Source of the DNA: an uncultured Fidelibacterota bacterium
GTDB taxonomy: Bacteria; Fidelibacterota; Marinisomatia; Marinisomatales; Marinisomataceae
NCBI GenBank assembly: GCA_902629855.1
Contig: CACOSI010000001.1
Coordinates: 155,846-219,845, forward strand
Direction: 5' to 3'
DNA: 64,000 nucleotides
The notes below the pieces were generated by a model that did no database searches, was not told the DNA's origin, and saw only the letters and a program-made list of their open reading frames with translations. Every line of letters starts with the position of its first letter. Position 1 is the first letter of the stretch. Below, one piece after another: positions 1 to 64,000 of this stretch. Made by a program: the position numbers and the translations under genes.

Positions 1-2141
1 TTTAATTTTTCGTTTACACAAATAGGGCCCATTCCAGGTCCTCCACCACCGTGTGGAATACAAAAAGTTTTATGTAAATTAATATGCATTACATCTGCAC
101 CAAATTTACCTGGCTTACAAACTCCTACCATTGCGTTAAGATTTGCTCCATCCATGTAAACCAATCCGCCATTATCATGTATCAAACCACATATTTCATC
201 AATATTATGTTCAAAGACCCCATGAGTTGATGGATAAGTAACCATCAATGATGATAATTTATCACCAGCTTCTGAAACTTTATTTTTTAAATCATTATAA
301 TCAATATTACCATTATCATCACATTTAACAATCACGACCTTTAATCCGGCCATTATGGCGCTGGCAGGATTTGTTCCGTGAGCAGATTCAGGTATAAGAC
401 AAATATTTCTATTAGCTTTGTTGGTTTTATGATATTCCCTAATACTAAGTAAACCAGCATACTCTCCTTGAGCCCCTGAATTTGGCTGGAATGATACTGC
501 ATCAAAGCCTGTTACTTTGTATAACATTTCTTCAAGCTCTTTAATTATTTCTAAATAACCTTCAGCTTGCTCAATTGGAGCAAATGGATGAATGGAATTA
601 TATTCAGGCCAACTAATAGGAATCATTTCAACCGTTGCGTTTAGTTTCATGGTACAAGAACCCAATGGAATCATGCTGTAGTTGAGCGATAAATCTCTTT
701 TTTCCAACTTATTAATATATCTTAGCATTTCGGTTTCTGAATGTATACTGTTGAAAATTGAATGTTTCAAAATTTTACCAACTCGATTTGGCTCGAAAAC
801 TTGATATTTTGATTTACTATTATTATTTGTTTTAAAAATATCTGAAATTTCATTGATTTCTTTTAAGTCAGTTTTTTCATCTAGAGAAATTCCAATCATT
901 CCATTATCGTGATACATAAAATTATATTTTTTATCAATTGCACGTTTTCTTAACTCCTCGACACTAATATCTTTAATTTCAATGCAAATAGTATCAAAAA
1001 ATGAATTATTATCTGTCTTAACAAAATGACCATAGCTCTCAATTTTTTCTGCTAAATTTTTTGTTTGATTATGAATTTTATCAGCTATTTCTTTTAGTCT
1101 TTTTGGTCCATGAAAAAGAGCATACATTCCTGATATTATTGCCAACAATACTTGTGCAGTACAAATATTTGATGTTGCTTTTTCTCTTCTGATGTGCTGT
1201 TCTCTAGTTTGTAAAGTTAATCTGTATGCTTGATCTCCTTTACGATCTTGTGATACTCCAACAATTCTACCAGGTATATCACGTTTAAATTCGTCACTTG
1301 TACACATAAATGCTGCATGAGGTCCACCATAACCCAGTGGCACTCCGAATCTTTGACTATTACCAACTGCTATATCACCGCCATAGAAACCGGGTGAGTT
1401 GAAAAGTTGTAAACACATTAAATCGGTCGCGAAAATAACTTTACAGGCATCTTCATGAGCAAGATCAACAATCTTTTTGTATTCATTTGGTTCCGCAATG
1501 TGACCAAATTTATTTGGATACTGAACAATACAACCGAATGCATCTTTATAATCAAAATTTTCAAATGATGTTATTTCTACTTCAATATCAAGAGGTTCAG
1601 CTCTAGAAACAATAACATCTATTGTTTGTTTGAAACAGGTTTCATCAACAAGAAACTTATTTTTTTCAGTCTTGTTTTTTCTGAAAAGCATAAGCATAGC
1701 TTCACTGGCTGCTGTACCTTCGTCGAGAAGTGATGCATTTGCAATTGGGAGATCACAGATTTCAGTGATCATAGTTTGATAGTTCAAAAGAGCTTCTAAT
1801 CTTCCTTGAGAAATTTCAGGTTGGTATGGTGTATACTGAGTATACCAACCCGGATTTTCGAGAATATTTCTTAATATTACATTAGGAGTAATTGTATCGT
1901 AATAGCCTTGACCAATAAGAGATCTAAAAATAGAGTTTTTCGAACCAATTTTTTTAACATGATCCAAAATTTCTTTTTCTGAAAAGTTTTCATTGCCAAT
2001 TGATTCGTCATCAATATCTAAAATATTTTTAGGTACAATTTTCTCTAATAGATCCTTAAGATCTGTGCAGCTAAGAAATTTTAGCATTTCTTCAATTTCT
2101 TTTGAAGAAGGACCTATATGTTTATTATGGAACTCTGACAT
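1..2141 (-). CDS. gcvP: Glycine dehydrogenase (decarboxylating), P-protein; 3' part runs off the window
   Basis: Reverse-strand translation from ATG at 2141 gives MSEFHNKHIGPSSKEIEEMLKFL...GQGYYDTITPNVILRNILENPGWYTQYTPYQPEISQGRLEALLNYQ..., the P-protein N-terminal signature; open to the window edge. Confidence 0.95.
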   Translation of the reverse strand, partial: MSEFHNKHIGPSSKEIEEMLKFLSCTDLKDLLEKIVPKNILDIDDESIGNENFSEKEILDHVKKIGSKNSIFRSLIGQGYYDTITPNVILRNILENPGWYTQYTPYQPEISQGRLEALLNYQTMITEICDLPIANASLLDEGTAASEAMLMLFRKNKTEKNKFLVDETCFKQTIDVIVSRAEPLDIEVEITSFENFDYKDAFGCIVQYPNKFGHIAEPNEYKKIVDLAHEDACKVIFATDLMCLQLFNSPGFYGGDIAVGNSQRFGVPLGYGGPHAAFMCTSDEFKRDIPGRIVGVSQDRKGDQAYRLTLQTREQHIRREKATSNICTAQVLLAIISGMYALFHGPKRLKEIADKIHNQTKNLAEKIESYGHFVKTDNNSFFDTICIEIKDISVEELRKRAIDKKYNFMYHDNGMIGISLDEKTDLKEINEISDIFKTNNNSKSKYQVFEPNRVGKILKHSIFNSIHSETEMLRYINKLEKRDLSLNYSMIPLGSCTMKLNATVEMIPISWPEYNSIHPFAPIEQAEGYLEIIKELEEMLYKVTGFDAVSFQPNSGAQGEYAGLLSIREYHKTNKANRNICLIPESAHGTNPASAIMAGLKVVIVKCDDNGNIDYNDLKNKVSEAGDKLSSLMVTYPSTHGVFEHNIDEICGLIHDNGGLVYMDGANLNAMVGVCKPGKFGADVMHINLHKTFCIPHGGGGPGMGPICVNEKL

Positions 2142-2165
2142 TTTTTGAACTTTTTAAAAAAATTG

Positions 2166-2237
2166 TACCCCCGGAAGGACTCGAACCTACAACCAAGGGC
2201 TTAAAAGGCCCCTGCTCTACCATTGAGCTACGGAGGC
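2166..2237 (-). tRNA. tRNA-Lys (anticodon UUU)
   Basis: Cloverleaf read by eye: acceptor GCCTCCG/CGGGGGT, D arm GCTC/GAGC, anticodon loop CTTTTAA, T loop TTCGAGT, discriminator A; no encoded CCA. Confidence 0.93.
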
Positions 2238-2407
2238 AAAACTAGGCATAAATATAAGTCATGAAAATTTAATTTAATACTCTTAAAAAAGCATTTTTTA
2301 AAATTTTTTTTTAAAAATAGCATAAAAAATATTGACCAATTATAAAAATTAATATTACTTTGGGTAAGTCTAAAATTAGATTATTGTAAGCAAATACAAG
2401 CAAATCG

Positions 2408-2444
2408 AAAAGGCTCTGGGGTTGGCGCTGCAGAGCCTTTTTTG
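2408..2444 (+). terminator. Rho-independent terminator-like hairpin upstream of ssrA
   Basis: AAAAGGCTCTG ... CAGAGCCTTTTTT: perfect 8-bp stem followed by a T run. Confidence 0.7.
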
Positions 2445-2484
2445 TTAATAAAATTTGTTGTATCTTCTTTTTTATTTGAAAATT

Positions 2485-2828
2485 GGGGGCGACCGGTTTC
2501 GACATTTTAGAATGAAATCTTAGATTGCATGTAGAGCTTAGTAACTCTTAAAACTTCTTATCTATATTAAGTGCCGACAATGGCCAAATGGCTTTTGCTT
2601 AATTGCTAAAGCCCATCATCAGTAGACGTTTCTCATCGTTCGCTGAATGGTGTCATAAAAATGAGATAGCTTATTTCTCTGCTTCGGCTAAATAAGCGAA
2701 AATTAGAAGATTGCTATATACCTGTTTGTTCTTGTACAGCTATTTAGTGAAATTTGATCAAGAAACTAAACATGTAGATATCTATTATTTTACTATTTTG
2801 GACGGGAGTTCGAATCTCCCCGCCTCCA
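2485..2828 (+). ncRNA. ssrA: tmRNA (transfer-messenger RNA), one-piece
   Basis: 5' GGGGGCGACCGGTTTCGAC and 3' GGGAGTTCGAATCTCCCCGCCTCCA form the tRNA-like domain (acceptor GGGGGCG/CGCCTCC). Internal reading frame GCC GAC AAT GGC CAA ATG GCT TTT GCT TAA, with the stop in the loop of a GGCTTT/AAAGCC helix. Confidence 0.95.
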
Positions 2829-2835
2829 CTTAATA

Positions 2836-3543
2836 TCAAATTTGATCAGGATAATCTGAAATAACTCCATCTACATTCAACTTTTGCATAAAACTAATAT
2901 CCTCTTTGTTGTTAACAGTCCAAGTATAGATTTTAAATCCATTTTTTTTAATTTTTTCAACCGTCCCTTCATTTAGCATTCTATAATTAGGGTGTATAGA
3001 CTGTGCATTAATATTTTTGCCAAATTGAATGGCTTCGTTCATGTTTCCGAGTTTATCTAAAAGAATTCCAATCGCAATATCGGTATTAATTGATCTAAAT
3101 TTTTTTAACTCATCCCAATTAAAACTTGAAACAATAAAGTTTTCTTTTTTCCATAAAGTTCTTTTAGAAAAATCTTCAATAATTTTTGATGTAGATTCTG
3201 CTGCACCTGAACCTTTAAGCTCTATATTCACCAAAAGTGGTTTTTTAATTTTTTCTAAAACATCCTTTAAAGTTGGAATTTTATATTTTCCTAAAACCAA
3301 ATATTTTTGAAGATCATTGATCGTTAAATTCTCTATCTTACCAGATTTTCCTGTTAATTTTTTGAGATTTTTATCATGAAATAATACTAACTCACCACTT
3401 AAACATTTAAATACATCAATTTCAACTCCATCAACATTTAATTCTATCGCCATATTTATAGATTCAAGAGTATTCTCAGCAATATATCCTTTTGCTCCTC
3501 GGTGGCCAATACTTAACATTTTATGTTCAGAACATGAAGTCAT
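2836..3543 (-). CDS. Glycerophosphodiester phosphodiesterase family protein
   Basis: IGHRGAKGYIAENTLESINMAIELNVDGVEIDVF...LVLFHDKNLKKLTGKSG...DGVISDYPDQI: GDPD motifs. Confidence 0.93.
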   Translation of the reverse strand: MTSCSEHKMLSIGHRGAKGYIAENTLESINMAIELNVDGVEIDVFKCLSGELVLFHDKNLKKLTGKSGKIENLTINDLQKYLVLGKYKIPTLKDVLEKIKKPLLVNIELKGSGAAESTSKIIEDFSKRTLWKKENFIVSSFNWDELKKFRSINTDIAIGILLDKLGNMNEAIQFGKNINAQSIHPNYRMLNEGTVEKIKKNGFKIYTWTVNNKEDISFMQKLNVDGVISDYPDQI

Positions 3544-3600
3544 AATTATTAAAGATAAAGAGAATTGATAAGAATAAAGAAATTTTTAAATGCTACCGCA

Positions 3601-4827
3601 TCAATTTTTATTTTTTATTTCAGATGCTGCACGTAATCCAGAAAATAAGGCGCCCTGCATCCAACCTCGATCATTAGATGAATGTTCTCCAGCAAAATGA
3701 ATTCGACCTTCAGCCTGCGAGATGCTTTCATTTAAATTTTCATTTTGAGAGGTTGTAGGGGACGCCCATGCACCTTTTGACCATTCATCAGTAGACCAAG
3801 ATTTTGATATTCCTTTATCAAAGTTATTTGATGATCCCTCAAAAATATTTTCCCATCTACTAAGAACTGCATTATTACGCTGACTGTCATTTAAGATATC
3901 CATTTCCTCAGCAGCAGACCATCTCAAATAAGACATCAAAACACCGGTATCACCTGACATATCCCATGATGGCTGCCAAATTTCTTCAGGGTGATCAGTG
4001 TTACCCCATCCATTTAGAGACTCATTCTCCCAAAATCTATTTTTAAATTGAAGATATATTCTTGTTGCTGGAGCATATCTAAATCCACCATTCATTGCAG
4101 TTTGTTTTCCAGCTGACAATGATGGAGAAAAGTTTATTTTATTTAAAACAGGTAGGGGAACAGTACATAGAACTCTATCAGCTTGAAATTGACTTGAACC
4201 TGTGTCTACAGTTACATTTTCATCATTTTGAGTAATTGACGTAACAGGGCTATTTAAAAATATTTTATTAGAAAGTTCGTTTGAGCTAGCAAAAGCATTT
4301 GTAAGCTGATCTGAACCACCACGAATTTTAAGGTAATCTTTTCTTAAGGCAGAACCGTAGGATGTGTTGAGATAAGTATTGTTGTCAATTACCGTTCTAT
4401 TTCCGTTAGTAAAATTTATGTAGCCTCCACTTGTAGCATAAAAAGGATCTAGTATTAAATTAAAGTGATTTGCATAAGCAATAGTTAGATCGTGGTCAGG
4501 CTTTATTCTTGCAGCACCTCCTTCAACATAATGATTATTAGAAAAAGGCGATCTTATTGTTAAAACGCGACCTCCAATTCTATTTCTTGCCTCCAGAATT
4601 TTTACTTCATAACCAGCAATTGATAAATCATATCCTGCTACTAACCCTGATATTCCTGCTCCAATAATAATAACTCTATTATTTTCGTTATTGCCTGCTT
4701 CACCATCTGGATCCGTTGAATTTGTACTATCTAACATATCGTTATCTTCGCATGATATGATATAGGTTGCACCCAATGATAGTAAAATACTTTTTTTAAT
4801 AAATTTTCGTCTGGAAAAATCAGACAT
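3601..4827 (-). CDS. Flavin monoamine oxidase-like FAD oxidoreductase with Tat/lipoprotein-like leader
   Basis: SRRKFIKKSILLSLGATYIISC leader; RVIIIGAGISGLVAGYDLSIAGYEVKILEARNRIGGRV dinucleotide-binding motif; C-terminal GRIHFAGEHSS. Confidence 0.88.
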   Translation of the reverse strand: MSDFSRRKFIKKSILLSLGATYIISCEDNDMLDSTNSTDPDGEAGNNENNRVIIIGAGISGLVAGYDLSIAGYEVKILEARNRIGGRVLTIRSPFSNNHYVEGGAARIKPDHDLTIAYANHFNLILDPFYATSGGYINFTNGNRTVIDNNTYLNTSYGSALRKDYLKIRGGSDQLTNAFASSNELSNKIFLNSPVTSITQNDENVTVDTGSSQFQADRVLCTVPLPVLNKINFSPSLSAGKQTAMNGGFRYAPATRIYLQFKNRFWENESLNGWGNTDHPEEIWQPSWDMSGDTGVLMSYLRWSAAEEMDILNDSQRNNAVLSRWENIFEGSSNNFDKGISKSWSTDEWSKGAWASPTTSQNENLNESISQAEGRIHFAGEHSSNDRGWMQGALFSGLRAASEIKNKN

Positions 4828-4829
4828 TT

Positions 4830-6452
4830 TTACATTCTTTCAGGGGCACTTATTCCGAGAATTGATAAACCATTTTTTAAAATGATTTTTGTGGCTTCGC
4901 ATAATTTTTTTCTAGCAAAAGATAAATTGAGATCTTCCAAATTTATAACTTTGTGATTACCATAAAATTTATGATATGCTCCAGCAACATCTTCTAAATA
5001 AGTTGCTATTTTTCTAGGTTCGAGAGAATGTGAAACCTCTTCCATTTTATTTGGAAATTCTGACAATAGTTTGATTAAGGCAATCTCGTCTTTTTCTTTT
5101 AAAAGTGTATAATCAATTTTTTCATCAACAGAAATTTCTTTATCATACCTCTTCAGCAAATTCGAAATTCTTGCATTAGCATATTGTAGGTAATAAACAG
5201 GATTTTTTTCAGATTCATCTTTTGCTAAATCTAAATCAAAATCTAGATGGCTATTTGCACCTCTCATGATAAAGAAATATCTAATTATATCCGAGCTCAG
5301 CTCACTCTTAAGCTCATCTAAAGTTATAAAGTTTGCCTTTCTTGTCGACATTTTTACTATCTCTCCACCTTTTTTAATCGTGACGAATTGGTGAATTATG
5401 ACTTTTATGTGATCAGTTTTTTTATCAAGGCATTTTAGCCCCAATATTACATCAGGGTATGTATCAATATGGTCCGCGCCAAAAATATCGACTATCAAAT
5501 CAAAACCTCTATCAACTTTATCTGCATGATAAGCTATATCTGGTAACCTATATGTTGGTTCACCAGTGCTTTTTACTAAAACTTTATCTTCATCCTTATC
5601 TAAGCTCGAAGTCCTAAACCATACAGCACCATCTTTTTCATACGAAAGATCTTTTTCTTTTAATATTTCAAGAACATTTTTAATAGCACCATTTTTATAA
5701 AAAGTTCCCTCTTTAGTAAAAACATCAAATTTGATACCAATACTATCAAGAGTACTTTTTATATTTGTGAAAATTTCTTTCTCTGTGAAATCTCTAAAAA
5801 CAGAATTATTATCTTTTAAGTCCTTACCATATCTATCAACAATTTTTTTTGCGATTTCATCTAAATATGTTCCGACGTATCCATTTTCAGGTATTTCTAC
5901 ATCTCTACCAATCAGTTGTGCGTACTTAGCATAGCATGATTCTGCCAATACCCTCATTTGTTTTCCAGCGTCATTGTAGTAATATTCCCTTGTCACATCA
6001 TATCCATTCCACGTTAATATATTCGAAACCATATCTCCAAGAATTGCTTGTCTTCCATGCCCAACTGTTAAAGGGCCAGTAGGATTACTACTTACAAACT
6101 CTACATTGGCTGATTTATTCAATTTTTTCTTTTTACCAAAATTTTCTGCTTCATTAATAATTTGATTTAAAATTTCTTGGTAATAAATATCAGAGATATG
6201 AAAATTGATAAAGCCGGGTTCAGATGCGCTTATGGTAAAAATATTTTTTGTTGTATTTTGATGACCAGCAATTTTTTTTGCTATTTCAATCGGAGATTTT
6301 TTTAATATTTTAGCTAGTTTTAGCGCAATATTAGATGAATAATCTCCATAACCTTCTTGATTATTAACGCTTATATTCCAATCTCTAAACTCAATCTTCT
6401 CTTTATTAAGAAAATCCTGTAAAAAATTGTTCATATGTTGCTTAAGCTTCAT
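4830..6452 (-). CDS. argS: Arginyl-tRNA synthetase
   Basis: VEFVSSNPTGPLTVGHGRQAILGD (HIGH region), VKMSTRKANFITLDEL (KMSK-like), C-terminal anticodon-binding region. Confidence 0.96.
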   Translation of the reverse strand: MKLKQHMNNFLQDFLNKEKIEFRDWNISVNNQEGYGDYSSNIALKLAKILKKSPIEIAKKIAGHQNTTKNIFTISASEPGFINFHISDIYYQEILNQIINEAENFGKKKKLNKSANVEFVSSNPTGPLTVGHGRQAILGDMVSNILTWNGYDVTREYYYNDAGKQMRVLAESCYAKYAQLIGRDVEIPENGYVGTYLDEIAKKIVDRYGKDLKDNNSVFRDFTEKEIFTNIKSTLDSIGIKFDVFTKEGTFYKNGAIKNVLEILKEKDLSYEKDGAVWFRTSSLDKDEDKVLVKSTGEPTYRLPDIAYHADKVDRGFDLIVDIFGADHIDTYPDVILGLKCLDKKTDHIKVIIHQFVTIKKGGEIVKMSTRKANFITLDELKSELSSDIIRYFFIMRGANSHLDFDLDLAKDESEKNPVYYLQYANARISNLLKRYDKEISVDEKIDYTLLKEKDEIALIKLLSEFPNKMEEVSHSLEPRKIATYLEDVAGAYHKFYGNHKVINLEDLNLSFARKKLCEATKIILKNGLSILGISAPERM

Positions 6453-6778
6453 ACTTTGATCACCTTTGCATCAAACCAAATCTTTTCTAAATCATAATAA
6501 TGACGCGTCTCATCAAAAAAAATATGAACAACTATATCAACATAATCCAGTATTATCCACGTACCATTTTCATATCCTTCTGTTCTCCATGGATTTTCTT
6601 GCATATTATCTTTGATGTTATCAGCTATTGCTTTTACTTGGATTAAATTTTTTGCAGAACATATTACAAAATATTCTGATAGTGATGTAATTTTTGAAAC
6701 ATTCATAGCTACTATATCCTCAGCTTTTTTATCTTTTGCAAGAGAGATAATTTTATTGAGTATTTTTTTTGAGCTCAT
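6449..6778 (-). CDS. rsfS: Ribosome silencing factor RsfS
   Basis: 109 aa; SEYFVICSAKN...W RTEGYENGTWIILDYVDIVVHIFFDETRHYYDLEKIW: RsfS/DUF143 signature. Confidence 0.93.
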   Translation of the reverse strand: MSSKKILNKIISLAKDKKAEDIVAMNVSKITSLSEYFVICSAKNLIQVKAIADNIKDNMQENPWRTEGYENGTWIILDYVDIVVHIFFDETRHYYDLEKIWFDAKVIKV

Positions 6779-7251
6779 TTATTAAAGTTTAGAAAGTCTT
6801 GATAGTCTTTACCAATAATTATTTGAATATCTTCATTTGGATTCATTTGAGTATCAAATTGCACGTTACCCGCATTCGTATTAGTCCCAAGCAATGTTAA
6901 TAGGTTATCAATTTCATTATTGTTTTCTGAAAGTATAACAATTGTTGTCAATTCATAATCAAAATTATCAGCATTCTCGATTCGAGAAATTTTTAGACCA
7001 TAATTTTTGGATAATAAATTTCCAAAAGAATTTCCAACACCGCTTACACCACAACCATTTAAAACAGCTACGCTTATTGTTTTAGAAGAGTAATTTTCAA
7101 ACAACTTAATTTTATTATTTAATTCAGCTGTATTAGTTTGATTTAAATTTCTGACTGGTTTTTCCTGTTTTAAATACATATTAAAAGACCATGAAAACCC
7201 TAGAATAACTAAGATTAAAAAAGCTATTACTACATTTAAAAAGTAATTCAA
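6775..7251 (-). CDS. LytR C-terminal-domain-like membrane-anchored protein
   Basis: N-terminal TM helix; ISVAVLNGCGVSGVGNSFGNLLSKNYG...IENADNFDYELTTIVI resembles LytR_C. Confidence 0.65.
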   Translation of the reverse strand: MNYFLNVVIAFLILVILGFSWSFNMYLKQEKPVRNLNQTNTAELNNKIKLFENYSSKTISVAVLNGCGVSGVGNSFGNLLSKNYGLKISRIENADNFDYELTTIVILSENNNEIDNLLTLLGTNTNAGNVQFDTQMNPNEDIQIIIGKDYQDFLNFNK

Positions 7252-7973
7252 GATTCAAGCTCTTCTAGTTGATCAGCTGTATTTACACCGATAACTTCTT
7301 TGGAATTTGCAATTTTAATAGCTTCAATATGCATATTAGCTTGTTGAGCTATACCAATGGCATCTGTAAGATAGTATTCTTCGGAGGCATTATTCGCCTT
7401 AATTTTATTTAAAATATCGAAAACTTCTGGAATTTTAAAAATGTATATACCTGGATTCCATTCTTTGATTTTCTTCTCATCATCATTACAATCTTTTTCT
7501 TCAACTATTTTTAATAATCTACCATTTTTATCTCTAATTATTCGACCATATCCATAAGGATTTTCAAGTTCTGCAGTAATTAAAGTTAAGTCACGATTAT
7601 TTTTAACATGATCATCGATAATTGGTTGTAATGTTGATGATTTGATATTTGGAACATCACCGTACAAAATCAAAATGTGTCCTTTTTTGTTTTTTAATAA
7701 TTCCTCTGTTTGCAATACAGCATGCCCTGTTCCTAGTTGGTCTGATTGAGTACAATACTTAATATTTTCTCTATTTTCTGTATGTAAGATGACTTTATTT
7801 TTTTCAAATCCTACTACTAAGATTATTTCAACAGGTTTGAATAGCTCACTTTCATCTAGCACATAATCAATAAGAGATTTTCCACACAATTTGTGTAAAA
7901 CTTTTGGTAAACTGGAATTCATCCTAGTACCTTTTCCTGCAGCTAGAACAACAACTCTTAATTCTTTATCCAT
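7248..7973 (-). CDS. UDP-GlcNAc pyrophosphorylase (GlmU N-terminal domain only)
   Basis: MDKELRVVVLAAGKGTRMNSSLPKVLHKLCGKSLIDYV...QLGTGHAVLQ...LYGDVPNI...GYGRIIRD...NPGIYIF...EYYLTDAI...GVNTADQLEELES*; the protein ends at the classical GlmU domain boundary, with no left-handed beta-helix. Confidence 0.88.
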   Translation of the reverse strand: MDKELRVVVLAAGKGTRMNSSLPKVLHKLCGKSLIDYVLDESELFKPVEIILVVGFEKNKVILHTENRENIKYCTQSDQLGTGHAVLQTEELLKNKKGHILILYGDVPNIKSSTLQPIIDDHVKNNRDLTLITAELENPYGYGRIIRDKNGRLLKIVEEKDCNDDEKKIKEWNPGIYIFKIPEVFDILNKIKANNASEEYYLTDAIGIAQQANMHIEAIKIANSKEVIGVNTADQLEELES

Positions 7974-9078
7974 TAATTTCCTCTCCCAAAAAAGGCACAT
8001 TTCTCTTTCTGATTATTCCACCGCCAATACATACATCATTTTCATCATACAAGACAATAGATTGACCGCAAGTAATAGCCTTAATTTTATGATCAAATTT
8101 AACATAACATTCATTTTGATTTGATGATAATATTTTACATGAATGGTCTACATCTCGATATCTTACTTTTGCCTTATATTTAATTTTTGATGTTTTTTTA
8201 TTATCTATGTTCCAAAACATGTTATCAGCTAATAATTCATCAGAAAAAAGAGCTGGATGATCTGATCCTTGTGCAACATATACAATATTTTTCTCTATGT
8301 TTTTTTTAAAAACATACCATGGTTTATCAAATGCAGAATTTTTTGCTCCAATTCCTAAACCTTTTCTTTGCCCAACAGTAAAATACATATGTCCATCATG
8401 TACACCAATATCTTGTCCGTCAACAGTTATAATTTTACCTTTTTTAGACTTTAAAAATTTTCCAACAAAGTCATTATACTTTCTTTCACCTATAAAACAA
8501 ATTCCAGTACTATCTTTTTTTTCAAAGGTAATTAACGAATTTTTTTCAGCTATCTTTCTGACATCTTTTTTATTGATTTCTCCTAATGGTAATTCAAGAT
8601 TTTTTATAATTTTATTATCAAGCTGGTAAAGGAAATATGACTGATCTTTGTTTTCATCTACAGCTTTTTTTATAAAGAATGAATTATTTTTCTCAAAGAC
8701 TCTCGCATAATGTCCCGATGCAATTTTTTTGGCTCCAATTTTACGTGCATAATTTTTAAAAACATCAAATTTGATTTCCTTGTTGCATAAAACATCTGGA
8801 TTTGGAGTGAAACCTTCGATATGATCTTGAATAAATCTACTAAAAACTCTTTCTTTATATTCTTTTGTATAATTTATTTTTTTTAGACTTATATCAAGTT
8901 TTTTACAAACTGCAATAGCATCAGCATAATCATCTTCAGAATTACAAATAGCATTTTTATCATCCCAATTTTTCATGAAAATGGCATGAACATCATAGCC
9001 CTTTTCTTTCAACAAAAGTGCAGCAACAGAACTATCTACTCCACCACTCATTCCCAACACTATTTTTTCTTTTTTCAT
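7966..9078 (-). CDS. mnmA: tRNA-specific 2-thiouridylase MnmA
   Basis: VLGMSGGVDSSVAALLLKEKGYDV; NPDVLCNKEIKFDVF; GHYAR; TGICFIGERKYNDF; GQRKGLGIG. Confidence 0.96.
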   Translation of the reverse strand: MKKEKIVLGMSGGVDSSVAALLLKEKGYDVHAIFMKNWDDKNAICNSEDDYADAIAVCKKLDISLKKINYTKEYKERVFSRFIQDHIEGFTPNPDVLCNKEIKFDVFKNYARKIGAKKIASGHYARVFEKNNSFFIKKAVDENKDQSYFLYQLDNKIIKNLELPLGEINKKDVRKIAEKNSLITFEKKDSTGICFIGERKYNDFVGKFLKSKKGKIITVDGQDIGVHDGHMYFTVGQRKGLGIGAKNSAFDKPWYVFKKNIEKNIVYVAQGSDHPALFSDELLADNMFWNIDNKKTSKIKYKAKVRYRDVDHSCKILSSNQNECYVKFDHKIKAITCGQSIVLYDENDVCIGGGIIRKRNVPFLGEEING

Positions 9079-9099
9079 TTTTTATATATCATTATCTTA

Positions 9100-10017
9100 A
9101 TGAAAAATTTAATGAGTTCAAATCAATCACACAGCGCAATTATTTTTGGTTCGATTAGCATAGATCACATTGAAAATGTACATGGATCTTATGATAAAAT
9201 TCTTGGCGGCTCTGCAGCATATGCACTTTTAGCTAATCCCAAAAAAACTTGTGAACTTGTTGGTGTCGTTGGAAATGATTTCTCTAATAAACATTTCAAA
9301 ATGCTAAACGAGCATTCAATTTCTACTGAAAGTTTAACACAAACTAGAGGTAATACATTCTGTTGGGGAGGAAAGTACGAAGACGATTTTTCTAGGCGTC
9401 AAACTCTTTATGTCGATGCCGGAGTTTCAGATTCATACATTCCAAAACTTTCAGAGAACTCAAAGAATTGCCAATATCTTTTGTTAGGAAACACTGCGCC
9501 TCACTTACAAATGAATTTGCTTAAACAAATGAACTCTAAGCCTTTTGTAATGCTAGATACATTTCAACTATATATAGATATTGCAAATCAAGAACTAAAA
9601 GATCTAATTAAGTTAACTGATCTTCTGTGTATCAACTTTAACGAGGCTGTATCTTTATCGGAATTAGTTAATCCATCAATTGATGATATGGCAAAAGAAA
9701 TTCTTAAACTTGGGCCTAAAAGCTTAATTATAAAAGATGGAGAGAATGGGTCTACTTTTTTTGATGCTGAAAAAAAGTTTTCAATTAAAGCTTTTCCAAT
9801 AGAAAAAGTCATGGATACAACAGGGGCAGGTGACGCATATATAGGTGGAATTCTCCTGGGTAAGACAAGAGGTATGAATACTTTTGAATCTATGAAAATG
9901 GGAGCTGTTATGGCATCTTTCTGTATTGAAGGAATAGGAACAGAAGGGTTGCTTAAGGTAAAAGAGGACGACATTTCTAAAAGAAAACTTTGGATGGATC
10001 AAAACCATACTTCTTGA
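9100..10017 (+). CDS. PfkB-family carbohydrate/adenosine kinase
   Basis: ILGGSAAYA near the N-terminus; KVMDTTGAGDAYIGGILLG PfkB signature 2. Start at 9100 (MKNLMSSN) is more plausible than the track start at 8986. Confidence 0.88.
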   Translation: MKNLMSSNQSHSAIIFGSISIDHIENVHGSYDKILGGSAAYALLANPKKTCELVGVVGNDFSNKHFKMLNEHSISTESLTQTRGNTFCWGGKYEDDFSRRQTLYVDAGVSDSYIPKLSENSKNCQYLLLGNTAPHLQMNLLKQMNSKPFVMLDTFQLYIDIANQELKDLIKLTDLLCINFNEAVSLSELVNPSIDDMAKEILKLGPKSLIIKDGENGSTFFDAEKKFSIKAFPIEKVMDTTGAGDAYIGGILLGKTRGMNTFESMKMGAVMASFCIEGIGTEGLLKVKEDDISKRKLWMDQNHTS

Positions 10018-10069
10018 TAACTCTTTATAATAATACTAACTTGCTAAGCAACATAAGGGAGATAATTTT

Positions 10070-11176
10070 ATGAATCTTTTTAAAAATTTAACTACTACAA
10101 TAATATTTACGACATTTCTTTTTGCTGGACAAGATTTAGAATCTGCAAAGATTAGGCTCAAAGATAAAGAATGGGGAAAAGCAGAAGAATATCTTATTAA
10201 AGCACTTGATCATCCCAAAGATAAATGGGAGGCAGCTTACCATTTAGGTGACAAAATATACCCAAGAAAACAAGACTGGGCTTTAGTTAAGAAGTATATG
10301 GACATAGCATCAACTGCTCCAAGTAACTTAAAAATCCGCCCAACAAGAAATGACAGAAAAATTCCTATTAGTCAGGCAATTACAGCATCTTTAACTAAAA
10401 GCTATAATCTTATATATTATAAGGCATCTGGCTATCTTTCTCTTCTTAATAGAGCTGCTTCTTTAGAGCAAAGAGACGCTCTTGTAGAACAAGCAATAAA
10501 AACATCTATGGATGCAAAAGATCTCGATCCAGCTCAGCCTGGTGCATATGCATTAGTAGCACTCTATTCATCCGTAAAAGGAGATAAGGAGTCAACAATT
10601 AAATATTTAGATATGGGCTTAGCTTTGGAAGACATCCCTACGGAAACGAGAATTGCATTACTAGTTAGCGCTGGCCAAAGTGTTGTTAGACTTGGTGAAT
10701 TCGATAAGGGCTTAGAATATTATGAGGAAGCATTATCTATAAACCCTGATGAACCTACGGCATTGAAAAGCTTAGGTGCACTCTATTTAGCAAGAGATGA
10801 TTTTGATTCAGCTTTAAAAAATCTTGACCTAGCGATTGAAAAAACAGATGATGATAAGGAGCTTGTAGATCTATTTTTCAATAGAGGTCTTGTTTACTTG
10901 AAAATGGAAGATTTTGAAGAAGCAGAGTATAACTTCGAAGAAGCATATTTTTTAGCTCCAGATGATGTCGAAGCTTTATTGGGTCTTGCAAAAGCATTAG
11001 AGCAAGCCGAAAGGTGGAGAAAGTCCAGAAATTACTATATGGAGTTAATTGATAAAGATCCGAACGATGCGCAATATTATTACGGAGTATATAGAACTTA
11101 CTTTGGTGAGGGAAGACTTGAGGATGCGCAAGAATATTTACAAAAAGCAACCCAGCTTAGAAATAGCGGGAATTAG
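10070..11176 (+). CDS. TPR-repeat protein with signal peptide
   Basis: Signal peptide then repeated TPR-like helices (ALSINPDEPTALKSLGALYLARDDFDSALKNLDLAI...). Confidence 0.8.
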   Translation: MNLFKNLTTTIIFTTFLFAGQDLESAKIRLKDKEWGKAEEYLIKALDHPKDKWEAAYHLGDKIYPRKQDWALVKKYMDIASTAPSNLKIRPTRNDRKIPISQAITASLTKSYNLIYYKASGYLSLLNRAASLEQRDALVEQAIKTSMDAKDLDPAQPGAYALVALYSSVKGDKESTIKYLDMGLALEDIPTETRIALLVSAGQSVVRLGEFDKGLEYYEEALSINPDEPTALKSLGALYLARDDFDSALKNLDLAIEKTDDDKELVDLFFNRGLVYLKMEDFEEAEYNFEEAYFLAPDDVEALLGLAKALEQAERWRKSRNYYMELIDKDPNDAQYYYGVYRTYFGEGRLEDAQEYLQKATQLRNSGN

Positions 11177-12132
11177 TAAATAGACATTCCTGTTGTATCT
11201 GAATAAAAATTGCTCAAGGCACTAACAAGCATTCTCCCAAGTGCTAAATAAGCATATGGGCTATCTCTATGATTTAAGTATGGGGTTGATAAGTCCATTG
11301 CTCCTATTTGAGATGTAGAATTATGACTCCCGTATGTTGATAAAGTATATCCACCAGAATTATAGTTTTCATCACCAGGTACTGGAAAATCTGGGCTCGG
11401 TGTTACATCAAAAGTATAATAAATTGGCTTGCAACAATTTTGGTCCATAATTCTTTTACCAATACTATCAAATCCTCGCACAAGTTCGTGAAAAGAAGAA
11501 GAAGATATTGATGATAAATAAGATATACTTGATTGGGACTGTGAATTATCTAAAATATTATCTGATGAGTTAAATACTTCTTTTGATATATTAAAACCCA
11601 TTTCAATGATCTGGTTATCATCATCATGACTAACAAGATTTAACAAAATTCCAGTATCAAAGTTTGCTTCGATGGAATCAATTGCAACACCAATATAAGT
11701 ATGATACCTGTTAAAGTAAGATGTCGCAAAAGAATTTTCTGCTCCAATTGAGGGCGGAGAGTCTGGATCCATTCTTGATCTATCAATATTATTCAAAATT
11801 ACGTGTGGGAATAAGCCGTTTGACTCATCTATAAATCCATTATAAAAATATTGTGCAATACCTTGAGTATTTTCAGCTCTTGTACTATCCCCACTTCTTG
11901 GAGGAATAGTATTTGGTATGCTAGTTCCATCGTGTGGAACTGTAATAATAATTGGAGTGTTACCAACATAATATTGTACAAAACCATCAACATCAGATAT
12001 AATCTCTCCTGGAGTAAATTTTACTTCTGGGGTTGGTAATGTTGATTGTTCTATTCTGTTATTATCAGAACAACTGAATAAAATAACTGAAATAAAAAAA
12101 TATAAATTAATATGTAATAGCTTCTTTGCCAT
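11173..12132 (-). CDS. N-formylglutamate amidohydrolase-like lipoprotein
   Basis: Lipobox-like VILFSCS; TPIIITVPHDGTSIPNTIP...NNIDRSRMDPD resembles the N-formylglutamate amidohydrolase HsG/R-D-N core. Confidence 0.5.
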   Translation of the reverse strand: MAKKLLHINLYFFISVILFSCSDNNRIEQSTLPTPEVKFTPGEIISDVDGFVQYYVGNTPIIITVPHDGTSIPNTIPPRSGDSTRAENTQGIAQYFYNGFIDESNGLFPHVILNNIDRSRMDPDSPPSIGAENSFATSYFNRYHTYIGVAIDSIEANFDTGILLNLVSHDDDNQIIEMGFNISKEVFNSSDNILDNSQSQSSISYLSSISSSSFHELVRGFDSIGKRIMDQNCCKPIYYTFDVTPSPDFPVPGDENYNSGGYTLSTYGSHNSTSQIGAMDLSTPYLNHRDSPYAYLALGRMLVSALSNFYSDTTGMSIY

Positions 12133-13882
12133 TGTATTCTCCCCTTTTATCAGCACCAGTTATGAAAGTACCATCTTTCCTTTGAATACCATGAGCTCGT
12201 GCTAAATCTGTAGTTTCTTTGTAAAATTTATGCTTTAAATCTTTTAACTGCTTCATAGTTTTTGAATTTAAAGATTTCTTTTCGTAAAAAATTAAATCAG
12301 GAATCCATTGTGAATGAGTTCTTGGATGATCAATCGCCTTCTGAATTGTAAGATCGTGATCAATGACACTTAAAATTATTTGTAAAACAGCAGTAATTAT
12401 TCGTGAACCACCCGCAGCACCTAGTGTAAGAATAGTTTCACCTTTTTCATTAATTACCAAAGTGGGTGACATTGAACTCAATGGTCTTTTGTAAGGCTCA
12501 ATAGCATTTGCTTTATCTCCAACTAAGCCAAAAGCGTTTGGAACATTTGGTTTTGCGGAGAAATCATCCATTTCGTTATTGAGTAAAAATCCTGCACCAT
12601 CAACAATTTTTTTATTCCCATAACTAAAATTAATAGTTGTAGTAATTCCTGCAGTATTACCATATTTATCCATAACAGAATAATGAGTTGTTTCATTACT
12701 TTCGGCAAATTGATGTCCAGCAGCGATTTCATCACTAGGTGTAGCTTCATTTAACGAAATTAACTTTAGTCTTTCTTTTGCATATTTTTTTGATATTAAT
12801 ATTTCTATCGGATTATCCCAAAAGTCTGGATCACCCAAATGAATAGATCGGTCAGCATAAGCTAATCTCTGAACTTCAGTTAGTAAGTGTACAAATTCTG
12901 AAGAGTTTCTTTTCATTTCAGCAATATTAAAATTTTCTAACATGTTAAGCATTTGAACTAAAAGAGTACCACCTGAACTAGGTGGCCCCATTGATGCTAT
13001 AACATAATTTTTATATGTTCCAATAATTGGAACTCTGTATTTAGATTCATACTTGATTAAGTCATCCTTGGAAATAAGCCCACCATTCTTTTGCATTTCA
13101 TTAACAATTAAATCAGCAGTTACTCCTTGATAAAAACCCATTCTACCATTAATCGCTATTCTTTCTAGAGTTTTAGATAAATCCTTCTGAACAAAAATAT
13201 CGCCTTCCTTCCATATATCAATTGCATCAAGTCTTTCTTTATATTCTTTTTCTTCAATATCGTTATTTGTAAATCTTTTTTTAAGTGATAAAACCTCATC
13301 ATTGCTATTAATAAAGATATCTGTTGATCCTTTATCTTCAAGAAATTCAAATTTATAATTATCGAAACTATAAGCAGCGGCTTCTTCCAATGGAAAACCA
13401 TTTTTAGCAAGTATAATTGCAGGCTCAATAATTTGTTGTAACGTAAATTTACCAGAACCATAGTCTTCAAATATCTTTATTAATCCATCAACAGTACCCG
13501 GTACACCTGAGGATTTATGTGAATATAAAGCTATTTCTTTATCATAGTTTTCATTCTCATCTAAAAACATTTTTTCAAATGAAGATCTAGGGGCTTTTTC
13601 TCGAAAATCTAAGCTTATTATTTCACCAGAAGAAGTTCGAGCAACTAAAAAACCTCCTCCACCCAAGTTGCCATTAGCAGGAGAGGTGACAGCCAGTGCA
13701 AAACCCGTAGCAACTAAAGCGTCAAAGGCGTTTCCCCCTTGTTTAAGTACATTAACTCCGACTTGAGAAGCTATTTTTGAAGTGCTTGATACTGCACCAT
13801 TTTTGTTAGCTACATTTTTACTGCAGCTTCCCAAAAATATTATAAAACAGACAAGAATATTCAATAGTATATTTTTCTTCAT
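12107..13882 (-). CDS. ggt: Gamma-glutamyltransferase
   Basis: GGNAFDALVATGFALAVTSPANGNLGGGGFLVA; catalytic Thr region SNETTHYSVMDKYGNTAGITTTIN; PLSSMSPTLV; LGAAGGSRII. Confidence 0.95.
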   Translation of the reverse strand: MKKNILLNILVCFIIFLGSCSKNVANKNGAVSSTSKIASQVGVNVLKQGGNAFDALVATGFALAVTSPANGNLGGGGFLVARTSSGEIISLDFREKAPRSSFEKMFLDENENYDKEIALYSHKSSGVPGTVDGLIKIFEDYGSGKFTLQQIIEPAIILAKNGFPLEEAAAYSFDNYKFEFLEDKGSTDIFINSNDEVLSLKKRFTNNDIEEKEYKERLDAIDIWKEGDIFVQKDLSKTLERIAINGRMGFYQGVTADLIVNEMQKNGGLISKDDLIKYESKYRVPIIGTYKNYVIASMGPPSSGGTLLVQMLNMLENFNIAEMKRNSSEFVHLLTEVQRLAYADRSIHLGDPDFWDNPIEILISKKYAKERLKLISLNEATPSDEIAAGHQFAESNETTHYSVMDKYGNTAGITTTINFSYGNKKIVDGAGFLLNNEMDDFSAKPNVPNAFGLVGDKANAIEPYKRPLSSMSPTLVINEKGETILTLGAAGGSRIITAVLQIILSVIDHDLTIQKAIDHPRTHSQWIPDLIFYEKKSLNSKTMKQLKDLKHKFYKETTDLARAHGIQRKDGTFITGADKRGEYNGKEAITY

Positions 13883-13907
13883 AGCATTGTATTTGGTTAA
13901 AGCTAAT

Positions 13908-13939
13908 AAAAAGCCTCTACAAAAAGTAGAGGCTTTTTA
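13908..13939 (-). terminator. Rho-independent terminator downstream of the TonB receptor gene
   Basis: AAAAAGCCTCTAC-aaaaa-GTAGAGGCTTTTT; 13-bp near-perfect stem with T/A tracts, potentially bidirectional. Confidence 0.85.
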
Positions 13940-13964
13940 TAAATAAGATATCTAAAAATATATC

Positions 13965-16757
13965 TTAAAGCGCCATGTCTAAACGTGTGTAAACGTATCG
14001 ACCATTAAATCCAAAAGGACTATATCCTGAATGTTGGAAAATTCCGTTGAAACTGTTTCTTTTGACAGTTTTATCAGGATAAACATCAAATAAGTTGTTA
14101 GCACCAATTGCCATTCTTACTTGACTATTTAACTGGAATCCATATTCCATATCCATTGTCCATTTTGAGCTTAATGTTTGGTCTCTTGCTTCGGAACTTG
14201 CAGGAATTCCTACTTCACCCCATCTAGTCATTTTCGCGACTAATGTAGATGTTGGTTTCTGCAGCGTAGCTGAGAATTGGAAATTGCTTTTTGGTGATGC
14301 AACTTCATATCTCATTGTGTTAGCACGTCCTTGAAGTAAACTTGTAGTATATGCTGCTAACTCAGCTGGTGTTCCTACTTCATCTTCATTTGTAATTTCA
14401 GTCTCATTGAAGTTCATTGCTGCTTTAAGTAGTAATGAACCACCGGCTACATCTTCTCTCATAGTAGCAACGATGTCAAGACCATTGGTTTCTGTATCAA
14501 TACCATTAAAGAAGTATCTACCTGCCGCAGCTGGCACACCTCTTTCAGCAAAGAAAGTAACCATATCTGAAGATGTTCCTGAACCTCTAAAAGTTTCACT
14601 CATACTAATACGATCTTCAACAGTAATCATATACGCATCGATAGATAGTGAGAATCTATCATCTTTGTATGTCATACCAGCAGAAAGATTTGTAGAAGTT
14701 TCCGGTTCAAGATCTTGTGCTCCAAGAGCTCTAGCTGCTTCTGTGTCAACAGGGAAGGTTCCAACTTCTAGAGGAACTCCATCAATAAAGTTTGTTGCGA
14801 TTGATGAGAAGTACGCTTCTTGAAGTGCTGGTGCTCTAAATCCAGTACTGAAAGAACCTCTAGCAGCAACTCCATCTTGAATTTCATATCTCATTGCAAT
14901 TTTACCATTTGTTGTTGAACCAAAGTCGCTATAGTTTTCAGTTCTTAATGCAACATCAAGTAGTAAATCATCTCTCAAATTACCACTCATTTCTGCATAG
15001 ACACTGAAAGCGTCTCTGTCACGATCTTGTTCGTTAGCAGGAGCTAAGCCAGGTAAACATTGACAACCTACTGCTGCAGAAGCACCAGCATTTGGTCCGT
15101 CTAATACATCAAAACCAAAGTCTGCATAACCAGCTTCTTCACCAGCTTCAATTGTGTAGTTTTCCATACGCATTTCAGCACCCATAGCAACATTTACAGG
15201 ACCTTGAAAACCTTGAAGATCCATAGTTGTGCTAACATCATAATTAATAGTAGTTTGAGAATAACCTAAGGTACCTAAGTCAAATTCAGACTGTTGATAC
15301 TGACTTGTACCAGCAGTTGCATTATGACTATTTTGCATACCCCAAGCAAATTCATTACTACCTGTTGTAACACTTACATCGTAAGCCATTCCATTATTCA
15401 TTAGACCTTTCATACCAACAGCCATTGAAGTGTCTGTCAATTCAGGGCTAATAAGTGGTAAGAATCCATCTGGATACCATGCACGAAGTGTACGATTATC
15501 CTGTGCTCTTCTGTAGTAACATCCACTTTCACCATCACGTGTATTCATTCCACCAAATGTATAGAATGTACCACGCTCTGTTGGGAAACTACCATTCCAC
15601 ATTAAGCTTACTTGCTCAAATGCTCCAGCACCTATACGATGATTTTCTCTGTCGAATGCTTTTTCTTTTTCATCCATGCCAGCGAAGTATTGTCTTCGTG
15701 GGTCAAGACCAGCACGATTTGTACGGCCACCATCACGAAATTGTCCGCTAACATATAGATTTCCACCAAAGAGACTTAAGCCATTTCCAGCATGAACAAT
15801 TAAGTTCCTACCATCTGTTTTATCAACAGTCTCAACTCCTGGACGAGCCCAACCTCTAGCAGCAGTGTATGGAAGATATCCAACACCATTATCAGAAGCA
15901 TTTTCGTCTAGATCCCAACCGTAAGTTGAATCGTCTTGACCGTCAATAAAGCCTTCACCGGCTTTATAACCTCTTTCAAACTCTGATAGATTTTGACCAT
16001 AAGTAACACTTAAGTCAGCACCACCAGTTTCTTTTAAAATTATATTAATAACCCCTGCAACAGCATCTGAACCGTATTGAGCGGCAGCACCATCACGAAG
16101 CACTTCGATTTTTTCGATAGCGCTAGCAGGGATTGCATTTAAGTCTACTTGAGTTGAACCACGTCCTACTGAACCATTAACGTGAACTAAAGCACCTTGG
16201 TGACGTCTTTTACCATTTACAAGTACAAGAGTCTGATTAGGAGCCATACCTCTCAATGTCGCAGGTCTCATATGGTCTGAACCATCAGTAATGTATCCAC
16301 GTGGAGCATTATAAGATGGAATCAAACTTTGCAGCAATTCATTAGTTTCAGTGAAACCAGCTGCACGAATTTCAAGCTCAGTAATAACTTCTACTGGAAC
16401 TGCCTGATCATCCACATTTCTTGCAAAACGTGAACCAAGAACAGAAACTGCATTACCAGCAACTGCACTTGATGCTAATGAAAAATTAGCAGTAGCAGCA
16501 CCATCTACACTTACAGAAACACTTGCAGATTCATATCCAATGTATGAAGCAGTAACTGTATAAGTTCCGCTCGCAACACCGTCGACTGAATATGATCCAT
16601 CAGCTCCTGTTGCAGCACCAGATGAAGTACCTTCTACAGTAACATTTGCTCCAAATAGTGCATTACCATCTGAATCAGTAACGGTACCTGAAACTGATTG
16701 AGCAAACATTAAACTAGAAAATAATACTAGTGCTATCATGTTATATAGCTTTCTCAT
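13965..16757 (-). CDS. TonB-dependent receptor with CarboxypepD_reg-like N-terminal domain
   Basis: QSVSGTVTDSDGNALFGANVTVEGTSSG...; plug domain ...ATLRGMAPNQTLVLVNGKRRH...IEKIEVLRDGAAAQYGSDAVAGVINIIL; C-terminal beta-barrel ending YVYTRLDMAL. Confidence 0.95.
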   Translation of the reverse strand: MRKLYNMIALVLFSSLMFAQSVSGTVTDSDGNALFGANVTVEGTSSGAATGADGSYSVDGVASGTYTVTASYIGYESASVSVSVDGAATANFSLASSAVAGNAVSVLGSRFARNVDDQAVPVEVITELEIRAAGFTETNELLQSLIPSYNAPRGYITDGSDHMRPATLRGMAPNQTLVLVNGKRRHQGALVHVNGSVGRGSTQVDLNAIPASAIEKIEVLRDGAAAQYGSDAVAGVINIILKETGGADLSVTYGQNLSEFERGYKAGEGFIDGQDDSTYGWDLDENASDNGVGYLPYTAARGWARPGVETVDKTDGRNLIVHAGNGLSLFGGNLYVSGQFRDGGRTNRAGLDPRRQYFAGMDEKEKAFDRENHRIGAGAFEQVSLMWNGSFPTERGTFYTFGGMNTRDGESGCYYRRAQDNRTLRAWYPDGFLPLISPELTDTSMAVGMKGLMNNGMAYDVSVTTGSNEFAWGMQNSHNATAGTSQYQQSEFDLGTLGYSQTTINYDVSTTMDLQGFQGPVNVAMGAEMRMENYTIEAGEEAGYADFGFDVLDGPNAGASAAVGCQCLPGLAPANEQDRDRDAFSVYAEMSGNLRDDLLLDVALRTENYSDFGSTTNGKIAMRYEIQDGVAARGSFSTGFRAPALQEAYFSSIATNFIDGVPLEVGTFPVDTEAARALGAQDLEPETSTNLSAGMTYKDDRFSLSIDAYMITVEDRISMSETFRGSGTSSDMVTFFAERGVPAAAGRYFFNGIDTETNGLDIVATMREDVAGGSLLLKAAMNFNETEITNEDEVGTPAELAAYTTSLLQGRANTMRYEVASPKSNFQFSATLQKPTSTLVAKMTRWGEVGIPASSEARDQTLSSKWTMDMEYGFQLNSQVRMAIGANNLFDVYPDKTVKRNSFNGIFQHSGYSPFGFNGRYVYTRLDMAL

Positions 16758-16797
16758 TGTTTTTCCTTTGTTTATGTACATATTAAATCATTGGTAC

Positions 16798-16817
16798 GTA
16801 CCTCTATAAGTAGGTAC
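16798..16817. promoter_or_regulatory. Inverted repeat upstream of the TonB receptor (candidate operator)
   Basis: GTACCT-CTATAAGT-AGGTAC; also overlaps the perfect palindrome GGTACGTACC at 16793-16802. Confidence 0.4.
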
Positions 16818-16888
16818 AATATACCCTTAGTTTGCATAATCTAGGAGAAAGTGTACTTTATGTCAATCTTTTAAAGAGGAGGGTAGAG

Positions 16889-17617
16889 TTACCTACGACT
16901 TCTCAATTTCATTAATAAATTAAGAATTTCAACATAAAGCCAAATAAGAGTTATCATGAGTCCAAAAGCTCCATACCACTCCATATATTTTGGAGCTCCG
17001 CTTTCTGCACCAGACTCAATAAAATCAAAATCTAACACTAAGTTCATTGAAGCAATTCCAACCACAAATAAAGAAAATAAAATTCCTGTCAGGCCATTTC
17101 CGAATAAAGGACCCATGAAAGAAACCCCAAAAAAAGAAAGAATTAGATTTAAAACGTAGACTATAAGTATTCCAAATGTTGCAGAGAAAACTCCTAATCT
17201 AAAATTTTCAGTCGCTGCTATTAGCCTACTTTTGTATAAAAATAATAAGGCAGCTAAAATTCCAAACGTCAGTGCTATTGCCTGGTTGGCTATACCTGGA
17301 TACATCGAATCTACCATAGCAGAGATTGCCCCAAGAACAGCACCTTCAGCAAAGCAATAAAGAGGAACAGTAAAAGGAGCAGCCTTTTTATTAAAAATTG
17401 TAATAAGTAGAAGAATAAATGTAAAAATTGTCACCGGCCAAAATAGTGCTAAACCGATTTGAGGATTATTCCACGTATATATTGCAGATGTCATTAAAAA
17501 TAAAAGGCTCAAAGCTGTTTTATTTACTGTTCCGTCAATAGTCATACTACTTTCACCAGCTGCTCGACGAGCATTTCTGAAAGTATTTTTATTAAGTGCT
17601 GGATTTGCCGATCTCAT
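16889..17617 (-). CDS. Bax inhibitor-1/YccA family membrane protein
   Basis: Multi-TM protein, MRSANPALNKNTFRNARR...MTIDGTVNKTALSL...EWYGAFGLMITLIWLYVEILNLLMKL, typical of bacterial Bax1-I family members. Confidence 0.88.
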   Translation of the reverse strand: MRSANPALNKNTFRNARRAAGESSMTIDGTVNKTALSLLFLMTSAIYTWNNPQIGLALFWPVTIFTFILLLITIFNKKAAPFTVPLYCFAEGAVLGAISAMVDSMYPGIANQAIALTFGILAALLFLYKSRLIAATENFRLGVFSATFGILIVYVLNLILSFFGVSFMGPLFGNGLTGILFSLFVVGIASMNLVLDFDFIESGAESGAPKYMEWYGAFGLMITLIWLYVEILNLLMKLRSRR

Positions 17618-17624
17618 AAATTAT

Positions 17625-19061
17625 TTATTTGTTATCATCAATAAAATCAAAGATTTTTTCTATACCAACTCTATGTTGCTTCATTGAATCTCTTTCTCTT
17701 ATAGTAACTGAGTTATCATTCAACGTATCATGGTCAATTGTTATTCCAAAAGGCGTTCCAGCTTCATCCTGTCTGTAGTATCTTTTACCAATTGATCCTT
17801 GTTCATCATAAATTGATTTATATCTATTATTAACTTTCATAAATATTTCCTTAGCTTTTTCAGGAAGACCATCTTTTTTAATCAAAGGACAAACAACTGT
17901 TTTATTTGGAGATAAATCAAAAGGAAGTTTTAAAACTACCCTGTTATTTTCATTATCTTCATAATATGATTCACAAAGAATCATAAGAAATTGTCGATTT
18001 AAACCGGTAGAAGTTTCTATAATGAAAGGATGATATTTTTCATTTTTTAACGCATCAAAGTACATCATATTCTTACCAGACATTTTTTCATGTTCTTTTA
18101 AATCAAAGTCTGTTCTATTGTGAATTCCTTCAATTTCTCCCCAACCAAATGGGAAATTGTATTCAATATCGAAAGCTTCTTTCGCATAATGAGCTAAAGA
18201 ATCCTCAGAGTGTTTATGAAATTTAAGATTCTCTTTTTTTATACCTAATTCATTAATGTAATAGTCCATCCTTTGTTCTTTCCAAAAGTCCATTGATTCC
18301 TGATCATTTTCTGGGTGAACGAAGTATTGCATTTCCATTTGTTCAAACTCTCTAGTCCTAAAAATAAAATTTCTTGCTATAATTTCATTTCGAAATGCTT
18401 TTCCAACTTGAGCAATTCCAAACGGAACTTTGAGTCGCATAGAGTTTTGAACAAGAAGATAATTAATATACATACCTTGTGCTGTTTCAGGTCTCAAAAA
18501 AATACTTTTTCCCGTTTTTTCAGAGGGTCCTGAGTTTGTTTTGAACATTAGATTAAACTGAGAAGGAGCAGTCCATTTACCTACATTTCCCGAAAAGGGG
18601 TCTATGACCCCAGACTTTTCTAAAACTCCATCATGTTTATTTTCTTTTTCTAAAAGTTCTCTACAAATTATTTCAATTATTTCATCTTGTTCAAAATTAA
18701 TTGACATATTTTCACATAATAATTCTAAAACCTTTGTTTTTTGTTGAGAAAGTAGATCATCAACTCTATATCTTTTTTTGTTATCTTTATTGTCAACTAA
18801 AGGATCATTAAAGTTAGAAATATGTCCACTAGCTTCCCACACATCAGGGTGGACCATAATAGAACTATCAAGCCCTACAATATTTTCATGATTATTGGTC
18901 ATTATTTTCCACCATTTGTCCGAAATAGATTTTTTTAATTCTACTCCAAGTGGTCCATAATCATAAGATGCTTTTAATCCACCGTAAATTTCAGAATTTG
19001 GAAAAACAAAACCTTTTCTTTTACATAGTGATATTATTTTATCTAGATGCTTTTCGCTCAT
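17625..19061 (-). CDS. glyS: Glycyl-tRNA synthetase (dimeric type)
   Basis: ISLCKRKGFVFPNSEIYGGLKASYDYGPLGVELKKS; FLRPETAQGMYINY; FRNEI; GLNRQFLMIL; class II motifs. Confidence 0.95.
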   Translation of the reverse strand: MSEKHLDKIISLCKRKGFVFPNSEIYGGLKASYDYGPLGVELKKSISDKWWKIMTNNHENIVGLDSSIMVHPDVWEASGHISNFNDPLVDNKDNKKRYRVDDLLSQQKTKVLELLCENMSINFEQDEIIEIICRELLEKENKHDGVLEKSGVIDPFSGNVGKWTAPSQFNLMFKTNSGPSEKTGKSIFLRPETAQGMYINYLLVQNSMRLKVPFGIAQVGKAFRNEIIARNFIFRTREFEQMEMQYFVHPENDQESMDFWKEQRMDYYINELGIKKENLKFHKHSEDSLAHYAKEAFDIEYNFPFGWGEIEGIHNRTDFDLKEHEKMSGKNMMYFDALKNEKYHPFIIETSTGLNRQFLMILCESYYEDNENNRVVLKLPFDLSPNKTVVCPLIKKDGLPEKAKEIFMKVNNRYKSIYDEQGSIGKRYYRQDEAGTPFGITIDHDTLNDNSVTIRERDSMKQHRVGIEKIFDFIDDNK

Positions 19062-19073
19062 AATATATAGAGT

Positions 19074-19430
19074 TTAAGAAAAAAAATATCGGTACAGAAA
19101 AACTATTCCAAAAAAACCAAAAATTAGAGGAGCTAGCCAAACTAAAGTATCAAAACCTTTTTTTGGTGGGTTGGCTAGAATTTCAACTCCAAATTTTAAT
19201 ACATAATAGTCTTTTATCTGTTGGTCAGATAGTCCTTGAACTACAAATCTTTTTATTTCATCTTTCATTTCCAAAGCAGCTTTTGCCTGAGATTGTTCAA
19301 GTGTTAAACCATCACATACAGGACACATTAACTCTCTGTTTAAAGTATAAAGTCTTTCATCAACAGATTTTTCAATACCCATCAGAAAGACTATGCTGAA
19401 CATTACAAATAAAATATTTCTATAAATCAT
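19074..19430 (-). CDS. ccmH: Cytochrome c maturation protein CcmH (CycL-type)
   Basis: LMCPVCDGLTLEQSQAKAALEMKDEIKRFVVQGLSDQQIKDYYVLKFGVEILANPPKKGFDTLVWLAPLI: CxxC plus the CcmH pattern. Confidence 0.88.
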   Translation of the reverse strand: MIYRNILFVMFSIVFLMGIEKSVDERLYTLNRELMCPVCDGLTLEQSQAKAALEMKDEIKRFVVQGLSDQQIKDYYVLKFGVEILANPPKKGFDTLVWLAPLIFGFFGIVFLYRYFFS

Positions 19431-21856
19431 TTATCATCAATTAGTTTTATAGCTTGCTCTAAATTTACTTCATCTAAAACAAAGCCTTTAAGGGAAACAT
19501 TTTTTTTGCCATCAGTAACATAAGGGCCAAATCGACCTCTTTTAATTGAAATTTCTTTTTTTGATTTAGGGTGCTCACCAAGAACTTTAGGTTCAAATTT
19601 TAACTTTCTATCCTTTATAAGCTTCAAAGCATCTTCTAATGAAATTGTTAGTGGGCTATCATCAGCTTTCATAGATGCATTAATTTTTCCGCATTTTACA
19701 TAAGGACCGTATGGTCCAAAGTCAGCAAGAACATCTTCATCTGTATCTGGATTTTTTCCTAAATTTTTAGGCATACTTAAAAGATCAATTGCAATTGATT
19801 CTGTAAGATTTTCTACTCCTATACTTTTAAGAACTGATTTTCTTTTTTTACTTTCTTCTAATTCAACATATGGACCATATCTTCCAATCTTCAATAATAT
19901 ATTTTCACCATTTGTATGTTTTCCTATAATATTATTTTCTTTTTGCATTCCATCAAGTTCATCGAGTTTTCTTTTATTAAGATCTCCTAAAAAAAGGTCT
20001 TCTGGTATAGTGGTATTTTTGCCCTCTTTTTCAACATAAGGTCCAAACTTTCCAATTTTAATATCCAATTCATTTTCGATATTAATAGTACATGCTTTTG
20101 CAATGTCAATTTCTTGATCAAGAAGTTTAAGCACGCCTTTGTAATCATCTTTACCATAATAAAATTCTTTTAAAACATCTAGGTAGGTATTTTCCGAACG
20201 TGAAATAGCATCTAATCTGTCTTCCATATCAGCAGTAAATCTTTCATTAAATAAAGCTTTGTAATGATTTTCAAGTAATTGTGTTACAGCAATCCCAACA
20301 AAAGTGGGAATTAAAATTTTATTATTTTTTACTACATATTCTTTTTGGGATAATTTTTCAATAATTGAGGAGTAAGTTGATGGTCTACCAATACCTCTTA
20401 CTTCCATTTCTTTTACAAGCATCGCTTCTGAAAATCTTCTTGGAGGAGTCGTAGATTTCTGATCAGATAAGATATTTTTACAAGATATTTTTGAATCTTT
20501 TTCTAAAGGAGGTAAGCTATCAACTTTAGCTTTATCTTTTCTAGTTTGTGCTTGCTCATAAGCTGCAGTATATCCTTTAAATACAGTGACATTTCCACTA
20601 CTTTTAAAAATACATTTTCCGTTTAAAATCTTAATATTTGTCCTTATATATTTTGCAGGTTTCATTTGAGATGCAACAGTCCTATTCAAAATTAATTCGT
20701 AAAGTTTGGCTTCATCATTTCCAACCTTTCTAACGTCATCTACAGTTTTAAATTTACTCCCTGCTGGCCTAATTGCTTCATGTGCTTCTTGTGCGTTTGC
20801 AACTTTATTTTTGTAAAAATTTGTTTCATCAGCTAGATATTCTTTACCGAAATTTTTGTTAATATGGTTTTTTGCTGCATCAAGCGCTTCGGAAGAAAGG
20901 TTAGTAGAGTCTGTTCTCATATATGTTATAAGTCCTTTTTCATATAACTTCTGCGCTACTACCATAGTTCTTTTCGGAGAAAAACTAAATCTTCTAGAAG
21001 CGTCTTGCTGCAAAGTACTGGTTGTAAAAGGAGGGGCAGGAGAACTTGAAGTTGGCTTACTTTCAATGTCCAATATTGACCAACTATTTACCTTGCATTC
21101 TTCAGTTAATTTCTTTGAAAAATTTTCATCAATCTGTATAACATTATCTTTTTTTAGACCTAATTCAAATTTTCCAAAATCATCACTTTTAGCAACTGGT
21201 TTACTATCATATGAAACAAGCTGAGCCTTAAAATCTTCATTAGTTTTATCATCAATCAATGTTGCTTCAATAGCATAAAATTTGTTTTCAATAAACTTAT
21301 TTCTTTCTTTCTCTCTGTCAACAAGCAACTTTAATGCAACAGATTGAACTCTCCCAGCTGATAAACCTTTATTTTTTAGAGACCTTAGAGTCTTCCACAA
21401 TACTGGAGAGAATGTAAAACCAACAATTCTGTCAATTGCTCTACGTGCCCTTTGAGCATCAACCAAATCATAATTTATTTTACGTGCGTTGTTAATTGCA
21501 TGTAATACAGCTTTTTTTGTTATTTCGGTAAATTCAACTCTTTCAATATCACCTTTGATTTCAGATGCAATATCTGCTGCAATTGCCTCACCTTCTCTAT
21601 CAGGGTCAGTAGCAATTAAAATTCTGTCAGCAATTTTAACTTCTTTTTTAAGTTGCGAAATAAACTTCTTTTTGTCCGCCATGCTTTCAATATTCATGGC
21701 AAAATCATTATCGATATCAATACCCATCTCTTTTTTCGGTAAATCTTTAAAATGACCTATGCTTGCAATCACAGACGCATTATCAACATATTTTGAGATA
21801 GTTTTCGTCTTTGAAGGGGATTCAACGATTATTAATAGTTTTTCTTGTCCTGTCAT
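19427..21856 (-). CDS. topA: DNA topoisomerase I
   Basis: LLIIVESPSKTKTISKYV; ATDPDREGEAIA; active-site YMRTDSTNLS; C-terminal repeats GRYGPYVELEE, GRFGPYVTDGKKNVSL. Confidence 0.96.
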   Translation of the reverse strand: MTGQEKLLIIVESPSKTKTISKYVDNASVIASIGHFKDLPKKEMGIDIDNDFAMNIESMADKKKFISQLKKEVKIADRILIATDPDREGEAIAADIASEIKGDIERVEFTEITKKAVLHAINNARKINYDLVDAQRARRAIDRIVGFTFSPVLWKTLRSLKNKGLSAGRVQSVALKLLVDREKERNKFIENKFYAIEATLIDDKTNEDFKAQLVSYDSKPVAKSDDFGKFELGLKKDNVIQIDENFSKKLTEECKVNSWSILDIESKPTSSSPAPPFTTSTLQQDASRRFSFSPKRTMVVAQKLYEKGLITYMRTDSTNLSSEALDAAKNHINKNFGKEYLADETNFYKNKVANAQEAHEAIRPAGSKFKTVDDVRKVGNDEAKLYELILNRTVASQMKPAKYIRTNIKILNGKCIFKSSGNVTVFKGYTAAYEQAQTRKDKAKVDSLPPLEKDSKISCKNILSDQKSTTPPRRFSEAMLVKEMEVRGIGRPSTYSSIIEKLSQKEYVVKNNKILIPTFVGIAVTQLLENHYKALFNERFTADMEDRLDAISRSENTYLDVLKEFYYGKDDYKGVLKLLDQEIDIAKACTINIENELDIKIGKFGPYVEKEGKNTTIPEDLFLGDLNKRKLDELDGMQKENNIIGKHTNGENILLKIGRYGPYVELEESKKRKSVLKSIGVENLTESIAIDLLSMPKNLGKNPDTDEDVLADFGPYGPYVKCGKINASMKADDSPLTISLEDALKLIKDRKLKFEPKVLGEHPKSKKEISIKRGRFGPYVTDGKKNVSLKGFVLDEVNLEQAIKLIDDK

Positions 21857-21943
21857 ATTTGGTTGGCAACTTACATAGATTGATAAGTAATTGTCAAAAA
21901 TTTATATTTTTTATTTAAAAATATAAATTATTGTTTTTTTGAA

Positions 21944-23164
21944 TTAAATAATTTCTAGCAGATCTTGATAGTTATTAATTTCAAATTCCTTTTTGCTATC
22001 AAGATTTCTCAAAGTAATCTTTTTGCCAAATTTGATGAAATAATTTGCCTTCAATTTAATAGCAGTTTTGATTTGGTTTTTTTCATTTTTTGAAGAAGTA
22101 TCAATTGTGATGTGAAAATTGTCATCTACTAATTTATCCGCAAAGATTAGTGCTTCTTTTGAGTTTTCGTTATCAAACCCTATAAAAAAGTCAATTTGGG
22201 ATTGATTATTTTGAAGTGAAGATTCTATAATTAATCTCTCAATTCCTGCAGCAAATCCAACAGCAGGGGTTGATGGTCCACCCATACTTTCAACAAGAAA
22301 ATCATATCTTCCTCCACCTAAAAGTGCATTCTGAGATTTACCAGATGAATTTGTTATTTCAAAAATAGTATCATTATAATAGTCAAGCCCACGAACAAGG
22401 TGATTATTTTCTTTGTATTTTATGCCTAATGAATTAAGGTGTATCAAAAAAGATGAAAATTTTTCTTTGCTCTCCATTGATATAAAATCACTAATAATTG
22501 GGGCATTTTTAATTATATCAATATCCTCTTTCTCTTTACTATCTAATATTCTAATTGGATTTTTATTTAGGCGATTTATAGAAACTTTAGATAATTTTTT
22601 AATATTATCTTTAAAATAGGTTGAAAGAACTTTTTCATATTTCATTCTAGATTGAGGGTCACCAATATTATTAATGTTCAAGATTGAATTATTAATATTT
22701 AGGCTATTTAGAATTTTGTTTGCTAAAAGAACTATTTCTAAATCCTGTTCAACTGATGCAGCTCCGAAAGCCTCAACTCCAAATTGGTGAAACTGTCTTT
22801 GTCTACCTTTTTGAGGCTTCTCTCTTCTAAAAAAAGCATCAATATAAAATAATTTACAAAGTGGTTTGCTTCGATATAGTCCGTTTTCAATAAACGCTCT
22901 TACCACAGGCGCTGTCATTTCAGGTTTTAAAACAATATGATGATTTTTTTGATCTTCCCATGTAAACATTTCTTTAGAAACATCAGTTTCATAACCAAGA
23001 TTTTGCTTAAAAAGATTTAGGTCTTCAATAATTGGTGTATGAATTTTTTCAAATCCAAATTTCATGCTTATATCTGATAAAATATCAATTACATTATCCC
23101 ATAAAAAGCTTTCTGGAGGTAAAATATCATAAGTGCCTTTAATTTTTTGAAATTTTGATTTCAT
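21944..23164 (-). CDS. hisS: Histidyl-tRNA synthetase
   Basis: KIKGTYDILPPE; LKPEMTAPVVRA; QFHQFGVEAFG; LVRGLDYYNDTIFEI; GGGRYD. Confidence 0.95.
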   Translation of the reverse strand: MKSKFQKIKGTYDILPPESFLWDNVIDILSDISMKFGFEKIHTPIIEDLNLFKQNLGYETDVSKEMFTWEDQKNHHIVLKPEMTAPVVRAFIENGLYRSKPLCKLFYIDAFFRREKPQKGRQRQFHQFGVEAFGAASVEQDLEIVLLANKILNSLNINNSILNINNIGDPQSRMKYEKVLSTYFKDNIKKLSKVSINRLNKNPIRILDSKEKEDIDIIKNAPIISDFISMESKEKFSSFLIHLNSLGIKYKENNHLVRGLDYYNDTIFEITNSSGKSQNALLGGGRYDFLVESMGGPSTPAVGFAAGIERLIIESSLQNNQSQIDFFIGFDNENSKEALIFADKLVDDNFHITIDTSSKNEKNQIKTAIKLKANYFIKFGKKITLRNLDSKKEFEINNYQDLLEII

Positions 23165-23199
23165 AAAACAACATTAATAATTTTTTGATGTAATAACAC

Positions 23200-26100
23200 C
23201 TAAAAACTTGAGCGAGTTGTATAGATACCAGTTTTTTGTTCAATCTTGAGATCGCGTAGGATATCTGATTTAAGATTAAGTCTGAAATAGAGACCTTTTG
23301 CATAACCATTAGGTGTCCAATCTACAAAAAATTCCCAACAATCGATTTCACGATAGAGAGTTAAGTTATGACGAACAATATCTTTATCTAGGACGTTAAA
23401 TCGTGCATTATAGTTAAGCTTCCAATTATTGGTTACATTAATACTTGTATTGGTATTTAACCAAAAATTTTCAATTTTGTTTAGAGGGTTAATTTTATTT
23501 AAAGTATAGCTAACACCAATTCTTGTTGACCAATTATTTGAAGAAAGTTGATTAATAAACTCTTTTGTGCTTTCTGAAAAGCCTTGTTCCTTGGTTTCCT
23601 CTTTTAATTTTTCTTTTCCTTTCAATAGAAAGTTTGTGGAAAATCTAATTCCGGTTAATCGAGGCAAAGAATCAATTTCATTTTCTCTGTTATTTTCGAT
23701 CTTATCATATTTATAAAAATCATGAGTAAGATTTATATCTATGCTACTTCCATTTCTTAGCTTACTTCTTATTGATGTATTTAAGTTAGATAATTTGAAA
23801 TCATTTTTATTAAAATCGTAACCTGTATTCATTCTTAATGAGAAAAGATTTATTTTTTCTTCTTCATTGTCAAAAAGACTTTTTGCTTGAAAAACATTTC
23901 CTAATGCTATATTAATTTTTTTGCTACTTGATCTTGAAGTTGACCCAATCAAAGATCCTGAAAAATAATCATAGTATTCATCATTAAATTCCTGGAAATA
24001 ATTATCATTATTTAAATAATTAGGTGAATAGCTCAAACTTATTGAAGGTGTTAAAACGTGCCTAACAGATTGTATTTTCCCAATTTTTATAGGAAGTATA
24101 CCATAAATTTTTGTGTTCATTGATAATGATATATTTCCAGTCGTTCTATTTTTGAACTTGTTTATATCATCAAATTCGACTTCACCACTTTCATCCAAAA
24201 AAGCCTTTTGGTACTTGTTAACAAAGTCAGAATTAATATTAATGTTAGGGTTTATAGCAATATATTTAAAAAGAGTAAATGGGGCATTAATGCTAAATTT
24301 ATTTTTAAATATTGCATCAGTTTGATTTGAGGTTACAGGATCTCCATTATTATTTTGCTTCCATTGATAACTAATAACATCATCATCATTTTCGCTTAAT
24401 TCACTTTCATAAAAATTTTTAGAACTATTAAGTATTCTTGAGCTATAATCCCATTGAATATTATTTAAAAATGCATATTGACTATTATCAAATAAATTCC
24501 TTCTCCCAACTCTAAAATTTATAGAAGGTAACGTACTTGTATTGCTGCTAATTGACGAATTTATATTTGATGGGTTTTGATAAAACGAAGAGTTTTGATT
24601 CACTTTACTTTTAGACATTAAATCTTGTTTGTTTGAGATATTAATACTTAAAGATAGATTATTTTTTTTCCACCTTTTAGAATAGGTTGCATTTGAAATA
24701 GCTTGCTGATTTAGTCTTTTCACAGGATTAATGCTTGTTTCTCGATTATATTCTCCATTACTGTAATAGCTTACATTTGACCTTAATGACTGCTCATTAC
24801 GTAAGATTTGATTATGATTCCAGTTCAAAGAAAAATCAGTTTTATTACTTTCACCTAACTTTGCAATATCTTGCTCGTTTGAGCTTAAGTGTTTTCTCAC
24901 TTCAAAATTAAAATTTCCATTAAACTTGTAGCGATTTTTATATGAATTTTTGGATTTTAAGATAACACCTTGTCTATCAGCAAAAATTAATGAATTTTCA
25001 GAACCAAGGTAGTCATTTGGAGCAAAATAATAACCCAAACCATCAATATAATTTCCTCTATTATCCGATGAACCGAAAGAAGGCATTATCCAGCCTGATC
25101 TTCTCTCATCTGAAGAATGCGGAAAAATTGCCATAGGAATTCCAAAGATAGGAACTCCTCCAACAACAATATTTAATGGTTTTGCTATAACTTTATCACC
25201 ATAAATTATTTTTACTTTTTTACTACCAAGATAAAATTTTGAAGGATCACATGAAGTAAATATACAATCGTCAATATAAAATGTACTATCTGCAACACTC
25301 GTAATTTGACTGCCCATATACATATTATTTTGCACACTAGTTGAACCAGCCAATACCTTACCTTTTCTATTTTTGATATTATAAACCATTGATTTGCCAG
25401 TTATTGGCTCTCTGTTATTTTCAATAAGGATAGGCTGTAAATTTTCACTTGAGTCAAATGGATTTTCATCAAAAGCTTCAAGTATATTATTATCCCAGTT
25501 GATATTTATTTGAGAGGCAGTCAAATCCATACCCTCTTGAAACAAATTTGCTTTACCAAACATTTTTGATAGATTTTTTTTTGTATCAAATTCAACAATT
25601 TCACCTTTATAATTAATTTTTTGTTGATTAGATGTGTTAGATTCAGAAGGCAGAAATTTTCCTATAACTCCTCCAGAAGAATTAAGATTTATAATACTAT
25701 TATTATTTACTTCTAAAACAATTTTATCCCCACTGACCTCATTTGTACCTTGATAAAGTGAGTCTTGATATAAATGGATGAAACTAGATGCCATTCCAAT
25801 TAGATCAATTTTTGATATATCATTCTTATCCATCTTAATGTTAATTACTTCGGCTTTTAAGATATCAACGTTATTGATAGGTACTTTTAATTCGTCTTTT
25901 TTTTCAAAACCAGTATTTGAAGAATAGATAACTCCATTTTCTAATACGTTTAGAGATTCTATCGATTTATTTTCAAATTCTATTTCAAAAAAGTCTCCAG
26001 TAATTCTTCGATTTCCGTCGGTGATTTCACAATCATCCTCTAAAATCATTTTATTTCTATCATTTATCAACTTACCTTTTTTAGAAGAAATTGATTGTTC

Positions 26101-26463
26101 AATATCAACGACTTTTACATTTCCAATTAGTTCAATATCTTCATTGTCGGAGTAATAAAGTAAAGAATCGCAAAAAATCGTCATATTTTCATCTTCTATT
26201 TTAACATTATTTGAAAGTTTAACAATGCCAGAGGTGTTTGACTGAATTGCTTTATCACCATAGAGCATTTTAGAATCTTTTTTGAATACTATGTTGCCTT
26301 CAAGAATTGTTACACTTTCATTGTTAATATTTTTTGCAGAAAGCGAATCAGCTTGCTTCAACTCAAGACTTTCTTGTCCATACACAAAGCATAGAAAAAT
26401 TAATAAAACATATACATTTTTAATCACAATGTTATTAACGTATTTAGTTGATTTATGTTTCAT
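23200..26463 (-). CDS. lptD: LPS-assembly protein LptD/OstA-like outer membrane protein
   Basis: N-terminal OstA-like repeats (VTILEGNIVFKKDSKMLYGDKAIQ...) followed by LptD-type FTSCDPSKFYLGSKKVKIIYGDKVIAKPLNIVVGGVPIFGIPMAIFPHSSDERRSGWIMPSFG and a long beta-barrel. Confidence 0.88.
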   Translation of the reverse strand: MKHKSTKYVNNIVIKNVYVLLIFLCFVYGQESLELKQADSLSAKNINNESVTILEGNIVFKKDSKMLYGDKAIQSNTSGIVKLSNNVKIEDENMTIFCDSLLYYSDNEDIELIGNVKVVDIEQSISSKKGKLINDRNKMILEDDCEITDGNRRITGDFFEIEFENKSIESLNVLENGVIYSSNTGFEKKDELKVPINNVDILKAEVINIKMDKNDISKIDLIGMASSFIHLYQDSLYQGTNEVSGDKIVLEVNNNSIINLNSSGGVIGKFLPSESNTSNQQKINYKGEIVEFDTKKNLSKMFGKANLFQEGMDLTASQININWDNNILEAFDENPFDSSENLQPILIENNREPITGKSMVYNIKNRKGKVLAGSTSVQNNMYMGSQITSVADSTFYIDDCIFTSCDPSKFYLGSKKVKIIYGDKVIAKPLNIVVGGVPIFGIPMAIFPHSSDERRSGWIMPSFGSSDNRGNYIDGLGYYFAPNDYLGSENSLIFADRQGVILKSKNSYKNRYKFNGNFNFEVRKHLSSNEQDIAKLGESNKTDFSLNWNHNQILRNEQSLRSNVSYYSNGEYNRETSINPVKRLNQQAISNATYSKRWKKNNLSLSINISNKQDLMSKSKVNQNSSFYQNPSNINSSISSNTSTLPSINFRVGRRNLFDNSQYAFLNNIQWDYSSRILNSSKNFYESELSENDDDVISYQWKQNNNGDPVTSNQTDAIFKNKFSINAPFTLFKYIAINPNININSDFVNKYQKAFLDESGEVEFDDINKFKNRTTGNISLSMNTKIYGILPIKIGKIQSVRHVLTPSISLSYSPNYLNNDNYFQEFNDEYYDYFSGSLIGSTSRSSSKKINIALGNVFQAKSLFDNEEEKINLFSLRMNTGYDFNKNDFKLSNLNTSIRSKLRNGSSIDINLTHDFYKYDKIENNRENEIDSLPRLTGIRFSTNFLLKGKEKLKEETKEQGFSESTKEFINQLSSNNWSTRIGVSYTLNKINPLNKIENFWLNTNTSINVTNNWKLNYNARFNVLDKDIVRHNLTLYREIDCWEFFVDWTPNGYAKGLYFRLNLKSDILRDLKIEQKTGIYTTRSSF

Positions 26464-26500
26464 CTTTGTAAAGTAGAAATGTAATGTATAAATTGATATA

Positions 26501-26812
26501 ATGTTAGAAAATCTATTAAATAGCATTTTAGATAACCCAGCTTACCTTGCTGTAACAATTGTACTAATTACGATGATAATGTATAGTGTAATAAAGAAAT
26601 TATTCAAACTTGTCACATTGGGAATAACATTATTTATAATATATTGTGCTTATTTACTTTTTACTAATCAGCCTCTACCAAACATGGATGAATTGAAAGT
26701 ACAGCTACAAAAAAGTGAAGATAAAGTAAGTGAAGTTATAAAAGATTCGGTGATTGATCCTCTACAAGAAAAATCTGAAACCATTAAAAATAATTTGGAT
26801 GCTTTAAAATAA
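26501..26812 (+). CDS. Small hypothetical membrane protein
   Basis: 103 aa ORF with two hydrophobic segments and a charged C-terminal tail. Confidence 0.6.
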   Translation: MLENLLNSILDNPAYLAVTIVLITMIMYSVIKKLFKLVTLGITLFIIYCAYLLFTNQPLPNMDELKVQLQKSEDKVSEVIKDSVIDPLQEKSETIKNNLDALK

Positions 26813-26824
26813 TAAGGAGTTACA

Positions 26825-27673
26825 ATGTTTAAAGATAATTTGCTAGAAAGTAAAACAATAATAATTACTGGTGGTGGAACAGGCTTAGGAAAAAGTATGG
26901 CAAGAAGATTTGGTGAATTGGGTGCCAATATTGTAATAAGCGGAAGAAGGAAAGAGGTATTAGAAGAAACTGCAGAAGAATTTACACAAAAAGGCATAGA
27001 TGTTATTACTTGCCCTGGCGATGTAAGAAAAATTGAAGATGTTGAACTTATGTTAAAACAAACAAAAGAAAAATTTGGAACAATTAATGCATTGTTAAAT
27101 AATGCCGCTGGAAACTTTATTTCACCTACTGAAATGTTAAGTCAGAATGCATTTAAAGCAGTAATAGACATAGTTTTAATGGGTACATGGAACTGTACAA
27201 GTACTATTGGTAAAGAAATGATTAAAAATAAAAGTGGTAACATTCTTAGCATTGTTACAACATATGCGTGGACTGGTTCACCATTTGTTGTACCATCAGC
27301 TGCAGCAAAAGCTGGAGTGCTGGCAATGACAAGATCACTAGCGGTTGAATGGGGAAAGCACAACATAAGATTTAATGCAATTGCACCTGGTCCATTTCCA
27401 ACAAAAGGTGCATGGTCAAGATTGATGCCTCCAGGATTTGAAGATTTTGAGGATAATATGAAAAATAAAATTCCGATGAAAAGATTTGGTGAAAGACATG
27501 AGCTTGAAAACTTGGCTTCTTATTTAATGAGCGATGAATCTGGATACATAAATGGAGAAGTTATTACAATTGATGGAGGAGAATGGCTAGCAGGTGCTGG
27601 AGAATTTTCAGAACTTACAAAAATTCCAGAATCAATGTGGAAAGCAATGGCCGAAAGAAGAAAGAAAAAATAA
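26825..27673 (+). CDS. SDR-family oxidoreductase, 2,4-dienoyl-CoA reductase-like
   Basis: SD AAGGAG before ATG; IIITGGGTGLGKSMARRFGELGANIVISGRR; NNAAGNFISPTE; APGPFPTKGAWSRLMPPG, reminiscent of DECR2-type enzymes. Confidence 0.85.
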   Translation: MFKDNLLESKTIIITGGGTGLGKSMARRFGELGANIVISGRRKEVLEETAEEFTQKGIDVITCPGDVRKIEDVELMLKQTKEKFGTINALLNNAAGNFISPTEMLSQNAFKAVIDIVLMGTWNCTSTIGKEMIKNKSGNILSIVTTYAWTGSPFVVPSAAAKAGVLAMTRSLAVEWGKHNIRFNAIAPGPFPTKGAWSRLMPPGFEDFEDNMKNKIPMKRFGERHELENLASYLMSDESGYINGEVITIDGGEWLAGAGEFSELTKIPESMWKAMAERRKKK

Positions 27674-28426
27674 ATGTTTAATTTAGAAGATAAAACTGCA
27701 ATTATTTCCGGTGGTTCAAAAGGAATTGGTAAGGCTATAGCGTTTAAGTTAGCTGAAGCAGGGGCTAATATTATCGTATGTAGTAGAAAAATTGAAAACC
27801 TGCAGGATTGCTTTGACGAAGCTTCTAAAAAGGGATATAAAATAGATATTCTTGAGTGCAATACAAGCAATAAAGAATCAATTAGTAAAGTAGTAGACTT
27901 TACAATAGATAAATTTTCTAAAATTGATATTCTAATTAATAATGCTGCAACAAATCCTTATTATGGCCCTATTTTAGATTCAAAAGACTCTCATTGGGAT
28001 AAAATTTTTGATGTAAATATCAAAGGTTATTTTGATTTTGCAAAAATGTGCAGTAGATCTATGATTAAAAATAAGAGTGGAAAAATAATAAATGTCTCAT
28101 CAATCGCAGCCAAGACTCCATTAGAGGGATTAGGTGTTTACAATATTAGTAAGGCAGCAGTAGTGATGTTAACAAAAGTTCTCGCAAAAGAGTTGGCAAA
28201 AGATAATATTCAAGTAAATACTCTTGCCCCAGGATTAATCAAAACAGACTTTAGTAAAGCATTGTGGGAGAATGATGAAATTTACAATAAAATAGTAAAA
28301 ACAATCCCCCAAGGAAGAATGGGTGAACCTGAAGATGTATCAGGTATGGCGCTATATCTCTCATCAGATGCATCCGACTTTATTACTGGATCATTATTTA
28401 CGGTAGATGGTGGTTTAACCACTTAA
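27674..28426 (+). CDS. SDR-family oxidoreductase (DHRS4-like)
   Basis: TAIISGGSKGIGKAIAFKLAEAGANIIVCSRK; NNAATNPYYGP; YNISKAAVVMLTKVLAKELA; GSLFTVDGGLTT. Confidence 0.88.
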   Translation: MFNLEDKTAIISGGSKGIGKAIAFKLAEAGANIIVCSRKIENLQDCFDEASKKGYKIDILECNTSNKESISKVVDFTIDKFSKIDILINNAATNPYYGPILDSKDSHWDKIFDVNIKGYFDFAKMCSRSMIKNKSGKIINVSSIAAKTPLEGLGVYNISKAAVVMLTKVLAKELAKDNIQVNTLAPGLIKTDFSKALWENDEIYNKIVKTIPQGRMGEPEDVSGMALYLSSDASDFITGSLFTVDGGLTT

Positions 28427-29067
28427 TTCGTTATCCAATCATAGAAAGATCTGATGTTTGGAAAAGTTTTTGATCCTGTTGCTGCAAGCCTTTCCATATT
28501 ATTATGTCCATTATAAATTAGTGCACAACTTATATTTAGACTTTGAGAGACATTATAATCTAGCATGCTATCTCCAACAATAATCGTTTCTTCACTTGGA
28601 ATTAAAACATTTAAAAGTAATTCTCTTCCTTCATACTCTTTACCAAAACCGGAAGGTGTATTACTTAAACCAACGATATTATCTAAAAAAGAATCCAGAC
28701 CGAAATATTTAACCTGATTATTAAGTTTTCTTTGAATGGTTGCAGATAGGATGCTTTGAGTAATACCCTTTTTTTTCAATTTTTTAATTGTAGATAAAGC
28801 ATTAGGCTGAAGAGCTAACTTTTTAAAATTTTTTTCAAATCCTGAATGAAATTCTTCATTAGTTATTTCAAATGGTTCTTTTGAAAAGTCAAAACCGACA
28901 GATTCATAAAAGGTTTTTATTGGAAACAAAAACTTTTTTCTATATTCATCAATTGAAATTGGTTTTAAATTTCTTTTTTCAAGAGAGCTATTCAACATTT
29001 CAACACATAGTGCTGTATCATTTAGCAAAGTTCCATTCCAATCCCAAATTATGTGCTTATATTTCAT
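28423..29067 (-). CDS. HAD-superfamily hydrolase (phosphoglycolate phosphatase-like)
   Basis: MKYKHIIWDWNGTLLNDTALCVEMLN (motif I), ILSATIQRKLNNQV, TIIVGDSMLDYNVSQSLNI (motif IV). Start at 29067 rather than 29208. Confidence 0.85.
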   Translation of the reverse strand: MKYKHIIWDWNGTLLNDTALCVEMLNSSLEKRNLKPISIDEYRKKFLFPIKTFYESVGFDFSKEPFEITNEEFHSGFEKNFKKLALQPNALSTIKKLKKKGITQSILSATIQRKLNNQVKYFGLDSFLDNIVGLSNTPSGFGKEYEGRELLLNVLIPSEETIIVGDSMLDYNVSQSLNISCALIYNGHNNMERLAATGSKTFPNIRSFYDWITN

Positions 29068-29707
29068 GGATTTGAAAGTAGATAAAAAAATCGCATTAAT
29101 AAAGAAAAGACTTAGTAATAAATCATTTCTAGGAGGGTGGGATAGCCAGAAAAAAATGGCGGTTATCCCAATAAATTCAATAACAGAAAAAGCATTTATT
29201 GCACCCAAAGATGCAAGGCAAGCAAGCGTTGCAATTATTTTATTTGAAGAGAAAGATAAGCTTTGCTTTTTTTTAACAAAAAGAACAACAGAAGTAGAGC
29301 ATCACAAAGGCCAAATATCATTACCAGGTGGTGCAATTGATAATCATGAAACCGCCGTTGATGCTTCTTTGAGAGAAAGTAATGAAGAAATTGGTGTAGA
29401 TGTTGCATCATTTGAGTTATTGGGTAAACTGTCAAATTTTTATACCCCCGTTTCATATTTTAACATTCACCCATTTATTTGGTTTGCTGGTGGCAAGCCA
29501 AAAATAAATATTAATTTGCAAGAAGTAGATGAAGTTTACAGTATAAGTATCAATGAGCTAACAAACGAAAAAAATATTTCTTCAAAAAATATTCAAAAAT
29601 CGGGTGTCAATTTTATAGTTCCTTCATTTAGATTTAGTAGTTGCGTTTGTTGGGGTGCTACAGCAATGATTTTGTCTGAATTCAAAGATTTAATTTTAGA
29701 TTTATAA
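29066..29707 (+). CDS. NUDIX hydrolase, CoA pyrophosphatase-like
   Basis: HHKGQISLPGGAIDNHETAVDASLRESNEEIGVD matches the NudL/CoAse signature and Nudix box. Confidence 0.9.
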   Translation: MDLKVDKKIALIKKRLSNKSFLGGWDSQKKMAVIPINSITEKAFIAPKDARQASVAIILFEEKDKLCFFLTKRTTEVEHHKGQISLPGGAIDNHETAVDASLRESNEEIGVDVASFELLGKLSNFYTPVSYFNIHPFIWFAGGKPKININLQEVDEVYSISINELTNEKNISSKNIQKSGVNFIVPSFRFSSCVCWGATAMILSEFKDLILDL

Positions 29708-30358
29708 TTAAATTTCTATCAATTTCCCATTCTTTAGATTATAACATTGATCAGCTAATGCTTTAACTTCGTTCAAATCATGAGTAACCATTATAGCAGT
29801 AATTTCATTTTTCAAAAGTATTGATTTAATTATAGGGTATATTTTTATTTTCAACTCTTTATCCAAACCAGTAAATGGTTCATCGAACATAAGAACTTTT
29901 GGTTTCATCACAATACTTCTTCCTAAAGCAACTCTCTGGGATTCACCACCAGACAACTCATGGGGATATTTTTTAGCTAGATCCAAAATATTAAGTTTTT
30001 CCATTATATCTTTACTGATATCTTGTTTATTATTTTTAGTTGATATTCCAAATTCAATATTTTTTTTTACATTAAGGTGTGGGAAAAGAACTTTTTCTTG
30101 AATAACAAGACCTATATTTCTTTTTTCAGTTGGAATAGAAATTTTATCATTTAATAAAATATTATTATCTAGATGTACTTCTCCATCATTAGGTTTTTCA
30201 AGTCCACATATAATTCTTAAAAGACTAGTTTTTCCTGAACCTGAAACTCCTGTAATTGCGATAAATTGTCCTTTATTAATACTAAGATTGAGTCCATCTA
30301 AAATTTTTTCTTTGCCAAAAGTCAAATTTATATTTTTTAATTTTAAAAAATCTTTCAT
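29708..30358 (-). CDS. ABC transporter ATP-binding protein (iron(III) uptake, FbpC-like)
   Basis: ITGVSGSGKTSLLRIICGLEKP Walker A; ELSGGESQRVALGRSIVMKPKVLMFDEPFTGLD; located next to FbpB/FbpA-like genes. Confidence 0.9.
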   Translation of the reverse strand: MKDFLKLKNINLTFGKEKILDGLNLSINKGQFIAITGVSGSGKTSLLRIICGLEKPNDGEVHLDNNILLNDKISIPTEKRNIGLVIQEKVLFPHLNVKKNIEFGISTKNNKQDISKDIMEKLNILDLAKKYPHELSGGESQRVALGRSIVMKPKVLMFDEPFTGLDKELKIKIYPIIKSILLKNEITAIMVTHDLNEVKALADQCYNLKNGKLIEI

Positions 30359-30359
30359 T

Positions 30360-31958
30360 CTATTTACTATTACTTAAAATTAGGTTATTTAAAAAATAAA
30401 TGGGAATCAAACCAAAAATGATAATCATCAGTCCTGGGAAAGCAGCCTCAAACATCCTTTCTTCTGAAGCCAATAAATAGACAGATACTGATAAAGTATC
30501 AAAATTAAATGGTCTAAGTATTAAAGTTGCTGGCAGTTCTTTTATTAGCTCACCCATAACTAATAAAAAAGCTGTAAGTAATCCAGTTTTTAGTAGGGGA
30601 ATGTGTATTTTTCTTAAAATACTAAATCTATTTGTCTTTAGAGTTTTTGCCGATTCATCTATTGACAAAGGTATGGATGTGAAAGATGAATTAATGACAT
30701 TATTTGAAATTGCATAAGATTTAATAATGTATGCAAGAACTAGGCCAAAAATACTTCCAGTTATGTAGATGTTTAAATCTGTCAAAATAAAGTCAATACT
30801 TGTGAACATTTTTGTTATTCCAACGGCTAATATTAAACCGGGTACAGCATAACCAATTGATAGTAAATCATTAAATGATTGAGATAAACCAAAAGATCTA
30901 ACTATATAATTAATTAATAAAGCTATAAAGCAAGTTAGAATGGTAGCTGATGAAGAGACATACAACGTATTTTTAGCAGCAATGATTATTTTAGATGAAA
31001 TAAGAGTATCAACTTGAGTAGACCAATTTATAAGCTCAATAACAGGAAGAAAAAATCCTATGAAGACAGGTATAAAACATACAAAAAAAGCAAAAGCATT
31101 CTTAAAACTTGTCAATTGAATTGAATGAAATGAATTATTTTTTGATTCAGAATTAGAAAATTGAATTTTATTTCGACTCCTTCTCTCAAATGATAAGAAA
31201 ATGAATATTATAAATAAAAGAATAGAAGATAATTGCAATGCTGTTGTTAAATCATATAGACCAGTCCAAGTCCTAAAAATACCTGTAGTAAATGTAGGTA
31301 TTGCAAAATGTTGTACCGCACCAAAATCCGCCAAAGTCTCCATAGCAACTAAAGTAACTCCAGCAATGATTGCAGGTCTAATCAAAGGAATAGATAAGCT
31401 GAATAAGGTTGAAATAGAATTTTTGCCTAAAAGAAATGAAGCTTCAATAATTGAAAAGGGTATATTCATAAAAGCAACTCTTGCAACCATATATACATAA
31501 GGATAAAGTGTAAAGCTAAATACTGTTATAGCTCCCCAAATGGTTCTTATGTTAGGAAAGAAAATAACATCAGATTCAGTATTCAAGAGGTATCTTAATA
31601 TGTTGTTGGCTGTTCCTGAAAATTCAAAAAATTCTGTAAAAACGTATGCCAACAAGTAAGATGGTACTGCTAAAGGTAGTATGAGTGCCCATTGGAAAAA
31701 TTTTTTGCCGTAAAAATTAAAAAAGGTAACTAACCAAGCTGTTGAAACACCTAATATGGTTACAAGTATAGATACACCAAAAACTAGAAAAATTGAATTT
31801 ATAGAATACTCAAATAATAAATTATCATAGATATGATAAAAATTATCAGAAAATCCTAAAAAAATGCTTCCAATAATATAAAGTATTGGAATTAAGAAAA
31901 TACAAAACACAACTAGCATAAAAAGATGCCAGTAATTAAGATTTTTTATTTCAATCAA
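30360..31958 (-). CDS. Iron(III) ABC transporter permease (FbpB-like, fused two-domain)
   Basis: 532 aa multi-TM, two permease segments; ETLADFGAVQHFAIPTFTTGIFRTW is typical of FbpB/SfuB permeases. Confidence 0.9.
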   Translation of the reverse strand: MIEIKNLNYWHLFMLVVFCIFLIPILYIIGSIFLGFSDNFYHIYDNLLFEYSINSIFLVFGVSILVTILGVSTAWLVTFFNFYGKKFFQWALILPLAVPSYLLAYVFTEFFEFSGTANNILRYLLNTESDVIFFPNIRTIWGAITVFSFTLYPYVYMVARVAFMNIPFSIIEASFLLGKNSISTLFSLSIPLIRPAIIAGVTLVAMETLADFGAVQHFAIPTFTTGIFRTWTGLYDLTTALQLSSILLFIIFIFLSFERRSRNKIQFSNSESKNNSFHSIQLTSFKNAFAFFVCFIPVFIGFFLPVIELINWSTQVDTLISSKIIIAAKNTLYVSSSATILTCFIALLINYIVRSFGLSQSFNDLLSIGYAVPGLILAVGITKMFTSIDFILTDLNIYITGSIFGLVLAYIIKSYAISNNVINSSFTSIPLSIDESAKTLKTNRFSILRKIHIPLLKTGLLTAFLLVMGELIKELPATLILRPFNFDTLSVSVYLLASEERMFEAAFPGLMIIIFGLIPIYFLNNLILSNSK

Positions 31959-31961
31959 ATT

Positions 31962-33032
31962 CTACTGCCAATTTACTCTGTCCATAAGTTTTACTGCTTC
32001 AGGATTATATTTTCCAAAATCAGATACAGAAGTTTTGTCCATTTTAAAAACACCAAAATTTTCAATCAATGGATGTGGTTTAACGGTCTCTAAAACTGGA
32101 TATTCAAAAGTATTATTAACAATATGATTTTGAGCTTTTTCACTTAATAGAAATTCTAAAAATTTTTCGGCATTTTCTCTATTAGGAGCATATTTTAAAA
32201 CTCCCCCACCACTTATATTTATATGAGCTCCACGATTATCTTGATTTGGAAAAGCTATTTTTACTTTTTTTGCAGCATTTAATTGATCTTGTCCACCTTT
32301 CCCAGATAACATGATTCCAATATAATAAGTATTAGCAATTGCAATTGAGGCCTCTTGGTTTGCGACCGCCATTATTTGAGATCTGTCATTTCCTTGAGGT
32401 TTTCGAGCAAAATTGGAAACTAAGTTACTAGCCCATTTTTCAGTTTGAGGAATACCTAGATTTGATATTAAAGATGATACTAAGGACTGATTATACATAT
32501 TTGAAGAACTTCTAATTACTATTCGACCTTTCCAATTTTCATCTCCTAGATCCTCATAATTTATATTCTCAATTTCATTTTCATTAACTAATTCTGGATT
32601 ATAGAAAATTACTCTGGCTCTTTTTGCTACTGCTACCCATTCATTATTTTCTCCTCTTAACTCTTTAGGTACAATTTTTTTAATAGCTTCAGATTGAATC
32701 GGCTGTAAAAAGCCTTGTTTTTGAAAATTTGCAAGGTTTCCAGCATCTACTGTAAAAAAAACATCACCAGGCGAATTACTACCTTCAGCTTTTAACCTTT
32801 CAATTAGCGCACTTCCCTTACCTGAAATTATGTTTACCTTTATACCGGTTTCTTTTGTGAATTCTTCATAAAGTAAATCATCAGCATCGTAGTGTCTTGA
32901 TGTATAAACATTTACCTCTTGATCTGAAGTTCTTTCTTTGCTTTGATTGAAAATAATTATGACTGGAATTATTACTAGAGTAAGTAATAAAAATTTATTT
33001 TTTTTGGTTAAACGATATAGAAAATCTCTCAT
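31962..33032 (-). CDS. Iron(III) ABC transporter substrate-binding protein (FbpA/FutA-like)
   Basis: VNVYTSRHYDADDLLYEEFTKETGIKVNIISGKGSALIERLKAEGSNSPGDVFFTVDAGNL... conserved FutA/FbpA pattern. Confidence 0.92.
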   Translation of the reverse strand: MRDFLYRLTKKNKFLLLTLVIIPVIIIFNQSKERTSDQEVNVYTSRHYDADDLLYEEFTKETGIKVNIISGKGSALIERLKAEGSNSPGDVFFTVDAGNLANFQKQGFLQPIQSEAIKKIVPKELRGENNEWVAVAKRARVIFYNPELVNENEIENINYEDLGDENWKGRIVIRSSSNMYNQSLVSSLISNLGIPQTEKWASNLVSNFARKPQGNDRSQIMAVANQEASIAIANTYYIGIMLSGKGGQDQLNAAKKVKIAFPNQDNRGAHINISGGGVLKYAPNRENAEKFLEFLLSEKAQNHIVNNTFEYPVLETVKPHPLIENFGVFKMDKTSVSDFGKYNPEAVKLMDRVNWQ

Positions 33033-33044
33033 TATTACCCCCTC

Positions 33045-33061
33045 TTGAGATATAATCTCAA
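33045..33061. promoter_or_regulatory. 17-bp palindrome upstream of the iron ABC operon (candidate operator)
   Basis: TTGAGAT-ATA-ATCTCAA, perfect 7-bp arms, 13 bp upstream of the FbpA-like start codon. Confidence 0.45.
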
Positions 33062-33122
33062 CGTTGATTTGGTAAATATAGAGAGAATTTCTATATCATT
33101 CAATAGTGTATAAAAACTTATA

Positions 33123-33566
33123 CTACTCAACAATCATATAGCCACGCATTGACATTGCATGTGCTATATAGGTGCATACGTACAAGTATTTACCTGGTTT
33201 CTTTGGTGCAGTAAATTCTATTGATGTTTCTTCACCTTTATCAATAAGCTCAGAAAAAACTAAAATTCTTCCGTCAGGGTATGGATCACCTCCATTACCT
33301 TCGGCAAGTTTAATTATCTGTGCTGATGCAGATTCATCTTTAAAAATTACTATATTATGTTGCATTTCACCCATGTAGTCTAATGGTGTATTATTTTTTA
33401 ATACAATTTTTACATTAGAACCGGCTTTGACAGTGAACTCCTCAACATCATACTTCATTTCAGATCCTAATGAACCGATATTTACTACTTGAGCTTCTTG
33501 TGAAGAACCACCACCACAAGAAAGAATCATAAATACAGATAGTATTAACAATATTTTGTTATACAT
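33123..33566 (-). CDS. Azurin/auracyanin-like cupredoxin lipoprotein
   Basis: Lipobox ILSCGGG; EFTVKAGSNVKIVLKNN; MQHNIVI; C-terminal copper loop YLYVCTYIAHAMSMRGYMIV (C-x4-H-x3-M). Confidence 0.88.
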   Translation of the reverse strand: MYNKILLILSVFMILSCGGGSSQEAQVVNIGSLGSEMKYDVEEFTVKAGSNVKIVLKNNTPLDYMGEMQHNIVIFKDESASAQIIKLAEGNGGDPYPDGRILVFSELIDKGEETSIEFTAPKKPGKYLYVCTYIAHAMSMRGYMIVE

Positions 33567-33575
33567 TTCCCCTCC

Positions 33576-34430
33576 TTATTTGAATTTAGGAAACAGTGAA
33601 TTTGACTGTTTCATATACTCCTTATATTTAGGCCTACTCTTTATCATTGCTTGATCAAGAATAGGGCCAGTAATATAATAAAAAATCATTCCCATAATCA
33701 ATGGACTTAATAAAGATCCTAAAATTATTAAAATATTATTACTAGATAAGCTAAAAGTAAAAATGCTAAACCAAACAACAAGGTCACCAAAATAGTTTGG
33801 ATGTCTGGAATATTTCCAAAGTCCTACTTTGCAAATCTTACCTTTATTCTTTGGATTTTTCCTAAATTTTTTTAATTGTATATCGCTTATAGATTCCCAA
33901 GCAATTCCAATAAAAAATAATGTGCTTCCAAAAAAAACTTCAATATAAGATAAAGGATTATCGTTTAGGTAGCCAAAATATATAGAAACACCAACCAATG
34001 TTGCTAAAGCTCCTTGGAGTGTAAAGACCCTAAAAAAACTGAACCACCAATAATTTGATCCGCCTTCTTTTCTCCATTCTACATATCTAAAATCTTCACC
34101 ATGGCCAATATTCCTTATACCTAAATGAATAGCAAGTCTCATTCCCCAAAGTATAACCAAAAATAGAATCATTAATGCACGCTCAGAATATAGCTTATCC
34201 ATAAAAATTATTAATGAACTTCCCAAAACAATAAAAGAGGGACCCCAAAAAATATCTATGATACTGGCATCTTTAACAATAAGACTTATTAACCATAAGA
34301 CAGTTAAAAATGATATGACAGCCGCAAATCCTAGCAAAAGATCTTGATTTTTCACTCCTAAAATTGGTATTGAAGATATACCAAAAATCATTGTAAAAAA
34401 TACAGTATTCATTAAAAATATTCTTTTCAT
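33576..34430 (-). CDS. DUF1295/steroid 5-alpha-reductase-like membrane protein
   Basis: SIIDIFWGPSFI; GMRLAIHLGIRNIGHGEDFRYVEWRK; CKVGLWKYSRHPNYFGDLVVWF. Confidence 0.88.
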   Translation of the reverse strand: MKRIFLMNTVFFTMIFGISSIPILGVKNQDLLLGFAAVISFLTVLWLISLIVKDASIIDIFWGPSFIVLGSSLIIFMDKLYSERALMILFLVILWGMRLAIHLGIRNIGHGEDFRYVEWRKEGGSNYWWFSFFRVFTLQGALATLVGVSIYFGYLNDNPLSYIEVFFGSTLFFIGIAWESISDIQLKKFRKNPKNKGKICKVGLWKYSRHPNYFGDLVVWFSIFTFSLSSNNILIILGSLLSPLIMGMIFYYITGPILDQAMIKSRPKYKEYMKQSNSLFPKFK

Positions 34431-34431
34431 A

Positions 34432-34725
34432 TCAATACCTCAAAATTTCAATATTATTACCTGTTCTATCTTTAATATAAACTGAAACAGAACCATCTCT
34501 GTGCTTTACAGGCTCACCATAGTCTTCAACATTATCTTTTAATATTGCAAAATGAAAAGGATGCTGATCAGGTAACACTAAAGCGAGTTTAACATTATCA
34601 AATTCGATCATTGCCCATGATTCATCTTGATATAATATGTCGCAACTAAAATTTTCAGTATACCAATTAACAGACTTTTCAATATTATCCGTACAAATAG
34701 CAATGTGATCAATAGTATCTTTCAT
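34432..34725 (-). CDS. VOC/glyoxalase-family protein
   Basis: IDHIAICTDNIEKSVNWYTENFSC...HRDGSVSVYIKDRTGNNIEILRY. Confidence 0.85.
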   Translation of the reverse strand: MKDTIDHIAICTDNIEKSVNWYTENFSCDILYQDESWAMIEFDNVKLALVLPDQHPFHFAILKDNVEDYGEPVKHRDGSVSVYIKDRTGNNIEILRY

Positions 34726-34783
34726 GATTTTCCCTTTAAAAATTAATTTTTAGAATTTTGATAGTGAAAATTAACAAAACAAT

Positions 34784-35416
34784 ATGTATTTTGATAATAG
34801 AATGAATGATAAAATTCCAATTTTTCCACTTCCATTAGTTCTTCTTCCTGGAGAAAAACTACCTCTACATATATTTGAATCAAAATATAAAAAAATGGTA
34901 GAGTTTTGCTTGAAGCATAACAAAAAATTTGGAATTGTAAATTCAAAAAACAATGATACTTTATCAATTGGATGCACAGCTGAAATAACTCAGGTTGTTG
35001 GATCTGAGGCAGAAACAGGAGAGTATGATATTGTTGTTACTGGCGTTGAAAGGTTTATTGTAAAAAGTTATAACTTTTCAAAGGATTATAAGCAAGCATA
35101 CGTAAAAACATGGCAAGATATTGATGATTCTGTTGATGAAGTATTATTACAAGAAACGAATATCTTTCTTTATGAAGTTTTAATGAAATTGGGAGCCCCA
35201 TCAAAAATTGCTCAGATAAATATGCCTAAAGGCGCCTTTGAAATTGCCTCCATGTTAGATATTGATAAAAGAGCAAAAAAAATGCTTTTAAAAAGTCAAT
35301 CAGAGAAAGATCGCTTAGTAATTCTTAAAAGAATTCTTAAAAAAGCTATTGTAAAGATAGATTATGATGATCCAGCTAAAATTGGATACCATAACTTTTC
35401 TAATTTTGAAGCCTAA
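34784..35416 (+). CDS. Lon N-terminal (LAN) domain protein
   Basis: IPIFPLPLVLLPGEKLPLHIFESKYKKMVEFCL: Lon substrate-binding domain, no AAA or protease domain. Confidence 0.88.
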   Translation: MYFDNRMNDKIPIFPLPLVLLPGEKLPLHIFESKYKKMVEFCLKHNKKFGIVNSKNNDTLSIGCTAEITQVVGSEAETGEYDIVVTGVERFIVKSYNFSKDYKQAYVKTWQDIDDSVDEVLLQETNIFLYEVLMKLGAPSKIAQINMPKGAFEIASMLDIDKRAKKMLLKSQSEKDRLVILKRILKKAIVKIDYDDPAKIGYHNFSNFEA

Positions 35417-38400
35417 GCTTTTTTTGGTTTTGAAATTAAATTTATAAAATCATCAATCACTACATAAGATACTGGAACTAATAGAAGAATAACAAATGTT
35501 GCAAAAAGTATCCCAACACCAAGTGATATTGCCATAGGTTTTAAAAATAAAACTTGAGTTGACTGATTAAAAAGTAATGGAGCAATTCCCAAGAAAGTCG
35601 TTAATGATGTAAGTATTACTGGTCTGAATCTTGTCCTAACTGCATCAATTACAGCTGGCAGTGTTTTAACACCTTTCTCTTTTTCTCTGTTTACAAATAC
35701 AACTAATAAAAGACTATCGTTTACAACAACCCCAGATAGCGCAACAACACCTAGAAGAGAAAGAACTGACATTGACTGGAATAATATAAGGTGACCAAGA
35801 ATTGCACCAACAAAACCAAATGGAATGGCAGCAAGAATAATAAGTGGTTTAAAATATGATTTAAGCGGTATTGCTAGCAGTACAAAAATTGTAAATATCG
35901 CTAAACCAAATTTAACAAAGATGTCATTAAGCTGTTCTGATTGTTCAGCTGGTTCCCCTGCTAAATCAAAACCAATACCATTTCTTTTTTCAATGATTTC
36001 ATCAAGTTTTCTCATGGGTTTTCCATCAGGATCAATAATTGTAGAGAGAATCATTGCAGCAGTATTTTTACTAACATCAACGTCAGATGTTATTTCAACA
36101 ACTCTTTTGCCATCAATTCTAGTAATTGCAGATTTACCTGAAACTTCTTTCACTTTTGCAACTGCATACAATGGAATCTGTATACCAGAACTGGTTCTAA
36201 TTCTTAAGTTTTCTAAAGTTCTAGCATTATCTCGTTCTTCTTTTGTGAGTTTTAACATGACTTTAATATCATCATCACCTCTTTGAATTCTTTGAACTTC
36301 TTCACCATAGAATGCTTGTCTAACCTGTTTGGCAACTTCTGCTGTAGTTAAACCATATGATTCTGCTGAAGGTAATAATTCTACTTGTAATTCATTTTTC
36401 CCTATTTTATCAGAATCATTTAAATCATAGATACCACTAAATGTATTTAAAAGTTGTTTAGTATCAGCAACTGCAGCATTTAATTCACTAAAATTATCTC
36501 CAGTAAATTGAAAATGGATAGGCTTACCGGCACTAAAAATATTTGCACTATAGTTTAATCTTTCAACTCCAGGTATGACCCCAACTCTATTCCTAAGAAT
36601 TGATATGATGTCATATGCACCTGTTAAACCCCATCTTGAATCAGCAGGAGTTAAGACAATGACAACTTCACCTTTATGTGGAGTTGAAATAGATTGAACA
36701 GTTGGCCCAGTTGGACTATTTTCTGCTTCTTGATCGCTAAAATATTGTGCTCCAACAGTAGTAAGCACATGAGAAATTATTACTTTTCCACTTTCTGAAT
36801 TGAGTTCATCCTTTAATTTTAAAGCTTCATTTTCAATAATTTTTGTAACTCTTGAGGTTTCCGAAATGAGTGTACCTTCAGGGAGATCAACTACTATTGC
36901 CACTTCTTCAGCTTCTAAAACAGGGAAGAATTGCCATTTTACCCAACCACCTGCAAGCAAAGAAAATGTAACAAATAATATTCCAACAAAAATTGAAATA
37001 GTTTGATATCTTTTTTTAATTGATATTTCAACAAGAGGAAGCCATTTTGAATCTATAAAATCATACAGCTTTTCTGAGAAAAAATTCCTCGATTTGCTTA
37101 GAAAATTTCCAAACTTTTTAAATCTAAATTGAAACCAATCACCAGCGTGTCTTAAATGTGATGGTAGTATTGTTGTTGACTCAATTAAGGAAAAGACTAA
37201 GATAGGAATTGCAGTAAGTGGGAATGTTCTCCATATAGGTCCTGTGTCACCAGCTAAATCTAACATTGGAGCAAAAACAACTATAGTTGTTAAAATACCA
37301 AAGAAAACTGGGAGCATTACTTCCATTGTTCCTTTTACTGTTGAGTCATAATTATTTTCGTTTAATTTTATACGCCTTCTAAAAACATTTTCACCAACTA
37401 TAATAGCATCATCGACCACAATCCCAAGAACAACTATAAACATAAATGTTGATAAAACATTAATTGTTACTCCAATTAATGGTAAAATAAGTAGTGCACC
37501 ACCAAAGGAAATAGGAATTCCCATAGCAACCCAAAAAGCAACAGAAGGCCTTAAAAACATCGTAAGGAGAATAAGAACTAGAATCATACCAATTGCAAAA
37601 TTTTTGTAAAGAATATTTATTCTATCTTGCAAATACCTCGCTTGGTCATACCAATAATCAATATTGATATTTTCTGGCATTTCATTTTTTTTCATTTTTA
37701 CAAATTGTCTCAGTTCTTCAGCAGCAACTAAGACATCTTGATCACCCACCAAGTTTGCGCTAATAAACATTGCTTGAGTTCCATCCCATTTAAAAAATTT
37801 ATCAACATCTTCAAATGTGTCTTTAATGGATGCAATATCCTTTAATAAAAGCGCACTTCCATTTGCATTGATTTTTACTACAATATTTTCAAACTCATCA
37901 ATACTATAGGATTGACCAACAGTCCTTATTAATAAATCTCCTTTTTTACTTGATATAATACCACCGGGTAAATCAATTGAACCTGTATTGATGGCAAAAG
38001 CTATCTGATCAAATGTTAAATTGTATTTTTCTAGATTATTTTCTGAAATTTCAATTGCTATTTCTTTGTTCCTAGTACCATATATTTCCGTGAAAGATAC
38101 TTCATTAAGATTTTTTATCTCTTCATCAATTTGCTTTGTTACATTTAAAAGCACATTCTCATCAACATCACCATAAATAACAACATCTAAAACTTTTTCA
38201 GTTAGCTCCAACTGTTTGATAATAGGTTTTTCACTATTTTCGGGGAAGGTGGTAATTCCATCAACAATTGTTTTGATTTCATCAAGAGCATTGTCAAAGT
38301 CAGCGCTTGCAAAAATTTTAACACTTAACACACCTTGGCCTTCAAGTGAATACGATCTAAGTTTTTTAATTCCAGAAACCCCTTCTAATCGGTCCTCAAT

Positions 38401-38604
38401 TTTTGAACAAATAGACGCTTCAACTTCTGAAGCAGATGCACCAGGATATGGGACTGTTATTGTAATTAATTTTGGTTCAGGTACTGGAAAAAATTCTGCT
38501 TTTATGGAAGGGTAGGATATAAAAAATCCACCAAAAATTAAAAAAAACATAAAGAGATTTGAGGGAACACTATTATTAACAAACCAAGTAACAATACTCT
38601 TCAT
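35413..38604 (-). CDS. RND-family efflux transporter (HAE1/AcrB-like permease)
   Basis: 1063 aa; FFPVPEPKLITITVPYPGASASEVEASICSKIEDRLEGVSGIKKLRS...GIVVDDAIIVGENVFRR...LSGVVVNDSLLLVVFVN. Confidence 0.94.
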   Translation of the reverse strand: MKSIVTWFVNNSVPSNLFMFFLIFGGFFISYPSIKAEFFPVPEPKLITITVPYPGASASEVEASICSKIEDRLEGVSGIKKLRSYSLEGQGVLSVKIFASADFDNALDEIKTIVDGITTFPENSEKPIIKQLELTEKVLDVVIYGDVDENVLLNVTKQIDEEIKNLNEVSFTEIYGTRNKEIAIEISENNLEKYNLTFDQIAFAINTGSIDLPGGIISSKKGDLLIRTVGQSYSIDEFENIVVKINANGSALLLKDIASIKDTFEDVDKFFKWDGTQAMFISANLVGDQDVLVAAEELRQFVKMKKNEMPENINIDYWYDQARYLQDRINILYKNFAIGMILVLILLTMFLRPSVAFWVAMGIPISFGGALLILPLIGVTINVLSTFMFIVVLGIVVDDAIIVGENVFRRRIKLNENNYDSTVKGTMEVMLPVFFGILTTIVVFAPMLDLAGDTGPIWRTFPLTAIPILVFSLIESTTILPSHLRHAGDWFQFRFKKFGNFLSKSRNFFSEKLYDFIDSKWLPLVEISIKKRYQTISIFVGILFVTFSLLAGGWVKWQFFPVLEAEEVAIVVDLPEGTLISETSRVTKIIENEALKLKDELNSESGKVIISHVLTTVGAQYFSDQEAENSPTGPTVQSISTPHKGEVVIVLTPADSRWGLTGAYDIISILRNRVGVIPGVERLNYSANIFSAGKPIHFQFTGDNFSELNAAVADTKQLLNTFSGIYDLNDSDKIGKNELQVELLPSAESYGLTTAEVAKQVRQAFYGEEVQRIQRGDDDIKVMLKLTKEERDNARTLENLRIRTSSGIQIPLYAVAKVKEVSGKSAITRIDGKRVVEITSDVDVSKNTAAMILSTIIDPDGKPMRKLDEIIEKRNGIGFDLAGEPAEQSEQLNDIFVKFGLAIFTIFVLLAIPLKSYFKPLIILAAIPFGFVGAILGHLILFQSMSVLSLLGVVALSGVVVNDSLLLVVFVNREKEKGVKTLPAVIDAVRTRFRPVILTSLTTFLGIAPLLFNQSTQVLFLKPMAISLGVGILFATFVILLLVPVSYVVIDDFINLISKPKKA

Positions 38605-39746
38605 TATTGATACATAGGGTTTATTTTCATTCCAACGGATGCATTATTTAGTTTAGAGATAACAATTCTTTCTCCAACTTGAAGATCATCCTTTACAATC
38701 ACATATTCATTATATTTTTTTAAGACCTTCAATTTTCTTAATTCAAGATTGTTATTTTTATCAACAATATAAATAGTGTTATCAGCAGATAGTGCTGATG
38801 AAGGAATTTTAAAAACATTTTTAAGTAGAATACCATCAATTTTAGCTTCAACAAAGAGACCAATTGGTAGCGTTGGTTTATCTTTTTCTATAAAGTCATT
38901 TTTAAAAACTGCAATTAAATTTATCATACGAGTAATAGGATCAATAACACCGTCCACTCTTTCAAGATTTCCTTTCCAGGATTGATTTTCTCCTTTATAG
39001 AATGTTTTAATTATAACATTAGACTTTTCATTAACATTTAATTTTCTTCCATCCATTGGTATGCTTAGAAACTGCAGATCACTATCTTTTACAGCTAAAG
39101 TAATCTCTATTTCGCTTGATGTATACATAGCACCAATAGGTTGTCCAGGAAGTATTGTTGTTCCAAGGTCAATATTTACATTTTGTATTCTTCCAGTATA
39201 AGGTGCGGTAATTTCTGTTTTATTTAATTTTTTTTCAGCTGATTCTACTTGTGCTTTAGCTACATCTAACAGAGCTTTAGCCTGCTTAAGTTGTGGTTTT
39301 TTTAACGTTAAATCACTTGCATCACCATCGCCAATCTCCTCCCATGCTTCTTTTGCAACTTCTGATTCTGCTAATTGTAAAGAATATTGCACTTCTGCGT
39401 TAGCAAGTTGTAGTAAAGCATTTTTATACTGAAGTTGAAGATCAGTATCATCAATTTTAGCTAATATTTCACCCACTAATACTGAAGATCCCTCCGAGAA
39501 TTTTTTGGAACGATAAATCACTTCACCACCAACTTCAGAATTTAGTACAGTTTGAGTTAATGGCTCTGTTGTTCCTGTTGAATTAATTTTTACTTGATAA
39601 TCAATAGTTGTAAGAGTTTTCACAATTACGTCTGGTGGATCTAATTCTTCAACTGGTTTAGGCTGCACCTGCCCTAAAAACCATAGTAAGTATGACAATA
39701 AAAGTGAGAAAATAATTATTAATACTGGCCTTAATTTTCCTATCAT
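38604..39746 (-). CDS. RND efflux periplasmic adaptor (membrane fusion protein)
   Basis: GEILAKIDDTDLQLQYKNALLQLANAEVQY...LNKTEITAPYTGRIQNVNIDLGTTILPGQPIG. Confidence 0.9.
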   Translation of the reverse strand: MIGKLRPVLIIIFSLLLSYLLWFLGQVQPKPVEELDPPDVIVKTLTTIDYQVKINSTGTTEPLTQTVLNSEVGGEVIYRSKKFSEGSSVLVGEILAKIDDTDLQLQYKNALLQLANAEVQYSLQLAESEVAKEAWEEIGDGDASDLTLKKPQLKQAKALLDVAKAQVESAEKKLNKTEITAPYTGRIQNVNIDLGTTILPGQPIGAMYTSSEIEITLAVKDSDLQFLSIPMDGRKLNVNEKSNVIIKTFYKGENQSWKGNLERVDGVIDPITRMINLIAVFKNDFIEKDKPTLPIGLFVEAKIDGILLKNVFKIPSSALSADNTIYIVDKNNNLELRKLKVLKKYNEYVIVKDDLQVGERIVISKLNNASVGMKINPMYQ

Positions 39747-41173
39747 TTTATATATTTGAATCCTCCTCCGAAAGCCAAAATTAAATTTATTCTTTGTTCT
39801 AAGCGAATCTTTTTTATTCCAGCCAATAGGTCGAGATTTTGGTAATACTCATTACTGGCATTTAAAGTTTCTTCAAATGTAATTATACCCATTTCAAATT
39901 CTCTAATACTTGAATCATAAATTTGTTTTGAGGATATAATATTTTCTTCAAATCGTGATAATGTATTTTGAGAAACTAAATCAGCTTGTAAATAATTTTC
40001 TATTTCTTTGTAGGCATTTAATACGCTATTAATAAAATCAAGCATTGCTATTTCTTTATTTGATTTAGCAATCTTTTTATTTGCTACAAGTTTTCCTGCA
40101 TTAAAAATAGGTAGAAAAAGATTTATTCCTTGACTCCAAACAGTGAAATCTTCTTTTAATAGATCTTGAAGCTCATTAGTAGATGTTCCATAAGAGCCAA
40201 CAACATTAAATGTTGGTAGCAATGTTCTTAATGCTTGCTTATCTAGTGCTGAAGATGATAAAAGATTATATTGTTGTGCAATCAAATCGGGTCTTTTTTT
40301 AACTATATCAGCTGGAATTACAGCTTCAAATTCAGGTAAACTATTTGGTAGATTAGGAGAAACGATAAAGTCAGTAGAAGGGTAATACCTATTTAAAGAA
40401 TTTGCCTCCCTTTTTAATGTATTCAATATATTTTTTTTATTTTCAAGGTCAGATCTTGATGAATTTAAAAGAATTTTAGATTGTTGATATGCTTTGTTTG
40501 ATATACTGCCTTTTCTATATCTCAAATCATAAAGATTAAAAAGAACTTCAGCGTTCTCATTTTTCTTTTCAGCATTTTTAACTAATTGTTCAGCCTCAAT
40601 TATAGAAAAATATAACTTTGTTGCTTCAGCAACTAAAGATAACCTCAAAAAATCCTCATAATAATAAATTGATAAATATTGTTGTTTTGATGCCAATCTT
40701 CCTTGTCTAAGCTTACCCCATAGATCAATTTCCCATTGAGTGTTAAGGGAGAGGTTATAATTTTCTTGATTAAATGTATCAACATCATCACTATTTTGCC
40801 CAAATAGTGTTGAGAAAATTGGTGGGAATCCGGCAGTATTTTGCTCTGATTCAGACCCATTTATGCTTCCTGAAAATGTTGGAAATAAATTTGATGTAGA
40901 CAACACGGCACCTTGCTTCGCTTTTCGAGTATTAAGCATTACTTTCTCAATATCAATATTTTTATCTAAAAATGTTGTTAAATATCTATTAAGAATTGGG
41001 TCATTAAAATCCTCCCACCATTTTTCATTTAAATCAATGCTAGAAGCAATTTCTATTTCCCATTTGTCAGGAATACTTATGTTACTTACTTCATTTAAAC
41101 CGATTGTTTTTTTTGATGCACATGAAGTAAAAAAAGAGATTGTTAAAAAGATAAATAAAATTTCCTTACGCAT
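39743..41173 (-). CDS. Outer membrane efflux lipoprotein (TolC/NodT-like)
   Basis: Lipobox FFTSCAS; SLNTQWEIDLWGKLRQGRLASKQ; VIPADIVKKRPDLIAQQYNL; NLFLPIFNAGKL. Confidence 0.92.
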   Translation of the reverse strand: MRKEILFIFLTISFFTSCASKKTIGLNEVSNISIPDKWEIEIASSIDLNEKWWEDFNDPILNRYLTTFLDKNIDIEKVMLNTRKAKQGAVLSTSNLFPTFSGSINGSESEQNTAGFPPIFSTLFGQNSDDVDTFNQENYNLSLNTQWEIDLWGKLRQGRLASKQQYLSIYYYEDFLRLSLVAEATKLYFSIIEAEQLVKNAEKKNENAEVLFNLYDLRYRKGSISNKAYQQSKILLNSSRSDLENKKNILNTLKREANSLNRYYPSTDFIVSPNLPNSLPEFEAVIPADIVKKRPDLIAQQYNLLSSSALDKQALRTLLPTFNVVGSYGTSTNELQDLLKEDFTVWSQGINLFLPIFNAGKLVANKKIAKSNKEIAMLDFINSVLNAYKEIENYLQADLVSQNTLSRFEENIISSKQIYDSSIREFEMGIITFEETLNASNEYYQNLDLLAGIKKIRLEQRINLILAFGGGFKYIK

Positions 41174-41709
41174 TATTTTGACATTAACCTCTCGGAAATT
41201 TTAAATAATAATATTAAGCTAACAGACCACGAAATACTTATAAATAAAATTGAAAATATGCTTTGATCTACAATTGCAGCATTGATTTTTTCACCAGCAA
41301 GATATGCAAGTGGAGCTAGTAAGCCATAAAATCCAATTATGAAGTATCTTCCAATTAAAAATTTCATTGCATGATTAATTTGGGCAGTAAAACCAGCCCA
41401 CATACACAATATCCATATTGGTGCTAAGTTAGGAAACGCTTCAATATTACCATTATATTTAACGACCCCTAAAAGTGAAAAGCTTGAATCAACTACAATT
41501 CCGAAAAAAATTGCTATTAGTATTAATTGTATTTCTTCTTTCAAATGATCTGTGACTATAAGAAAATGAAGAAATAAAAAAATAAATGTTGGAATTAAAG
41601 CGATTAGAGGATCACCATTTGCCCCACTATAAACACAAGAAAACCAAACTATTGTGAAACCAACATAATTTATCATTATGTTTGAATGAGATAGAATTTT
41701 TTTTATCAT
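41173..41709 (-). CDS. DUF2878-like membrane protein
   Basis: Multi-TM; NYVGFTIVWFSCVYSGANG...WILCMWAGFTAQINHAMKFL...YGLLAPLAYLAGEKI. Confidence 0.7.
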   Translation of the reverse strand: MIKKILSHSNIMINYVGFTIVWFSCVYSGANGDPLIALIPTFIFLFLHFLIVTDHLKEEIQLILIAIFFGIVVDSSFSLLGVVKYNGNIEAFPNLAPIWILCMWAGFTAQINHAMKFLIGRYFIIGFYGLLAPLAYLAGEKINAAIVDQSIFSILFISISWSVSLILLFKISERLMSK

Positions 41710-42245
41710 TAATTAAATTTATCTTGAATAGTTTGAAATCTAAAGTCAAAGATTTCATTTAATTGCGGCTTTATGATTAAAGGATGAACTATTAATCTAA
41801 AGGCCTCTAATGGAAGAGCATAAGTAATTTCGTCTATAATCATTACACCACCATCAACTACTTTAAAATAATGTTTATGATGCCAATAACTATAAGGACC
41901 TTTCAGTTGTTCATCTACAAAATATTCGTTTTTTTTATAACTTGAGATAATTGTTCTCCATCTCATTGGGACTCCAAGAATTTTGACTGTATAATCAATA
42001 ATTGCTCCCTCTTTCATTTCAATAGGTTTAGGTGTAATAATATTAAAACCCATTTTTTTTGGAGTTATTTTTTCAAGATTCTCTGGACGAGAAAAAAATT
42101 CAAATACTGTATCGATATCACTGGCTACAAATTGCTCTTTTTTAAAAGTATATATTTTGGGCTGACGTAAGAATGATAGTAAAAATACCATAATCAATAC
42201 AGCGCATACAGAAAGAATTAGTGTTTTTTTTTCAACTTTTATCAT
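41709..42245 (-). CDS. SRPBCC (cyclase/dehydrase-like) family protein
   Basis: FKKEQFVASDIDTVFEFFSRPENLEKITPKKMGFNIITPKPIEMKEGAIIDYTVKILGVPMRWRTIISSY: SRPBCC ligand-binding pattern. Confidence 0.85.
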   Translation of the reverse strand: MIKVEKKTLILSVCAVLIMVFLLSFLRQPKIYTFKKEQFVASDIDTVFEFFSRPENLEKITPKKMGFNIITPKPIEMKEGAIIDYTVKILGVPMRWRTIISSYKKNEYFVDEQLKGPYSYWHHKHYFKVVDGGVMIIDEITYALPLEAFRLIVHPLIIKPQLNEIFDFRFQTIQDKFN

Positions 42246-42251
42246 AAGAAG

Positions 42252-42324
<73 letters not shown>

Positions 42325-42387
42325 TCAATTTGACTGAAAAACTACACAATATTAGTTATTTAATAAACACATAAATATTTATTAGTT

Positions 42388-42996
42388 TTGGAAGTGAAAA
42401 AAATTGTAATTGCATCTTCAAATAATCATAAAATTTCTGAAATTTCATCTCAAATAAATTCGTATTTCAATTCAGTTCTTTCTTTGAGTGATTTTCCGCA
42501 AATTGGAGAAATAATTGAAGATGGAACAACTATCGAGGAAAATTCGTTTATTAAATCGAGGGTTGCGTTTAATCATACCAAGCTACCAGCTGTGGCAGAT
42601 GATACAATCCTAGAAGTTGACTATTTAAATGGAGATCCAGGACTTTTTACTGCAAGATATGCTGGTAAGAATGCTTCTTATTTAGAAAACATGAATAAAC
42701 TATTGAAAAATTTAAGTGGTATTGATAAAAAAAACCGTACAGCTAGATTTAAAACCGTGATTTCGTATGTAGACGGAAAGAATGATTTTCATGTTGAGGG
42801 AGTTTTGGAAGGTAGAATATTAGAAAGCATGACAGGAAGTAATGGCTTTGGCTATGACCCAATTTTTTATTGTTCAAGTCATCATATGTCACTTGCACAG
42901 ATGACTGAATCAATGAAAAACGAAATTAGTCATAGAGCAATAGCGATAAGAAAATTTGTTAATAAAATAAAGTTAATTCTCAATGAAGAAGACTAG
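42388..42996 (+). CDS. rdgB: XTP/dITP (non-canonical purine NTP) pyrophosphatase
   Basis: IVIASSNNHKISEIS; FIKSRVAFNHTKLPAVADDTILEVDYLNGDPGLFTARYAGKNA; GSNGFGYDPIFY; ISHRAIAIRKF. Confidence 0.93.
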   Translation: MEVKKIVIASSNNHKISEISSQINSYFNSVLSLSDFPQIGEIIEDGTTIEENSFIKSRVAFNHTKLPAVADDTILEVDYLNGDPGLFTARYAGKNASYLENMNKLLKNLSGIDKKNRTARFKTVISYVDGKNDFHVEGVLEGRILESMTGSNGFGYDPIFYCSSHHMSLAQMTESMKNEISHRAIAIRKFVNKIKLILNEED

Positions 42997-45900
42997 TTTA
43001 TTCTTAATTGTTTCTACTTCAATTTTATTTTCATCTGAAATGAAAGTTAGCGAAAGGTTTTCAATTGACCCGTTTAAGGATAAATCGAAAATTAATTTTT
43101 CTTTTAATGATATATCTAATTACCCAATAGGCATTTTTGATATATCAAAAAAATATAAAAAATATTCCGTTTATTATAATTTGGATAAACAACTTATCGA
43201 AATTCAGGAAAAAATTTTTAATAAAAAAGTAAACAAGCCATATGTTTCTACGTTTGAAGATTATTTTTCCGAACTTTACTCATTAAATCAAAAATCTAAT
43301 ATTTTAAAACCATTTTCTCTTTCTGCTTCAGATACAACCTATGCAAAGAAAAATGACAGATTTATGGAGCTAGCTAGTATTGATCTTGGTGCACTGGGAA
43401 AGGCATCTTTAAGAGTACAGGGTAATATAAATCTATCTGGTAAATTAGTAAATCAAGACCAAGAGTTAGTTAGGTCATCATATAAAGAGCAAGAAAAAAC
43501 TAATTTTAAGTTTGATCAAAAACAACAATTGAACGTTCAAGGTAAAGTTGGTGAAAGAATCACAGTATCTTTGGACCAGAATTCAGAAAGAGACTTTGAT
43601 TGGGAGAATACTATTAGAGTTGATTACAGGGGAGACGAAGACGATATCTTACAACGATTAGAAATGGGTAATATATCTTTGAATCTACCATCTACTGAGT
43701 TCGTTACTTTCTCAGGACAAAATCAAGGCCTTTTTGGAATTAAATCTTTATCAAAATTAGGTCCTGTTGATATAACAAGTATTGCATCACTTGAAAAAAC
43801 TAAAAAACAGTCTCAAAAATATAAAGGTACTTCTGAGTTAAGTAAAAATGAAATTCAAGACTATGACTTTAGAAAAAATTTATATTTTTTCATTCATGAA
43901 TGGTTTAGAAATGGATCAGACGATATATTATCAGAAAATGGTTTTCAGCTGGCTATTCCTTCATATTACCCACTTGTAAATGGCCTTCATAGTATTGGAA
44001 ATGTGGTTGTAAGAAATTTTGAGCTTTATAAGATTGATGCATCTAATAATCCTCAAGCCGATCCTGGAACTGCCTTTATTGACCCAGAAAACCCTGAGCT
44101 ATTTACAGATAAAAGTAAAGAGGGTACCTATATTAAACTAGAAAGAGGATCGGATTATACAATCAATGAAGATTTAGGTTTCATTAGAATGCAAAGTTCA
44201 CTTCAAAATGAAATTATAGCTGCTCATTTTGAAATTGCAGATAGAACTTCAGGTCAAATAATTCATAAAGTTGGAGCTGATATTGGCGAGATAGGAAATG
44301 ATACTCTGATATTGAAAATGATAAAAGCACAATCATCTCATCCAAACCATCCCGTTTGGGACTTAATGTTTAAAAATGTTTATTCAATGGGGTCTACAAA
44401 TATTGATGCACAAAGTTTGAATGTTCAAATCATTGATAATTTTTCCACTCCAGTTAGTGATAGGACATCAAATGGTAACACTTTTTTAAACTTGTTTGGA
44501 TTAGATAGCTTTAACCAAACAGGTGCAACAAGTCCAGATGAGATAATTGATTATAATAACCCCAATATTGTTAATTTAAAATCAGGTGAAATACATCTTC
44601 CTTCACTACTTCCATTTGTGTCCAGTGAGCAAATTGAAGGTGGTAACGAAAATCAATCATTATTTGAATTTTTGCAACAAGGTAAAATGTATACATCTTC
44701 AAATAGAACAGAATATACAGGTGATTCCAGATTTCTAATCATTGCAGAATATACGAACCCAAAATCATCCATTAGCCTAGGATTTACACTTGTTGAAGGT
44801 AGTGAAGAAATATTTTCTAATGGGGTTAAGTTAGAAAGAGGTAAGGATTATCAGATCGACTATTTTACAGGAATGATTATGCTTAATACGAGTATTTCTC
44901 CAGATACGGACTTAGAAATTACTTATGACAAACATGATCTTGTTACCTTTGACAGAAAAATTATGGTCGGTTCAAGAGCCCAAGTGGATTTTGATGACAA
45001 TTCTTTTATTGGATTAACAGCATTGTATTATGACCAAGATATTGTTAATAAAAAAGTTGAGGTTGGATATGAGCCAATTCAAAACTTTATTTGGGATATA
45101 AATGGTAGGTATGAAAAAGAGCTTGATAATCTATCTGCAAGAATAAGTAAGCTCAGTTTTTTCAACGCAGAAAAAATTTCGAGTATATCAATTGAAGGAG
45201 AAATTGCGCAAGTATTACCAAATCCAAACTCAATTTCTAATCCTCGAACTGGAGATAAAAATGGAGTTGCCTTTATTGATGACTTTGAAGGATCCAAAAG
45301 AGTAACCAACCCTTCTATTTTGAGAAGATTTTGGAATATCTCTTCAGCTCCATTAAACATCAATACTTTGCAGGAATATGATCAAAGAAATCGATTGAAA
45401 ATGCATTGGTATAATCCATATTCACAGGTTTTAACAAATAATATTTGGCCAAACATATCAACTTCTCAAAGAGCTCAAAATATTACAACAGATGTTTTAG
45501 TTTTAAATTATGAACCATCTCTCTATCAATCAGATGTAGAAGCTGATTCACTATGGGCAGGAATTATAACACCAATGTTCATTGGGGATTATGATCAAAC
45601 GCGAACAAGATTTTTTGAAATTTGGTTAAAGGGGGAAGATGGAAATTTAACGATTGATCTCGGAAAAATAAGTGAGGATTATAATGGAAATGGTAGTTTG
45701 AATAATGAGGATATACCTGACGCAGGTCTAGCTTTAGGTAATGGATTCTTAGAAGATAGCGAAGATACTGGTTTAGATGGTTGTTTTGATGAATATGAAA
45801 ATGGTTATGGTGGGTGTTTAGACTTTGAAGGACCTACCTATTCTGAGTATCTTTCAAGTGGAGAAATAAATCTAATTAATGCATTCTCTGATGTTGATCC

Positions 45901-48900
45901 AAATGATCCAAATCATGATGATTGGGATTATATAGAGGGTAGTAATAATTATGAAAAAGTAAATGGTACAGAAGGAAATGGGACAGGAGCTAGAATCCAA
46001 ACTGGAGGTAAATACCCAGATACAGAAGATCTTGATAGGTCAGGATTTTTGGATAGAACAAATGACTATTTTACAAAAACAATATCATTAAATGATTCAA
46101 CATATGTAGCAGGTTCAACTGAAATAGATGGCATTAAAACGGGATGGAGATTGATAAGAATTCCAATTAGTCATTTTGAAAAAATTCAAGATATATCTTT
46201 AAGTGAAATTAAATTTGTTAGATTAGTTGTTTCAGGAGTTACTGAACCCACACAATTACAAATCGCAAAAGTCGAATTAGTTGGTAATTCATGGCAGGAA
46301 CTTGGTACATCAATTGTTGATCAAGAACTTTATACAGCTCAAGACAGTACTTTTGTTGTAACAGTAATAAATGATGAAGATAACCCAGAGTATGTACCTC
46401 CAAAAGGTGTTTTTGGGGAATATGATGAAATAAATGATATAAGGTCAAAAGAGCAATCTCTTGTCCTAAAATTTGATGACTTATCTCCAAATTATAAAGG
46501 TGCCGCAAGAAAAATTATTTCTCTTGATAATAAAAAAGGCCAAAGTTTTTTAATGTACGATAAAATGAAGATGTTTATTTATGGCAATAGTCAAAATGCA
46601 TCAGTAGACCAAACAGATATTAGATTTTTCATAAAATTTGGTAATGGAGATGAATATTATAAATTAACAAAACCAATTTATGATACTTGGGATGAGGAAT
46701 TAAAAAGAAATGAATTAAACCTTGATTTGAATTGGTTAACTGCTCTTAAAAATGAAACATTAGACTCAATATCTTTAATTAATGATGAAGATGTTTTCAC
46801 TGACTCATTAGACTATAAGAGATATAGTTTTTTTGAAAACGATTTTGAATATAAAAAGGTAGAAATAATTGGAAATCCATCGTTATCTAGACTCCAATAT
46901 TTCGAAGTCGGAATTGAAAACCAATCAAATAATCCAATAAATGGTGAGGTATGGCTCGATGAGCTTAGATTAAGTGGCGTTAAAAAAGAATCTGGTACTG
47001 CTGTAAGGATAAAATCAAAATTTAATCTTTCAGACTTAAGCGAATCATCTATTAGTTATATGAGGAAAGATGCTGACTTTCATGTCCTCCAAGAACGAAT
47101 AGGAACAAATCAAACTAATGAAACATTCACTTTTAATAATAATTTTCAATTAGGAAATCTGTTACCTCAAAGATTTGGAATTTCTTTCCCTATTAATACT
47201 AGCTATAATGTAATAAATAATTCACCAAAGTTCTTCCCAGGAACCGATATACGGACAAATGGAGCTGCACCTGATTCGGTAATGGTGAAATCATCAACAA
47301 TTAATATTGGGGGTAAAATTTCTAAGAAAGTAAAATCTGAAAACCCATTTATTAAATATACGTTAGACAATTTGAGCGCAGGATTTAATATTGTAAATCA
47401 AAATAAATCTGATGTGATACTTGAATCTGTCGACATAAGCAGGCTTAATACAAATTTAGATTATAACCTACGATTCCCCTCAGATAATTATGTAGAAGCA
47501 TTCAAATGGACTGAAAAAATTCCATTAGTTGGTAATAAAATAAGTGATACTAAATTCTTTTATACTCCAACAACTTTTGTTACTGGTATAAAAATTAATA
47601 GAAATCTTTCAGAAAAAGTTTCAAGAAGTAATAGAGATTTAATTGAAGATTTTACACTTGGCCTTGAAAGAAAATTTACTATAAACTATAAGGTTTTTGA
47701 TAATACACAGCTGACATATAATAAAAATATAAGAAGTGATATGTCAGATTATAGAGATAAAGTATTAGAGAATTTTAAAGTCGGAAATTTGACAAATTCA
47801 ACTGAATCTTTTTCATATATTTTTAATCCACAGTGGATTGACTGGTTTAAGCCAAATTTCTCCTATAATTCTAACTATAGTTGGAGTAGGCCACTAAATA
47901 GTGTAATAGATGCTGCAAACTTAAATTTAAATTCAAATGCAACTGTAAATTTTTCTATTTCGCCTACTGAAATTATGGAAACTTTTTACACTCCACCATC
48001 ATCAAAGAAGTCATCTGAAAAAACCTCACAAAGAACAAGATCAAGAGGTCTAGCTAGCCTTGACATTGAGGATGAAAAAGATTCTGAAAAAAAAGAAAAT
48101 GAATCGAATAAAAAGAAGGTCCGAGATAATTTTATTCTAGAAAGAATATATGAACAAACTAAAAAAATTGAACCAATGAATATTACAATTTCAAACGTAG
48201 CTAATATTACAGATAATGGCATTAATGGCGATGTACCAATTGCCTATAAGTTTGGTTTTGATAAAGATTTAAATATTGATTCTGTACCTGAAGTTGGGTT
48301 TAATACAGGATCAGATGATATCAAAAAAACATTCACAGCAAGAACTGGGATACGATTTAATCCGCAGACATCACTCACAGTATCTTTTAATGAAAGTATA
48401 TCCTCAAATATCAATGGATATAATATTGATGTTCGATCCATAACAAGAGACTATATATCTTTCGGCAAATATCTAAAAGATGGAATACCTTTTTCAAATT
48501 GGTCTTTAAGAATAGGTGGTCTTGAAAAAATTAACTTTATAAAACCATATGTAAAAAGTATGTCTTTTGAACATGCATTTTCAGGAAAACAAGGCCTTTC
48601 TTGGAAATTTAATGATGGAGTGATACCTAACATCAATTTGTTAAGAATATCATCATTTGAAAATGATTTTGATAATAACTTACAATTTTCAAGAATTTCA
48701 CGATCGTTTACACCTTTAGCAGGCATATCTACATCGTTTAAAAATGGAATATCTACTAACATAAGAGCTAACTTAACTCATACATTAGATGAAGTTCAAA
48801 ATGGCCTTACTTATATAACAGATCAGAATATACTAAGCACAATAACATATAATTTTTCAAAAGGTATAAGATTTGAACTTCCTTTTACTGATCGAAATAT

Positions 48901-49159
48901 TTATTTAAGAAATAATATGAATATTACTCTTAATTTAGATTATTCTCAAAAAAATGAGGAAGGCTCAAAAGACAAAATTAATTTCGCAGAACAAAATTAT
49001 TCAAAAACTAGAAAGGGTATTTTAAGAATTACTTATACATTGACAGATAACGTTACAGGAAGTTTATTTTATGAATATCGAGAAAATGATAATAGGTTAA
49101 CTGGTAGAAGAATTGATAGAGATTTTGGAATAAATATAAATGTTTCTATTAGAGGTTAA
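42983..49159 (+). CDS. sprA: Giant SprA-like cell surface/outer membrane protein (T9SS translocon family)
   Basis: 2058 aa with signal peptide; LGKASLRVQGNINLSGKL...LNVQGKVGERITVSLDQNSERDFDWENTIRVDYRGDEDDILQRLEMGNISL; NGVAFIDDFEGSKRVTNPS; GEVWLDELRLSGV; repeated beta-strand pattern: SprA-family hallmarks. Confidence 0.87.
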   Translation: MKKTSLFLIVSTSILFSSEMKVSERFSIDPFKDKSKINFSFNDISNYPIGIFDISKKYKKYSVYYNLDKQLIEIQEKIFNKKVNKPYVSTFEDYFSELYSLNQKSNILKPFSLSASDTTYAKKNDRFMELASIDLGALGKASLRVQGNINLSGKLVNQDQELVRSSYKEQEKTNFKFDQKQQLNVQGKVGERITVSLDQNSERDFDWENTIRVDYRGDEDDILQRLEMGNISLNLPSTEFVTFSGQNQGLFGIKSLSKLGPVDITSIASLEKTKKQSQKYKGTSELSKNEIQDYDFRKNLYFFIHEWFRNGSDDILSENGFQLAIPSYYPLVNGLHSIGNVVVRNFELYKIDASNNPQADPGTAFIDPENPELFTDKSKEGTYIKLERGSDYTINEDLGFIRMQSSLQNEIIAAHFEIADRTSGQIIHKVGADIGEIGNDTLILKMIKAQSSHPNHPVWDLMFKNVYSMGSTNIDAQSLNVQIIDNFSTPVSDRTSNGNTFLNLFGLDSFNQTGATSPDEIIDYNNPNIVNLKSGEIHLPSLLPFVSSEQIEGGNENQSLFEFLQQGKMYTSSNRTEYTGDSRFLIIAEYTNPKSSISLGFTLVEGSEEIFSNGVKLERGKDYQIDYFTGMIMLNTSISPDTDLEITYDKHDLVTFDRKIMVGSRAQVDFDDNSFIGLTALYYDQDIVNKKVEVGYEPIQNFIWDINGRYEKELDNLSARISKLSFFNAEKISSISIEGEIAQVLPNPNSISNPRTGDKNGVAFIDDFEGSKRVTNPSILRRFWNISSAPLNINTLQEYDQRNRLKMHWYNPYSQVLTNNIWPNISTSQRAQNITTDVLVLNYEPSLYQSDVEADSLWAGIITPMFIGDYDQTRTRFFEIWLKGEDGNLTIDLGKISEDYNGNGSLNNEDIPDAGLALGNGFLEDSEDTGLDGCFDEYENGYGGCLDFEGPTYSEYLSSGEINLINAFSDVDPNDPNHDDWDYIEGSNNYEKVNGTEGNGTGARIQTGGKYPDTEDLDRSGFLDRTNDYFTKTISLNDSTYVAGSTEIDGIKTGWRLIRIPISHFEKIQDISLSEIKFVRLVVSGVTEPTQLQIAKVELVGNSWQELGTSIVDQELYTAQDSTFVVTVINDEDNPEYVPPKGVFGEYDEINDIRSKEQSLVLKFDDLSPNYKGAARKIISLDNKKGQSFLMYDKMKMFIYGNSQNASVDQTDIRFFIKFGNGDEYYKLTKPIYDTWDEELKRNELNLDLNWLTALKNETLDSISLINDEDVFTDSLDYKRYSFFENDFEYKKVEIIGNPSLSRLQYFEVGIENQSNNPINGEVWLDELRLSGVKKESGTAVRIKSKFNLSDLSESSISYMRKDADFHVLQERIGTNQTNETFTFNNNFQLGNLLPQRFGISFPINTSYNVINNSPKFFPGTDIRTNGAAPDSVMVKSSTINIGGKISKKVKSENPFIKYTLDNLSAGFNIVNQNKSDVILESVDISRLNTNLDYNLRFPSDNYVEAFKWTEKIPLVGNKISDTKFFYTPTTFVTGIKINRNLSEKVSRSNRDLIEDFTLGLERKFTINYKVFDNTQLTYNKNIRSDMSDYRDKVLENFKVGNLTNSTESFSYIFNPQWIDWFKPNFSYNSNYSWSRPLNSVIDAANLNLNSNATVNFSISPTEIMETFYTPPSSKKSSEKTSQRTRSRGLASLDIEDEKDSEKKENESNKKKVRDNFILERIYEQTKKIEPMNITISNVANITDNGINGDVPIAYKFGFDKDLNIDSVPEVGFNTGSDDIKKTFTARTGIRFNPQTSLTVSFNESISSNINGYNIDVRSITRDYISFGKYLKDGIPFSNWSLRIGGLEKINFIKPYVKSMSFEHAFSGKQGLSWKFNDGVIPNINLLRISSFENDFDNNLQFSRISRSFTPLAGISTSFKNGISTNIRANLTHTLDEVQNGLTYITDQNILSTITYNFSKGIRFELPFTDRNIYLRNNMNITLNLDYSQKNEEGSKDKINFAEQNYSKTRKGILRITYTLTDNVTGSLFYEYRENDNRLTGRRIDRDFGININVSIRG

Positions 49160-50080
49160 ATGTTTAAATATATAATTATAATATTAATGTTTCTTATATC
49201 ATGCTCCAATGATATTCCTGAAAAAAATATACCTGAATTTGATCAAGACAGTTCATTTAATTTTTTAATCCAACAATGTGAATTTGGACCAAGAAATCCA
49301 GGATCAGTTGGACATAAAAATTTTTCTTTGTTCCTTGAGAAATTTTTAAATGAATTATCACAAAATGTAATTATTCAAGAGTTTGAATACATTGAACATG
49401 TTACAAGTGAAAAAAGGGTCGGTAAGAACTTTATAATTCAATTTAATTCTAATTTAAAAAATCGAATGTTATTGGGTGCTCATTGGGATACGCGTGCTAT
49501 TTCAGAGGAAGATCCTTTGGAAGAAAATAGAAATAAACCAGTTCTTGGTGCAAATGATGGAGCTAGCGGCACAGCAGTTTTAATGGAGCTTGCAAAAATT
49601 TTCTCTAAAGACTCTCCACCAATAGGAGTAGATATAGTTTTTTTTGATGCAGAAGATGTAGGTATTTCTGGACAACCTACTACATATGCTATGGGTTCAG
49701 AATTTTTTTCTAAAAATCTGCCAATAGAAAAACCAGAATTTGGAATAATTGTAGATATGGTTGGTGATAAATATTTGAATATACCTATTGAAAGATATTC
49801 TTATAATATTGATAAGGAAAGAGTTAAAGAAGTTTGGTCTTTGGCAGAAAAATTATCATTACCAGCTTTCAAAAAAACAATAAAATATGAAATTTATGAT
49901 GATCACATTCCACTTTGGGAGAATGCATTAATTCCAACAATTGACATTATTGATTTTGATTATCCAAATATATTTTATAATTATTGGCATACACAAAATG
50001 ACGTACCAGAAAATTGCTCAGCACAAAGCTTAGGTCAGGTTGGAACTTTGTTATTAAATTACATATATGAACAAAATTAA
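49160..50080 (+). CDS. M28-family lipoprotein, glutaminyl-peptide cyclotransferase-like
   Basis: Lipobox FLISCSN; CEFGPRNPGSVGHKNF; LLGAHWDTRAISEEDP...VLGANDGASGTAVLMELAKIF; VFFDAEDVG; YWHTQNDVPENCSAQSLGQVG: QC-like zinc peptidase fold. Confidence 0.85.
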   Translation: MFKYIIIILMFLISCSNDIPEKNIPEFDQDSSFNFLIQQCEFGPRNPGSVGHKNFSLFLEKFLNELSQNVIIQEFEYIEHVTSEKRVGKNFIIQFNSNLKNRMLLGAHWDTRAISEEDPLEENRNKPVLGANDGASGTAVLMELAKIFSKDSPPIGVDIVFFDAEDVGISGQPTTYAMGSEFFSKNLPIEKPEFGIIVDMVGDKYLNIPIERYSYNIDKERVKEVWSLAEKLSLPAFKKTIKYEIYDDHIPLWENALIPTIDIIDFDYPNIFYNYWHTQNDVPENCSAQSLGQVGTLLLNYIYEQN

Positions 50081-51086
50081 ATATTTAACATTTTTACTCT
50101 TTTTGATACTATCATGTTCTGGTGGCTCTTCACCTCTTCCTGAAGTTGATGATGGGAGTGGTGATGATACAAATCCATATGAATTTCCCAATGCAATAAA
50201 TTATAATGTTGCGAATCAGATTGAGGTAGTTACTTGGAATATCAGACAATTTCCACAGCATAGTACTACCAAAGAGCAGGTTAAATCTTTACTAGAAAAA
50301 TGGAATGCTGATGTTTATTTACTGCAAGAAATTTCTAGTGAATCCGAGTTAATAAGTATGGTTAATTCAATGCCAAATTATTCATATGTTGTGGATGAAG
50401 AATCAGGTAATCTTGGTTTTGCTCTTGTATATAAAAATGAAAATATTACATTCATATCAAAAAATGAGTTGTGGGCTGATACTTCAAATTCATCAAGTGG
50501 ATGTAATGGTGATTACCTAAATTGTAAATTATATCAGTTCGCAAGTAGACCACCAATGGAAAGCTATTTAACTTGGACAGACGGTACTAAATCTATGAAT
50601 CTCTATGTAATAAATATTCATTATAAGTGTTGTGGAAATGATAATTACGATGCTTCTGATTTAACTAATGAAGCAACCAGAAGACATCATGCAAGCCTTC
50701 TCTTAACAGATTATTTAATAAATAATAGAGAAAATGATAATGTGATATTGGTTGGAGATTTTAATAATGTTGGTGCTCAAAGTATAACTAATCCAACTTT
50801 AAGCCCATTTACTGATTCTGAATCTTTTGACTCTGCTGATTCCTTTAGATTAACAGATTTAAATATTCTTCAAGGACCTGCTAGTGGCTATTCTTGGCAA
50901 GGTTGGACAAGTTCATATGATGCATCTCATTTAGATCATATAATTATTAATGAACCTTTGTTTTCATATCAAGCAACATCCTCCGTAGAAGTTATTGCTT
51001 TACCAACTCAAACGGGTGCATCCAATACCAATGTATCAAATAGAATATCAGATCATCAACCTGTAATTTACCGTTTCTATCCATAG
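50067..51086 (+). CDS. Endonuclease/exonuclease/phosphatase-family lipoprotein
   Basis: Lipobox LILSCSG; VVTWNIRQFPQ; VYLLQEI; VILVGDFNN; LDHIIINE; ISDHQPVIYRF. Confidence 0.88.
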   Translation: MNKIKYLTFLLFLILSCSGGSSPLPEVDDGSGDDTNPYEFPNAINYNVANQIEVVTWNIRQFPQHSTTKEQVKSLLEKWNADVYLLQEISSESELISMVNSMPNYSYVVDEESGNLGFALVYKNENITFISKNELWADTSNSSSGCNGDYLNCKLYQFASRPPMESYLTWTDGTKSMNLYVINIHYKCCGNDNYDASDLTNEATRRHHASLLLTDYLINNRENDNVILVGDFNNVGAQSITNPTLSPFTDSESFDSADSFRLTDLNILQGPASGYSWQGWTSSYDASHLDHIIINEPLFSYQATSSVEVIALPTQTGASNTNVSNRISDHQPVIYRFYP

Positions 51087-51156
51087 TTCATTAAAAACTT
51101 ATATTTTTTATATAGCAGTTATTGCTATAAAAGTTACAATTATTTTTTCTCAAGAT

Positions 51157-51831
51157 TTGAAAAGCGTGGATCAAAAGCTTTATGACATGCGGTTCATGGA
51201 AGCAAAAATAGAACTTCAACAATTGAATGATAATTATCCAAACGATTATACAATTTTAACAAGATTATCTATTGTACACCATTACATTGGAGAAAAAACC
51301 AATGTAAAAAAAATTGAAACAGAAAACACTGATATAGCATACGAATACATAAGCAAAGCTTACCAATTAAACCAAAATGACCCTCAAGTATTAAAGTGGT
51401 ATACAGTTATTTTAGGAAAAACTATTGAGAATGAAAATTTGAGAAGTCAAATTGAACTTTCAAAAAAAATTGAAAAACTTGCATTGCAGGTAATAAATAA
51501 ATTACCGGACGATGAATTTTGCTATAATATTCTTGGTCAATGGCATTTTAGGTTAGCTAGTTTAGGGCCAGCATCAAGAAGAATTGCTAGCTTAATTTTT
51601 TCGGAACCACCTGTAGGAAGTTTTGAAAAAGCAAAATTTTATCTTGAAAAAAGCATAAAGATAAATCCTAACTATATAGGAACTCATTTTTGGCTTGGTA
51701 TGACTTATATAAAATTAAATCAATACGAAAAAGCTAAATATATTTTTGAAAAAGGGTTATTGCTTGATAGGCCTTTTAAAAGGGAGGAAGATATTTTTAA
51801 AAGACTTAAAAAAGAGCTATCTAAAATGTAA
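51157..51831 (+). CDS. TPR protein resembling the RMDN/FAM82 (regulator of microtubule dynamics) family
   Basis: NILGQWHFRLASLGPASRRIASLIFSEPPVGSFEKAKFYLEKSIKINPNYIGTHFWLGMTYIKL. Start uncertain: TTG at 51157, with signal-peptide-like sequence in frame upstream. Confidence 0.65.
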   Translation: MKSVDQKLYDMRFMEAKIELQQLNDNYPNDYTILTRLSIVHHYIGEKTNVKKIETENTDIAYEYISKAYQLNQNDPQVLKWYTVILGKTIENENLRSQIELSKKIEKLALQVINKLPDDEFCYNILGQWHFRLASLGPASRRIASLIFSEPPVGSFEKAKFYLEKSIKINPNYIGTHFWLGMTYIKLNQYEKAKYIFEKGLLLDRPFKREEDIFKRLKKELSKM

Positions 51832-52540
51832 TACGATCTACTTTTTTATATTCTTTGGGTAAAAAATGACTATTAGGTATTTCATCAACTTGTTCATAAC
51901 TAATTAATTCATAAATGAAATCCCCATCTTTACTTCTATTTATCAACTTCACCATAATCACTTCGTTATCAATATCATATTTTTCAAAATTAATAGATAC
52001 ATTTCTCCAACCAAGGCCAATATTTGAAACTTGCTCATTAATGTTTTTTACATAATCAGGCTTAATTAAGTTTTTAGTAAACCATACCTCAATAGTTTGA
52101 TCTGGATTGTTAATCACCAATTTTTCACATAAATAATTATTAACATTATACAAAGAATCTGAAATGAAAAAATCTGTATTTTGGTTATCTTTATTATTGC
52201 TTTCACTTTTATTTATTTCTTCTACACGATCTTCGATAATTTCGGCAAATGTTTTCTTTGAAAATTTTCTTTTTTTATGATTTATATTTATTAATGTGGA
52301 ATCTTTGAATGAAACTATTGTTCCATTAACCATATCTCTGCTCATCAATCTTGCAATACCTTTTCCTTTGAAAGATAGATTAGTTCTTGTGTACTCCTCA
52401 AAATCTGAAATATACGTTTTTGTATTTGAGCTCATTGAACCCATCTTAAAGCTTGCACTTATTTTTTCGTCAATAAAGAAAAATTCTTGTGAAATAAGAA
52501 AGGAGTGCAAAAAGACAATGTGAAATATTACTCTTAACAA
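51821..52540 (-). CDS. Hypothetical exported protein (DUF4412-like?)
   Basis: Signal peptide then beta-rich sequence, no firm family recognition. Confidence 0.6.
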   Translation of the reverse strand: MLRVIFHIVFLHSFLISQEFFFIDEKISASFKMGSMSSNTKTYISDFEEYTRTNLSFKGKGIARLMSRDMVNGTIVSFKDSTLININHKKRKFSKKTFAEIIEDRVEEINKSESNNKDNQNTDFFISDSLYNVNNYLCEKLVINNPDQTIEVWFTKNLIKPDYVKNINEQVSNIGLGWRNVSINFEKYDIDNEVIMVKLINRSKDGDFIYELISYEQVDEIPNSHFLPKEYKKVDRITF

Positions 52541-52545
52541 AAGAT

Positions 52546-53481
52546 TTATAAACCTGTTTCTTCAACAGTTTTTTGAACTTCTACGAGTGTATTATTAAGT
52601 GCTGATTTCTCATCATCATTTAATTCGAAAGTCAAAACTTTTTCAACACCTTGAGATCCTATTACTGTAGGTACTCCAATAAAATATCCATTTATTCCAA
52701 ATTCACCATCACATAAAGAAGCACAGGGTATAACTCTTTTTTTATCTCTAATAAAACTTTCAACCATCTCAACTGCTGATTGAGCTGGCGCATAAAATGC
52801 TGATCCATTTCCAAAGAGTTTAACAATTTCTCCACCACCAAATCTTGTTCTGTCTTCAATTGATTTTATGGTTTCTTTATCAAGTAATGATTCTAGAGGA
52901 ACGCCACCTACAGTGGCTAACCTGCTTACAGGAACCATGGTATCTCCATGTCCTCCTAAAACCATACAATTTACATCTTGTGAAGAAAGATTCGTGGCTT
53001 CAGCAATAAAAGACCTAAACCTTGTGCTGTCTAAGGCACCAGCCATACCTACAACTTTATTTTTTGAAAAACCTGAAACTTTATAAAATGCGTAAACCAT
53101 TGCATCAAGAGGATTTGAAACTACTATTACAAATGAATCGGGTGCATATTTTTTTACATTTTCAGCAACATTGGTCATAATGCTTAGATTTTTTTGTAAT
53201 AAATCTTCTCTATTCATCCCTGGTTTTCTTGGAAAACCTGCAGTAATGACGACAACATCAGCGCCCTTTAAGTCTGCAAAATCAGAAGATCCAGAAAGTT
53301 TGGAGTCATAACCATCATGTGGGAGAAGCTGTGAGATATCGAGAGCTTTACCTTTCATAAAGTTCTCAGCTTCTGGAATATCAATGATTACAATATCACC
53401 TAATTCTTTTTGAGCAGACAACAGTGCAATATTGCCACCAACCTGTCCTCCACCAACTAGTGCTATTTTAGGTCTGGACAT
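52546..53481 (-). CDS. mdh: Malate dehydrogenase
   Basis: KIALVGGGQVGGNIALLSAQKELGDIVIIDI; ITAGFPRKPGMNREDLL; VVSNPLDAMVYA; GGHGDTMVPVSRLATVGGVPL. Confidence 0.95.
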   Translation of the reverse strand: MSRPKIALVGGGQVGGNIALLSAQKELGDIVIIDIPEAENFMKGKALDISQLLPHDGYDSKLSGSSDFADLKGADVVVITAGFPRKPGMNREDLLQKNLSIMTNVAENVKKYAPDSFVIVVSNPLDAMVYAFYKVSGFSKNKVVGMAGALDSTRFRSFIAEATNLSSQDVNCMVLGGHGDTMVPVSRLATVGGVPLESLLDKETIKSIEDRTRFGGGEIVKLFGNGSAFYAPAQSAVEMVESFIRDKKRVIPCASLCDGEFGINGYFIGVPTVIGSQGVEKVLTFELNDDEKSALNNTLVEVQKTVEETGL

Positions 53482-53482
53482 A

Positions 53483-53737
53483 CTAATTTAATTCTTGAAC
53501 ACTGACAAAGGTTGTACCACCTTTTTTACTAAACTTTACGAGACCATGAGATGTGGCAAAAAGAGTATCATCATTACCTCTTTTGACATTTCTTCCAGCA
53601 TGATATTTTGTACCCCTTTGCTTAATGATTATTCCACCAGCAAGTATTGATTGACCATCTGAAACTTTTACTCCGAGTCTTTTGGAGTTTGAATCTCTTC
53701 CGTTTCTTGAACTACCTTGTCCTTTTTTATGAGCCAT
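53483..53737 (-). CDS. rpmA: 50S ribosomal protein L27
   Basis: [61 protein letters not shown]. Confidence 0.97.
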
Positions 53738-53749
53738 ATTTAATACCTT

Positions 53750-54154
53750 TTATTTTTTAGTATCAGTTTTTTTTGTTGTTTTCTTTTTTACTGTTTTCTT
53801 TGGTGCAGCCTTTTTTGGTGCAGCCTTTTTAGCAATCTTTTTAGAAGAAATAGATTGGATTTCAAGCATTGTAAGATCTTGTCTATGTCCACGCTTTCTT
53901 TGATAGCCTTTTCTTCTTTTCTTCTTAATAATTGTAACTTTTGAATCCCTTGAATGTTCTAGAACCTTTGCACTGACATTAAATGCATCTAATTCTTTTG
54001 CGTCAAAGATATTTTTATCCTTGTCAGAAACTGCTTTAACATTTTCGAATTTGATAGTTTTACCAGCTTCGACATTAATTTTGGAATTAACCAAAACTTT
54101 GTCGCCTTTAGCAACCTTATATTGTTTTCCGTATATTTCTACAATTGCAAACAT
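53750..54154 (-). CDS. rplU: 50S ribosomal protein L21 with Lys/Ala-rich C-terminal extension
   Basis: MFAIVEIYGKQYKVAKGDKVLVNSKINVEAGKTIKFENV...KKKRRKGYQRKRGHRQDLTMLEIQSI, then KKIAKKAAPKKAAPKKTVKKKTTKKTDTKK. Confidence 0.95.
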   Translation of the reverse strand: MFAIVEIYGKQYKVAKGDKVLVNSKINVEAGKTIKFENVKAVSDKDKNIFDAKELDAFNVSAKVLEHSRDSKVTIIKKKRRKGYQRKRGHRQDLTMLEIQSISSKKIAKKAAPKKAAPKKTVKKKTTKKTDTKK

Positions 54155-54187
54155 AGCGTGGGAACTTAATAGCTAATTATGTGCTTT

Positions 54188-55690
54188 TCAAGTACCTATT
54201 TCATTTGTTATATCTTTATCACTTGACATCTTGGTAAAGCGGAATTCGTTCTTTTTCATACCTTCGTCATTAATGACTTTTAAATATATAAAGTTTTTCC
54301 ACATCAAGTTAATATAATCTCTTGTCTTGTCTTTTTTGAGATAATTAGCAACTTCAGGATTAAGATATAATTTAAGTCTTAAATCTTTATACTTTTTCTT
54401 GTAATCCCTAAGCCAGTAGTCTATTCTTGTTAATAATGTATCCTTTGAAATAATTCTTCCATCACCACGGCAAACCCCGCAACTTTCAGTAATTGAATCT
54501 AATATACTTAAACCAGTTCTTTCGCGAGTCATTTCTAAAACTCCAAACTCAGAAATTTCAGATACAGCTACTTTAGCTCTATCTTTTCTCAATTCTTTTT
54601 TCATTTCGAGAAAAACTTTTTTACGATTTTCAGGTTTTACCATATCAATAAAATCTATTAAAATCAATCCAGATAAATGTCTTAACCTAAGTTGAGCTGC
54701 AATTTCCTTAGCTGCCTCAATATTTATTTGAAGAGAATTTTCTTCATGGCCTTTTTTTCCAACAAATTTTCCGCTGTTTACATCAACAACAACCATCGCT
54801 TCAGTTCTTTCTATAATTAAGTATGCACCACTTTTTAGCCATGCTTTTTTTCTTAAGAGCTTCATCATTGAATTATCTATACCGCTATTTTTAAATAATG
54901 GCTCTCTTTTTCTGTAGTGTTCAAGAGCGTCTCCTATGTCCAGAGCATCTTCTTTAACCATTTTTTGTATTTTTTTGTAATCATCCTTGGAATCAACTAC
55001 AATTTTTTCAACTTTTTCACTTATAAGATCTCTTAAAACACTTGAAGTAACTTCAAGATCATCATGGATTAGCTTAGGAGCTTTATTTTTCTCCGAAAGT
55101 TTTAAGAGAGCATTATATTTTTTAATTAAATTCGAATAATCATTTTCAATCTGAGCATCACTTTTTCCCTCTGCAACTGTTCTTAATATCATACCTAGTC
55201 CAGGCTTTTTAATTTCAGTTGCAATTTTTTTAAGTCTTCTTCTTTCATATTTATCCCTCATCTTTTTTGACACACCAATGTATTTTGACTTTGGAATCAA
55301 TACAATAAATCTTCCAGCAATTGATAGCTCAGTAGTCACACGAGCACCTTTTTTATCAAATGGCTCTTTAATTACTTGAACGATAATTTCTTGTCCGGGC
55401 TGAAGAAGAACATCAACTTCTTTATTATTAGATTTTTTTTGATTTCTTTCAGCAATCAATTCCGGATCATTTATTTCCGAAAAAGGTAGGAATGCATTTA
55501 CGTCTTGACCAATATTTATAAAAGCTGCTTGCATCCCGGGAATGACATTTTCAACAATACCTTTATAAATATTTCCGACAGTTTTTTCTCGAGATTTTTT
55601 GTCGACGTGGAGTTCTGCTAATTTTCCGTTCTCTTTGACAGCAATACGCGTCTCTCCAACACCTTTACTGATGTAGATTTCTTTCTTCAT
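54188..55690 (-). CDS. rng: Ribonuclease G/E family
   Basis: GNIYKGIVENVIPGMQAAFINIGQDVNAFLPFSEI; TEAMVVVDVNSGKFVG; LSGLILIDFIDM; EFGVLEMTRERTGLSI; CGVCRGDGRI. Confidence 0.95.
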   Translation of the reverse strand: MKKEIYISKGVGETRIAVKENGKLAELHVDKKSREKTVGNIYKGIVENVIPGMQAAFINIGQDVNAFLPFSEINDPELIAERNQKKSNNKEVDVLLQPGQEIIVQVIKEPFDKKGARVTTELSIAGRFIVLIPKSKYIGVSKKMRDKYERRRLKKIATEIKKPGLGMILRTVAEGKSDAQIENDYSNLIKKYNALLKLSEKNKAPKLIHDDLEVTSSVLRDLISEKVEKIVVDSKDDYKKIQKMVKEDALDIGDALEHYRKREPLFKNSGIDNSMMKLLRKKAWLKSGAYLIIERTEAMVVVDVNSGKFVGKKGHEENSLQINIEAAKEIAAQLRLRHLSGLILIDFIDMVKPENRKKVFLEMKKELRKDRAKVAVSEISEFGVLEMTRERTGLSILDSITESCGVCRGDGRIISKDTLLTRIDYWLRDYKKKYKDLRLKLYLNPEVANYLKKDKTRDYINLMWKNFIYLKVINDEGMKKNEFRFTKMSSDKDITNEIGT

Positions 55691-55873
55691 CTTAATCCTC
55701 TATTTTTTGGATAAAATATCCATTATTGTTTTATTGAGGAGAGAAGAAACAATAAAAAAGAATTCTATGTAAAAATAAAAAAAATATATAAACCACAAAT
55801 ACTATAAACTTCAAACCTCAATTTTAAATAATTTAACGAATTTTATTTTTAAAATACATATAATCTATATCTT

Positions 55874-56653
55874 ATGTTTAACGAAGAACTAATAACTGCA
55901 AAAGTGGCTGCAAGAAATGCAGGAAAAATCCTCATGAAATATTTTAAATCAAGTGACAAAAAGGTTCAAATGAAAAGCAAGGACAATCCTGTAACAATAG
56001 CTGACAATGAAGCAGATTCATATTTAAATAACTTTATAATAAGTGAATTTCCAGATGATGGATGGTTATCAGAAGAAACTGTTGATACAAGCGATAGGTT
56101 AAATAAAAATCGTGTTTGGATTGTTGACCCATTAGATGGAACCAAAGAGTTTATTGAAGGTATAGAAAATTTTTCAATTAGTATTGCTTTAGTGAATAAT
56201 AATAGCCCTGTTTTAGGGGTTATTTTCAACCCAGCTACAAATGAAATGTTTTCATGTCAAAAAAATAAAGGTGTTTATTTGAATGGAAAAAAGGTGAATA
56301 TTTCCTCTCAAAAAAAAATAAGACGGTCTTCAATATTGGTAAGTAGATCGGAATTAAAAAGAGGAGAGTGGGAACCCTACAGAAATAGTTTTAAATCCAT
56401 TCAACCAGTAGGAAGCGTTGCCTATAAATTAGCAATGGTGAGTGCTGGGAAAAGTGATACATTTGCTACGGTTGCCCCAAAAAATGAATGGGATGTTTGT
56501 GCAGGCGATTGCTTGGTAAATGAAGCTGGAGGAGTTATGAGAACTATTAATGATAAAAAAATTATTTATAATCAGAAGAAAACACTTGTGACAGATACTA
56601 TCATAGCCTCAAATTCTGTTTTGTTTAATGAAGTTTCTGATTTACTTTTCTGA
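55874..56653 (+). CDS. Inositol monophosphatase-family phosphatase (CysQ/HisN-like)
   Basis: VTIADNEADSYLNNFI; WIVDPLDGTKEFIEGIENFSISIAL; NEWDVCAGDCLVNEAGG. Confidence 0.9.
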   Translation: MFNEELITAKVAARNAGKILMKYFKSSDKKVQMKSKDNPVTIADNEADSYLNNFIISEFPDDGWLSEETVDTSDRLNKNRVWIVDPLDGTKEFIEGIENFSISIALVNNNSPVLGVIFNPATNEMFSCQKNKGVYLNGKKVNISSQKKIRRSSILVSRSELKRGEWEPYRNSFKSIQPVGSVAYKLAMVSAGKSDTFATVAPKNEWDVCAGDCLVNEAGGVMRTINDKKIIYNQKKTLVTDTIIASNSVLFNEVSDLLF

Positions 56654-56678
56654 TTAAAATGATGGTAATAAAAATTAT

Positions 56679-57848
56679 ATGAAATATATTGGTCCAGATT
56701 TTTGCGATATTACTTCTCTTCTTACAGATGAAGAATTACTAATTCAGAAAACAGCAAATGAATTTGTTACAAAAGAATTTTTGCCTTTAGTAAATGAGTA
56801 TTACGAAAAAGGATCATTTCCTACAAAATTAATTCCTGTTATGGGTGAGTTAGGTTTTTTTGGTGCGACATTACCAAAAAAATATGGAGGAAGTGAGATA
56901 AGTAGTACTGCATATGGGTTAATTATGCAAGAGTTAGAAAAGGGTGATTCAGGTTTGAGATCTGTTTGTAGCGTTCAAGGTGGATTAGTAATGTATCCTA
57001 TTCATGCATATGGCTCAGAAGAACAAAAAAGTAAGTGGCTTCCTAAGCTTGCAGCTGGAAAAGCGGTTGGTTGTTTCGGATTAACAGAGTCAAATCACGG
57101 CTCAGATCCAGGAGGTATGACCACAAAAGCTGTTAAAGATGGCAATGATTGGATTATTAATGGTTCAAAAATGTGGATTACTAATGGATCTATATCAGAC
57201 ATTGCTATTGTTTGGGCAAAAGATGAAGATGATATCGTCAGAGGTTTCATTCTTGAAAAAGGTATGAAAGGTTTTACTACTACTGATATACATGGCAAAA
57301 TGAGCTTAAGATGTTCTATTACTTCAGAGCTTTTTATGAAGGACGTAAGGGTACCTGATTCAAATAGACTTCCTGGTATTGAAGGATTAAAAGGGCCATT
57401 ATCATGTCTTACTCAAGCAAGATACTCTATTGTTTGGGGTACAATTGGAGCTGCGATTGATTGTTATGAAACAGCTTTGAGCTATAGTAAGGATAGAAAC
57501 CAATTTTCAAAGCCGATTGCAGGATTTCAGCTTACACAAAAAAAATTAGTTCACATGATTCAAGAAATTACTAAAGCACAACTTTTATCTATACAACTTG
57601 GAAAACTTAAAGATGATAATACCCTTGATTTTTCACATATATCTTTAGGAAAAAAGAATAATGTAGCAATGGCACGTGAGTGTGCTAGAAGTGCAAGAGA
57701 AATTTTAGGAGCTAATGGTATAATGGAAGACTATTCTGTTATGAGGCATATGATGAATTTAGAAACAGTTTATACTTATGAAGGTACAAATGAAATTCAT
57801 ACATTAATCATCGGTCAGAAAATTACAGATTTGCCTGCTTTTGAATAA
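56679..57848 (+). CDS. Acyl-CoA dehydrogenase, glutaryl-CoA dehydrogenase-like
   Basis: DSGLRSVCSVQGGLVMYPIHAYGSEEQKSKWLPKLAAGKAVGCFGLTESNHGSDPGGMTT; YTYEGTNEIHTLIIGQKIT. Confidence 0.9.
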   Translation: MKYIGPDFCDITSLLTDEELLIQKTANEFVTKEFLPLVNEYYEKGSFPTKLIPVMGELGFFGATLPKKYGGSEISSTAYGLIMQELEKGDSGLRSVCSVQGGLVMYPIHAYGSEEQKSKWLPKLAAGKAVGCFGLTESNHGSDPGGMTTKAVKDGNDWIINGSKMWITNGSISDIAIVWAKDEDDIVRGFILEKGMKGFTTTDIHGKMSLRCSITSELFMKDVRVPDSNRLPGIEGLKGPLSCLTQARYSIVWGTIGAAIDCYETALSYSKDRNQFSKPIAGFQLTQKKLVHMIQEITKAQLLSIQLGKLKDDNTLDFSHISLGKKNNVAMARECARSAREILGANGIMEDYSVMRHMMNLETVYTYEGTNEIHTLIIGQKITDLPAFE

Positions 57849-58422
57849 TTTTATCAATTTTCAATAAAATCTTTTCCAAAACCTTTTCTCTTTCAGTTTC
57901 TTTTTTTAGCTCTTTAATGAAAGATGTGTTGCTAAAAGTATAATGCTTACTCTTTTCTCTTATATCAAAATCAGAATTAATATTTATTCCAATACTGAGA
58001 GCTTGTTTGTAGACATGATTATTTTTAAAAATTTTCGATAGTAAAATTCCTGCTATTTTTTTATCTCCGACAAAAACATCATTAGGTAATTTCTTTCTAC
58101 CAATAATATTGTATTCATTTAAAATTTCAACAATAGTATCACACGTATTTTCAACAAAATTTTCTGAAAATTTTAGCTTATTGCCCAAAATTATACTAAA
58201 TGTTAAATCTTTATATGGTTCTGAAAACCATAATTTATTATACGATCCCCTACCTTTTTTTTGGTTGTCAGTTATTACAACTTTTCCAATTGAATTTTTT
58301 TGAATTTCTGATTTGAGAGCAATGTCTAAAGTAGATTCAACTTCATCAAAATAAATAAAGGAATTCTTACCTGGTCTAATAAAGCTAGTATTTAAATCAA
58401 TATTTTTAAGTATTAGTTGCAA
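57823..58422 (-). CDS. birA: Biotin--[acetyl-CoA-carboxylase] ligase
   Basis: FIYFDEVESTLDIAL; VVITDNQKKGRGSYNKLWFSEPYKDLTFSIIL; KLPNDVFVGDKKIAGILLS; SIGININ. Confidence 0.9.
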   Translation of the reverse strand: MQLILKNIDLNTSFIRPGKNSFIYFDEVESTLDIALKSEIQKNSIGKVVITDNQKKGRGSYNKLWFSEPYKDLTFSIILGNKLKFSENFVENTCDTIVEILNEYNIIGRKKLPNDVFVGDKKIAGILLSKIFKNNHVYKQALSIGININSDFDIREKSKHYTFSNTSFIKELKKETEREKVLEKILLKIDKIIQKQANL

Positions 58423-58979
58423 GGATCAAGTTTTTTTCTCATTTGAAAAGTTGTCCCAGGCTGTAGTACTCCATCATTTGATTTTATAAGTTTTGCATTA
58501 TCCATATAAATGATAACCCATGCAAGCTCATCACCATAAACTCTCTGCGCTAAATTCCAAGCTGTATCCCCAGATTGGATTGTGTAATCAAAAAATTCAG
58601 GCTCACAACCTCTTGCATTTGAAGATTCCCTTTTTAGAGATAAAAAGTTATAAGGATATATTTTATTTGGGTCTGAACCAATTTCATCTACATTCCAACT
58701 ATAAATATCTTCCCACATTGAAGCATCACCATATTCTCTTAATGCTATTTTGGTAAGGAAATCACCTCTTTTAATCATGTAAGGTTCAAATACACTTACT
58801 GGTATAGGTGGTGATTCTGGTTCTTGTATTGTAAAAGTTTCTACTGCCACTTCTTCAGTCTTTGCAACTTCCTGAGCTTTTTCATTTACTTCAGCGGATA
58901 CTTCTTCGCCTACACTAGGCATAGTTCCAGAGCAATTGATTATTAAAAGTGATAAATATAGTAAAGCAATTTTTTTCAT
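58413..58979 (-). CDS. LysM-domain lipoprotein
   Basis: Lipobox LLIINCSG; YMIKRGDFLTKIALREYGDASMWEDIYSWN and YTIQSGDTAWNLAQRVYGDELAWVIIY: two LysM-like segments. Confidence 0.82.
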   Translation of the reverse strand: MKKIALLYLSLLIINCSGTMPSVGEEVSAEVNEKAQEVAKTEEVAVETFTIQEPESPPIPVSVFEPYMIKRGDFLTKIALREYGDASMWEDIYSWNVDEIGSDPNKIYPYNFLSLKRESSNARGCEPEFFDYTIQSGDTAWNLAQRVYGDELAWVIIYMDNAKLIKSNDGVLQPGTTFQMRKKLDPCN

Positions 58980-59032
58980 GTTTTCTCCTTCAAAAATTCA
59001 ACAAAATATTAAATTTTTTGTTCCAAATATTA

Positions 59033-60514
59033 TTAATAATTACCAAAAACTTTTTTTAATGTAAAAATTATTTCTCCAAGAGTACAATGATTATCGGCGC
59101 AAATAATAATATAAGGAATTAAATTAGATTCACTCAACGCAATTGTTTCAAGTTCTTTAAGCGACGCTTTAACCTTTTTTAAATCTCTGTTTTCTTTATA
59201 AAGCTTTAGATATTCAGATCTTTCTTTAAAACTTTCTTGTTTTGGTAAATTAATATTATCGTTTTTTTCATCTGATACAAATTTATTAACGCCCACTAAG
59301 ATATTTTCTCTAGTATCTAGCCCATCTTGAAAACTAATTGCTGACTCTTCAATTTCTTGTTGAATTTGTCCATCTTCAATTAGTTTTTTGACACCACCTT
59401 TACTCATAATATCTTCAATTTTTAAATTTACTTTCTCACAAATGTCCGCCGTAAGATTTTTTATAACTGTGCTATCACCAATAGGATCCACAAAATCTGT
59501 TATACCACTCTCATAAGCTATTATTTGTTGAATTCTAAGGGCTGTGGTTGCATTTTTTTCCGTTGGCAGACTCAATGCTTCATCTTTTCCATTTGTATGA
59601 ATAGATTGTGCACCTCCTAAGACTGCTGCTAAGCTTTCTAATGTTGTTCTAGTAATATTGTTATCAACTTGCTGCGCTGTTAAGGTAGATCCAGCAGTTT
59701 GCACGTGGAACCTACATAATTGTGATCTAGTATTTTTAATACCATACCTTTCTTTAATTATTCTTGCCCATATAACTCTTGCGGCTCTGAACTTTGAAAC
59801 TTCCTCAAAAAAATTTCTATGTGAATTGAAAAAGAAAGATACTTGCTCTGATAATCTTTCAATATCAAGACCTCTTTTTTTTGCTTCGTCTAAATAGGTT
59901 ATTGCATTAGCAAATGTAAATGAAAGTTCTTGAACAGCTGTACTTCCAGCTTCTCGAATGTGATATCCTGAAATAGAAATACTATTCCATTTTGGTAGAT
60001 TTGTTTGGCAGTAATCAAAGATGTCTGACGTAAGCCTTAATGATTCGTCAATAGGGAAAATATATGTTCCTCTTGCTATATATTCTTTTAAAATATCATT
60101 TTGCAAAGTCCCTTTTAATTTTTTTAAATCAATACCTCTTTTATTGGCAACAGAAATATAAAATGCCAGCAAAATTGATGCAGTTGAATTTATTGTCATT
60201 GAAACTGAAATATCTTCAAGATTAATTTCATTAAAAAGCTTATCCATATCATCTACAGTTGAGATAGGAACTCCAGATTTTCCAACTTCTCCAATTGACA
60301 TAGAATCATCAGAATCATATCCCATTTGTGTTGGAAGGTCAAATGCAATTGATAGACCACTAACACCATTTTCTAGTAGATTTAAATATCTTTTATTTGA
60401 TTCTTCTACAGAAGAAAATCCGGCATATTGACGCATAGTCCAAAGTCTATCTTTGTACATATTTTTGTATATGCCTTTAGCGAATGGAAACTTTCCAAAT
60501 TTATTTTTTGACAT
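59033..60514 (-). CDS. Methylmalonyl-CoA mutase large (catalytic) subunit, lacking the B12-binding domain
   Basis: LWTMRQYAGFSSVEESNKRYLNLLENGVSGLSIAFDLPTQMGYDSDD; ISGYHIREAGSTAVQELSFTFANAITYL; RFHVQTAGSTLTAQQ; ends at 493 aa without DxHxxG B12 motif. Confidence 0.93.
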   Translation of the reverse strand: MSKNKFGKFPFAKGIYKNMYKDRLWTMRQYAGFSSVEESNKRYLNLLENGVSGLSIAFDLPTQMGYDSDDSMSIGEVGKSGVPISTVDDMDKLFNEINLEDISVSMTINSTASILLAFYISVANKRGIDLKKLKGTLQNDILKEYIARGTYIFPIDESLRLTSDIFDYCQTNLPKWNSISISGYHIREAGSTAVQELSFTFANAITYLDEAKKRGLDIERLSEQVSFFFNSHRNFFEEVSKFRAARVIWARIIKERYGIKNTRSQLCRFHVQTAGSTLTAQQVDNNITRTTLESLAAVLGGAQSIHTNGKDEALSLPTEKNATTALRIQQIIAYESGITDFVDPIGDSTVIKNLTADICEKVNLKIEDIMSKGGVKKLIEDGQIQQEIEESAISFQDGLDTRENILVGVNKFVSDEKNDNINLPKQESFKERSEYLKLYKENRDLKKVKASLKELETIALSESNLIPYIIICADNHCTLGEIIFTLKKVFGNY

Positions 60515-60577
60515 AAGAAAATTTAGTTCTAAAAAATTTAATTATTCTAATTAATGAAATTTAGGTAAGATATAGAC

Positions 60578-61081
60578 ATGGAGTTTACTTTATTAGAGAG
60601 AATAAAAATTTTTATTGAATACAGAGATTCATTAAAAAAGAAAGATATAGCTCCATTTTATGAAAATTCTACTTTAATAGTTTTGCCTGATAGTGATATT
60701 GCTATTGAATTAGCCAAGCTACTAAATGACAACTCCAGTCATACAATTTTATTTTTAATTAAAGATTCTTTGTTAGATTTTTATCCAAAAAATATTTTAA
60801 GAAATTCAATTATATATACATTTAATGATATGAATTCACTTGGTATGCCAAGGCAAATTTTTGTAGATAAAATTATTAAATCACGATTTGAAAATATAGT
60901 AGACTTAAATACATCATTTAGCCGATTTGGTGCATATTTAACATTATTTTGTAATTCAAAAGTTAGGATGGGTTTTAATTATGATAATTCAAAAAAATAT
61001 TATAATGTCATATTAGATTCAAATTACCAACGTGATTTGAACGGAACTTTTAAAATGATAAAACAGTTTATAAAAATATGA
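60578..61081 (+). CDS. Hypothetical protein, weakly reminiscent of DUF6913/GT9-like proteins
   Basis: 167 aa; pattern ...GMPRQIFVDKIIKSRFENIVDLNTSFSRFGAYLTLFCNSKVRMGFNYDNSKKYYNVIL. Confidence 0.4.
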   Translation: MEFTLLERIKIFIEYRDSLKKKDIAPFYENSTLIVLPDSDIAIELAKLLNDNSSHTILFLIKDSLLDFYPKNILRNSIIYTFNDMNSLGMPRQIFVDKIIKSRFENIVDLNTSFSRFGAYLTLFCNSKVRMGFNYDNSKKYYNVILDSNYQRDLNGTFKMIKQFIKI

Positions 61082-61848
61082 TAGAAGAAAATAAAAAAAT
61101 TATTTTTTCAGACCTTATTATCAACGATCAAGCTTTTGAAATTCAAAATGATTTTAAATATCCATGGCAATGGGTGAATGATATTAATCATTTTTTTGAA
61201 AAAGTTTCTTCAAGTAATTACAAACAACCCAATGTAATCATAGATGAAAGTAAAGGTCCGGTATTTATATCTAAATCTAGTAAAATTGAGCCATTTACAA
61301 TATTGAATGGCCCATTATTTATTGGAGATAATACTATAATAAAATCACATTCCAATATTTCAAATTCTATAATTAATCATGATTGTAAGATTAAAGGAGA
61401 GGTCCATTCTTCAATTTTTCAACCTTATTCAAATAAATCTCATGAAGGTTTTATTGGACACTCTTTTGTTGGCTCATGGGTTAATCTTGGCGCTGGAACA
61501 ACAACAAGTAACTTGAAAAATAACTATGAAGAAATTTTAGTTAAATGGAACGGAAGTTTATTAAGTACTGGCACAATTTTTTTTGGCGCTGTAATTGGCG
61601 ATCATACTAAAACTGCTATTGGCACTAATTTAAATTCTGGTTCTATCATTGAAATGGGCTCAAATATAGTATCACAAACTTTTCCACCAAGATATTTACC
61701 TGCATTCTCATTTTATTATAAGAACAAACTATCAAAAATTAGTTTTGATGATTTTCGTACTACGGCAAGTATTGCTATGAAAAGAAGAAAAATAGAACTT
61801 TCTTCCTCAGACATTAAAGCCATGAAAGAGCTTTACGAAAAAGATTGA
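61078..61848 (+). CDS. Left-handed beta-helix acetyltransferase-like protein; C-terminal half of the alternative (Bacteroidetes-type) GlmU family
   Basis: GPLFIGDNTIIKSHSNISNSIINHDCKIKGEVHSSIFQPYSNKSHEGFIGHSFVGSWVNLGAGTTTSNLKNNYEEI; ATGA overlap with the upstream ORF. Confidence 0.8.
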   Translation: MIEENKKIIFSDLIINDQAFEIQNDFKYPWQWVNDINHFFEKVSSSNYKQPNVIIDESKGPVFISKSSKIEPFTILNGPLFIGDNTIIKSHSNISNSIINHDCKIKGEVHSSIFQPYSNKSHEGFIGHSFVGSWVNLGAGTTTSNLKNNYEEILVKWNGSLLSTGTIFFGAVIGDHTKTAIGTNLNSGSIIEMGSNIVSQTFPPRYLPAFSFYYKNKLSKISFDDFRTTASIAMKRRKIELSSSDIKAMKELYEKD

Positions 61849-61882
61849 CACAAAAACAATCTAATAATATCTTCGAATCGAA

Positions 61883-62284
61883 ATGAGTACATTTGATTTA
61901 AACGAAATTGACGAAGTTATAACTCCGTGTTGTGATGTTGAAGTAAAAACATCTGATATTGGAGAAAAGCTCAAATGTCCAGCTTGTAAAGCTAATCTTA
62001 AACAAAGAATATACCTTCCTTTCCTTGAATACCTTATGGAAAATGGACATGTTGAAAATCTAGATTTTTTTGATTTAGAACTTTATAGTCAAGATAAAGA
62101 ATCATTAGATAGTGATGATGAAGAGATAGATTTAGACAAATATGAAGTCAAAAAAGACAGTTTAAATATTTATGAAGATGATGCAAGGCATGGTGGCAAC
62201 AAAGTTGCGTCCGAAACTTCAATTGATGAGTCAGCAATGTCCAGTGACTGGACTCAATTCGCGACAGATGACGAAGAGTCATAA
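61883..62284 (+). CDS. Small acidic protein with N-terminal zinc-ribbon
   Basis: ITPCCDVEVKTSDIGEKLKCPACKANL (CC...CPAC), then an Asp/Glu-rich region. Confidence 0.65.
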   Translation: MSTFDLNEIDEVITPCCDVEVKTSDIGEKLKCPACKANLKQRIYLPFLEYLMENGHVENLDFFDLELYSQDKESLDSDDEEIDLDKYEVKKDSLNIYEDDARHGGNKVASETSIDESAMSSDWTQFATDDEES

Positions 62285-62341
62285 TAATATTTCTTTACAA
62301 ATTCTTAATTAAAATACTAAATTGGTAAAATTTAAATTTTT

Positions 62342-62415
62342 CAGGCTATAAAAATTAGTGAAAGATTGTAAGACTTTCCCCCGCTTATCAACTTTCTTTT
62401 ATAGCCTGTTTTTTT
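62342..62415 (+). terminator. Hairpin with 12-bp perfect closing stem and structured 43-nt interior, followed by a T7 run
   Basis: CAGGCTATAAAA (62342-62353) pairs with TTTTATAGCCTG (62397-62408), then TTTTTTT; internal GAAAG/CTTTC. Confidence 0.6.
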
Positions 62416-62490
62416 CTTTTATTTATTTGTCAAATTTCATATTTATACCTTATATTTCTAGACTAGACTGAGTAGTCGGTTTTACAAAAA

Positions 62491-63258
62491 ATGAAAATAG
62501 CAGTACTAACAAAAGCAATTCCTAAAGTAGATTCTTTAAAAATCAACTCTTCCGAGACATGGATCGATGATTCTAATGTTAAATTTGTCATGAATGAGCA
62601 CGATACTTATGCGTTGGAAGAAGCTTTATTAATTAAAGAAGAATTAGATAATAATTCTGAAGTAGTTGCAATCACAATGGGTGCTCAAAAAAGCTCCAAT
62701 CAGATTATTTCAGAAGCTCTTGCTAAGGGGGCTGATAGGGGTATTATTATTGAAAATGATACTAAAATTACTGATCCATTAGTTTTTGCAAAAATTTTCT
62801 CTGAACAAATTAGAGAGGAAAAATTTGATTTAATTTTTTGCGGACTTGCTTCATACGATCTTGGCTCTGGACAAACTAGTGTTTTAATTGGTGAAATTTT
62901 GGGAATGACAACTGCTACATTTGCAATAGGCACTAAAATAGAAAGCAGTCATATTAAAGTTAAAAAAGAGCTTGAATCAGGCTATTCACAGTGGATAAGA
63001 ATGTCATTACCTGCATCTATTTCAATCCAGTCGGGCTTAAATAATCCAAGATATCCCTCCCTTAAAGGAATAATGAGTGCAAAAAGCAAAGAAGTAAAAG
63101 TAAAAACAATTGATTCAAATTTTTCTGAAATGCAAGGCTTTACAAAGTTTTTTGTACCCAAGAATGAGAAACAAACTGAATATATCGAAGGTGATGTGGA
63201 GGATGTTTCTAATAAAATTATTGATATATTAAAAAATGAACTCAAATTAATAGCATGA
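62491..63258 (+). CDS. etfB: Electron transfer flavoprotein beta subunit
   Basis: KIAVLTKAIPKVDSLKI; MNEHDTYALEEALLIKE; VAITMGAQKS; ALAKGADRGIII; GLASYDLGSGQTSVLIGEILG. Confidence 0.93.
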   Translation: MKIAVLTKAIPKVDSLKINSSETWIDDSNVKFVMNEHDTYALEEALLIKEELDNNSEVVAITMGAQKSSNQIISEALAKGADRGIIIENDTKITDPLVFAKIFSEQIREEKFDLIFCGLASYDLGSGQTSVLIGEILGMTTATFAIGTKIESSHIKVKKELESGYSQWIRMSLPASISIQSGLNNPRYPSLKGIMSAKSKEVKVKTIDSNFSEMQGFTKFFVPKNEKQTEYIEGDVEDVSNKIIDILKNELKLIA

Positions 63259-64000
63259 TTTTAGTTGTATTAGAAAATCAAAGGGGTAAAATTCATAGTT
63301 TTAGTAGAGAGGCAGTTGTAGCTGGGCAGATATTTGCCAAAAAATACGATGAAGAATTGTGTATTCTTTGTCTTGGTGAGAATGTCGAAGTTTTAAAAGA
63401 AGAAGCATCTGAATTCGAATCCGATAAACTCTTAGTAGCAGAACATGAATTAATATCACAATATACGTCTGACGGTTTTTCAAAAGCTTTATCAGAAATA
63501 ATTGCACAAGAATCACCTAGATTTACAATAATGGGGCATACTTATATTGCTAGAGACTTTTTGCCTAGAGTCAGTGTTAAACAAGATTTACCATTCATTG
63601 GTGACTTAACCTCAGTTTCATTCGAGGATGAAAAAACAATATTTTGTAAACAAGTTTTTAATGCAAAGTTTCTAACAAATATTGAAATGGATCCTAGTAT
63701 TGAAAAAGCAATCTTAAGTTTTCAATCTGCAGCTTTTGATAAAGATAAAATTATTAAAGGTAGTCCCAAAAATATAATTGATGTCAAATTAAATTTAAAG
63801 GATTCAGATGTCAGAATTACAAGTGAAGAGGCTTTTAAAGAGAGTGATTCAGATGTTGATTTATCTTCAGCTAATTTCATTGTTAGTGTTGGAAGAGGAA
63901 TAGAAAGTGAAGATAATATTCCTATGATGGAAAAATTTGTTGAGAATGTAGGTGCTGATCTTGGTTCTTCAAGGCCTGTTGTTGATATGGGAATTATGCC
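63255..64000 (+). CDS. etfA: Electron transfer flavoprotein alpha subunit (partial, runs off window)
   Basis: MILVVLENQRGKIHSFSREAVVAGQIFAKK...FIVSVGRGIESEDNIPMMEKFVENVGADLGSSRPVVDMGIMP; ATGA overlap with etfB. Confidence 0.93.
   Translation, partial: MILVVLENQRGKIHSFSREAVVAGQIFAKKYDEELCILCLGENVEVLKEEASEFESDKLLVAEHELISQYTSDGFSKALSEIIAQESPRFTIMGHTYIARDFLPRVSVKQDLPFIGDLTSVSFEDEKTIFCKQVFNAKFLTNIEMDPSIEKAILSFQSAAFDKDKIIKGSPKNIIDVKLNLKDSDVRITSEEAFKESDSDVDLSSANFIVSVGRGIESEDNIPMMEKFVENVGADLGSSRPVVDMGIM

Follow-up and report, generated by a model that had tools for sequence, protein, structure and literature searches.

The window analysed here, a 64,000-nucleotide stretch of DNA from an uncultured Fidelibacterota bacterium, encodes a tmRNA whose tag ends in -AFA, and the question arises as to which protease such an ending might serve. 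The -ALAA ending is described as conserved in bacteria save Mycoplasma, in which the tag ends in -AFA and both ClpXP and ClpAP are absent (PMC3985003). Reviews account for this one exception by the loss of ClpXP. ClpX binds the terminal Ala-Ala-carboxylate, and replacement of either alanine raises the KM (PMC7652416). We consider it probable that this organism has a working tmRNA-SmpB ribosome rescue system, the degradation tag of which was re-tuned after the loss of ClpXP, with disposal most likely carried out by Lon.

The tmRNA gene and its tag

A complete, one-piece tmRNA gene (ssrA) was located on the forward strand at positions 2485–2829 using ARAGORN and Rfam RF00023. The covariance model was matched over its full length (model positions 1–374, 171.2 bits, E = 6e-68), and the two programs placed the 3΄ end at 2829 or 2831, with the start at 2485; tRNA-like ends, a tag frame and a P5 helix with the stop codon in its loop are all present. 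The tag frame (2573–2602, forward strand) reads GCC GAC AAT GGC CAA ATG GCT TTT GCT TAA, corresponding to ADNGQMAFA*, as supported by ARAGORN, Rfam and 19 tmRNAs from the same genus. In the covariance alignment, the resume codon falls at 2573, and not elsewhere, and the stop codon at 2600–2602 lies inside the loop of the P5 hairpin (2590–2613, forward strand), the arms of which are GGCUUUUGC at 2590–2598 and GCUAAAGCC at 2605–2613; the penultimate codon TTT is opposite AAA in the stem. The original prediction was thus exact with regard to the tag string, its coordinates and the position of the stop codon in a helix loop. Together with the tRNA-borne alanine, the tag on the protein is AADNGQMAFA, i.e. 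10 residues, of which 9 are encoded. The assembly containing the window comprises 0.93 Mb in 19 contigs and is 88% complete, and no similar tmRNA was found in a search of a phage collection.

The genus is made up of SAGs and MAGs with small genomes, belonging to Candidatus Marinimicrobia (SAR406). Its 19 tmRNAs encode ADNGQMAFA (12), ADYGQMAIA (4), ADYGQMAVA (1), ADYGQMATA (1) and ANNGQMAFA (1), a series that recurs in named genomes, where the exact tag patterns matched solely Marinimicrobia/Neomarinimicrobiota (SAR406) and unnamed or FCB-group bins. Codons 1, 4–7 and 9 are invariant, and variation is limited to codon 2 (GAC, GAT or AAT), codon 3, codon 8 (TTT, TTC, ATA, GTA or ACA) and the stop codon. 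The changes in codon 8 are often matched in the opposite arm of P5 (TTC with GAA, ATA with TAT), and these parallel changes also support the hairpin. Because of this pattern of codon conservation, the frame and the resume codon can be regarded as fixed; a sequencing error or a wrong frame is ruled out by the 19 related tmRNAs and the agreement of two programs. The shortness of the tag, which had also been regarded as an oddity, proved to be ordinary: nine residues are usual in the group and are found in ClpX-bearing relatives as well (e.g. ADYGYMAAA). The unusual feature of the tag is its bulky penultimate residue, rather than its length. Indeed, the tags of sister Marinimicrobia (ADYGYMAAA, ADNGYMAAA) share the 9-residue frame A-D-x-G-x-M-A-x-A and a comparable hairpin, but their penultimate residue is alanine and their genomes carry clpX after tig-clpP.

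A conserved element of ~85 nt was also observed between tRNA-Lys and the tmRNA (2358–2445, forward strand), preceded directly by a promoter-like TTGACC and containing a strong hairpin that resembles a terminator and has an invariant loop, GTTGGCGCT. Of the 19 genomes of the genus that were compared, 18 carry the element (fold z-score of –3.3), and no convincing match was obtained against Rfam. It is possibly an undescribed small RNA.

Tag endings and ClpX across the phylum

We compared the tag endings of 125 genomes of the phylum with a readable tmRNA tag, 65 with ClpX and 60 without detectable ClpX. The tags of G156, G099 and G068, for which the ARAGORN tags were wrong, over-long or missing, were read by hand. 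One genome (G108) was counted as ClpX-less; its native tig-clpP locus lacks clpX, and the clpX gene lies on a second tig-clpP-clpX-lon contig, which was taken as contamination. The -AA ending was found in 64 of the 65 ClpX-bearing genomes, the remaining one (G156) having -AVA. Among the ClpX-less genomes, 50 of 60 exhibited -A-x-A and 10 exhibited -AA, where x was Y (26), F (15), I (4), V (3), T (1) or M (1). In these 50 tags, position –2 was uncharged throughout (never D, E, K, R, G, P, S or N), and positions –1 and –3 remained alanine. When counted by genus, the combinations were ClpX with -AA (34), ClpX with -AxA (1), no ClpX with -AxA (21) and no ClpX with -AA (3). Fisher's test on the raw genome table gave 4e-22, a value that ignores kinship.

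To take kinship into account, two trees were computed, one from the tmRNA with the tag cut out and the other from the Lon protein. With uncertain genomes dropped, each tree contained 4 independent pairs with good support in which one member has ClpX and the other lacks it; the tag moved with ClpX in 3.9 and 3.6 of the 4 pairs on average, and never in the opposite direction. The best trees regardless of support yielded 7 independent pairs. The trees therefore support at least four independent co-changes of tag ending and ClpX, all in the same direction. The sign test on four pairs was not significant (P = 0.125), because four pairs are too few, and given this small number of events the case rests on the fact that no pair goes the other way, on the evidence from the clpX locus and on the parallel with Mycoplasma. 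Repeated loss of clpX is favored as the direction of change, because the tig-clpP-clpX order is kept in the distant ClpX-bearing genomes G031 and G074, the trees themselves leaving the direction unfixed. ClpX loss presumably preceded the change of the tag.

In the ClpX-bearing genomes, the gene order is tig-clpP-clpX, and the ClpX of the -AA relatives retains the pore-1 GYVG and RKH motifs. Seven of the ten ClpX-less genomes with -AA look like assembly gaps: in G127 and G040 the contig stops directly after clpP, and for G059, G086, G133, G140 and G147 clpX is present in a genome of the same genus. The remaining three run against the proposal, as does G156, which combines ClpX with -TAVA. Two of the three (G033, 99% complete, and G045) belong to one genus, g11 (L009, L012), in which neither ClpX nor ClpP was detected and the tag ends in -YMAAA; this state reflects either a recent ClpX loss preceding the tag change or a shared assembly gap. 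The third (G152, 89% complete, a single genome) likewise keeps -AA with neither ClpX nor ClpP.

Several further features of these genomes were recorded. The tag of G156 (L140) is SDYSYTAVA, with serine first; the assembly is 5% contaminated, and its two lon genes cluster with separate families. Contig 21 of G116 (L139) carries a second tmRNA with a different tag (ANSQLRMAA), which is probably contamination. The ClpX proteins of the window's order (L052, L053, L054 and L158) are ~380 aa long, begin near model position 38–65 and are without the N-terminal zinc domain that is present in ClpX of other families of the phylum.

Two explanations would remove the link between ending and protease, and we consider both very improbable. 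It is scarcely credible that ClpXP only seems to be missing because the MAGs and SAGs are incomplete; contig breaks do explain single cases such as G127 and G040, but ClpX was found in 0 of 24 genomes of the window's genus although Lon, SmpB and FtsH were detected, and clean tig-clpP loci without an adjoining clpX occur elsewhere in ClpX-less genomes (G025, G110 and G107, the last a one-contig genome). That the ending is set by the RNA hairpin or by base composition, and not by a protease, is highly improbable: the penultimate codon does lie within the P5 stem and the GC content of the window is low (30.8%), but a comparable hairpin is formed in ClpX-bearing relatives, in which this codon is GCN, and the switch is likewise seen where the GC content is 53.7% (the G107 region, with the tag ADNYGMAYA and a TAC codon), which rules out AT bias as the cause of the ending.

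Proteases available to the altered tag

We searched the 24 genomes of the genus for proteases using profiles, absence here being the outcome of these searches. ClpX was found in none of the 24 (the best matches being FtsH-like), ClpP exceeded the cut-off in none, and a PF07724 search yielded no ClpA/C, ClpB or HslU in any of them, whereas the same search revealed ClpC-sized and HslU-sized members in relatives of the order. Eight of the genomes lacking ClpXP are 92–98% complete (G002, G003, G011, G014, G015, G018, G019 and G023). In 16 of 24 genomes, Lon scored higher than its curated cut-off (995 bits in G019); the window's own assembly retains only the last third of lon, at a contig start, the gene being cut by the contig end. 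FtsH and SmpB are whole and above the cut-off in the window's genome (SmpB, 179 bits; cut-off, 130). Among the kinds searched (Clp/Hsp100, HslU, Lon and FtsH), the ATP-dependent proteases detected in the genus are thus Lon and FtsH. Of the features of a ClpXP-directed tag, the Ala-Ala end is replaced by -AFA, and clpX and clpP are both missing from the genus. The adaptor SspB, which the original prediction had named as a recognizer, is confined to some proteobacteria and was found in none of 61 genomes searched. The prediction had further suggested that either the specificity of ClpX or the degrading protease had co-evolved with the tag. For this genus the former is ruled out, as none of the 24 genomes has ClpX or ClpP; a change of degrading protease is supported comparatively by the co-variation of tag ending and ClpX across the phylum.

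These observations suggest a mechanism in which stalled ribosomes would receive AADNGQMAFA and, in a genus without ClpX, ClpP, ClpA/C and HslU, the Ala-Ala ending read by ClpX would have been freed from selection. The penultimate alanine could then have been replaced by a bulky or β-branched residue, namely F, I, V or T in the window's genus and Y, F, V or M in other ClpX-less lineages, with both flanking alanines kept (-A-x-A). On this view, -AA should stay in a genome that keeps ClpX, and the ending would be free to change where ClpX is gone. Tagging probably still leads to degradation in this genus, and the protease that reads the -AFA tag may well be Lon, with FtsH as the second candidate. 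Lon is preferred because Mycoplasma, which has Lon and lacks ClpXP, ends its tag in -AFA, and also because Lon reads a different C-terminal degron, the smg degron (-YLH), through its three terminal residues, of which the penultimate is large (PMC11986505).

Relaxed selection alone, in which position –2 merely drifts after ClpX loss, with no protease reading it specifically, and Lon and FtsH clear the tagged proteins as unfolded chains, is unlikely but deserves consideration, since in the window's genus position –2 can be F, I, V or T while the rest is mostly fixed and genus g11 retains the old ending without ClpX. However, drift does not readily account for an uncharged residue at –2 in 50 of 50 ClpX-less -AxA tags with alanine held at –1 and –3, for a P5 hairpin that often changes in parallel, or for the convergence of several lineages, like Mycoplasma, on Y or F. 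Selection by a new reader is preferred over drift because position –2 is hydrophobic or β-branched and never charged, positions –1 and –3 are alanine and the hairpin often co-changes. The identity of that reader may differ among lineages: many ClpX-less relatives keep ClpP and a ClpC-sized ATPase, which counts against Lon as a general reader, and in these relatives the new reader could be ClpCP. The stronger form of this idea, in which a ClpC/ClpA-type unfoldase reads -AxA in the ClpP-keeping relatives and Lon matters solely in the window's genus, is consistent with the retention of clpP in the ClpX-less relatives f3, f5, f8, f10, f18 and f24 and with a ClpC-sized AAA_2 protein (820–840 aa) in relatives of the order. 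We nevertheless judge it quite unlikely, as the window's genus has -AxA without ClpP or any AAA_2 unfoldase, and a reader common to all -AxA lineages would need to be Lon or FtsH.

Relation to known tags and implications

The tag retains much of the E. coli ssrA system (AANDENYALAA), including the tmRNA architecture, an Ala-first tag, a terminal alanine and the SmpB partner; it differs in having phenylalanine for the penultimate alanine, and ClpX, ClpP and SspB are absent from the genome. The closer likeness is to Mycoplasma/Mesoplasma, whose ssrA tag (mf-ssrA, AANKNEENTNEVPTFMLNAGQANYAFA) is reportedly read by Lon, according to the work of Gur and Sauer in 2008 and of Ge and Karzai in 2009. 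The Mycoplasma Lon tag has internal determinants. Both groups share the -AFA ending, the absence of ClpXP and ClpA/C with Lon and FtsH as the ATP-dependent proteases detected, and a small genome (0.93 Mb here). However, the organisms of the present genus belong to an unrelated phylum and are marine rather than host-bound parasites, recognition of their tag by Lon is proposed from comparison, and their tag is short (10 residues with the tRNA alanine), without a long multipartite internal part. The Lon-targeted tag of M. florum, by comparison, ends in NYAFA and comprises 27 aa (PMC9097571); this difference in length counts against the proposal.

Long tags were observed in ClpX-less relatives from other families, namely AKMVPTHLLTSNESFGAYAMA, ANAVPTHLLGASQPTSAYAFA and ADMVPTHLFAAQQTTSAYAFA (L141, L142 and L143; G079, G096 and G088). 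In their VPT and YAFA portions they are similar to the Lon tag of Mesoplasma (...EVPTFMLNAGQANYAFA), and base pairing between their VPTH codons and the far side of the hairpin seems feasible.

An event of this kind has a precedent in Mycoplasma; the novelty lies in the phylum and the setting, in the shortness of the tag and in the repeated occurrence. A search of the open literature found no report of a tag change with ClpX loss in Marinimicrobia, although the tmRNA Website may list individual tags. The switch would be akin to that of Mycoplasma, reached independently and several times within the phylum. We give about an even chance to the full generalization that the residue at –2 is a genomic read-out of the disposing protease, ClpX having been lost at least four times in Marinimicrobia and neighboring lineages of the phylum, and nearly every loss (one genus excepted) having turned -AA into -A-[hydrophobic]-A, a short Lon degron that Mycoplasma reached separately. 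A single historical case would thereby become a repeated and testable pattern in an ocean lineage and several others of the phylum. The tags are candidate short Lon degrons, of 10 residues as against the length noted above for M. florum, and close pairs (MAAA with ClpX, MAFA without) are suited to measuring degron-protease switching. If the generalization is true, the protease for tmRNA-tagged proteins might be guessed from ~30 bases of RNA.
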